Source: Acidobacteriota bacterium
Lineage (GTDB): Bacteria > Acidobacteriota > Terriglobia > Terriglobales > Acidobacteriaceae
DNA: 35,902 nt
NCBI GenBank assembly: GCA_019351975.1
Contig: JABBOG010000017.1
Location: 28,096-63,997 of the forward strand
Reading direction: 5' to 3'
Made by a program: the position numbers and the translations under genes. Below are positions 1-35,902 of this stretch, one piece after another; the stretch's first letter is position 1, and each line of letters starts with the position of its first letter. Below the pieces are notes generated by a model. It saw nothing but the letters and a program-made list of their open reading frames with translations. It searched no databases and had not been told where the DNA came from.

Positions 1-27
1 CCCCCCCCCCCGCGCTATCATCACCTC

Positions 28-819
28 ATGAGCCTCCTCGCTGCGATTCGCGAAGACACGCAATCCGTGCTCGACCGCGACCCCGCCGCGACCTCGCGCC
101 TCATGGTACTGCTCTGCTACCCTGGCCTCCACGCAGTATGGTCGCACCGCATCAACCACTGGCTCTGGTGCCGTAACCTCAAGCTCATCGCACGCATCTC
201 CTCGCAGTTCACCCGCTTCTGGACCGGTATCGAGATCCACCCCGCCGCCCGCATCGGCCGCCGCCTCTTCATCGACCACGGCATGGGTGTCGTCATCGGC
301 GAAACCGCCATCCTCGGCGACGACATCACCCTCTACCAAGCCGTCACCCTCGGCGGCACCGGCAAATCCTGCGGCAAGCGCCACCCCACCCTCCGCAACG
401 GCGTCTTCGTCGGTAACAACGCCAACATCCTCGGCAACATCATCATCGGCGAAAACGCCCGCGTCGGCGCCGGCTCGGTCGTCCTCCGCGACGTCCCACC
501 CGACTCCACCGTCGTCGGCGTCCCCGCACATATCGTCTACGAGCGCGGCAAACGCGTCCTCATCACCGACCCCCACCAGATCAACGACCCACTCTCCGAC
601 GTCATCATCGCCCTCGCCGACCAGATCACAGCTCTCAAATCACGCCTCGATCTCCTCGAAACCGATCGGCTCGAAACCGATCTCCTCCAACCCCGCCCCA
701 CCACCTCTGCCACCCAGCAACCCACCCACGCCCTCACCGCCGAACGCGAAGAGAGCGCTCAATATCGCACCGAACAACTCGCCCGCTCCGAGTACGTCTC
801 CATGGGTGAGGGTATCTAG
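28..819 (+). CDS. cysE: Serine O-acetyltransferase
   Basis: Transfers acetyl from acetyl-CoA to L-serine, giving O-acetylserine for cysteine synthesis in the cytoplasm. The 263-residue product has an N-terminal helical part (about 1-65) followed by a left-handed beta-helix of hexapeptide repeats (about 70-170). The family signatures DHGMGVVIGETA and GKRHPTL contain the two histidines expected at the active site, and GVPAHIVYERG closes the helix. This is the short CysE/EpsC form lacking the long N-terminal domain of the E. coli enzyme. The last 85 or so residues form a charged, Thr/Pro/Gln-rich tail that is probably unstructured. The ATG at 28 starts a normal CysE N-terminus, but I see no clear Shine-Dalgarno. 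A 12-C run occupies the first bases of the window, and the promoter must lie to the left. A strong hairpin follows 100 bp after the stop. Confidence 0.93.
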   Translation: MSLLAAIREDTQSVLDRDPAATSRLMVLLCYPGLHAVWSHRINHWLWCRNLKLIARISSQFTRFWTGIEIHPAARIGRRLFIDHGMGVVIGETAILGDDITLYQAVTLGGTGKSCGKRHPTLRNGVFVGNNANILGNIIIGENARVGAGSVVLRDVPPDSTVVGVPAHIVYERGKRVLITDPHQINDPLSDVIIALADQITALKSRLDLLETDRLETDLLQPRPTTSATQQPTHALTAEREESAQYRTEQLARSEYVSMGEGI

Positions 820-921
820 CCTGGCTCGCCACTGCGCTCCGACACCACCGGAAACATCCCCAATCCCAACACCCCTTCTTCCTTGAGCGACACCAGACGC
901 ATCCACCGTGCCACAAATAGC

Positions 922-951
922 GATGCCCGCTCGCAACGGCGAGCGGGCATC
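922..951. terminator. Hairpin between convergent cysE and the exported-protein gene
   Basis: A perfect 13-bp inverted repeat, GATGCCCGCTCGC and its complement, is separated by AACG. It lies between the stops of two convergent genes, where a bidirectional terminator is expected. There is no long T-run on either side (CTCAAAAG on the plus side, GCTATTTG on the minus side), so efficient Rho-independent termination is inferred from stem strength and position only. Confidence 0.65.
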
Positions 952-979
952 TCAAAAGTGTTGCGGGGCCCCTAAACGC

Positions 980-1645
980 TTATTGCTGTAACGCACGCGG
1001 CGTTCTGGCAGCCGACACTTCCGCTGCCACGGTACGCGGAAGCACACTCGCTGGCAGGGGTGAAGGTGTCACATAATGCGCGTACTTATCCTTCGAAGCT
1101 GGCGCTGAAAGCGGCCAGGAATATGGCGCGCTCAACGTATTTCCAAAGCCCATCCGCGGATATCGTCCGGCTGCAACCGCAGTCGTGTCAAAGCGCACAT
1201 ACGCATCTGTCTTTGCCTTATCCCGAGCCAACAGGTTTCCATCGCTCGTCAACTCAAAGCTATGTCCACCTGCTGCAAAACTCAGTGTCTGGCCGTCAAA
1301 AGCGCCGCGTACTTTTTCCGCTCCAGGCATCGGAGCCAGCGAAAGAACTGCAGTTCCCGTTCCAGGAACAAAGAAATACATATACCCATCGCGCTGAATC
1401 TCATAGTTGAGCTGGACCTTTGCGACCATACCATCGATCGTCAAGACGCCATCGCGCACTTGTGCCGTAATCAGTTTTGCAGGTACTTCATCGCGCATTG
1501 CTGCGCTCATGTTTGCTGTTGTGGTGCCCGGTTGGGCTGTTGTTGATGAGGCCGCTAGCATTCGCTGCGCCTGGCTTGTTCCAGCCATGCATACGATTGC
1601 CGCAACCGCCAACACTGAAGAATTCCTGGGAGAAAAGTGATACAT
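980..1645 (-). CDS. Small exported protein of unknown function
   Basis: Product of 221 residues. The N-terminus has a short basic segment, a hydrophobic stretch (VLAVAAIVCMAGTS) and AQA-like residues near 25-27, a good Sec signal peptide with signal peptidase I cleavage after SQAQ/AQ. The mature part is rich in Ala, Ser and Thr, with no motif I recognise. Residues 55-140 alternate hydrophobic and polar residues (LTIDGMVAKVQLNYEI, YMYFFVPGTG), suggesting beta structure. The start at 1645 is well supported: GGAGG lies 9 bp upstream on the minus strand (plus coordinates 1655-1659). It is probably monocistronic, since it faces cysE at its 3' end and has 283 bp of noncoding DNA upstream. I cannot assign a function. 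It may be a lineage-specific periplasmic or surface protein. Confidence 0.75.
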   Translation of the reverse strand: MYHFSPRNSSVLAVAAIVCMAGTSQAQRMLAASSTTAQPGTTTANMSAAMRDEVPAKLITAQVRDGVLTIDGMVAKVQLNYEIQRDGYMYFFVPGTGTAVLSLAPMPGAEKVRGAFDGQTLSFAAGGHSFELTSDGNLLARDKAKTDAYVRFDTTAVAAGRYPRMGFGNTLSAPYSWPLSAPASKDKYAHYVTPSPLPASVLPRTVAAEVSAARTPRALQQ

Positions 1646-1928
1646 AAAAAGGTGCCTCCGAATCGATACCTCGTGGGATATCGATCTACATGTATTTCAC
1701 TACGTAGTAGCAGGCCCGGGAAGAGAAAACTGCAAGAACAGCAAACATCTTTGGTAATACCCCAGCCCTCCCATCGGTTTGAACCGTGTTTGGGTCTGGT
1801 TACATCAAGCCCGTGATTATCGATAGATTCTCGTAAAAACCAGAGCTTCAATACAAAAGTGGTGACAGGAAATCAGACGGTAGACGCCTAAAAGAGGTTG
1901 TCCGAAATGGTTACAAAAAACGTCGCCT
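1646..1928. other. Noncoding leader/promoter region with ATCGAT and palindromes
   Basis: No gene is supported here. The stretch should hold the promoter of the exported-protein gene that reads leftward. It contains three ATCGAT hexamers (1662-1667, 1680-1685, 1819-1824), the last within the palindrome TATCGATA, and a separate 10-bp perfect palindrome ACTACGTAGT at 1699-1708. These could be operator sites, but I cannot link them to a regulator. Confidence 0.4.
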
Positions 1929-2966
1929 TTAGCCGATATCTTTAATCTGCATGGCAACACGAGTTCCAAGCAGATTGATCGCGCGCAGCATCGCCGTATG
2001 CGGTAGCGGTCCCCCGCTCATCATCAACGTGACTCGCGACACTCCTCCCAACGCTTCACTCACCCGCCGCATCTTCGCCGCCACTGTACCCGCATCTCCC
2101 ACAAAGAACGCACCCAACTCACCACATTGCGCGTCAAACGCCGCACGTGTCGGTGGTGGCCATCCACGCTCTTTGCCGATCCGCGCAAACGTCGTCGCAT
2201 ACGCGGGCCACAACGTCTCCGCAGCCTCTTGTGTCGTCTCTGCCACGAAACCGATTGCATGTACCGCCACATCCAGCGCCTCCGCTGCATGTCCAGCGCG
2301 TCGTCCCGCCTCGCGATACAAGTCCACCAGCGGCCGGAACCGCTGCGGCTCGCCGCCGATAACCGCCACCGTCAACGGCAACCCCAGCGTCCCCGCACGC
2401 ACAAACGACTGCGGCGTTCCTCCCACACCCAACCGTATCGGCAGCATCGCCTGCATCGGTCGCGGCCACACTCCTTGCCCCGTCAACGCCGAGCGATGCC
2501 GCCCCTTCCACGTCACACGCGTCTCCTCGCGCAATCGCAGCAATAGCTCCAGCTTCTCCGTAAACAGCTCATCATAATGCTGTGTGTCATAGCCAAACAG
2601 CTGATACGACTCAATGAATGAACCGCGCCCCACAATGATCTCCGCACGCCCTTGTGACACGAGATCCAGCGTCGCAAAATCCTGAAACACCCTCACCGGA
2701 TCATCCGAACTCAACACCGTCACAGCGCTCGTCAGGCGAATCCTCTTCGTCCGCGCCGCGGCCGCAGCCAGCAGCACCGCAGGTGATGATGCAATGTACT
2801 CCTCGCGATGATGCTCTCCAATGCCGTAAACATCCACGCCACTGCGGTCCGCGAGTTCAACCTCCTCAAGCAGTTCACGCACGCGCTCCCCTCCAGCCTC
2901 CGCCGCCGTGCGCCCCAACCCCACAACCGTCTCTACAAAGCTGTCAATGCCTACTTGCATAGCCAT
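1929..2966 (-). CDS. LLM-class (luciferase-like) flavin-dependent oxidoreductase
   Basis: Member of the bacterial luciferase-like monooxygenase family, which uses reduced flavin in a TIM barrel. The substrate is unknown. Family features visible are the early strand MQVGIDSF, the motif YGIGEHHREEY, AVTVLSSDDPVRVFQDFATLD, the phosphate-binding region SQGRAEIIVGRGS and a C-terminal MMSGGPLPH segment. From 2966 the protein (MAMQVGIDSF...) has 345 residues, the usual size. The reading frame stays open to an earlier ATG at 3044, but the extra 26 residues are Arg-rich and match no family start, so I rejected that start. The gene is divergent from ychF, about 100 bp away. EHH is typical of the LLM subgroup annotated as flavin-dependent oxidoreductases of unknown substrate. 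Confidence 0.85.
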   Translation of the reverse strand: MAMQVGIDSFVETVVGLGRTAAEAGGERVRELLEEVELADRSGVDVYGIGEHHREEYIASSPAVLLAAAAARTKRIRLTSAVTVLSSDDPVRVFQDFATLDLVSQGRAEIIVGRGSFIESYQLFGYDTQHYDELFTEKLELLLRLREETRVTWKGRHRSALTGQGVWPRPMQAMLPIRLGVGGTPQSFVRAGTLGLPLTVAVIGGEPQRFRPLVDLYREAGRRAGHAAEALDVAVHAIGFVAETTQEAAETLWPAYATTFARIGKERGWPPPTRAAFDAQCGELGAFFVGDAGTVAAKMRRVSEALGGVSRVTLMMSGGPLPHTAMLRAINLLGTRVAMQIKDIG

Positions 2967-3070
2967 TCGATGACCCCGCATCACAACCCGACTCATCCGC
3001 GATCCTCGTCTCCTCCTGCAAAAGAGCGGCCGCCCATGTTCCAATAGACATGAAAAGGAACCTCTGAATT

Positions 3071-4171
3071 ATGCCTCTGAACTGCGGAATCGTAGGTCTG
3101 CCCAACGTCGGCAAGTCCACCATCTTCAACGCGCTCACCGCTTCCAAAGCCGCTGCCGCGAACTATCCCTTCTGCACCATCGACCCCAACGTCGGCATCG
3201 TCCCCGTCCCTGATACGCGCATGGATCGCATCGTCACCATGGTCAAGCCAAACTCCGTCGTCCCCACCACCATGGAGTTCGTCGACATCGCCGGCATCGT
3301 CGAAGGCGCCAGCAAAGGTGAAGGTCTCGGCAACCAGTTCCTCTCCCACATCCGTCAAACCGACGCCATCCTGCACGTCGTCCGCTGCTTCTCCGATCCC
3401 GAAGTCATCCACGTCGCAGGCGGCGTGAACCCGCTCCACGACATCGACATCATCAACACCGAGCTCCTCCTCGCCGATCTCGACACCGTCGAGAAACGCC
3501 GCACCAAGGCCGAAAAAGCAGCCAAGAGCAACTCCGCTACCGCCGCGCAAAAGGCTGAGCTCTCCACCATCCTCAAGCTCCTTGAAGTCCTCAACGCAGG
3601 CAAACCCGCTCGCACCGCCGATCTCACCGACGACGAGAAGCCCATTGCACGCGATCTCTTCCTCATCACCATGAAGCCTCAGCTTTATGTCGCGAACGTG
3701 GATGAAGACGGCATCGCAAGCGGCAACGCTTTCACCGCGCAGGTGGAGCAGCGTGCTGCGCAGGAGCACAGCGAGGTAGTTCGCATCTGCGGCGCGATGG
3801 AGGCCGACATCGCGCAGCTTGAGCCCTCCGAGCGCGCTGAGTTTCTCGAGGCTGCGGGCCTTCAAGAGCCTGGCCTCAACCGCCTCATCCACGCTGCCTA
3901 CCGCCTCCTCGGCCTGATCACCTACTTCACCTCTGGCGTACAGGAGGTCCGTGCCTGGACCATCAAACGCGGCACCAAAGCACCCGGCGCAGCAGGCGTC
4001 ATCCACTCCGACTTCGAGCGCGGCTTCATCAAAGCCGACTGCTACGCCTGCGAAGACCTCTTCCGCCTCGGTAGCGAACAAGCCGTCAAAGAAGCAGGTC
4101 TCCTCCGCTCCGAAGGCAAAGAGTACATCGTCAAAGACGGCGACATCCTCTTCTTCAAGTTCAATGTCTAA
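3071..4171 (+). CDS. ychF: Redox-responsive ATPase/GTPase YchF (Obg family)
   Basis: YchF is a universally conserved P-loop NTPase that binds ribosomes and prefers ATP. It acts in the cytoplasm and is linked to translation and oxidative stress response. The 366-residue product has the G1 loop [14 protein letters not shown] near residue 10, a switch/G3 segment [20 protein letters not shown] near 75-95, a helical insertion around 130-190 and the C-terminal TGS-like domain ending in [10 protein letters not shown]. The length matches the family (about 363-366). The start is supported by AAGGAA at 3055-3060, about 10 bp before the ATG. The gene is divergent from the LLM oxidoreductase and is followed 56 bp later by a frameshifted efflux permease with no evident functional link. 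Confidence 0.96.
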
Positions 4172-4227
4172 CGAATCACCTAGTGCATCTAAACCACCCG
4201 AAGTGACTTTCTGACTGCAGTGAGCCT

Positions 4228-5824
4228 ATGGCAGACACCGATATAGACCACAAGCAATGGAAGCCAAGCGTCAACCCGTGGCTCATCGCGGCCACGGTCG
4301 CTCTCGCGGCGTTCATGGAGGTGCTCGACACCTCCATCGCCAACGTCGCCCTTCCCCACAATCGCTGGCGACCTCGGCGCCAGCACCGACCAGGGCACCT
4401 GGGTCCTCACCAGCTATCTCGTCTCCAACGCCATCGTCCTGCCCGCCGGCGCATGGGCCTCCAGCGTCATCGGTCGCCGCAACTTCTTCATGTCCTGCAT
4501 CGCGCTCTTCACCATCGCGAGCTTCCTCTGCGGCATCTCGCCTTCACTGCCCATCCTGCTTATCGCACGCGTCATTCAAGGCGCGGGTGGCGGCGGTCTG
4601 CAACCCATGGCGCAAGCCATCATGGCAGACTCCTTCGACGAAAAGCATCGCGGCCAGGCATTCGCACTCTACGGTCTCGTCGCCGTTCTCGCTCCCTCCA
4701 TCGGCCCCACCCTCGGCGGCTGGATCACCGACAACTACTCCTGGCGCTGGATCTTCTACATCAACATCCCCGTCGGCATCCTTGCCCTCGTGCTCGTCTC
4801 TCGCCTCGTCGAAGACCCACCCTGGATCAAGACCGACATCGCCAATCTCCGCAATCTCGATTACATCGGTCTCGGCTTCCTCACCCTCGCCATGGCCGGT
4901 ATGCAGATCTTCCTCGACAAAGGTGAGCAGGACGCATGGTTCGCTTCGAACTTCATCCGCTTCTTCGCCACCATGTTCGCCGTCGGCATGGTCGGCCTCA
5001 TCGCATGGGAGTGGAGCCGAAAAAATCCCATCATGAATCTGAAGCTCTTCAAGTACAAGAACTTCGCCATCTGCTGCCTGCTCATGCTTCTCGTCGGAGG
5101 CGTGCTCAACGCCGCAACCGTGCTCCAGCCGCAGTTCATGCAGGCCCTTCTCGGCTACACCGCGCTCAAGGCCGGCGAAGCCCTCACCGGCGGCGGCATC
5201 GCCCTGCTCATCGTCATGCCGCTCGCCGGATTCGCCACGGGAAAATTCGCCGCTCGCAACCTCGTCGTTATCGGCTTCGCCTTCTTCGCCTTCAGCTTTT
5301 ACTACACCTCCACGCACACCACGCTCAGCCTCTCCTTCGGCGAAAACACCTTCCTCCGCATCCTGCAGATGGTGCCCATTCCCTTCTGCTTCATCGCCAT
5401 CACCAACGCTGCCTACGTCGGCCTCCCGCGCGAAGCCTCCAACCAGGTCTCCGGCATCATCAACTTCGTCCGCAACGTCGGCGGCAGCATCCTCATCTCG
5501 CTCACCGGGGCCTTGGTCACCGATCGCACCCTCCTCCACGAATCACGCCTACAGAACAGCATGCAGCCCGGCAACATCGCCTACACCAGCCAACTTAACG
5601 GTCTCACCGGCGCCTTCATGAGCATGACCGGCAATCAGCACGGAGCACACACCCGTGCCCTGGCGTCGATCTATCAGCAACTCAACGAGCAGGCCAGCGT
5701 CCTCGCCTATGCAGACATCTACCGCGTCCTCAGCTGGGTCTCACTCCTTCTCATCGGCTTCGGCCTGCTGCTCAGCAAAAACAAACCCGGAGAAGGCGCA
5801 CCCGCCGGCGAAGCCGTTCATTAA
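4228..5824 (+). pseudogene. DHA2-family multidrug efflux permease (EmrB-like), broken by a +1 frameshift
   Basis: Major facilitator of the 14-TM drug:H+ antiporter 2 family, normally an inner-membrane pump working with an EmrA-type adaptor. The first frame encodes MADTDIDHK... to AAFMEVLDTSIANVALPH, the hallmark DHA2 start. The homology then continues one frame over as IAGDLGASTDQGTWVLTSYL and onward to 5824. The switch is at 4360-4361, where an extra A turns CAC-ATC-GCT into CAC-AAT-CGC. Without it the protein would be about 531 residues, normal for EmrB. The out-of-frame reading hits a stop near 4926. A shorter product could restart at the ATG at 4490, but it would lack TM1 and TM2 and has no ribosome site. 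No EmrA or TolC gene is nearby. I cannot distinguish a true mutation from a sequencing or assembly error. There is no slippery heptamer to suggest programmed frameshifting. Confidence 0.88.
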
Positions 5825-5859
5825 CCTTCTGAGCCTGCAGTCCATAGCAAAACCAACCT

Positions 5860-5916
5860 GTCCTCCTGAGCGTAGTTTGGCGCAGCTCCTCGCTCCAAAC
5901 GCAGTCGAAGGACCCC
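5860..5916 (+). repeat. Miniature palindromic repeat, family A (GTCCT...GACCCC)
   Basis: Copy of the hairpin repeat also found at 34036-34088 and, in variant form, at 32711-32765. It begins GTCCTCCTGAGCG, has inverted arms GTTTGG (5875-5880) and CCAAAC (5895-5900), and ends GCAGTCGAAGGACCCC. It lies 35 bp downstream of the efflux permease in a noncoding gap. The arm sequence differs from the 34036 copy while still pairing. Confidence 0.7.
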
Positions 5917-6015
5917 GAAGAATCTCACCCCGCGCAAGCCCTCTGACCCTTTCTGCTACATAGACTCAACAAGCTTCAAAATCAGAACGTCACTAACACG
6001 AAGCAGACGTCTCTG

Positions 6016-6041
6016 TTTGCCATCCCCACAGGGAATCTGCG
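6016..6041 (+). repeat. Miniature palindromic repeat, short form
   Basis: This 26-bp sequence (6016-6041) matches 32869-32894 at 22 of 26 positions. The core is CATCCCCACAGGGAATCTGC; in the other copy the arms are ATTCCC/GGGAAT around GAA. It lies between the efflux permease and the convergent sulfatase-fold gene and might also help end transcription. Confidence 0.6.
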
Positions 6042-6077
6042 TTTACTCACCTCTACCCAACGCCCGGCCACCTTGAC

Positions 6078-7736
6078 TCACTTTGCCCACGCCGCAAGCT
6101 GTTGAGGCGTCCTGATCTCTTCCTTCAACAACTCATCGAACATCGCACGAGTCTTCAGTGCACTGAATGCTCCCGCTATCTCCGCTCCATTCTCTTCGTG
6201 CGGCAGTTTCACGATGTACGCCGGTCGGTCGTCGAACGTGCCTCCATGGCTGGCCCGCTGTTCCTCTGGTGTCCATCCGCTGGAGTTTTGCCACAACAAC
6301 CTTGTACGCCACGAGTGGTCCCCCATGATGACAACCGTCGAACCATCCCACTGCCCACTTCGCTCCAGCATCGCGCGCACATGTGCCAGATAGCGATCTG
6401 CCAGGGCCAGGTTATCGATATAGTCCCCCCGCGCCTCAAGATGCCCCGTCTTACGATCATAGATTCCGTCCGGATGAGGTATCGGCATGTGCAGCAGCAC
6501 AAAGTTCAGCGACTTGTCTTGCAGCATCGCATCTCCTGCAGCAACGATGTCCGTATAGTCATCAAGATGCCGTTGCGCACCTTCGATGTCCGTATTCCGA
6601 AACGGCGCCATCATGTTCGCGATCAGAGAGTTGCGCGCGCTCATATGATTCGGCATCGGAGACGTAAAGTTCCACACGCAGCTATCTAAAACCCCTGCGA
6701 GAATCCAGCAATAAGGGTTGTACCAACCCACAACGCCGTTCCTGTACCCATCACGCAAAGCATCGCCGAAAACCGTATCGTGTGCTTCGAAGCTCTTCCA
6801 TCCATGTCCATGCGTAAGAAGCTGACCCGACGCGGTACTGCGTATGTGATCCATCGCCTCGCCACTGATCAACGACGGCATCACAACCTCCGTGCTGATC
6901 CCCGCCGGCACCACATGCGTGAACACCGTCGACTGCGCTGCCAGCCGATCAAACGCCGGAAGCTTCAATCCTTCCAGCCGGTCGCCATACACCTGCTGAT
7001 ACGAAAGCTCATCAAGCAGGATCCAGATCACCCGCGGCCGCGCCTCTCCAACCCGCGTCTCCACCGCACGATGGATCGCATCCTGCCCCAGCCCTCGCGC
7101 CTCATGCCAGAACCAGCATAGCTGCACCAGCATCACCAGCCCCGCAAACGCGATCCACCCCAGTGCCATCGCAATCCATGGCCGCACCACCACGAACCAC
7201 CCGCTCAGAACGCCTCTGCCAAACATCAGCAGCAGCAAAAGCATCAACAGCAAAACACCTAGGAAGCTGCGATTGAACCAGTACGGCAGCGTCAGTCCGC
7301 TGGCATACGCGATGTCCTTCACCACAACCGCTGGCAGCAGCACGACAAGCGTCACCCACCAATACAACTGCACCCGGCGGTCATGTTGCACAATAAACAA
7401 CAGGATTGCCTGAAGCATCCAGAACAGAACGAAATCCAGCAGCGCTGCCAGAAACAAGTTCCGCATCGGTCCGTTCCAGTGGTACACAATATTGTGCGAC
7501 GGATTGATCAGCGGCCCACTCACCCAAAACAGGCACAGCGTTGTAACGCCCAGGCCAACCACCACCGGTTCGCGCAACGCTCTCGCCAAACGAGCATACG
7601 ATCGTCTCGCTTGCGGTTCCGCTAAAACCGCGTCGTTCGTAGATTTGTCACACGTCACACCTACCTGCGCCAATTCCCTTGCCCTTCTTCGGAAATGCAA
7701 AGCGATCCGCCGATGCACCCGACGGATCCGAAACAA
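6078..7736 (-). CDS. Membrane-anchored sulfatase/phosphoethanolamine-transferase-like enzyme
   Basis: Alkaline-phosphatase-superfamily protein with an N-terminal membrane region. Hydrophobic segments occur near residues 55-72, 90-112, 125-145, 160-178 and 185-210. The extracytoplasmic catalytic domain (about 230-540) begins with RVIWILLDELSYQQVYG, where the Asp-Glu and following Ser/Tyr sit at the usual metal and nucleophile position. It includes TVVIMGDHSWRTR, the conserved GDH metal motif near the C-terminus. The substrate is unknown; lipid or glycan phosphotransfer or sulfate/phosphate ester hydrolysis are the family options. The start is unresolved: the longest frame opens with TTG at 7736. 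A TTG at 7673 with AGAAGG upstream and a GTG at 7658 are alternatives. The first 50 residues are Arg-rich and may not be translated. The gene is convergent with the efflux permease and divergent from ddl. Confidence 0.75.
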   Translation of the reverse strand: MFRIRRVHRRIALHFRRRARELAQVGVTCDKSTNDAVLAEPQARRSYARLARALREPVVVGLGVTTLCLFWVSGPLINPSHNIVYHWNGPMRNLFLAALLDFVLFWMLQAILLFIVQHDRRVQLYWWVTLVVLLPAVVVKDIAYASGLTLPYWFNRSFLGVLLLMLLLLLMFGRGVLSGWFVVVRPWIAMALGWIAFAGLVMLVQLCWFWHEARGLGQDAIHRAVETRVGEARPRVIWILLDELSYQQVYGDRLEGLKLPAFDRLAAQSTVFTHVVPAGISTEVVMPSLISGEAMDHIRSTASGQLLTHGHGWKSFEAHDTVFGDALRDGYRNGVVGWYNPYCWILAGVLDSCVWNFTSPMPNHMSARNSLIANMMAPFRNTDIEGAQRHLDDYTDIVAAGDAMLQDKSLNFVLLHMPIPHPDGIYDRKTGHLEARGDYIDNLALADRYLAHVRAMLERSGQWDGSTVVIMGDHSWRTRLLWQNSSGWTPEEQRASHGGTFDDRPAYIVKLPHEENGAEIAGAFSALKTRAMFDELLKEEIRTPQQLAAWAK

Positions 7737-8055
7737 ACATGGGAGAAAAAGCGCACCTGCATCCGCGTCTCGTGCGCAGCGGTAATTTCAGGCGAGCCAA
7801 TCGCAAGATGAAGCAAGTCGTATGTGGCCGGTCTCTCTCAATCGCCGACCCTTCTAACGTAGACCCGAAAACGTCAGAAAGTTTCTGTGTAGAAATACTG
7901 ACGCTCTCACACGCGTCCGAATCCATTCCAGCCTTGCCCGCGCAATCGCAGCCTGCCGTACCCAGCATGGTTCGCGCCACGCGGTTCCATGCCTTGCACA
8001 GCCATCGCCTGCATGACACTAAAAGCATTGGCGCATAAGGGGTCAAAGCAAATCT
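7737..8055. promoter_or_regulatory. Divergent intergenic region upstream of ddl with a stem-loop
   Basis: No convincing gene. The region separates the leftward sulfatase-like gene and ddl. At 7872-7903 there is a two-part hairpin: outer arms CGTCAG/CTGACG and inner arms TTTCT/AGAAA around GTGT, separated by small internal loops. It could be an operator or leader RNA structure; its function is not evident. An open frame spans part of the region but has no family resemblance and poor codon usage. Confidence 0.4.
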
Positions 8056-9189
8056 ATGGCGAAAAAGAAGCTGCGCGTTGGCATTTTGTTCGGTGGTAAA
8101 AGTGGCGAGCATGAGATCTCGCTCCGCTCCGCTCGCTCCATCCTCAAAGCCATCGACCGCAAGAAGTACGACGTGGTAGAGCTCGGCATCACCAAGCAGG
8201 GCCGCTGGCTCCAGCAGGATGCGGCTCAGGCGCTGCTCGAAGACCAGCCCTCACAGTCCACCACACCCACCAACCAGACAGGCCTCTCCATCATCTCCGC
8301 CGCCGCCGAGCCGTCCACCGGCTCCGGCCTCGATGTTGTCTTTCCAGTCCTTCACGGCACCTTCGGCGAAGACGGCACCATCCAGGGCCTCTTCGAGCTC
8401 GCCGACGTCGCCTACGTCGGCTCCGGCGTCCTCGGCTCCGCCGCCGGCATGGACAAGGACGCCATGAAGCGCATGTTCCTGGCCGCCGGCCTTCCCCTCA
8501 CGCCGCACGTCACGCTTCTCCGCAGCGAGTGGACCGCCGACCCGAAACGCTGCACCCGCACCATCGAAAAGGCTCTCACCTATCCGCTCTTCATCAAGCC
8601 CGCTAACCTCGGCAGCTCCGTCGGCATCAGCAAAGTCAAGTCGCGCAAAGACCTCGCCGCCGCAATGGACCTCGCCGCCGGCTTCGACCGCAAGATCGTC
8701 ATCGAGCAAGGCGTCGGCGGCCCCGGCGTCAAGCCGCGCGAACTCGAAGTCGCCGTACTCGGCAACGACAGTCCCGAGGCCAGCATCGTCGGCGAGATCG
8801 TTCCCGCCAAAGAGTTCTACGACTACGAGGCCAAGTACGAGCTCAACGGCGCCGACGAGAGCGTCAGCATCATCCCGGCCAAGCTCAGCGCAGCCGACGC
8901 GAAACGCATCCGCGCCATGGCCGTCGCCGCCTTCCGCGCCTGCGACTGTGCCGGCCTCGCCCGCGTCGACTTCCTCATGGCACCCACACCATCCGCGAAG
9001 GGCGGCAAAGCCCAGCCCGCGCAGATCGTCCTCAACGAGGTCAACACCATGCCCGGATTCACCTCCATCAGCATGTATCCCAAGCTCTGGGCAGCCACCG
9101 GCCTCACCTATCCCAAACTGATCGACCGCCTCATCGAACTCGCCCTCGAACGCCACAAGGAAAAGCAGCTAACCAGCTTCTCCCGTTAA
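8056..9189 (+). CDS. ddl: D-alanine--D-alanine ligase
   Basis: ATP-dependent cytoplasmic ligase that joins two D-alanines for the peptidoglycan stem peptide. ATP-grasp architecture is visible in the 377-residue product. The N-terminal VGILFGGKSGEHEISLRSA is the classic Ddl opening, with the EHE glutamate. FPVLHGTFGEDGTIQGL follows near 100, then a central lid with IKPANLGSSVGISK near 180, and the metal-binding C-terminus LNEVNTMPGFTSISMYPKLW. A Ser/Thr-rich insertion around residues 65-90 makes it slightly longer than the compact E. coli DdlB. Fused numbering to vancomycin-type ligases is not implied, because the omega-loop region has the normal Tyr/Glu pattern. ilvA starts 21 bp after the stop, so the two are probably co-transcribed despite unrelated pathways. 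Confidence 0.96.
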   Translation: MAKKKLRVGILFGGKSGEHEISLRSARSILKAIDRKKYDVVELGITKQGRWLQQDAAQALLEDQPSQSTTPTNQTGLSIISAAAEPSTGSGLDVVFPVLHGTFGEDGTIQGLFELADVAYVGSGVLGSAAGMDKDAMKRMFLAAGLPLTPHVTLLRSEWTADPKRCTRTIEKALTYPLFIKPANLGSSVGISKVKSRKDLAAAMDLAAGFDRKIVIEQGVGGPGVKPRELEVAVLGNDSPEASIVGEIVPAKEFYDYEAKYELNGADESVSIIPAKLSAADAKRIRAMAVAAFRACDCAGLARVDFLMAPTPSAKGGKAQPAQIVLNEVNTMPGFTSISMYPKLWAATGLTYPKLIDRLIELALERHKEKQLTSFSR

Positions 9190-9210
9190 CAAGGGATTAC
9201 GATAAGCAGC

Positions 9211-10437
9211 ATGAGTTCCACTCCCACCCTTACGCTGAACGACATCCTCGCGGCCCGCGAGCGCATCGGCACATCCATCTATCGCACACCCTGCGCGCGC
9301 TCCGAGATGCTCTCCCGCATGACCGGCCAGAGCGTCTTCCTCAAGCTCGAAAACCTGCAGATGACCGGCAGCTTCAAAGAGCGCGGCGCTCTCAATAAAA
9401 TTGCCACACTTACCCCCGAGCAGGCCGCCCGTGGCGTCGTCGCCGCCAGCGCCGGCAACCACGCCCAGGGCGTCGCCTACCACGCCACTCAGCGCGGCAT
9501 CCGCTCCGTCATCGTCATGCCGCTCACCACCCCGCTCGTCAAAGTCACCGCCACCCGCGGCTTCGGCGCCGAGGTCGTCCTCCACGGCGGCAACTACGAC
9601 GAAGCCTGCACCGAAGCCACCCGCCTCTGCGAAGCCCAGGGCATGACCTTCATCCACCCCTTCGACGACCCCCTCGTCATCGCCGGCCAGGGCACCATCG
9701 GCCTCGAACTCCTCGAGCAGATCGACGGCCTCGAAGCCGTCGTCGTTCCCATCGGCGGCGGCGGCCTCATCGGCGGCATCGCCTGCGCCGTCAAAGAGAC
9801 CAACCCCAGCGTCCGCGTCATCGGCGTCCAAACCTCGCGCCTGCCCTCCATGCGCGACGCCATCCAGGCCCACCACCCCGTCACCCTCGACCCCGCCACC
9901 ACCATCGCCGACGGCATCGCCGTCCGCCGCGCCGGCGACGTCACCTATCCCGTCGTCGCCAAATACGTCGACGAGATCGTCACCGTCGATGAAGACGAGA
10001 TCGCCAGCGCCATCCTCACCCTCCTCGAGCGCGAAAAAACCCTCGCCGAAGGCGCTGGTGCCACCGCCCTGGCCGCCCTCCTGCAACAGCGAACTTCCCT
10101 CCCCAAAGACATGCGCACCGCCGTCCTCGTCTGCGGCGGCAACATCGACGTAACCCTCCTCAGTCGCATCATCGAGCGCGGCCTCGTACAGGACGGCCGC
10201 CTCATCCGCCTCCGCATCCATCTCCTCGACAAACCCGGTGCCCTCGCCGACCTCACCCAGCTCATCGCCAAACACCGCGCCAACATCGTCGACACCCTCC
10301 ACAATCGCGCCTACTACGGCGTCAACCTCGGCGACACCGTCATCGACATCACCATGGAGACCCGCGGCCGCGAGCAGGTCGAAGAACTCCTCGCCGCACT
10401 CACCTCCGGCGGCTATAAACACAGCCGCGTCCTGTGA
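9211..10437 (+). CDS. ilvA: Threonine ammonia-lyase (threonine deaminase) with ACT domain
   Basis: PLP enzyme that converts L-threonine to 2-oxobutanoate and ammonia, the first step toward isoleucine. The 408-residue product shows the PLP lysine in GSFKERGALNK near residue 57, SAGNHAQGVAYHA, and the phosphate-binding glycine loop GGGGLIGGIA near 183. It has a C-terminal ACT-like regulatory domain (about 325-408) that begins RIRLRIHLLDKPGALADLTQL. This is the single-ACT form of about 400 residues, not the longer two-ACT enzyme of E. coli, so isoleucine feedback may differ. Catabolic TdcB-like activity is also possible for this form. It follows ddl closely and is likely in the same transcript. 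Confidence 0.93.
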   Translation: MSSTPTLTLNDILAARERIGTSIYRTPCARSEMLSRMTGQSVFLKLENLQMTGSFKERGALNKIATLTPEQAARGVVAASAGNHAQGVAYHATQRGIRSVIVMPLTTPLVKVTATRGFGAEVVLHGGNYDEACTEATRLCEAQGMTFIHPFDDPLVIAGQGTIGLELLEQIDGLEAVVVPIGGGGLIGGIACAVKETNPSVRVIGVQTSRLPSMRDAIQAHHPVTLDPATTIADGIAVRRAGDVTYPVVAKYVDEIVTVDEDEIASAILTLLEREKTLAEGAGATALAALLQQRTSLPKDMRTAVLVCGGNIDVTLLSRIIERGLVQDGRLIRLRIHLLDKPGALADLTQLIAKHRANIVDTLHNRAYYGVNLGDTVIDITMETRGREQVEELLAALTSGGYKHSRVL

Positions 10438-10533
10438 ACCGAGACGACCCAGCCGCACCCGGATGCATAGGGAACCACGTTTGCTATGTTCAGCACACAA
10501 CGCCACCCGCTACGCTGCAAGCAGAGGTGTTTT

Positions 10534-11097
10534 TTGAAAAAGCTCGGGGCAATTGTTGCGTTCTTCCTGATGTGTAGCCTGATCCCAGCAGCCAAGGCGC
10601 AGATTGGCATCTATGGCATGGGCAGTATCGGGTTTCTCTCCTCCGTCAGCGACGGAAACGGTGCAAATGGCATCTTCTCCGGCGGCTTTCACGCCTATGG
10701 CGGTACCTTCGGCATCTACGACAATCTCGCCCACCTCGGCCCGCTCGCCTTCGGCGGCGATGGCCGGTTCTTCATCCAGTCCAGTGGCAACAACAACGCT
10801 TATGGCAATAAGCTCGACGGCGGCCTGGCCGGTGCCCGTGCAGCCATCTACAGCCACCTCATCCCCTTCTCGCCCTATCTGCAAGGAGAAATCGGCGCCG
10901 TCAACACCAACTACGGCAATCAGCCGCAGAACTCCACCAGCTTCGCCTACCAGATCCAGGGCGGCCTCGACTTCACCATCTTCCCCCGCCTCGATGCGCG
11001 CGCCGAGTACGGCGCAGGCCAGACCGGCGCCGTCTTCCCCGGCCAGCGTCAGGAGATGCAACAACTAGGCATTGGTCTCGTCTTCCGCCTCCCCTGA
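10534..11097 (+). CDS. Outer-membrane beta-barrel-like exported protein
   Basis: Unassigned small exported protein. I start it at the TTG at 10534, preceded by AGAGGTG at 10523-10529. This gives a normal signal peptide, (M)KKLGAIVAFFLMCSLIPAAKA, cut before QIGIYG. The in-frame ATG at 10486 would add 16 basic, Cys-containing residues with no ribosome site. The mature part of about 165 residues has alternating aromatic/small strands (GIYGMGSIGFLS, HAYGGTFGIYDN, YSHLIPFSPYLQGEIGAVN). It ends in LGIGLVFRLP, resembling the C-terminal strand of an 8-stranded outer-membrane barrel. Such proteins are common in acidobacterial genomes. The role is unknown: porin-like, adhesive or structural. Confidence 0.75.
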   Translation: MKKLGAIVAFFLMCSLIPAAKAQIGIYGMGSIGFLSSVSDGNGANGIFSGGFHAYGGTFGIYDNLAHLGPLAFGGDGRFFIQSSGNNNAYGNKLDGGLAGARAAIYSHLIPFSPYLQGEIGAVNTNYGNQPQNSTSFAYQIQGGLDFTIFPRLDARAEYGAGQTGAVFPGQRQEMQQLGIGLVFRLP

Positions 11098-11150
11098 TAT
11101 CTCCCGGCACCGACCCTCGACGGCACACCGGCGATCTGGTATCAAAAGGA

Positions 11151-11864
11151 ATGGCCTTTACCATCGCCGCCTTCTACCGTTTCGTCGACCTTCCCGATCC
11201 CGCAGCCCTGCGTGACGAACTCCGCAGCCACTTCACCGAAGCGAACCTCTGCGGCTCCATGCTCATCGCTCCCGAAGGGATCAACGGCACCATGGCGGGC
11301 TCCATAGAGACCATCGACAGCCTCCTCAACCTCCTCCACCAGAAAACCGGCCTACCCATCGCAGACGTCAAATTCTCCCGCTCCGAGCAGCGTCCCTTCG
11401 GCCGCCTCAAGTTCCTCGTCAAGGCCGAGATCATCGCCTTCCGCAACGCCACCGTCGATCCCGCGCAAGCTGGCCACTACATCGCACCAGAAGACTGGAA
11501 CCATGTCATCGCCGACCCCGACGTTCTTCTCCTTGACACCCGCAACCACTACGAAACCGAACTCGGCACCTTCAACGGAGCCATCGATCCCGGCATCGAA
11601 ACCTTCTCCGACTTCGTCACCTACGTCCGCGAACACCTCGACCCGGAGAAGCACCGCAAAGTTGCCATGTTCTGCACCGGCGGCATCCGCTGTGAGAAAG
11701 CCTCCGCCTTCATGCGCCAGGAAGGCTTCCCCGAGGTCTACCACCTCAAAGGCGGCATCCTCAAATACCTCGAAGACATCCCCGCTGAAGACAGCAAGTG
11801 GAACGGCACCTGCTTCGTCTTCGACCGCCGCACCTCCGTAAGCCACACTGACTTTAAAAAATAG
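11151..11864 (+). CDS. trhO: tRNA uridine(34) hydroxylase (rhodanese-domain TrhO/YceA)
   Basis: TrhO makes 5-hydroxyuridine at the wobble position of tRNAs in an oxygen-dependent reaction. The 237-residue product has the N-terminal acylphosphatase-like domain (about 1-95, including APEGINGTMAGS and KFSRSEQRPFGRLK). The rhodanese domain (about 115-215) carries the active-site loop FCTGGIRCEKASAFM and DTRNHYETELGTF. The length is slightly below that of E. coli YceA because the C-terminal extension is short. AAAAGGA directly precedes the ATG. It lies 53 bp after the outer-membrane protein gene on the same strand, but the functions are unrelated. Confidence 0.93.
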   Translation: MAFTIAAFYRFVDLPDPAALRDELRSHFTEANLCGSMLIAPEGINGTMAGSIETIDSLLNLLHQKTGLPIADVKFSRSEQRPFGRLKFLVKAEIIAFRNATVDPAQAGHYIAPEDWNHVIADPDVLLLDTRNHYETELGTFNGAIDPGIETFSDFVTYVREHLDPEKHRKVAMFCTGGIRCEKASAFMRQEGFPEVYHLKGGILKYLEDIPAEDSKWNGTCFVFDRRTSVSHTDFKK

Positions 11865-12239
11865 AGCGTCTCGACCACCACCGCCATCGTCTCAGCATAG
11901 ACAGCCAAACCTAAAGATCCTACCTTCTGCTTCATGACCGGTCCCCTTCCGCCTGTGGCTCTGAACGGTGCGCCCTTCGGACGCTCACAGCGTAACCCTC
12001 GATAGGCGCACCGGCGCGCGGACGAGAATTGACTGTGTCCAACAATGATCTTGAGTCCGCCTTCACTGTGGCGACGCCGTCCACGAAGCAACGACAAAAG
12101 CTACGCAACGCGCAGTCCGATCCTGTGCCGGTACGCTGATTGTAGATCGAGAGAAAATCAGGAGCCGAACACATTTCTTTTGGAAACGGCCTACAGTAGT
12201 AGCGAATCATGCAGAATTCCCGGGAGACCTTGAAAACCA
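11865..12239. other. Noncoding gap with nested inverted repeat
   Basis: No supported gene between trhO and the metal transporter. A 9-bp perfect inverted repeat, CGGTGCGCC (11966-11974) and GGCGCACCG (12005-12013), encloses a second hairpin, ACGCT-CAC-AGCGT. It does not resemble the Mn riboswitch consensus I know, although the following gene is a metal transporter. The GGGAGA upstream of 12240 is a plausible ribosome site. Confidence 0.4.
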
Positions 12240-12926
12240 ATGCAGACTGAACGCCATCGCACAAACAGAGTCGGCTGGCTTCGTGCCGCCGTGCTCGGAG
12301 CTAACGACGGACTATTGTCCACCGCAAGTCTGATATTGGGCGTAGCGAGTGCGCATGGTACCCGCGCCAGCATCCTCGTTGCGGGACTGGCCGGGTTGGT
12401 TGCCGGCTCGATGTCCATGGCGGCTGGGGAGTATGTTTCCGTGCATTCGCAGGCCGATACGGAGAGCGGGGATCTGGAACGCGAAAAAGCGGAACAGATC
12501 GCAGATCCGGTTGGCGAACGGCAGGAATTGGCGGACATTTATGTCGAACGAGGCCTCGACGCCACTCTTGCAATGCAAGTCGCCACGCAGTTGATGGCCA
12601 AAGACGCCCTCGCCGCTCATGCTCGCGACGAGCTTGGTGTCACCGACGCCCTGAGCGCAAAGCCTGTTCAGGCGGCATTGACCTCGGCAGCCAGCTTCGC
12701 CATCGGAGCAGCTGTGCCTCTTGCCATATCCTGGCTATCCCCGGCTCATGTGCTCGTATATGCGGTCGTTAGTGTCTCACTAGTCTGCCTTGCCATCCTT
12801 GGGGGTCTCGCAGCACAGGTTGGCGGCGCTCCGGTGCTCCCGGGGGCTGGCAGAGTGATGTTCTGGGGCGCACTTGCAATGGCTGTAACTGCTGGCGTAG
12901 GAGCGCTCTTCGGAACCAAGGTCTAG
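12240..12926 (+). CDS. VIT1/CCC1-family iron or manganese transporter
   Basis: Integral membrane protein of the family that exports or sequesters Fe2+/Mn2+. The 228-residue product has the expected signatures: GANDGLLSTASLILGVASAHG in the first membrane helix region, AGLAGLVAGSMSMAAGEYVS in the second, a charged cytoplasmic metal-binding segment (about 75-140, rich in Glu/Asp: ESGDLEREKAEQIAD) and three further hydrophobic helices to the C-terminus. The length is typical of bacterial members. It is isolated: 375 bp of noncoding DNA precede it, and the convergent dnaN follows after 242 bp. Metal specificity cannot be read from the sequence. Confidence 0.92.
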   Translation: MQTERHRTNRVGWLRAAVLGANDGLLSTASLILGVASAHGTRASILVAGLAGLVAGSMSMAAGEYVSVHSQADTESGDLEREKAEQIADPVGERQELADIYVERGLDATLAMQVATQLMAKDALAAHARDELGVTDALSAKPVQAALTSAASFAIGAAVPLAISWLSPAHVLVYAVVSVSLVCLAILGGLAAQVGGAPVLPGAGRVMFWGALAMAVTAGVGALFGTKV

Positions 12927-13003
12927 ATCTGCGACATACACCGACTCACACTACGTCTCAGGATGCGTGTGCCTGGAGATGCGCCAGCTCAATGCACCTA
13001 ACG

Positions 13004-13026
13004 TCGAAGACCGTTTTCGTCTTCGA
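13004..13026. terminator. Hairpin between the convergent metal transporter and dnaN
   Basis: The arms TCGAAGAC and GTCTTCGA form an 8-bp perfect stem with a 7-nt loop, CGTTTTC. It lies 78 bp after the transporter stop and 143 bp from the dnaN stop, so it may limit readthrough. There is no T-run, hence only a tentative terminator. Confidence 0.35.
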
Positions 13027-13168
13027 AACGCTTCTACACTGCTGACCTCTCCAGCCCATCACCAGCGGAATGAGGGTAGCTTCTCGAAACAGCCCCAGCT
13101 TTATACCCATAAGTTGGACAAATGGCCATCGTATGGTTTCTTCTCACCTCCCGCCGTCCGCGCAAGAC

Positions 13169-14353
13169 TCAGATGCGCATGGGCATGAGGATGTAGCGGT
13201 ACTTCACATCTTCATTCGCATCTTCCGGCCGCATCTGGCCCGCCGACTGCGCATCCTTGAACTCCAGCCTTACCTCACCCTGAACCCCTGTCGCACGCAA
13301 GAAATCCACCAGGTACGAGCTATTGAAACCCACCACAATCGGGTCATAGTTGTATGGCGTCTCGATAATATCCTCTGACTCGCCCGCATCCGTCGACTGC
13401 GCGCTGATCTTCAATTCATTCTGCTCCAGCCGGATCTTGATCGCCCCCGACCGCTCATCGGCAAACTGCGCCACGCGCTGAATCGACGCCATCAGATCCT
13501 CACTCCGCACGATCACAAACTTCGTATTGTCCCGCGGCAGCACAGCCTCGTAATTCGGAAACTGCCCCGTCAGTTTTCGACTGGTCAGCACCCTTCCGCC
13601 CACCTTGAAGAACAGCGTCTGGTCGTCGTCACCAAACTCCAGATGGTCTGCATCCGACGCCGCCAGCAGGCTCGACAACTCAGCCAGCGCCTTGCGCGGT
13701 ATCAGCGTCTTCTTCTCGCCCGAGATCCCCTCCAGCGTCTCGCCGTGCTTCTCAATATGCGCCAGCCGGTGCCCATCCGTCGCCACCATCGCCATCGACT
13801 CCGCCTTCAACACCAGCAGAGCGCCATTCAGCGTGTACCTCGACTCCTCATTCGAGATCGCAAAGATCGTCTTCGCAATCATGTTGCGCAGCGCCGGCGA
13901 CGAGATCTTGTAGTTCCCCACTGGCGGAAACTCCGGCACCTGCGGAAAGTTCGCACGCGCCATCCCCACCATCTTCGTGTTCGACCGTCCCGACCGGATC
14001 TGAACCCAGTGGTTGTCCATCAGCTTGATCGAAATCTCGCCGTCGCCCAGCAGCTTGATGTAGTCGTACAGCTTGCGCGCCGGAATCGTGCACGCGCCAG
14101 GCTTCTTCACCTTCGCCGCGCAGGAGGTCCGCAGCGACTGATCCAGATCCGTCGCCGTGATCGTCAGACGCCCCATCCCGTCTTCACCCGCCGTCGCTTC
14201 GAACAAAAAATTCGACAGAATCGGTATCGTCGTCTTGCGCTCAACCACCGACTGCGCTGCTGTGAGTTCGCGAAGAAGTTCGGCGCGCGAAACTGTGATC
14301 TCGAGATTCCCTGTGGCGGCGGCGATGTCAGGTGTGATGCTGGCGGTGGACAC
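13169..14353 (-). CDS. dnaN: DNA polymerase III sliding clamp (beta subunit)
   Basis: Ring-shaped dimeric processivity factor that tethers polymerase III to DNA. The product has three repeated clamp domains. The first begins NLEITVSRAELLRELTAAQSVVE and contains TTIPILSNFLFEA, the second has FAISNEESRYTLNGALL and VATDGHRLAHIE, and the third ends in the typical KYRYILMPMRI. I favour the GTG at 14353 (394 residues), because GGGAG lies 8-9 bp upstream. The in-frame ATG at 14383 has no Shine-Dalgarno and adds ten residues. A longer-than-usual N-terminal lead of about 18 residues precedes the conserved start. The gene lies downstream of the candidate origin at 14540-14619, and dnaA is 5 kb away on the opposite strand. 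Confidence 0.96.
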   Translation of the reverse strand: MSTASITPDIAAATGNLEITVSRAELLRELTAAQSVVERKTTIPILSNFLFEATAGEDGMGRLTITATDLDQSLRTSCAAKVKKPGACTIPARKLYDYIKLLGDGEISIKLMDNHWVQIRSGRSNTKMVGMARANFPQVPEFPPVGNYKISSPALRNMIAKTIFAISNEESRYTLNGALLVLKAESMAMVATDGHRLAHIEKHGETLEGISGEKKTLIPRKALAELSSLLAASDADHLEFGDDDQTLFFKVGGRVLTSRKLTGQFPNYEAVLPRDNTKFVIVRSEDLMASIQRVAQFADERSGAIKIRLEQNELKISAQSTDAGESEDIIETPYNYDPIVVGFNSSYLVDFLRATGVQGEVRLEFKDAQSAGQMRPEDANEDVKYRYILMPMRI

Positions 14354-14539
14354 GGTCTTGTCTCCCTTGGGCTCCTCGCGCATTGCGCTGGAGGCGTTCC
14401 CTGTGCGGCGGTTGCCTTGATTTTAGGGTCTCGGAGGCCTTTCGTGCGAGATTCCTGCCTGTGAATTTCAGGGTGCCTCTTGTGGGGTGCACGTCTCAGC
14501 GTCTTGCACCACTCTCATCCTGCTCCAACGGACTGCGAG

Positions 14540-14619
14540 GTAAGAATGCTTCTATAAAACATGGTGAAAGGATAGATATTTCTAGTAGTAGTAACCGTTG
14601 TGCGTGGAAGAGTGGATAA
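14540..14619 (-). other. oriC: Candidate replication origin unwinding region (oriC core)
   Basis: Read on the minus strand toward dnaN, the parts are in the order described for the basal unwinding system of bacterial origins. First comes a strong DnaA box, TTATCCACT (14611-14619, 8 of 9 to TTATCCACA), then 3 bp, then a weak box CCACGCACA (14599-14607), then a 4-bp spacer ACGG. Next is TTACTACTACTA (14583-14594), whose other strand reads TAG-TAG-TAG-TAA, matching DnaA-trios. It is followed by an AT-rich tract to about 14540. This is the same relative orientation to dnaN as in B. subtilis. The rpmH-dnaA gap contains no comparable arrangement. Only one strong box is visible, so the call is an inference from architecture. 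Confidence 0.6.
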
Positions 14620-14950
14620 GACGCCCATATCCGCATAAACACTCATCCCAACCACGGTACAAGCTTTCCAAAACCCGTCCCTTCTTTCAAGAACAAGTAG
14701 GAAGACCAGCCTCATCGCTCAGGTTTCGCATCTGCTTTTCCAACGTACCCACAACCTCCCTGCACAGCCCCTGAGAAATCATGCCCCCGGTTGTGCGGAG
14801 CAGGTCAGAAACACCATGAAACCAGCCCTTCACCGCAGCCGGTTTTTCTACAGCCCACGCACCATGGAGAGGAAATCCGGACATCAACGCACAACCACAC
14901 GCGCGCAGTCCTTCGCGGACGTCTACGCTCGATTCCTGTGATTTGACTCG

Positions 14951-14982
14951 AAAAAAAAAGACGCGCGTCCCCACCACGCGTC
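14951..14982 (-). terminator. Rho-independent terminator after jag
   Basis: On the minus strand, GACGCG and CGCGTC (plus coordinates 14977-14982 and 14960-14965) can form a GC-rich stem, followed by nine T residues (A-run at 14951-14959). It lies about 110 bp beyond the jag stop and would end the rpmH-to-jag transcript before it enters the candidate origin. Confidence 0.6.
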
Positions 14983-15089
14983 CGTCTACCCGTCGCCGGG
15001 CCCATCCCTGCACTATCTCGATCCACACTGGAGAACGCGCAGACGCGCAACCCGCACCGCTAGGATCCAGTTGTCGGCCGCTACGAAGC

Positions 15090-15659
15090 TCAGTAGCTGC
15101 TGCGAGCGCCCTGCCGCCGCGGTGTGCGCCTGCGGTCGGGTCCGCCATACGAGCGCTCAACCGGGATTCGGTAGCCCTCCGGGTACAGCACAACGCACCG
15201 CCGCGGTCCCTCCCCCGAGCTCGCCGTCTGCAGCCCGGAGTCCTTCAGAAACATATGCAGCATCCGCCGCTCACGTGAGTTCATCGGTACGAACCGGAAC
15301 GGCTCACCCGTATCCTCGACCTCATCGATCGCATCCTCGGCAGCCTCGCGAAGTGCCCGCGCACGCGACGCCTTGAAGCCGTTGGCGTCAAACGACACAC
15401 GGTCATGGTCATCCGGCTCCAGCCGCAGCATCTTCGCCGCCAAATGCTCTAACGATCGCAGCAGCTCTCCATCGTTTGCCAGCAAAAGCTCAGTATCCGG
15501 GCCCTTGCACTCAACATAGATGTCCCGGCGTTCGAACCCATCCGGATCGGCGGCTCCGGCTCCCGCTGTAATGCGGTACTTCAGACTCAAACCACCGGTT
15601 GTGGTAACCAGCCGCATCAGAGACGCAACGGTCTCAGCAGCCTGATTAAGATCTTCCAT
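15090..15659 (-). CDS. jag: Jag/KhpB-like RNA-binding protein with KH and R3H domains
   Basis: Cytoplasmic RNA-binding protein usually encoded beside yidC. KhpB/Jag homologues affect cell division and envelope functions. The start at 15659 (MEDLNQAAETV) has AGAAGGAA just upstream, and an earlier in-frame codon at 15734 is not supported. The 189-residue product has a KH-like region (about 35-95) and an R3H domain (about 100-170) with RARALREAAEDAIDEV, PMNSRERRMLHMFL (the R-x3-H signature) and GEGPRRCVVLYP. The N-terminal Jag_N domain of Firmicute Jag is absent. The KH GXXG loop is degenerate (ELLLANDGELLRSLEHL), so RNA binding may rest on R3H. It ends in a basic tail, GPDRRRTPRRQGARSSY. It is the last gene of the rpmH-rnpA-yidD-yidC-jag group. 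Confidence 0.9.
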   Translation of the reverse strand: MEDLNQAAETVASLMRLVTTTGGLSLKYRITAGAGAADPDGFERRDIYVECKGPDTELLLANDGELLRSLEHLAAKMLRLEPDDHDRVSFDANGFKASRARALREAAEDAIDEVEDTGEPFRFVPMNSRERRMLHMFLKDSGLQTASSGEGPRRCVVLYPEGYRIPVERSYGGPDRRRTPRRQGARSSY

Positions 15660-15841
15660 AAAGCGGAATTCCTTCTGCGTAGTACGATATAGTGAACATA
15701 GAGATAAGGAATTTGAAGCGTAATGCAAATTCACAATCTCTCACTCTATTATCCCACGTTGTGAAAATCTTTCACGCAGAAGTGTGCGATGTCCGCAATC
15801 CCGTGGATGGCGATACGTCGTGCTGGGCCTTGACAAATCTG

Positions 15842-17677
15842 TTATTTCTTCCCTTGCAGTGTCTTCGGTGACGCGGCCCGCAGCACCTTCGGCGGCACCG
15901 TCTTCCGCCGCGCTCGCTGTGCGGCTATCTCCCGCATCTCGCGTCCCAGCGACGTTCGGTTCATCGCCAACTGCTGCGCAATCATCACTAAATTGCCGAT
16001 GTTCCAATACAGCGCCAATCCCGACGCGTAATTCCACGTCATCCATCCCGAAAACGCCGGCATCATGAAGGCCATCATCTTCTGCTGCTGCGGATCAACC
16101 CCCGGCGACGGCGTATAGTACTGCGCCAGGAACGATGTAATCACCATCGTGATCGGCAGAATATGATACGGGTCGGCGGCCGCCAGATTCGGTAGCCAGA
16201 AGAAATGCGCCTGTCGAAGCTCAACCACTTTGGTCATCATCGTGAAGAATGCAAACAGCAAAGGCAGCTGGATCAACGATGGGATACATCCGCCCAGCAT
16301 GCTTACGCCGTTGGCCTTCTGCAGCGCCATCACCTCGGCGTTCATCTCTGCCGCCTTCGGATCGGTCGCCTTCGGGTTGTTATACTTCGCCTTGATCGCG
16401 TCAATCTGCGGCTGTAACCGCTGCATCTTTACCGCCGACTTCATGCCCTGCACCCTCAGTGGCAGCAGCACAATGTAGATCAGCAGCGTAAAGAGCACAA
16501 TGGCCCATCCCCATGAATAGTTATGCACGCCCGTGTCATACGGCGCAATCGCCGCATGCACCGCTCGCAGCCCAAGGAAAAGGTACTTCCCAATAAATCC
16601 AAAGAATCCAAAGTCCAGCAGCGGCTCCAACGTTCCGCCGTCCGCCGTGTGAATGCTCTTCAGCACCGAAACGTCCTTAGGCCCGACGAAGATGCGCGTC
16701 TCCGTATGTCCGGAGAGCGCTCCCACCGCCGTCCCCAGCACCGGCAGCAGCAGCGGCTTGTTGCTCTTCGACATCGTCTCGCCCGTGATATTGCTGCGCT
16801 TCACCTTCGTTACATCGATCTTGTGCGAGAACGTCACGACAGTCGAATCACTCGGCTGCGACGGCAGAAACACTGCCGCAAAATACTGGTCGCTGGTGCC
16901 CGCAAAGTCGAACGAGCCACTCAATGTGTTCCCGCCGATGACCTTCTTGATCGCAAGATGGTCCGTCTTTCCATCTTCATTCGTATCCACCTGCGCGCCC
17001 GCATACGCCATGGTCGTCTCCATGTCGCCCAGTCCCGCCGGCCACGCCAGCAGCGCCCGCACCGGCACCCCGTTGCGCAACACCTCGGTATTCGCGCGAA
17101 TCACATAGTCGGAGCCAAACGTGAACGTCTTCGTCACCGCCAGATCGCCCGCCGCATACTTGAACGTCAGGCTTGCAGGTGCCTCCACCGTCCCCGTCTC
17201 CGACGCCACATACAGCGCATTCGCCAGCTGGTTCGTCAGTCCCGCGTCATACGTATAGAGCGAAAGCGGATAGCCATACAGTGCAGCCGCTCCATCATGC
17301 ACCAGATCCAGCGGATGTCCTGCCTCGTCCTTGTACTTCTTCAAAATCCACGACGTCACCTGTCCGCCGCGATTCGAAAATGTAATCCGGTATAGTTCGT
17401 TCTCTACCACCGTCGAAGTCTGCGCTGCTGCCGCGAGCGCAGGCGTCGCTGCCACTGCTCCCGCGCCCGCCGGCGCCGTCGGAGAAGAAGCCCCGCCTGG
17501 CTCCGCAGGTGCTGCCGCTGCTGGCTGATGATCCGGTGACGCTGTCTGCGGATTGTGTGCGCTGCGCCAGTATTGGAGCCCGAAGATGACGCCCAGCATG
17601 ACAAGCATCATAAGGAGAAACGAACGGCTGTCCTGGCTGCCGCCACCGCCCTGATTGGGATTACGAAACTCTGGCAA
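15842..17677 (-). CDS. yidC: Membrane protein insertase YidC
   Basis: Inserts and folds inner-membrane proteins, alone or with SecYEG. The 611-residue product has an N-terminal membrane helix (about 18-37), an Ala/Pro-rich linker (about 40-88), a large periplasmic beta domain (about 90-345) and the five-helix insertase core (about 360-575). Core motifs include WGWAIVLFTLLIYIVLLPLR, KMQRLQPQIDAIKAKY, GGCIPSLIQLPLLFAFF and ASGLALYWNIGNLVMIAQQ. A basic tail (RARRKTVPPK) ends the protein. The start is a TTG at 17677 with AGGAA 8 bp upstream, giving (M)PEFRNPNQGG. Oddly, Tyr401 occupies the place that I align with the groove arginine (Arg366 in E. coli YidC). It is preceded by yidD and followed by jag, as usual. 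Confidence 0.96.
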   Translation of the reverse strand: MPEFRNPNQGGGGSQDSRSFLLMMLVMLGVIFGLQYWRSAHNPQTASPDHQPAAAAPAEPGGASSPTAPAGAGAVAATPALAAAAQTSTVVENELYRITFSNRGGQVTSWILKKYKDEAGHPLDLVHDGAAALYGYPLSLYTYDAGLTNQLANALYVASETGTVEAPASLTFKYAAGDLAVTKTFTFGSDYVIRANTEVLRNGVPVRALLAWPAGLGDMETTMAYAGAQVDTNEDGKTDHLAIKKVIGGNTLSGSFDFAGTSDQYFAAVFLPSQPSDSTVVTFSHKIDVTKVKRSNITGETMSKSNKPLLLPVLGTAVGALSGHTETRIFVGPKDVSVLKSIHTADGGTLEPLLDFGFFGFIGKYLFLGLRAVHAAIAPYDTGVHNYSWGWAIVLFTLLIYIVLLPLRVQGMKSAVKMQRLQPQIDAIKAKYNNPKATDPKAAEMNAEVMALQKANGVSMLGGCIPSLIQLPLLFAFFTMMTKVVELRQAHFFWLPNLAAADPYHILPITMVITSFLAQYYTPSPGVDPQQQKMMAFMMPAFSGWMTWNYASGLALYWNIGNLVMIAQQLAMNRTSLGREMREIAAQRARRKTVPPKVLRAASPKTLQGKK

Positions 17678-17820
17678 AAGGGATTCCTACGCTTTCCTAA
17701 GACTGCACCGTGCGCGCAGCCAGCTAACTTCTAATGGTAAATGGTGAATCTTCCTGCAGTGCGGCAGATGCAAGGCTTTAAAACATCTCGCTCGCAACAA
17801 ACTTCCTCACTGCATCGCCT

Positions 17821-18069
17821 CTACGGCACCGGATCATGACCACCCTCCGCAAACGGACGGCAGCGTCCAAGCCGCCGCAGGGCCATCCACCCGCCCCGCC
17901 GCCATCCATGCCGCACCACCGCCACATACGCATATTCGCTGCACGTCGGCAGAAACTTGCACTGCGTCGGAGCAAACACATGCAGCAGCGGCGAAACCAC
18001 CCGCTTGTGAAGCACAAGCAATCCCGCCGCAATCCGCTCCCGCCGTGCCGTCGATTCGCCGCCACTCAC
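17821..18069 (-). CDS. yidD: Membrane protein insertion efficiency factor YidD
   Basis: Small membrane-associated protein that assists YidC-dependent insertion. The 82-residue product carries the family core: VLHKRVVSPLLHVFAPTQCK, then FLPTCSEYAYVAVVRHGW with the conserved Cys pair, and RRLGRCRPFAEGGHDPVP at the end. Translation starts at a GTG whose last bases overlap the rnpA stop (GTGA), indicating translational coupling. Other open frames over the same DNA are shadows. It is followed by a 143-bp gap before yidC. Confidence 0.94.
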   Translation of the reverse strand: MSGGESTARRERIAAGLLVLHKRVVSPLLHVFAPTQCKFLPTCSEYAYVAVVRHGWRRGGWMALRRLGRCRPFAEGGHDPVP

Positions 18070-18503
18070 GGCCGCTCCACCGGCGCTCTGCTCGCTTCAC
18101 CTGGCTGCGTGCCCGCTGTTCGCCCCATGGAAACCTTGCGATCACAAGCCGCCTGCACACTACGAAAGATCGTCGCCACTTCACGTTGCAGCGCAGGAAA
18201 ATCCATTTCGATCACCACTCGCCGCGGATGCAGGATCACATCCACCGGAGCCGTGAGCAGCGGCAGCGCCGCACGTACTGCTTCGCGCATGCGCCGCTTG
18301 ATCCGGTTGCGGTCTACGGCCTTGCCCAGCGCCTTCGGTACCGTCAGCCCAATGCGCGCGCCCGGCGTATCCGAGCGCCTGTCCGCACCGCGCAGCGCAT
18401 AAAAATACGCGATCTGCTTGGCGAACTGCTTTCTACCCGCCTTATAGACAATCTGATATTCGGCATGTTTGCGCAGGCGATGTGTAGTTCCAGCAGTCGG
18501 CAT
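18066..18503 (-). CDS. rnpA: Ribonuclease P protein component
   Basis: Protein subunit of RNase P; it binds the catalytic RNA and pre-tRNA leader to make mature tRNA 5' ends. The product (145 residues from the ATG at 18503) shows LRKHAEYQIVYKAGRK at the N-terminus, GLTVPKALGKAVDRNRIKRR with the RNR motif and REAVRAALPLL. A C-terminal extension of about 35 residues after FRSVQAA is not part of the usual fold. The open frame extends to a TTG at 18530, but the ATG fits family starts better. The 3' end overlaps yidD by 4 bp. The gene is separated from rpmH by a cupin gene, which is unusual because rpmH and rnpA are generally adjacent. Confidence 0.94.
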   Translation of the reverse strand: MPTAGTTHRLRKHAEYQIVYKAGRKQFAKQIAYFYALRGADRRSDTPGARIGLTVPKALGKAVDRNRIKRRMREAVRAALPLLTAPVDVILHPRRVVIEMDFPALQREVATIFRSVQAACDRKVSMGRTAGTQPGEASRAPVERP

Positions 18504-18558
18504 CGGCTCGGCTCTCAGCACGTCTTTCAAAGGTTTGGCTCGACCCGCGAGATCTCGA

Positions 18559-18963
18559 TTAGGCCCCGCTCGATCGCGGTGCAGCTTCTGTCATCTGCGC
18601 TGCAATCGATCGCGTCATCGGAGTCTGTTCTCCGCCCGTATGCTCCGTGGTCACTGTCTCAATCAGCGCGATCCACGTCTCTTCCGCAGCTGCGGTATTG
18701 TGCCTTACCCCTCGCCGCACAACAAAGAACTCACCCGCTCGCACAAGAACATCTCCGCCGTCGGAAGGCGCGCGGCCAATCCGCAGCTCCCCGCGCAACA
18801 CCAGAAACATCTCGTCCTCATCAGCATGCGCGTGCCACGGAAACTCGCCCTGAACACGCGCTACCTTGATGAACTGATCGTTTACCTGACCCACGACCCG
18901 CGGCGACCAAAGCTCGGGGAGAGCACTGCACGCGAGATCGAGTGAGATCGGATGCTCTTGCAT
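18559..18963 (-). CDS. Cupin-domain protein inserted between rpmH and rnpA
   Basis: Single-domain cupin of 134 residues with no assigned substrate. The first cupin motif is EFPWHAHADEDEMFLVLRGE, with the metal-ligand pattern His-x-His, Glu, and the second is GEFFVVRRGVRHNTAAAEE with a His ligand. It therefore could bind a divalent metal. The C-terminal 30 residues are Thr/Ser/Ala-rich. The start at 18963 lies only 14 bp after the rpmH stop and the 3' end is about 55 bp before rnpA, so it is almost certainly transcribed with them. A cupin in this conserved operon is unexpected. Whether it is a resident of this lineage or recently inserted cannot be read here. Codon use is similar to that of its neighbours. 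Confidence 0.85.
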   Translation of the reverse strand: MQEHPISLDLACSALPELWSPRVVGQVNDQFIKVARVQGEFPWHAHADEDEMFLVLRGELRIGRAPSDGGDVLVRAGEFFVVRRGVRHNTAAAEETWIALIETVTTEHTGGEQTPMTRSIAAQMTEAAPRSSGA

Positions 18964-18977
18964 CGTCGTCGCCTGAG

Positions 18978-19133
18978 CTAGTCGCGGAAGCCAGCAGAAA
19001 CGGCAATCTTGTGGCGACCCTTCGCACGGCGGCGGCTCAGTACGGCCGCACCGGCCTTCGTGGCCATGCGGACGAGAAATCCGTGGACCTTGCTGCGACG
19101 GCGACGGTTAGGTTGGAAGGTACGTTTCGGCAT
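18978..19133 (-). CDS. rpmH: 50S ribosomal protein L34
   Basis: Small basic protein of the large ribosomal subunit. I translated it from the minus strand as 51 residues beginning [20 protein letters not shown] and ending [10 protein letters not shown]. It includes the typical RRAKGRHKI segment and matches L34 in length and motif order. It starts at the ATG at 19133 and stops at TAG (18978-18980). It is the first gene of the rpmH-cupin-rnpA-yidD-yidC-jag series and is divergent from dnaA across a 552-bp gap. Confidence 0.97.
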
Positions 19134-19251
19134 GATGTGTGTCCTGTCTCAAAGTGTCTGCTGGCTCTGCGGTGCTGTCGCCAATGCTGGCAACCAAACC
19201 TGCGGAAAGGCTCTCAAGTGGCCTGATTCCCGCTCCCGGCAGCAAGTCTTG

Positions 19252-19280
19252 AGTATATCCGAGTTGAGGAAAACCAGCAA
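19252..19280 (-). promoter_or_regulatory. Putative rpmH operon promoter
   Basis: On the minus strand TTGCTG (-35-like, 19275-19280) and TATACT (-10-like, 5 of 6 to TATAAT, 19252-19257) are 17 bp apart. This would place transcription start near 19245, leaving about 110 nt of leader before rpmH. The -35 match is weak. Confidence 0.4.
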
Positions 19281-19515
19281 CGAAATACCGCTCGCCAACC
19301 CCACTCCCTCTTCCCGATTCGCGGTTATCGCAGCCCTTCATCAATTCTTCACAAAGGATGGTGCAACTCAAAAAAACTTTCTCCGATTGCCCCGTTTGGG
19401 CTGCCAAACATGCCGCTCGCGCGTGCTAGTATCGATTCCGTTCTGTTGTGTATGAAACTCTCGCAGTGGAGATTTCACGGGCCGATGTATGGCTTCATTT
19501 CATCCAGCACAAAGT

Positions 19516-19545
19516 TTGACGCTGGACTTCAAGAGCATCTACGAT
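19516..19545 (+). promoter_or_regulatory. Putative dnaA promoter
   Basis: TTGACG (5 of 6 to the -35 consensus, 19516-19521) and TACGAT (4 of 6 to the -10 consensus, 19540-19545) are 18 bp apart. The predicted start near 19552 leaves a leader of about 130 nt before the dnaA ATG. Confidence 0.45.
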
Positions 19546-19685
19546 AGAAAACTTCGCGACCGCCCCTCCGTCGCGTCGCCGGTCATTGTTTGCACCTTTT
19601 TCAAGCACCTGTACGCAAACTTGCCTCCTGCGCCGAAGTTCCTACCGTAGCCTCTGCTCCAATGAAAGTAAGGAAGACTTAGACG

Positions 19686-21098
19686 ATGTCATTTGTTCCA
19701 GTCCCGGCCGCCGTCCTGAACCAGTGGGTTCGTATCCTCGGTGCGCTCGAGAAGAAGATCAATCGCCAGAGCTTCGAGACCTGGCTCAAGCCAACCCGGT
19801 TCTCGCACATCAGCGGCCGAACCCTCAACGTTCGCATCCCCTCCGAAGAGTTCCAGCACATCGGCGACCGCTACGGCGATCTCATCGGTGAAGCCATCGA
19901 CAACCTCGGCCTCGAGATCGACGAGGTCGTCTTTCAGGTTCCCCCTCAGGAGGCCCCCGTCCGCGTCCGCGAAGACGGCGGATTCGCTCCCCAGCCCACC
20001 CACAGCCAGAACGCCCCTCGCCGCTCCAGCGGCAATCCCCCGCCTGCTGGCCCGGAGCAGGCTCGCTTCGACTGGAACTCCGCCGCGCAGCTCAACCCGC
20101 GCTATCAGTTCGACTCCTTCGTCATCGGCAGCGGCAACCAGTTCGCTCAGGCCGCAGCGCAGGCCGTCGCCGAGCGCCCCTCCAAGGCCTACAATCCCCT
20201 TTTCCTCTACGGCGGCGTCGGCCTCGGTAAAACCCATCTCATGCAGGCCATCGGCCATCTCGTCAAAGCCCGCAACGCTCAGGCCGCCGTCAGCTACGTC
20301 TCCGGCGAAAAGTTCACCAACGAGATGATCAACTCCGTCCGTTACGACAAGATGATCGGCTTCCGCGACAAGTACCGTAACGTAGACGTCCTCCTCATCG
20401 ACGACATCCAGTTCCTCGCCGGCAAGGAGCGCACCCAGGAGGAGTTCTTCCACACCTTCAACGCCCTCCACGAGCAGAACAAGCAGATCGTCGTCGCCAG
20501 CGACCGCCCCCCTAAAGAGCTCAACGACTTTGAAGACCGTCTCCGCTCCCGCTTCGAGTGGGGCCTCGTCGTCGACATCCAGCCCCCCGACCTCGAAACC
20601 AAAGTCGCCATCCTGCAGCGCAAGGCCGAGCTCGAACAAACCGTTCTCCCCACCGACGTCGCCCTCTTCATCGCCGGCAACGTCCGCACCAACGTCCGCG
20701 AGCTCGAAGGCGCGCTCGTTCGCCTCATCGCTTGGTGCTCCCTCCACGGCGTCGAGATCACCCTCCCCACCGCGCAGCAGTGCCTCAAGCAGTTCATCGA
20801 CACCCAGGTCCGCAAGATCACCATCGAAGCCATTCAGCGCGCCGTCGCCGAGTCCTTCGGCATGCGCGTCGCCGAGCTCAAGCAGAAAAACAACTCCCGC
20901 CAGATCGTCGTCCCCCGCCAGATCGCCATGTACCTCGCCAAGCAGCTCACCGAAGCCAGCCTGCCCGAGATCGGCCGTCAGTTCGGCGGCAAACACCACA
21001 CCACCGTCATGCACTCCATCTCCAAAATCGACGAGCAGCGCAGAAACGACAAGGACCTCAACCGCACCGTCAACAAGCTCATGGAAACCCTCGGCTAG
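19686..21098 (+). CDS. dnaA: Chromosomal replication initiator DnaA
   Basis: AAA+ ATPase that binds DnaA boxes and opens the origin. The 470-residue product has domain I (about 1-85: WVRILGALEKKINRQSFETW), a Pro/Ser-rich linker (about 95-135) and the AAA+ domain (about 138-350). Walker A is GGVGLGKTHLMQAIGH and Walker B is VLLIDDIQFLAGKE. The signature QFDSFVIGSGNQFAQAAA is the usual domain III opening. DNA-binding domain IV ends with GGKHHTTVMHSI, which reads the box, and TVNKLMETLG. AAGGAAG precedes the ATG by about 12 bp. It is divergent from the rpmH operon. dnaN is not downstream but 5 kb to the left, on the other strand. Confidence 0.97.
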   Translation: MSFVPVPAAVLNQWVRILGALEKKINRQSFETWLKPTRFSHISGRTLNVRIPSEEFQHIGDRYGDLIGEAIDNLGLEIDEVVFQVPPQEAPVRVREDGGFAPQPTHSQNAPRRSSGNPPPAGPEQARFDWNSAAQLNPRYQFDSFVIGSGNQFAQAAAQAVAERPSKAYNPLFLYGGVGLGKTHLMQAIGHLVKARNAQAAVSYVSGEKFTNEMINSVRYDKMIGFRDKYRNVDVLLIDDIQFLAGKERTQEEFFHTFNALHEQNKQIVVASDRPPKELNDFEDRLRSRFEWGLVVDIQPPDLETKVAILQRKAELEQTVLPTDVALFIAGNVRTNVRELEGALVRLIAWCSLHGVEITLPTAQQCLKQFIDTQVRKITIEAIQRAVAESFGMRVAELKQKNNSRQIVVPRQIAMYLAKQLTEASLPEIGRQFGGKHHTTVMHSISKIDEQRRNDKDLNRTVNKLMETLG

Positions 21099-21123
21099 AC
21101 CTCAACGCTCCCAACCGAAACAC

Positions 21124-21147
21124 AAGGCCGCCCGCAAAGGCGGCCTT
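21124..21147 (+). terminator. Terminator hairpin after dnaA
   Basis: AAGGCCGCC and GGCGGCCTT form a 9-bp perfect stem with a 6-nt loop, CGCAAA. It starts 26 bp after the dnaA stop and lies between dnaA and a convergent gene. The T-run is short (the TT of the arm, then CACTCCTTAA), and on the minus strand the arm is followed by GTG. It is probably bidirectional. Confidence 0.65.
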
Positions 21148-21178
21148 CACTCCTTAACTCGTCTCATCGAACCCGGCT

Positions 21179-22330
21179 TTATCGCGCAAGTGCCAGCTTC
21201 ATCCGCTCTCTCCCATCCTTCCATCGCAGGCAAGCCCTGCGCAAACGCATCGCCGGTATCTCAATGCCGTAGTACGACACCATGCCCACCGCCAGGATGC
21301 ACACCCAGCTCCCCGGAAACCTGTCCCACCAACCGTACCGTCTAAACACCTCCTCCGCTCGATGATGCAGGAAGAATGTCTGCCATAGATACAGCGAATA
21401 CGACATCCGCCCAATCCACATCATCGCTCCATGATTCAACACCCGTCCCGTCCCGCTCGATGGATTCCGCACCAGCCACAGCAGCCACATCAGCACGAAA
21501 AATCCTCTGATCGTCATGCCGACCGTCAGCTCCCAGTAATTCCCGAACACAACCGTCAGCGTCCCCAGCACACCAAAGATCAGCACCGGCAGCAGCCACA
21601 CCCATCGCGTCGCTGCCGTGTAGATCCGTTCGAAGCGTTCCTGACCCTGTTGCAGCGCACCGATCGCTCCAAACATCAGCCCATCGGCCTGCATGTGGAA
21701 CATCCCCATATTGTGGAACGCCGGCAGATACCTGTAGCTCAGCACCCGCACCACCGGCTCCAGCACCAGCACGCATACTGCCACACGCGTCGCCAGCCGC
21801 CGTCCCGCCGCACCCTTCCGCTGCCTCATCGCGCAGAACACCAGCACCGGCGGCCACAGAACATAAAACTGCTCCTCGATGCACAGCGACCACGTATGCT
21901 CCAGCGCCCACAGATCCACATGGTGACTGTAGTTCCTCGTCAACGTCATCGCCGCAAACAGCTCATGCGCATTCATGCCCGGCAAATGCGCCGAGACCTG
22001 TAGCAGCGTCAGAAACAACAGATACGCATAGAACGGTGGCAGGATCTTGAACGCGCGCCGCACATAAAAGCGGCTCAGGCTCACACGTCCCTTGTCTGCG
22101 TCTTCCTGTAGCAGCAGCGTCGTAATCAGGTAGCCCGAGATCACGAAGAAGATCGATACGCCCAGCGTCCCATCGCCCACCAACCGGTACGCAAACGGCA
22201 GATCCTTGTACAGCGTGTCGCGCAGCATCGTATGCAGCACAATCACCAGAAAAATCGACACCGCGCGCAAGCCATCCAGGCTTGGTATCTGTCGCCGTCG
22301 CATCAGGGGCCCATGCAGAACATCAGCCAT
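21179..22330 (-). CDS. Acyltransferase-3 family membrane enzyme (OafA/YrhL-like)
   Basis: Integral membrane O-acyltransferase that typically decorates surface polysaccharides or exported metabolites with acetyl or other acyl groups. The 383-residue product opens with RRRQIPSLDGLRAVSIFLVIVLH, containing the conserved early histidine. The YLITTLLLQEDADKGRVSLS loop and FYVRRAFKILPPFYAYLL segment follow, then ALEHTWSLCIEEQFYVLWP, a family hallmark. About ten hydrophobic segments span the length. No SGNH domain is fused. The substrate is unknown and no glycan genes lie nearby. It is convergent with dnaA, with the stop 80 bp from the dnaA stop. Confidence 0.92.
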   Translation of the reverse strand: MADVLHGPLMRRRQIPSLDGLRAVSIFLVIVLHTMLRDTLYKDLPFAYRLVGDGTLGVSIFFVISGYLITTLLLQEDADKGRVSLSRFYVRRAFKILPPFYAYLLFLTLLQVSAHLPGMNAHELFAAMTLTRNYSHHVDLWALEHTWSLCIEEQFYVLWPPVLVFCAMRQRKGAAGRRLATRVAVCVLVLEPVVRVLSYRYLPAFHNMGMFHMQADGLMFGAIGALQQGQERFERIYTAATRWVWLLPVLIFGVLGTLTVVFGNYWELTVGMTIRGFFVLMWLLWLVRNPSSGTGRVLNHGAMMWIGRMSYSLYLWQTFFLHHRAEEVFRRYGWWDRFPGSWVCILAVGMVSYYGIEIPAMRLRRACLRWKDGRERMKLALAR

Positions 22331-22451
22331 TGAAGTTCACCAGAGGACACGCTCGACCAAGTGAAACGCAGCAAAAGATTTGGTTTTGTCGTCACTGGCG
22401 ATCTTAGTCTCTTCGCGCCCCACGCATCCAAATATTTTTGGAGACCCGCCC

Positions 22452-23696
22452 TTGCCCCGCCCAACCCCTTCCGCGCCGCCCACCGACTCGCAGAAGGCCG
22501 CCAGCTCCCTTTCCTGGCTCAACTTCTTCCTCGCCGACATCCAGACCGGCGTCGGCCCCTTCCTCGCCGCCTATCTCGCCGCCAGCCACTGGAACCCCCG
22601 CTCCGTCGGCATCGCACTCACCTCCAGCGGCCTCATCACCGTCGCCATCTCCCCCTTCGCTGGCGGTATCGTCGACGCCAGTCACAACAAGCGCAGGCTC
22701 ATCGCCCTCGCCACCTTCTCCCTCTCGCTCGGAGCCGCCTGCATCGCCCTCAGTGCCCGGCACGCCTTCATCGCCGCCGCGCTCGTCCTCCTCGGAGCCG
22801 CCGGTGCCTTCCTCGGTCCCGCCCTCGCCGCCATCACCCTCGGCATCGTAGGCCCCCTCGGCTTCGACCGCCAATTCGGCCGCAATCAAAGCTTCAGCGC
22901 CGCAGGCAACGTCATCACCGCCCTCGCCCTCGCTGCCGTCAGCTGGTTCATCGGCATGCGCAGCATCTTCATAGTCGCAGCAGCTCTCGCCATTCCCGTC
23001 TGGCTCGTCCTTCGTCACATTCGCCCGCAAGCAATCGATAACGACGTCGCGCGCGGTGACCCCTCCAACACCCGCGAGCCTGGCGGCTTGCGCCATCTCC
23101 TCAACCTCGCCGCCGACCGTACACTCCTCATCTTCTTCGCGTGCGCCTTCCTCTTTCACTTCTCCAACGCCGCCATGCTTCCCCTGCTCGGCGAGATGCT
23201 CGCCAAAGGCAACGCACGCGCCGCCGCTCCCTTCATGTCCGCCTGCATCATCGTCACCCAGTGCGTCATCGCCGTCTCCGCAGCCACCTTCGGCCGCCTC
23301 GCCGGCACCGTCGGACGCAAACCCCTGCTACTCCTCGGCTTCGGCGCGCTCCCCATCCGCGGCATTCTCTACGCCGTCACCCACCTCACCGGCGCGCTCA
23401 TCGCCATCCAGCTCCTCGATGGCCTCGCCAACTCCATCTTCGGCGTCGTCTCCATCCTTCTCGTCGCCGACCGCATGCGCGGCAAAGGACACTTCAACCT
23501 CGCACAGGGAGCACTCGCCGCCTGCGTCGGCCTGGGAGCCGCCATCAGCAACACCTACGGCGGCATCCTCGCCCACCGCTTCGGCTTCCGAGGATCATTT
23601 CTCGGCCTCGCCGCCGTCGCTCTCCTCGCGCTCCTTCTCCTCTGGTTCGGCGTTCCTGAAACGCTCCACCGCAAGGCCCCGCTGCCTACATCGTGA
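22452..23696 (+). CDS. Major facilitator superfamily transporter
   Basis: Inner-membrane secondary transporter with about 12 hydrophobic segments. I place the start at the TTG at 22452, with GGAG at 22440-22443 and 8 bp spacing. This gives (M)PRPTPSAPPTDSQKAASSLS and then the first helix FFLADIQTGVGPFLAAYLA. The frame remains open to 22380, but the added residues have no ribosome site. Visible MFS features are the loop 2-3 motif GGIVDASHNKRRLI and the second-half loop GRLAGTVGRKPLLLLGFGAL. Residues 415-438 (counting from 22380) end the protein in a short tail. The substrate is not evident. The 3' end overlaps the convergent oxidoreductase gene by 11 bp. Confidence 0.9.
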   Translation: MPRPTPSAPPTDSQKAASSLSWLNFFLADIQTGVGPFLAAYLAASHWNPRSVGIALTSSGLITVAISPFAGGIVDASHNKRRLIALATFSLSLGAACIALSARHAFIAAALVLLGAAGAFLGPALAAITLGIVGPLGFDRQFGRNQSFSAAGNVITALALAAVSWFIGMRSIFIVAAALAIPVWLVLRHIRPQAIDNDVARGDPSNTREPGGLRHLLNLAADRTLLIFFACAFLFHFSNAAMLPLLGEMLAKGNARAAAPFMSACIIVTQCVIAVSAATFGRLAGTVGRKPLLLLGFGALPIRGILYAVTHLTGALIAIQLLDGLANSIFGVVSILLVADRMRGKGHFNLAQGALAACVGLGAAISNTYGGILAHRFGFRGSFLGLAAVALLALLLLWFGVPETLHRKAPLPTS

Positions 23697-24606
23697 TGAC
23701 GATCTTGCCCTTCGCACCCTTCTCCGCCAGCGCATGCGCCTCCGCCACGTCCGCCATCGGCATCACGCGGTCCAGCGGCAGCTTCAGCTTCCCCTCGTGG
23801 ATCGCCTTTGCATAGTGCACCACCGTCTGCGGATCAGGCACCGCCATCATCGCATTCACCGTAACGGTCGGATGCAGCGACGCATTCGACGGCGGCCCAA
23901 GCACGCTGCCAAACGTCCCACCCGGCTTCACCTTCGCAATCAGCTTGGTTGCAATCTCGTGGTTCAGCGTGTCCGCCACGCCATCCACCGTCCCCAGTGC
24001 CGCAATCGACGCGTCATCCTCTACATCCACCGCTGCCGTCGCTCCCAGCGCCACCGCCTCGTGCATCTGCTTCTTCCGCACCCCCGCAATCACCTTCGCA
24101 CCCATCTCCAGCGCCGCAAACATCGCGCATCGGCCCACCGATCCCAGAGCTCCCGTGATCACAATCGTCTGTCCCGCCTGCACCTTCGTCGCTCGCCGTA
24201 TCAACTGGTCGCCCGTCAGCGCCACCAGTGGTACCGTCGCCGCGTCCGCAATCTCCATCTCCGCAGGAATATGCGCCAGCTCACTCACCTTCACAACGCA
24301 CAGCTCCGCATACGTCGCATTCCCCAGGCCGAACACCAGGTCGCCAACGCTAAAGCCCGTCTTCTTGCTGTCCACGCCCGGCCCCAGCTCGCGAATCACG
24401 CCCGCGAAGTCTCGCCCGAGAATGCCTGGAAACTGCACCGGAAAGTGGTCCTTCGCCGCTCCCGATCGCATCTTCCAATCCACAGGATTCAGGCTCACAG
24501 CCTCCACCCGCACCAATACCTCGCCCTCGCCCGGCTTCGGGTCCGGCATCTCTTCCACCTTCAGCTTCGACGGACCACCATACTCATGCAGCACCACTGC
24601 CTTCAT
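23686..24606 (-). CDS. NADP-dependent quinone-oxidoreductase-like enzyme (MDR family)
   Basis: Medium-chain dehydrogenase/reductase of 306 residues. It has the GroES-like N-terminal domain (MKAVVLHEYGGPSKLKVEE... VEAVSLNPVDWKMRSG, FPGILGRDFAGVI) and the Rossmann domain with IVITGALGSVGRCAMFAALE. The Cys ligands of zinc alcohol dehydrogenases are missing, so it resembles the zinc-free quinone or enone reductase branch (QOR-like). It likely reduces an electrophilic carbonyl or quinone with NADPH; the substrate is unknown. It stands divergent from the Lys/His-rich protein gene, with about 79 bp between starts, so the two may share control. It overlaps the convergent MFS gene at its 3' end. Confidence 0.9.
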   Translation of the reverse strand: MKAVVLHEYGGPSKLKVEEMPDPKPGEGEVLVRVEAVSLNPVDWKMRSGAAKDHFPVQFPGILGRDFAGVIRELGPGVDSKKTGFSVGDLVFGLGNATYAELCVVKVSELAHIPAEMEIADAATVPLVALTGDQLIRRATKVQAGQTIVITGALGSVGRCAMFAALEMGAKVIAGVRKKQMHEAVALGATAAVDVEDDASIAALGTVDGVADTLNHEIATKLIAKVKPGGTFGSVLGPPSNASLHPTVTVNAMMAVPDPQTVVHYAKAIHEGKLKLPLDRVMPMADVAEAHALAEKGAKGKIVITM

Positions 24607-24685
24607 CGCGTCACCTCTGCTATTTTCAGATGCGCTCCGTCATCCTCACGGCTGTCGGCATCGAATCAAAGGACGAGGAGACATC

Positions 24686-25354
24686 ATGGCACCCAAGAAA
24701 GCACCCAAGAAAGCCGCAAAGAAATCCCCCACACACGCCGCCGACAATCACGCCGAGCTCGACGCGTCCATTCAGGAACACCACAAAAAGCACGGCCGCG
24801 ACGACAAAAAGCACGGCGACAAGAAGCATGACGACAAGCAGCACCGCGAACACAAAGACCTCCGCCGCGCCTACGAGCACCTCGGCCGCCTCACCGCGCT
24901 CGAAAAAACCCTCACCGGCCGCACCGTCAACCAGATCAAGACCCTCACCACCCTCGCCCAAAACGCCCTTCTCGCCGACGACCCAAAGAGCGCCGCCGAT
25001 CTCCTCCGCGCCGCCGAGCATCTCGCCTTTGGCTCACTCGCCCAGAACTCCCGCGCCACCCGCCTCAGCGAAACCCTCGAAGCCGCGCTCAACCTCGAGC
25101 TCGAACACCTCACCGAAAAGGCTGCCGAGCACTGGGAAAAACATGACGGCAACCGCCCCGCTGCGATCGCAGAAATCTACACCTCCATGCTCGCCGTCGC
25201 CGACGCCGCTCACGTCAAAGGTGCCTATCGCCGCGCGCTCGAGTTCGCCCGTGGTGCCGAAGCCCTCGCCCACGTTCGCGGCCTCCCGCCGCACGCTGCC
25301 GCCCAGCTCGATCAAACCCGCGCGCTCAAACTCGCCGCCGACGAAGACGACTGA
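24686..25354 (+). CDS. Novel protein with histone-H1-like and His/Asp/Lys-rich N-terminus
   Basis: The 222-residue product has no family I recognise. ATG at 24686 is preceded by GGACGAGGAG, a strong ribosome site. Residues 1-13 are MAPKKAPKKAAKK, repeats like those of histone H1 tails and bacterial nucleoid proteins. Residues 30-60 are a low-complexity His/Asp/Lys segment (HHKKHGRDDKKHGDKKHDDK) that could bind metals such as Ni or Zn, or nucleic acid. Residues 60-215 are strongly helical, Ala/Leu/Glu-rich, with heptad-like and TPR-like spacing (LLRAAEHLAFGSL, ALEFARGAEALAHVRG). It ends in acidic AADEDD. It could be a nucleoid-associated or metal-chaperone protein. It has no signal peptide or membrane segment. 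The frame is open far upstream through the neighbour's antisense strand, but that part is not coding. Confidence 0.75.
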   Translation: MAPKKAPKKAAKKSPTHAADNHAELDASIQEHHKKHGRDDKKHGDKKHDDKQHREHKDLRRAYEHLGRLTALEKTLTGRTVNQIKTLTTLAQNALLADDPKSAADLLRAAEHLAFGSLAQNSRATRLSETLEAALNLELEHLTEKAAEHWEKHDGNRPAAIAEIYTSMLAVADAAHVKGAYRRALEFARGAEALAHVRGLPPHAAAQLDQTRALKLAADEDD

Positions 25355-25423
25355 CCCCTGCTACGCCCACGAGCAACGGCCCTTATCGCTGACCTGCACC
25401 CATCCTGCGTTTGATCTTCCGCG

Positions 25424-25984
25424 CTACGCCTCGACCCACTGCCGCCAGCCATCGCCCTCAGCCAACTCGCGCAGAATCCCGTACCGCACATGCACCAGCT
25501 TCCGTATGTGCGGTGCGAGCAGCGCCGCCGCCGCAACGCGCCCCAGCACCCCAAACGGCAGCGCAAAGTGCACCTCGTCGCGCAGCACCGTCACCGCCTC
25601 ACCTGTCTCCAGCGCCACAGACTCGTCGAAGTAATGGTCATGCTGAAAAAACGCGAACCTCCCCTTCTCCTGGCTGTCCTGAAAGTACGCCTGCTTCGTA
25701 ATCTCGTGATGATCCACGCGGAGGTAATGCGTGTGCGGCGCCTCAAACTTTGTAATCAGCGTGTGATGCTCCGTCGGCAGCCCAAACTTCCATCCCCGCC
25801 AATGCACGCGGCTGCCGCCCTTCACATGCCCAGCCGCGACACCATCCGGCAGACGGCTCTCCACCAGGTTCATCCCCAGCGTATTCTTCACCAGCTCCAC
25901 CCGCGTCGAAAGCGCAAACACCCGCTCCATCGGCGCATGAATCACCGCCGTCTCAACAATCGGCTCTCGTACAAAGTCCTGCAT
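25424..25984 (-). CDS. SRPBCC-fold ligand-binding protein
   Basis: 186-residue member of the START/Bet v1-like superfamily (SRPBCC), which forms a hydrophobic cavity. Characteristic opening: MQDFVREPIVETAVIHAPME, then the small-residue strand pattern, a middle segment SRVHWRGWKFGLPTEHHTLI and VLRDEVHFALPFGVLGRVAA followed by the C-terminal helix. I start it at 25984, since the 34 residues upstream in the open frame have no support. GGGAG lies about 12 bp upstream of this ATG. The ligand is unknown. This subgroup is often annotated as cyclase/dehydrase or cell division inhibitor SulA-like domain proteins, but I cannot assign either. Confidence 0.85.
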   Translation of the reverse strand: MQDFVREPIVETAVIHAPMERVFALSTRVELVKNTLGMNLVESRLPDGVAAGHVKGGSRVHWRGWKFGLPTEHHTLITKFEAPHTHYLRVDHHEITKQAYFQDSQEKGRFAFFQHDHYFDESVALETGEAVTVLRDEVHFALPFGVLGRVAAAALLAPHIRKLVHVRYGILRELAEGDGWRQWVEA

Positions 25985-26112
25985 ACCAGCTAGTATGCTC
26001 CCGCCGCAGCGCATCGCAACAGCGAACAACCCGTCCGGTAGTCTAGCGCAAAAAGTAACGCCGCAGTGCGACCCCGCCAACGCCACATCACACCGCTGCC
26101 GCCAGTCCCCGC

Positions 26113-28149
26113 CTACAGCTCCATCGCATGCTCCGCAACCAGCCGCTTCGCCCGCTCCACAAACGCCTCCAGCGTCACGCTGCCTTCATCGCCCTTCGCT
26201 CTCACCCGCACGCTCACCGAATCCGTCGCCGCTTCCTTGTCGCCCAGGATCAAAATGAACGGCACCTTCTGCAGCCCAAAGTCCCGTATCTTCGACTGCA
26301 TCTTCCCGTTGCTCGCATCCAGCTCCACGCGCAACCCCGCCGCCTCCAGCCGCTGCTTCACACTCTCCGCATACGCCAGGTGCTTCTCATTCGAGATCGG
26401 CACCAGGCCCACCTGCACCGGCGCCAGCCACATCGGAAACGACCCCGCATAGTGCTCAATCAGCACGCCAAAGAACCGCTCCACGCTCCCAAACAGCGCC
26501 CGATGCACCATCACCGGCTGGTGCGCCGCACCGTCCTCGCCGATATACTCCAGCTCAAATCGCTTCGGCAAATTGAAGTCGAACTGCACCGTGCTCAGCT
26601 GCCACAGCCGCCCCAGCACATCCACCAGCTTCACATCGATCTTCGGCCCATAGAACGCAGCCTCCCCTGGAAAGTTCTGGAAGCTCAGCCCGCGCCCCTG
26701 CAGCACGCCGGTGAGCGCACCCTCAGCATTCGCCCAGTCCTCTTCCGTGCCCACAAAGTCCGTGCCCTTCTTTGGATCCCGCGTCGAAAGCTCCACGCGA
26801 TACTCCTTGAACCCGAACGTCTTCAGCACAGCCTCCGCAAAGTCCAGGCAAGCCTCAATCTCGCTCACCACCTGCTCCGGCGTGCAGAAAATATGCGCAT
26901 CATCCTGCGTAAACCCGCGCACCCGCAGCAGCCCATGCATCGTCCCACTGCGCTCATACCGATACACATTGCCCAGCTCCGCATACCGCTGCGGCAGGTC
27001 CCTGTAGCTCTTCGGCGAGTTCTTGTAGATCAGAATATGGCCCGGGCAATTCATCGGCTTCAGCCGGTACTCCGCGTCATCCAGCTCCATCGGCGGATAC
27101 ATATTCTCCGCATAAAATCCCTCATGCCCGCTGATCTTCCACAGCTCCCGCCGCATAATGTGCGGTGTATACACCAGCTGATATCCTCGCCGCACGCACT
27201 CATCGCGCATCCAGTCTTCCATCGTCTTGCGGATCAAGCCGCCCTTCGGATGCCAGAAGATCAGCCCCGCTCCTGCCACCTCCTGAATGCTGAACAGCTC
27301 CAGCTGCTTGCCCAGCACCCGATGGTCGCGCGCCTTGATCTCCTCCAGATGCTTGAAGTGCGCCTCCATCTCCTTCGCACTGAAAAACGCCGTCCCATAA
27401 ATCCGCTGCAACTGCTGGTTGTTCTCATTCCCCAGCCAGTACGCACCCGCAATCGACATCACCTTGAACGCCTTCACCCGCGCCGTCGAAGGCACATGCG
27501 GCCCCCTGCAGAAATCCGTGAACCCGCCATTCCTGTACAGCGAAATCTCTTCGCCCGGCTTGGTAAAGCGCTCAATGAAGTGAACCTTCATGAACTCGCC
27601 CTGCGCCTTGTACTCCTCCAGCCCCTTCTCGCGAGGCTCCTCCACGCGCACAAACGCCTCATCGCGCGCCACTACCTCGGCCATCCGCGCTTCGATCGCC
27701 GCCAGGTCCATCTCCGTGAACGGCACCTCGCGGTACACGTCATAGAAGAACCCATTGTCCGTCGCCGGCCCATGCCCCAGCTTCGTCTCCGGAAACAGCT
27801 CCAGGATCGCCGTCGCCATCACATGCGCCGCCGAGTGCCGCACCACGCGCAGCGCCGCCGGATCACTCTCCTTCAGCAGCTCCAGCGCCACATCCTCCGT
27901 CAGCGGCGCACGCAGGTCCACCACCCGCGCCGCATCTCCCGCATGGCCCGAGTACATCGCCTCTTCCGAAGCCTCCAGCGCCGCCTCATTCGCCGTCGCC
28001 GCCACACCCCGCAGCGGCGTCACCCGCGCCACCACCACCGCCGCCGCCAGCCGCGGAGAAATGCTGTTCGCCACATCCAACGCCGTCGTGCCCGCAGGCA
28101 CCTCGCGCACCGAACCATCAGGAAGCTGAATCTTTATCTCGTTGCTCAC
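26113..28149 (-). CDS. thrS: Threonyl-tRNA synthetase
   Basis: Class II aminoacyl-tRNA synthetase that charges tRNA-Thr. The 678-residue product shows the N-terminal TGS domain (EIKIQLPDGSVREVPAGTTA), the editing domain with HSAAHVMA (HxxxH) and DFCRGPHVPST, and the catalytic core. The core has the zinc-site segment RLKPMNCPGHILIYK, motif 2 around YRYERSGTMHGLLRVRGFTQ and motif 3 near SVERFFGVLIEHYAG. The anticodon-binding domain (about 580-678) ends in LVAEHAMEL. The length is close to the E. coli enzyme (642) with small insertions. The start is GTG at 28149, with only a weak purine signal upstream. It is divergent from the DUF433 gene across 69 bp. I saw no T-box-like leader. Confidence 0.97.
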   Translation of the reverse strand: MSNEIKIQLPDGSVREVPAGTTALDVANSISPRLAAAVVVARVTPLRGVAATANEAALEASEEAMYSGHAGDAARVVDLRAPLTEDVALELLKESDPAALRVVRHSAAHVMATAILELFPETKLGHGPATDNGFFYDVYREVPFTEMDLAAIEARMAEVVARDEAFVRVEEPREKGLEEYKAQGEFMKVHFIERFTKPGEEISLYRNGGFTDFCRGPHVPSTARVKAFKVMSIAGAYWLGNENNQQLQRIYGTAFFSAKEMEAHFKHLEEIKARDHRVLGKQLELFSIQEVAGAGLIFWHPKGGLIRKTMEDWMRDECVRRGYQLVYTPHIMRRELWKISGHEGFYAENMYPPMELDDAEYRLKPMNCPGHILIYKNSPKSYRDLPQRYAELGNVYRYERSGTMHGLLRVRGFTQDDAHIFCTPEQVVSEIEACLDFAEAVLKTFGFKEYRVELSTRDPKKGTDFVGTEEDWANAEGALTGVLQGRGLSFQNFPGEAAFYGPKIDVKLVDVLGRLWQLSTVQFDFNLPKRFELEYIGEDGAAHQPVMVHRALFGSVERFFGVLIEHYAGSFPMWLAPVQVGLVPISNEKHLAYAESVKQRLEAAGLRVELDASNGKMQSKIRDFGLQKVPFILILGDKEAATDSVSVRVRAKGDEGSVTLEAFVERAKRLVAEHAMEL

Positions 28150-28180
28150 GCTTACCAGAATAGATCGTTTGCCCGCAATT

Positions 28181-28186
28181 TATAAT
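28181..28186 (+). promoter_or_regulatory. Perfect -10 element upstream of the DUF433 gene
   Basis: TATAAT lies in the short thrS-DUF433 divergent gap, about 30 bp before the strong ribosome site. No good -35 is placed 16-18 bp upstream. Because the gap is 69 bp, the divergent thrS promoter must overlap it, so binding by the antitoxin could also affect thrS. Confidence 0.4.
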
Positions 28187-28218
28187 CGCTACAGCAAGAT
28201 TTGCTCAGGAGGCACCCC

Positions 28219-28443
28219 ATGGACTGGTCCGCATGTGACATCGTCGAGATCAACCCCCGCAAGGTCAGCGGTGCCCCCATCCTCAAAGGTACCCGCGTTC
28301 AGGCCGACAGCATCGTTGAAAACTACCAGACCGGCTCCGACATCGAAGAGATCGCCGAAAACTTCGCCATCCCCGCAGCCTCGGTTCGCGAACTCCTTGC
28401 CTTCGCCGCCAGCACCGTACTAAGCATCGCCCAGTGTGAATAA
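28219..28443 (+). CDS. DUF433 antitoxin-like protein (VapB-type), no paired toxin visible
   Basis: 74-residue member of the DUF433 family, DNA-binding antitoxins normally paired with a DUF5615 PIN-like toxin. Family features: MDWSACDIVEINPRKVSGAP, then PILKGTRVQADSIVENYQTG and a C-terminal winged-helix-like part, IEEIAENFAIPAASVRELLAF. The start at 28219 is fixed by AGGAGG at 28207-28212. The 160 bp after its stop hold no recognisable DUF5615 frame, so it looks like an orphan. It may regulate its own promoter or the divergent thrS. A HigB/HigA-like pair follows downstream. Confidence 0.85.
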   Translation: MDWSACDIVEINPRKVSGAPILKGTRVQADSIVENYQTGSDIEEIAENFAIPAASVRELLAFAASTVLSIAQCE

Positions 28444-28603
28444 GCTTTGACTTCGGCGGTTGCGAATCAATAGCGAAACCGGAGCTGCAAGTGGGATTGT
28501 AGAGCTATCACGCGCATGATCGCTTCACGAATGGCTGATCGACATGCCTCATTTCGCCGGCATGGCTCACCACCGCCGGTATCCTTTGTGTTACCATTCA
28601 TCT

Positions 28604-28927
28604 GTGATTGAGCTCCAGTCCTATCTCGATCGGTTGGGGCGCAATCCATTTGAGCGATGGTATGAAGCTCTGGACGACCATACGAGGGCGCGGGTCGCTG
28701 TTGCGCTGGATCGCCTAAGCCGGGGAAATGTTCCTGCAAAGAGCGTCGGAGCGGGTGTGCTGGAGCTACGCATGGACTTCGGGCCCGGCTACAGGGTCTA
28801 CTTCGGCAAGGACGGCGAGTTCCTCGTCATCCTCCTCGCCGGAGGCACCAAGCGGCGGCAGCAGACCGATATCGAAGCCGCCCAACAGCTTTGGCGCGAA
28901 TATAAGCAGCGCAAACGGGAGTCTTAA
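28604..28927 (+). CDS. RelE/HigB-type toxin (Gp49-like addiction module killer)
   Basis: 107-residue toxin of the RelE/ParE superfamily, Gp49-like branch, likely a ribosome-dependent mRNA nuclease. It opens (M)IELQSYLDRLGRNPFERWYE. The C-terminal half carries the typical strand series SVGAGVLELRMDFGPGYRVY, FLVILLAGGTKRRQQ and DIEAAQQLWREYKQRK. I chose GTG at 28604; the open frame starts at 28544, but those residues do not match the family. No Shine-Dalgarno is seen, and TACCAT (28592-28597) sits 6 bp before the GTG, so a leaderless mRNA is possible. The stop overlaps the antitoxin start by one base (TAATG), indicating coupling with the toxin first, as in HigBA systems. Confidence 0.88.
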   Translation: MIELQSYLDRLGRNPFERWYEALDDHTRARVAVALDRLSRGNVPAKSVGAGVLELRMDFGPGYRVYFGKDGEFLVILLAGGTKRRQQTDIEAAQQLWREYKQRKRES

Positions 28928-29250
28928 TGCCACTGACGAAACGCTTCACCGACACAATCAAGGCAGACCTACAGCGCAGCCAGGGATTTCGCCGCGCCCT
29001 TCTGCGCGAAGCCGTCAACTGCATGCTGTCCGGCGACGTCGACACCGGCAAGTCTGTGCTGCGGCAGTACATCAACGGGACGGTTGGATTCATCCAGCTT
29101 GGCGCGGATCTCGGCAAGTCGCCCAAGGCACTCATGCGGATGTTCGGTTCCACCGGCAATCCGCAGGCGCGAAACCTCTTCGAGATCGTCGCTCATCTCC
29201 AAAAGATCGACGGCACAGTCCTCGAAGTGATCGAACGCAGCGCCGCCTGA
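28927..29250 (+). CDS. HigA-like antitoxin (addiction module antidote)
   Basis: 107-residue partner of the upstream toxin. It has a helical N-terminus (LTKRFTDTIKADLQRSQGFR), a middle hydrophobic core and a C-terminal helix-turn-helix of the Xre type (ADLGKSPKALMRMFGSTGNP, NLFEIVAHLQKIDG). This is the usual composition of the putative addiction module antidote family. It should neutralise the toxin and repress the operon. The ATG overlaps the toxin stop, so translation is coupled. It is slightly longer than most members (about 100). No partner gene follows on this strand. Confidence 0.88.
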   Translation: MPLTKRFTDTIKADLQRSQGFRRALLREAVNCMLSGDVDTGKSVLRQYINGTVGFIQLGADLGKSPKALMRMFGSTGNPQARNLFEIVAHLQKIDGTVLEVIERSAA

Positions 29251-29393
29251 AGGGAGCTCAGGCGCGAGTCGCCCACAGCATCTCCCCAGGCTGCGACATC
29301 ACCCCAGACATCGGCGATCTGACCTACGGGCACCGCAAGCCAGCCGCAGACACCCGCGGCCGGCTCACAGCGCACCCGCACACACCCCGCAAC

Positions 29394-29951
29394 TCAAGCC
29401 TTGATGAACTGCACCTCGAGCGAGATCTGCACATCCTCGCCCACCAACACACCGCCCGTATCGAGCGCCGCATTCCAGCTCAGCCCAAAGTCCTTGCGGT
29501 TGATCTTCGTTGTCGCCGACAAGCCAATGCGCGTATTCCCCCACGGGTCCTTCCCCGGCGCGCTCGGCCCTTCCACCGCAAACGTCACCGGCTTCGTCAC
29601 TCCATGCAGCGTCAGGTCGCCCGTCACGTTGTACGCCTCCGCGCCCGTCTTCACCACGCTCGTCGAACGGAACGTCATCGTCGGAAACTGCGCGTGATCG
29701 AAGAAGTCCGCACTCTTCAAATGCGTGTCCCGGCTCTCATCTCCCGTGCTGATGCTGGCGATCTCGATCCACGCCTCAACGTGGCTGCGTGTCGGGTCGC
29801 TGGTGTCTTCAATCAGCGTTCCACTCAGGCCGTTGAAGCTGCCTTTCACGTTGGAGATCATCATGTGCTTTACCTTGAACTCGGCGCTGGAGTGCGCCGG
29901 ATCAAGCTTCCAGGTCGTGGTTTGGGGCGTGGTGACAGGGGTTGTGGACAT
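29394..29951 (-). CDS. YceI family lipocalin-like protein
   Basis: 185-residue YceI protein, a beta barrel that binds isoprenoid or amphiphilic molecules. Characteristic elements are TTWKLDPAHSSAEFKVKHMM near residues 12-31, GSFNGLSGTL, MTFRSTSVVKTGAEAYNVTG, LTLHGVTKPVTFAVEG and the final ISLEVQFIKA strand. There is no signal peptide, unlike periplasmic E. coli YceI, so it is probably cytoplasmic. It lies 69 bp downstream of the ring-cleaving dioxygenase on the same strand, a pairing that suggests a shared electrophile or quinone stress regulon under the divergent MarR regulator. Confidence 0.93.
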   Translation of the reverse strand: MSTTPVTTPQTTTWKLDPAHSSAEFKVKHMMISNVKGSFNGLSGTLIEDTSDPTRSHVEAWIEIASISTGDESRDTHLKSADFFDHAQFPTMTFRSTSVVKTGAEAYNVTGDLTLHGVTKPVTFAVEGPSAPGKDPWGNTRIGLSATTKINRKDFGLSWNAALDTGGVLVGEDVQISLEVQFIKA

Positions 29952-30020
29952 GGCGTAATCCTTTCATGGTTAGTAGGTGAAGGTTGTAGGAGCGGCCATC
30001 CAGCCGTCCCGTCGAAGTAC

Positions 30021-31004
30021 TTAGCGAGTTTGGTGTGCGGTTGTTGCCTTGTGCAGCGTCACCGGCACCAGCCGCTCCGTCAGCGGAACCAGTTGCGCGT
30101 CCAGCCACTGCGGTACACGCAGCGCCTCACCGAGCGTCTCAAGCGGCTCATCGACCGTAAACCCCGGAAGATCCGTCGCCAGCTCAAACAGTACTCCGCC
30201 CGGCTCGCGGAAGTAGATGGACCGAAAGTAGTCGCGCTCCATAATCGGCGATACGGCCAGATGTTCGCCAATCGTGGCCAGCCACGCCTTCTGGTCCTCG
30301 TAATCCTCCGCTCGGAACGCGATGTGGTGCACCGTCCCCGCGCCCGGACGTCCCTGCCGCGCCGCCGGATCAAGCACAATATCGACGTACCTGCCCAACG
30401 CAACGGAGTCACCCGCATCGCCATCCCCCGAAGCAGCGAACCGGAACCGATTGCCCTCTTCAGCGATCTTCCGGAAGCCAAGCAGCCCCAGCGTCGCCTC
30501 CGTCCGCGGCAGGTCGCGCTCCAGCATCGTCACGCCAAAGAAGCCCAGAATCGCGTGCTCCACCGGCACATCCGCAAATCGCGGTGCCCTGCGCGTCGGC
30601 GCGCTCGCATGCTCCACCAGCTCCACCTGCATCCCGTCCGGATCGCGAAACAGAAGCACCGTCACTCCCATGCGCTCTTCCTTGCGCTCCACCTCCACGT
30701 TCTTCGCCGCCAGTCGCTTCTCCCAATATCCGATCGATCCACGCGGTATGCTGAAGGCCGTCTGCGTCACCTCGCCCGCACCCATCGTTCCACGCCGCGC
30801 ATGTTGCCACGGAAAAAACGTCAGTATCGTCCCCGGCGTCCCCGCATCGTCTCCAAAGTAGAAGTGATACGTCCCCGGATCATCGAAGTTGATCGTCTTC
30901 TTCACAAACCGCAGACCCAGAACGCCCGTATAAAAGTCCAGGTTGCGTTGCGGATCTCCAGCGATCGCTGTAACGTGGTGCAAACCTGCGATAGTTTTGG
31001 TCAT
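30021..31004 (-). CDS. Ring-cleaving VOC dioxygenase (MhqO/LinE-like)
   Basis: 327-residue two-domain protein of the vicinal oxygen chelate superfamily, related to MhqO/MhqA-type hydroquinone dioxygenases. The putative metal ligands sit in GLHHVTAIAGDPQRNLDFY (first His), GTVHHIAFRAEDYEDQ (second His) and FREPGGVLFELATDLPGF (Glu), the order expected for Fe(II) extradiol enzymes. Other family stretches are GTILTFFPWQHARRG and VPVEHAILGFFGVTMLERDL. It probably opens hydroquinone or catechol rings, detoxifying quinones. It starts at ATG 31004 with AGAGGGA upstream. It is divergent from a MarR regulator and followed by yceI. Confidence 0.92.
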   Translation of the reverse strand: MTKTIAGLHHVTAIAGDPQRNLDFYTGVLGLRFVKKTINFDDPGTYHFYFGDDAGTPGTILTFFPWQHARRGTMGAGEVTQTAFSIPRGSIGYWEKRLAAKNVEVERKEERMGVTVLLFRDPDGMQVELVEHASAPTRRAPRFADVPVEHAILGFFGVTMLERDLPRTEATLGLLGFRKIAEEGNRFRFAASGDGDAGDSVALGRYVDIVLDPAARQGRPGAGTVHHIAFRAEDYEDQKAWLATIGEHLAVSPIMERDYFRSIYFREPGGVLFELATDLPGFTVDEPLETLGEALRVPQWLDAQLVPLTERLVPVTLHKATTAHQTR

Positions 31005-31027
31005 CGGATTTCCCTCTGCAAATATGA

Positions 31028-31039
31028 TTCGATATCGAA
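31028..31039. promoter_or_regulatory. Palindromic operator candidate for the MarR regulator
   Basis: TTCGATATCGAA is a perfect 12-bp palindrome in the 99-bp divergent space between the dioxygenase (start 31004) and the MarR gene (start 31104). It lies 24-35 bp upstream of the dioxygenase start codon, where repressor binding would block polymerase. Palindromes of this size, with the TCGA core, resemble MhqR/MarR-type operators. A weaker inverted repeat GCTTC/GAAGC lies at 31070-31085. Confidence 0.55.
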
Positions 31040-31103
31040 GTAAATGGATTCACAGAAAATCTGAGTTGTGCTTCACCCTCGAAGCATCTCATCAGTCGAA
31101 CCC

Positions 31104-31574
31104 ATGAAAGACAACCCTCACCACGACGACGCAACCACAGGCCCGAAGCTCTGGATCATCCTCGCCCGCGCCTATGGTTCGCTCGCAGCGTATGTTGAGG
31201 TCTGCATCGCTGCCGAAGGTATCTGCCTGAGCGACTTCATGGTGCTGGAGGTGCTGCTCCACAAGGGCCCAACCTCGATCTCCGGCATCGGAGAGAAGGT
31301 GCTGCTGGCTAACGCCTCCATGACCGCCGCAATCGACCGCCTCGAACACAAGGGCTGGGTAGCGCGGCATAGCTCAGAACACGACCGCCGAAGCAGGATC
31401 GCAGCCCTCACCCCCAGCGGTCGTGCGTTCATCTCCGATCTCTACGCGCGGCACGCGCAGGACATCGAAGCCGTGACCAGCGTTCTTACCGAGCGCGAAA
31501 AGAACCAGATGCGCGCGTCGCTCAAGAAGCTCGGTCTCGCAGCCGCGGAAGCAACCGCCCGGCGGCGCAGCTGA
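31104..31574 (+). CDS. MarR-family transcriptional regulator
   Basis: 157-residue winged-helix regulator from the ATG at 31104 (the longer frame from 31068 has no ribosome site). The dimerisation helix LWIILARAYGSLAAYVEVCI is followed by the DNA-reading region SISGIGEKVLLANASMTAAI and the wing EHDRRSRIAALTPSGRAF with the conserved Asp-Arg-Arg. The C-terminal helices are rich in Ala and Arg. Divergent orientation to the dioxygenase-yceI pair, plus the palindrome between them, suggests it represses that pair and itself, with a quinone or phenolic as inducer. No conserved N-terminal redox cysteine is apparent. One Cys near residue 33 could be the sensing residue, as in redox-active MarR proteins. 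Confidence 0.92.
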   Translation: MKDNPHHDDATTGPKLWIILARAYGSLAAYVEVCIAAEGICLSDFMVLEVLLHKGPTSISGIGEKVLLANASMTAAIDRLEHKGWVARHSSEHDRRSRIAALTPSGRAFISDLYARHAQDIEAVTSVLTEREKNQMRASLKKLGLAAAEATARRRS

Positions 31575-31690
31575 AGCCGAGACGTATGCTGCAACCGGCC
31601 CAACGTGGCCTTCCCCTGCCTCTGTCGTCATAGCTTCGATACAATGACACAGGCCCCAATCAGCATCACGGGGCAGGAGAACCCCCGTCC

Positions 31691-32560
31691 ATGACCTGGT
31701 TCAAACGAGAAGCCCACGAGATATCCCCTACACCCGATCACGAAGTCCGCACCGAAGGCCTCTGGATCAAGTGCGAGCAGTGCCGCAAGCCCCTCTGGAA
31801 GGCCGACCTCGACGCCAACCTCCAGGTCTGCCCCAACTGCGGCAAGCACTTCAAATTCAGCGCCCGCGAGCGCATCGCTCTCCTCCTCGAACCCGGCTAC
31901 GAGCTCGTCGACCTCGATCTCCGCTCCACCGACCCCCTCGAATTCACCGACCTCAAGCCCTACAAAGCCCGCCTCGCCGCCGCCCGGAAGAGCACCGGCC
32001 TCAACGACGCCATCCTCAACGCCGTCGGCAACATCGGCGAGCAGCCCGCCATCCTCTCCGTCATGGAGTACAGCTTCATCGGCGGCAGCATGGGTGCCGT
32101 CATGGGCGAAACCATCGCCCGCGCCATCGACCGCTCCCTCGACTCCCGCACACCGCTCATCGTCGTCTCCTCCAGCGGCGGCGCGCGCATGATGGAAGGC
32201 ATCGCCAGCCTCATGCAGATGGCCAAAGTCTCCGCCGGCCTCGCCCGCTTGGACGACGCCAGAATCCCCTACATCAGCCTCATGACCGACCCCACCTTCG
32301 GCGGCGTCACCGCCAGCTTCGCCATGCTCGGCGATCTCAACATCGCCGAACCCGGCGCTCTCATCGGCTTCGCCGGCCCCCGCGTCATCGAGCAGACCAT
32401 CCGCCAGAAGCTCCCCGAAGGCTTCCAGCGCTCCGAGTTCCTCCTCGAACACGGCTTCCTCGACGCCGTCGTCCCCCGCAGCCAGCTCAAATCCTACCTC
32501 GAACAAACCCTCCGCTGGATGACCCAATCCCGCTCGACTGAATCCCACCAGCCCGCCTGA
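31691..32560 (+). CDS. accD: Acetyl-CoA carboxylase carboxyltransferase subunit beta
   Basis: Beta subunit of the carboxyltransferase that makes malonyl-CoA for fatty acids; it pairs with AccA in a heterotetramer. The 289-residue product begins MTWFKREAHEISPTPDHEV, then a zinc ribbon CEQCRKPLW...VCPNCGKHF (CxxC-x15-CxxC, about residues 35-57). The crotonase-like core includes SSSGGARMMEGIASLMQMAK, PYISLMTDPTFGGVTASFAM and GFAGPRVIEQTIRQKLPEGF. It ends with DAVVPRSQLKSYLEQTL. AGGAGAA precedes the ATG. In many bacteria folC directly follows accD. Here a methyltransferase and two repeat-rich gaps intervene, so a shared transcript is uncertain. Confidence 0.96.
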   Translation: MTWFKREAHEISPTPDHEVRTEGLWIKCEQCRKPLWKADLDANLQVCPNCGKHFKFSARERIALLLEPGYELVDLDLRSTDPLEFTDLKPYKARLAAARKSTGLNDAILNAVGNIGEQPAILSVMEYSFIGGSMGAVMGETIARAIDRSLDSRTPLIVVSSSGGARMMEGIASLMQMAKVSAGLARLDDARIPYISLMTDPTFGGVTASFAMLGDLNIAEPGALIGFAGPRVIEQTIRQKLPEGFQRSEFLLEHGFLDAVVPRSQLKSYLEQTLRWMTQSRSTESHQPA

Positions 32561-32598
32561 TCTGGAGGCTGGTACTGCGGAAATCCGGAACCCACATT

Positions 32599-32628
32599 GT
32601 CATCCTTCGCCGCAGGCGGAGAACCTGC
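32599..32628 (+). repeat. Miniature palindromic repeat, GTCAT...ACCTGC form
   Basis: GTCAT at 32599, small hairpin CGCC-GCA-GGCG at 32608-32618, end ACCTGC at 32623-32628. Same termini as the larger copy at 32711-32765, different core. First of four repeats in the accD-methyltransferase gap. Confidence 0.5.
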
Positions 32629-32710
32629 TTCTTGCCCCGACGACCACTCTCGTCATCTGCCTCATCGCACGCGCGCCGCAAAATATCGCCGCTATCGCAC
32701 CGCAAATGCT

Positions 32711-32765
32711 GTCATCTCGACCGCAGCCAAACGGCTTCATCGTTTGGCGCAGTCGAGAGACCTGC
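32711..32765 (+). repeat. Miniature palindromic repeat, family A (GTCAT...ACCTGC)
   Basis: GTCAT at 32711, long imperfect stem with arms GCCAAAC (32726-32732) and GTTTGGC (32742-32748) flanked by CTCGAC and GTCGAG, ending ACCTGC at 32760-32765. The GTTTGG/CCAAAC arm pair also occurs, in opposite order, at 5875-5900. Confidence 0.7.
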
Positions 32766-32868
32766 AGCTTCTTCGTGGAATGAGACCATGTCACCATCAG
32801 CGAATCGCTCTAGCCTCCCAACAGCAAGAGCAAAGCAGCGATAAGAGCAGAGACTGCAACCCCCTTTG

Positions 32869-32894
32869 TTTGTCATTCCCGAAGGGAATCTGCG
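32869..32894 (+). repeat. Miniature palindromic repeat, short form
   Basis: GTCAT start, arms ATTCCC/GGGAAT around GAA, then ATCTGC, 22 of 26 identical to 6016-6041. Together with the other copies it fills the 497-bp accD-methyltransferase gap, which holds no gene I can support. Confidence 0.65.
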
Positions 32895-32952
32895 TCTCTC
32901 CCCAGCACACCACCAAAAACCCCTCCACGCCACCACCCAGCCCAATCCCCTT

Positions 32953-33025
32953 CGCCTTGAAGGGGACGGGCTTCAAGCCCGTCCATCCAACCCGCGCATC
33001 CAGTGGCCTCAGCCACGGAGGGCAA
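32953..33025 (+). repeat. Double-hairpin repeat, family C, copy 1
   Basis: The first hairpin GGACGGGCTT-C-AAGCCCGTCC (32964-32984) is a perfect 10-bp stem. A second hairpin GTGGC-CTCA-GCCAC lies at 33003-33016, followed by GAGGGCAAC. It starts CGCCTTGAAGG. Related copies are at 34512-34585 (inside folC) and 35790-35855. This copy ends about 30 bp before the methyltransferase ATG and could influence its expression. Confidence 0.75.
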
Positions 33026-33057
33026 CCCATCCACCGCCTCCCGTACCATAAATCTCG

Positions 33058-33927
33058 ATGATGCAAGCCACCCCCTCCCGCACCGCCCTCCGCGTCGCCC
33101 TCCGCCGCGCCGCCCACCAGCTCCACGACGCCAAACCCCTCGTCTTCGACGATCCCCTCGCCGTCCCCATCCTCGGCCCCGCCTTCCACGACGAGCTTCG
33201 CCGCACCCCCGACGGTGCCAGGCGCCCCTTCTCCGCCGGTCTCCGCGCCTACGTCGTCACCCGCGCCCGCCTCGCCGAAGACACCCTCGCCGCCGCCATC
33301 GCCACCCACCACACCCAGCAGTACCTCGTCCTCGGCGCCGGCCTCGATACCTTCGCCTGCCGCAATCCCTACCCCGCCCTCCGCGTCTTCGAGGTCGATC
33401 ACCCCGCCCCCCACTCGTGGAAGCAGCAGATGCTCGCCGCCGCGAACATCACGCCCCCGCCCCCCGCCCACTTCGTCCCCGTCGACTTCGAGCGCGACTC
33501 CCTCCGCGCCCGCCTCCACGCCGCCGGTTTCGACGAAACCCTCCCCACCGTCACCGCCTGGCTCGGCGTCGTCCCCTACCTCACACCCGACGCCTTCCAT
33601 GCCACCCTCCGCGTCCTCGCCCGCTTCCACCCCGGCAGCCAAATCATCTTCGACTACTCCCTACCCCGCGAATCCCTCCCTCCCGTCGAGCAGCTCATGC
33701 TCGACTCCCTCAGCGCCCGCGTCGCCCTCGCCGGCGAACCCTTCCAGCTATTCTTCACCCCCTCCCAGCTCGCCGAGCAGCTCGACCGGCTCGGCCTCCG
33801 CATCGTCGAAGACCTCGACGCCGACTCCCTCACCGCCCGTTACCTCACCAACCGCTCCGACCACCTCGCCCTCCGCGGCAAAGCCGCTCACATGTGCATC
33901 GCCGCCTCCACCACCCCGAATCCCTGA
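33058..33927 (+). CDS. Class I SAM-dependent methyltransferase (leucine carboxyl methyltransferase-like)
   Basis: 289-residue methyltransferase of the PF04072/TIGR00027 type. Recognisable parts are ALRVALRRAAHQLHDAKPLV and DDPLAVPILGPAF (N-terminal cap), SAGLRAYVVTRARLAEDTLA, and the SAM loop QYLVLGAGLDTFACRNP. The acidic end of the next strand is RVFEVDHPAP, and VTAWLGVVPYLTPDAFHATL is the family active region. The substrate is unknown; members methylate carboxyl or hydroxyl groups of small molecules or polyketides. Third-position C/G use is extreme even for this window. The ATG at 33058 (followed by another ATG) lies just after a family C repeat and lacks a clear ribosome site. The gene separates accD and folC. 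Confidence 0.88.
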   Translation: MMQATPSRTALRVALRRAAHQLHDAKPLVFDDPLAVPILGPAFHDELRRTPDGARRPFSAGLRAYVVTRARLAEDTLAAAIATHHTQQYLVLGAGLDTFACRNPYPALRVFEVDHPAPHSWKQQMLAAANITPPPPAHFVPVDFERDSLRARLHAAGFDETLPTVTAWLGVVPYLTPDAFHATLRVLARFHPGSQIIFDYSLPRESLPPVEQLMLDSLSARVALAGEPFQLFFTPSQLAEQLDRLGLRIVEDLDADSLTARYLTNRSDHLALRGKAAHMCIAASTTPNP

Positions 33928-33965
33928 CCTCCCCAACCGAGCATCCCGCCCACAAACTCTTCCAT

Positions 33966-34020
33966 AAAGACAAGACCATATAGATAAGGCCATATAGACA
34001 AGACCAGAAAGACAAGACCC
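33966..34020 (+). repeat. Degenerate short tandem repeat
   Basis: Four imperfect copies of an AGACAAGACCATAT-like unit (12-16 bp each) run head to tail. Variants are AGATAAGGCCATAT and AGACAAGACCAGA. It lies between the methyltransferase stop and a family A repeat. The unit length varies, so slippage history rather than function is likely. Confidence 0.6.
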
Positions 34021-34035
34021 AAACAACAAAAATCT

Positions 34036-34088
34036 GTCATCCTGAGCGAAGGTTCGCGGCCTCATGCGAACCGCAGCCGAAGGACCCC
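34036..34088 (+). repeat. Miniature palindromic repeat, family A (GTCAT...GACCCC)
   Basis: GTCATCCTGAGCGAA start, arms GGTTCGC (34051-34057) and GCGAACC (34066-34072) around GGCCTCAT, end GCAGCCGAAGGACCCC. Shares CCTGAGCG and CGAAGGACCCC with 5860-5916, while both arms have changed together. Confidence 0.7.
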
Positions 34089-34188
34089 GACGCACTCCAC
34101 CCCTCCCCCCACCCTACGCACCTTTCTCCCCCCAATCCCAACCCGCACCACACCCACGCCCACGCCCACGCACTACACTAAAAGCACC

Positions 34189-35751
34189 ATGACGTACGAA
34201 GAATCCCTGCAACACCTCGCCTCGCTCGGTCCCGAGCTCCGCGTCAGCCGCTCCCCCGACGGCGCCACCACCGCCCCGCGCAAGTTCTCCCTCGACCACA
34301 TCCGCACCCTCCTCCACGCCCTCGGCGACCCCCAACACTCCTTCCCCAGCGTCCTCATCGCCGGCACCAACGGCAAGGGCTCCACCGCCGCCACCCTCGC
34401 CTCCATCGCCGCCGCCGCCGGGCTCCGCACCGGCCTCTACACCTCGCCCCACCTCCTCCGCGTCAACGAACGCATCCGCATCTCCTCAGACAATTCCGCC
34501 GACAACACACCCGCCCTGAAGGGTACCGGCTTCAGCCCGTACATTGACCCCGCCCCCACGCCGCGGCTTCAGCCGCTGAGGGACACTGCAGCCGCGAACC
34601 CAGCCTTCCCTGCAACCCCCCTCGCCGAGATCCCCGACACCGACTTCGCCGCCGTCTTCTCCATCGTCCACACCACCGCCACCCATCTCGTCGAGTCCTC
34701 CGACCTTCCCCACTACCCCAGCTACTTCGAGCTCCTCACCGCCATTGCCCTCTACTTCTTCGCCGAGCAGCGCATCGATCTCGCCGTCCTCGAAGTCGGC
34801 CTCGGTGGCCGCCTCGACGCCACCAACGCCGTCGATCCCCTCATCAGCATCGTCACCGACATCGGCATCGACCACACCGAATATCTCGGCCACACCATCC
34901 GCGAAATCGCCACCGAAAAAGCCGGCATCCTCCGCTCCGATGGCGTCCTCGTCACACTCTCCCAGCACCCCGAAGCCAACGCTGCCATCGGCGACGTCGC
35001 CATGCGCCTCAACGTCCGCGGCGTCGACGCCGTCCGCTGCCTCCCCCCGCGCGAAACCCTTCCGTCCGCCCCTACTCATCCCTCCGCCTCGCCCCTCGCC
35101 CGCAACCGCTACGATCTCTCCATCGAAGGCCAGGTCCTCCACGTCGATTCCCCCCTCGCCGGCCAGCACCAGCAGCGCAACATCGCCCTCGCCATCGCCG
35201 CCGCCCTCGAGCTTCGCACCAACCACCGGCACCACGGCCAGCCCTTCGACATCCCCAACGCCGCCATCGAGCAGGGCATTCGCTCCACCTCCTGGCCCGG
35301 CCGCCTCGAATGGATCCCCTCGCCCCACGGCCACGCGCCCCTTCTCCTCGACGTCGCCCACAACCCCGCCGGTGCCTGGACCCTCCGCGCCGCCCTCGCG
35401 CAGCTCCCCGCCACCACACCCCGCACCCTCATCTTCAGCTGCCTCGCCGACAAGCAGATCGATGAGATGGCCCAGGTCCTCCTTCCGCTCTTCGACTCCG
35501 CCTCCGGCGACCCCGACCGCGCCCTCGACCACGTCATCCTCGCCCCCATCCCCAACCCCCGCGCCGCCACCATCGACCATCTCCTCGCCGCCGCCCACCG
35601 CCTCGACGTCCCCGCGCACGCCGCCCCGCACCTCGCCGCCGCCCTCGCCCAGGCCCACGCCATCACGCCACCCCACGGCATCATCGTCGCCACCGGCTCC
35701 GTCTTCCTCGTCGGCGAAATCCGCGCCCTCGCCCTCGAAGAACCCCGCTAA
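34189..35751 (+). CDS. folC: Bifunctional folylpolyglutamate synthase/dihydrofolate synthase
   Basis: Adds glutamate to dihydropteroate and to folates, an ATP-dependent Mur-ligase-fold enzyme. The P-loop IAGTNGKGSTAATLASIA is near residues 60-80. YTSPHLLRVNERIRI follows near 85-99, then PSYFELLTAIALYFF, LEVGLGGRLDATNAV, and ITDIGIDHTEYLG-like segments. The C-terminal half has LLLDVAHNPAGAWTLRAAL and the final VATGSVFLVGEIRAL. The length of 520 residues is well above the usual 430-450. The excess is mainly a Pro-rich insertion at about 102-150, between NERIRI and DFAAVFSI. Part of it (about 108-133) is encoded by an in-frame copy of the family C double-hairpin repeat. No frame disruption is present, so the enzyme may still work, with the insertion as a surface loop. 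Confidence 0.93.
   Translation: MTYEESLQHLASLGPELRVSRSPDGATTAPRKFSLDHIRTLLHALGDPQHSFPSVLIAGTNGKGSTAATLASIAAAAGLRTGLYTSPHLLRVNERIRISSDNSADNTPALKGTGFSPYIDPAPTPRLQPLRDTAAANPAFPATPLAEIPDTDFAAVFSIVHTTATHLVESSDLPHYPSYFELLTAIALYFFAEQRIDLAVLEVGLGGRLDATNAVDPLISIVTDIGIDHTEYLGHTIREIATEKAGILRSDGVLVTLSQHPEANAAIGDVAMRLNVRGVDAVRCLPPRETLPSAPTHPSASPLARNRYDLSIEGQVLHVDSPLAGQHQQRNIALAIAAALELRTNHRHHGQPFDIPNAAIEQGIRSTSWPGRLEWIPSPHGHAPLLLDVAHNPAGAWTLRAALAQLPATTPRTLIFSCLADKQIDEMAQVLLPLFDSASGDPDRALDHVILAPIPNPRAATIDHLLAAAHRLDVPAHAAPHLAAALAQAHAITPPHGIIVATGSVFLVGEIRALALEEPR
34512..34585 (+). repeat. Double-hairpin repeat, family C, copy 2, inside folC
   Basis: It starts CGCCCTGAAGGG. The first hairpin has arms GTACCGGC and GCCCGTAC around TTCA (GTAC replaces GGAC on one side and GTCC on the other, so pairing is kept). 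The second hairpin GCGGC-TTCA-GCCGC (34563-34576) is followed by TGAGGGAC. It is read in frame as part of FolC. Confidence 0.75.
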
Positions 35752-35789
35752 CCAACCACCCTCGTCGACCACCTCACCCAAACCCTCGT

Positions 35790-35855
35790 CGCCTTGAAGG
35801 GGACGGGCTTCAGCCCGTCCATCCCCCTCCCCAAACCCAGGGGCTTCACAGGCTG
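35790..35855 (+). repeat. Double-hairpin repeat, family C, copy 3
   Basis: CGCCTTGAAGG then GGACGGGCTT-CAGCCCGTCC (35801-35820), a perfect inverted repeat. The second hairpin is degenerate (AGGGGCTTCACAGGCTGCGG). It lies 40 bp after the folC stop, in noncoding DNA that runs to the window edge with no further gene visible. Confidence 0.75.
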
Positions 35856-35902
35856 CGGAAAAACCTCTGATTTCGTCTTATTGCATTCCCTGAGCGGATT
35901 GT

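Follow-up and report, generated by a model that had tools for sequence, protein, structure and literature searches.

A probable origin unwinding core upstream of dnaN in Granulicella-like Acidobacteriota

The chromosomal origin of Escherichia coli, oriC, includes the R1 box and a DNA unwinding element; the locus described here has the same juxtaposition of DnaA boxes and a candidate AT-rich unwinding element and is unlike it in gene neighbourhood and architecture. A closer counterpart is the basal unwinding system (BUS), the unwinding core described in Bacillus subtilis. The rules that we took from part of PMC8287927 are a DnaA box with at most two mismatches, a spacer of at most 16 bp and at least three trios with a middle A on the right strand; the most frequent arrangement given there (57%) has a second, co-oriented box near the trios. 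PMC6669920 describes a distal B. subtilis box that is active in opposite orientations at 44, 132, 297 and 462 bp upstream and whose action is helically phased; the authors interpret this behaviour as a DNA loop. Excerpts of PMC10721633 name five base-capture residues of DnaA and report that the amino group of the middle trio base touches Asn187, that a middle C preserves the unwinding rate in vitro, and that, in vivo, strains with C substitutions surpass those with G or T in growth and initiation. The Helicobacter pylori oriC, as outlined in part of PMC8235120, likewise has a box adjoining a trio motif used in unwinding; it is bipartite and belongs to another lineage, and we liken it by description, not by sequence.

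The window, that is, the whole stretch of 35,902 bp analysed here (G000:C66:28096-63997), comes from a 3.9-Mb draft genome (132 contigs) whose nearest named relatives include many Granulicella, Edaphobacter and Terriglobus. The minus strand of its dnaN-jag gap carries TTATCCACT, CTTCCACGCACAACGG and TTACTACTACTA. Read 5' to 3' on that strand, TTATCCACT (14619-14611) is followed by CTT, CCACGCACA, ACGG and TTACTACTACTA (14594-14583). The features are as follows.

13169-14383, minus strand: dnaN, DNA polymerase III beta subunit (TIGR00663, E 4.2e-78)
14384-15089, no strand: dnaN-jag intergenic region (706 bp), which contains the module
14540-14582, no strand: AT-rich stretch toward dnaN, the presumed unwinding region
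14583-14594, minus strand: four DnaA-trios, TTA CTA CTA CTA (plus strand 3'-AAT GAT GAT GAT-5')
14595-14602, minus strand: box-trio spacer, including a conserved AACG (14599-14596) of which the A and C of A.C belonged to the row filter and the G occurs in 64 of 75 elements
14603-14611, minus strand: box-like TCTTCCACG, a possible second DnaA site, in an 8-bp register with a 1-bp overlap with the first box; its TTTCC is kept in 75 family elements, and DnaA may bind here
14611-14619, minus strand: DnaA box TTATCCACT, the upstream anchor of the module, with one mismatch to TTATCCACA; its core TCCAC is nearly invariant in 75 family elements
14663-14674, minus strand: conserved GTTTTnnAAAnC motif (family consensus), 44-55 bp upstream of the BUS box
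14745-14753, plus strand: mid DnaA box position (-134), GTACCCACA, weak, with two mismatches to TTWTNCACA
14844-14852, plus strand: far DnaA box position (-233), TTTTCTACA, with one mismatch to TTWTNCACA
19686-21098, plus strand: dnaA, replication initiator (PF00308, E 4.3e-75; B. subtilis 8btg, E 6.8e-140)

The original prediction had placed a box, a weak box, a spacer and trios in this gap, with an AT-rich stretch toward dnaN and a dnaA some 5 kb away that points elsewhere. All of these letters are in place, the AT-richest 60 bp of the window (AT 0.68) begins at 14540, and dnaA lies 5.3 kb from the module and is directed away from it. Like the B. subtilis BUS, the module combines a DnaA box, a short spacer, 3'-GAT-type trios of the same polarity and AT-rich DNA adjoining dnaN. 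It also resembles that system in its distal boxes, which in the cited B. subtilis work can act from more than 100 bp in either orientation, and in a DnaA with base-capture residues. Unlike in the B. subtilis BUS, the strong box here has T as its last base, the uncertain second box would share one base with the first, many trios of acidobacterial relatives have a middle C, and dnaA lies behind an inverted block. Based on its sequence features, we read the module as the unwinding core (BUS) of the chromosomal origin oriC, from which replication would fire, with a probability of about 0.87.

Measured against the rules excerpted from PMC8287927, TTATCCACT has a single mismatch, the 16 bp between TTATCCACT and TTACTACTACTA equal the published maximum spacer, and four trios with a middle A lie on the right strand. 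Many relatives carry a middle C (70 of 300 trios), and these would match the published trio pattern only partly. A stricter box-plus-trios rule (at most one mismatch to TTATCCACA, a spacer of 0-16 and at least four [C/T]TA trios) has one match in the window and none in 200 dinucleotide-preserving shuffles; the combination of box and trios is therefore not due to chance. In the whole window, the only second site with one mismatch to TTATCCACA is at 28435 (minus strand). Perfect copies of TTATCCACA are absent from the module, and 10 occur elsewhere in the genome.

The element is widely conserved beside dnaN. A DnaN search matched 56 of 61 genomes, and 30 loci were retrieved, 26 of them from the same genus and including the window's own. 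All 25 same-genus loci with enough upstream sequence (L004, with only 149 bp, was left out) have the element upstream of dnaN in the same register, bearing out the proposed conservation of box-trio spacing. Scored against a drafted consensus, they reach 16-20 of 20, and the trios of some, e.g. L021, are weak. The strict scores of four other-genus loci (12-14) are at shuffle level; the box-trio form is visible in the alignment for L029 and L031. The wider family set consists of 80 named loci plus the window's own, G002 and G007, and overlaps with the genome set, some genomes being present in both. The score cut was passed by 76 of the 82 family loci with at least 300 bp upstream of dnaN (L040 is short). 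The failing loci are L055, L084, L086 and L117, in which no recognisable element was found, and L078 and L116, which carry the element in altered or shifted form. In another four genera of the family, scores exceed those of the respective shuffles. Beyond the family, a convincing element was found in none of 10 sister-family loci (one with only 249 bp), and among six loci at class level seven trios accompany a clear box in G059, while G053 has a short version.

The core is also close to single-copy. With up to two mismatches, the genus pattern is present in 27 of 28 same-genus genomes, exactly once in the window's own genome and a second time, at two mismatches, in five; the match in G013 lies off its dnaN contig and may be chance. 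Across all 61 genomes, this pattern yields 11 matches away from dnaN compared with 2 for a reversed-pattern control, so that weak extra matches are slightly above the control. In 10 of 11 genomes, the element is the one and only match to the family pattern at 0-1 mismatch; in G002 it is matched at two mismatches, as is one other site. Allowing three mismatches gives no more matches than the control in most of these 11 genomes.

Further boxes lie upstream at fixed distances. Among 74 loci with 262 bp upstream, boxes in the opposite orientation (up to two mismatches to TTWTNCACA, within 4 bp) occur near -231 (about -232) in 71 and near -133 in 61, but near four control offsets in only 0, 2, 2 and 4. 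In the 800 bp upstream of dnaN, 82 loci together have 306 DnaA boxes with at most one mismatch, compared with 59.8 in shuffles. The proposed scan of the gap with TTWTNCACA found TTTTCTACA (plus strand). The original prediction had counted only one strong box, which holds, but a one-box origin does not, as TTTTCTACA and GTACCCACA occupy family-conserved positions. Nor did its weak box CCACGCACA fare well. It is not conserved. What relatives keep instead is a TTTCC that immediately follows the strong box and forms a box-like TTTTCCA in the 8-bp register; the register of box and trios is retained in genus and family. TTTCC is a possible second trio-proximal box, and CCACGCACA is probably not the real one.

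The gene order is dnaN, the 706-bp gap, jag, yidC, rnpA, a cupin-like ORF and rpmH, all on the minus strand, followed by dnaA on the plus strand. The cupin-like ORF (18559-18963) is our own reading, without an NCBIfam match; among the related loci searched, only L069 has a match to it. In G002 the order is dnaA (50-1471), element (2229), dnaN (2591), and the cited part of PMC6669920 places the B. subtilis unwinding region in the same position, between dnaA and dnaN. Both genes are on the same piece in 44 of 83 dnaN loci, with dnaA directed as dnaN in 33 and oppositely in 11, a group that includes the window and G007. In these 11 loci the jag-yidC-rnpA-rpmH-dnaA block (15090-21098 in the window) is inverted relative to dnaN, and in most of them dnaA and dnaN are separated by the rpmH-to-jag side, as expected after an inversion; L052 and L074 deviate in detail. 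The distance of dnaA from the module is thus most simply explained if the jag-dnaA block was inverted and one of the breakpoints fell between dnaA and the module; judging from gene order, the module would have stayed with dnaN. Contig C60 of the window's genome (L002 and beyond) has a second, weaker DnaA-domain match (E 2.6e-10) and two perfect TTATCCACA copies 3.5 kb apart.

The gap between rpmH and dnaA is a common origin site in bacteria. The true origin could accordingly be the rpmH-dnaA gap (19131-19685), with the dnaN-side module as an accessory. The window's gap contains two or three one-mismatch boxes, conserved blocks run across 15 aligned loci, and boxes with at most one mismatch exceed shuffles in 39 loci (71 versus 32.4). 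This enrichment is weaker than that upstream of dnaN, however, the conserved blocks resemble a dnaA promoter by our reading, and no trio array was seen in the window's gap, the box-plus-trios rule finding the dnaN site only. We consider an origin in the rpmH-dnaA gap very improbable.

To describe trio variation, we compiled 75 distinct family elements with four trios each (300 trios), one of 76 having been removed by the A.C filter in columns 20-22. Trios were framed so as to give 3'-GAT-5', and counts of the middle base are to be read with an element-picking score that favours middle A and weights C, G and T alike. On the trio strand, the first place is G in 252, A in 28, C in 12 and T in 8 trios. 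The third place is T in 200, C in 86, A in 11 and G in 3. The middle place is A in 225, C in 70, G in 3 and T in 2, and hence A or C in 295 of 300; the window's own trios have a middle A only. Parsimony on the dnaN tree, with counts that depend on one tree and short columns, gives 53 middle-base changes, 48 of them between A and C, compared with 42 changes in the first place (25 between G and A) and 65 in the third (53 between T and C). Judging from these alignments, the middle base avoids the transitions that neighbouring bases make freely, since its own changes are almost all A-C exchanges and theirs are mainly transitions. At the sequence level, the variation in the family matches the base-capture prediction in the cited portion of PMC10721633. 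The window's DnaA, for its part, has Asn212, Ile215, Arg227 and Glu253 identical to the capture residues and Val218 as a conservative replacement for Ile193, consistent with a DnaA that contacts trios.

The position of the module, 150-500 bp upstream of dnaN in most loci, would also fit a regulated promoter, in which case the boxes would belong to a DnaA-controlled dnaN promoter region and the trios would be incidental. That explanation is highly unlikely in our judgement, as it leaves unaccounted for the box-trio register, the trio periodicity and the A/C-restricted middle base, as well as the boxes at -133 and -232.

An oriC would adjoin dnaA or dnaN and have several DnaA boxes; the module adjoins dnaN and comes with one strong and two weaker boxes. 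A GC-skew switch at the site is the further feature looked for, and the original prediction had made its presence at 14.5 kb a test that could refute it. Because the raw skew in the contig has the same sign on either side of the module, it was recomputed at fourfold sites with gene-strand correction, based on a crude gene caller (long GC3-biased ORFs) whose results agree in sign with raw 20-kb skews for strongly skewed pieces. No switch at the module was found in the contig at fourfold sites, the skew being negative on both sides. Of the window's called ORFs, 30 have enough fourfold sites; plus-strand skew is negative in 28 of these and no higher than -0.60 in 21, with ORFs of either strand and on either side of the element among them. 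About 12 kb of contig C66 just left of the window is nearly skew-free. The closed same-genus genome G002, whose record starts adjoining dnaA, has positive corrected skew in 11 of 11 samples over 0-3 Mb and negative skew in 8 of 11 in the rest. Its genome-scale switch lies near dnaA-element-dnaN at a resolution of ~150-300 kb, and its skew is as for a one-origin chromosome.

The closed sister chromosome G007, which has the window's gene order, differs from this pattern. Between 1,545 and 2,745 kb (L180-L239), its fourfold-site skew forms an N-shaped sawtooth of about ±0.7 that is largely independent of gene strand. Over these 1.2 contiguous Mb with 10-kb smoothing, four rises pass through ±0.3 in 5-7 kb and five falls take 14-32 kb; steps above 0.5 are upward in 13 cases and downward in 6. 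The same sawtooth covers 97 kb of G062 contig 1 (120-217 kb; L240-L243, L050), where the element lies inside a negative domain. In neither genome is it centred on the BUS. In 66 family loci, skew to the left of dnaN correlates with skew to its right (+0.81), with left below and right above zero in 13 and the reverse in 5, and all 12 loci with skew above 0.4 on both sides have one sign. The mean right-minus-left skew of 0.056 (s.e. 0.024, n=68) has the expected sign and is small. No skew step peaked at the BUS was found across loci, steps being similar at splits up to 4 kb away. In strongly skewed members, skew neither supports nor locates the origin; given the many skew switches of sister chromosomes, the test is confounded in this lineage. 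A GC-skew switch is no defining feature of oriC in genomes with disturbed skew. Of the proposed oriC, what stands is an element that is conserved, single-copy in 10 of 11 genomes and stays with dnaN; the weak box and the one-box origin are not supported, and a skew switch is absent from its own contig.

The sawtooth raises another explanation, in which the module is a working DnaA site and most forks start elsewhere, at many sites whose record is the strong skew. Some Granulicella-like chromosomes would then replicate, or would recently have mostly replicated, from many bidirectional starts besides the dnaN BUS. Sharp rises and gradual falls, as in G007 and again in G062 with its module in a negative domain, are what multi-origin chromosomes should show; simple inversions would be expected to leave equally sharp edges in both directions. 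The left-right correlation at dnaN and the missing switch in the window's contig also fit such starts. For other species, bacterial skew has been proposed to reflect many origins (PMC3269012), a reading against which PMC4403523 cautions. Skew is indirect, however, and its form could stem from rearrangement, transfer or another strand-specific process. No copies of the BUS were found at upward skew steps, and no further module copy at 0-1 mismatch in 10 of 11 genomes; six G007 rises that we inspected have only scattered one-mismatch boxes, and one G007 rise lies ~4-10 kb from the element itself. With G002 resembling an ordinary one-origin chromosome within the same genus, we regard both general replication from many starts and its occurrence in some of these chromosomes as unlikely. 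A simple inversion history is possible for the skew switches but leaves the slower falls unexplained. Loss of RNase H was rejected as a cause of origin-independent starts, as ordinary G002 and sawtooth G007 are alike: strong RNase_H (PF00075) matches (E 1.4e-34 or better) occur in 8 of 61 genomes, all outside the window's family, where the best match is weak (E 1.6e-12), and RNase HII is present in 57 of 61.

Returning to the module as the unwinding core of oriC, we infer a course of events from the elements, spacing, conservation, trio base pattern and capture residues computed here. DnaA would bind the trio-proximal box or boxes, assisted, probably via a DNA loop, by the distal boxes ~133 and ~232 bp upstream. 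It would then polymerise onto the trio strand, capturing the first two bases of each 3'-G(A/C)(T/C)-5' trio, whereupon the AT-rich DNA on the dnaN side would open, the helicase would be loaded there and the origin would fire.

Among the matches listed in our literature searches, no title describes this acidobacterial element or the sawtooth. In at least two of these chromosomes, strand composition switches repeatedly. The 75 family elements provide an evolutionary test of nucleobase capture, and since nearly all exchanges of the middle base are between A and C, real origins could escape a search that insists on a middle A. For a soil lineage that is large and has been little studied, the module would locate the probable core of the origin to the base, together with distal boxes that keep a fixed spacing.
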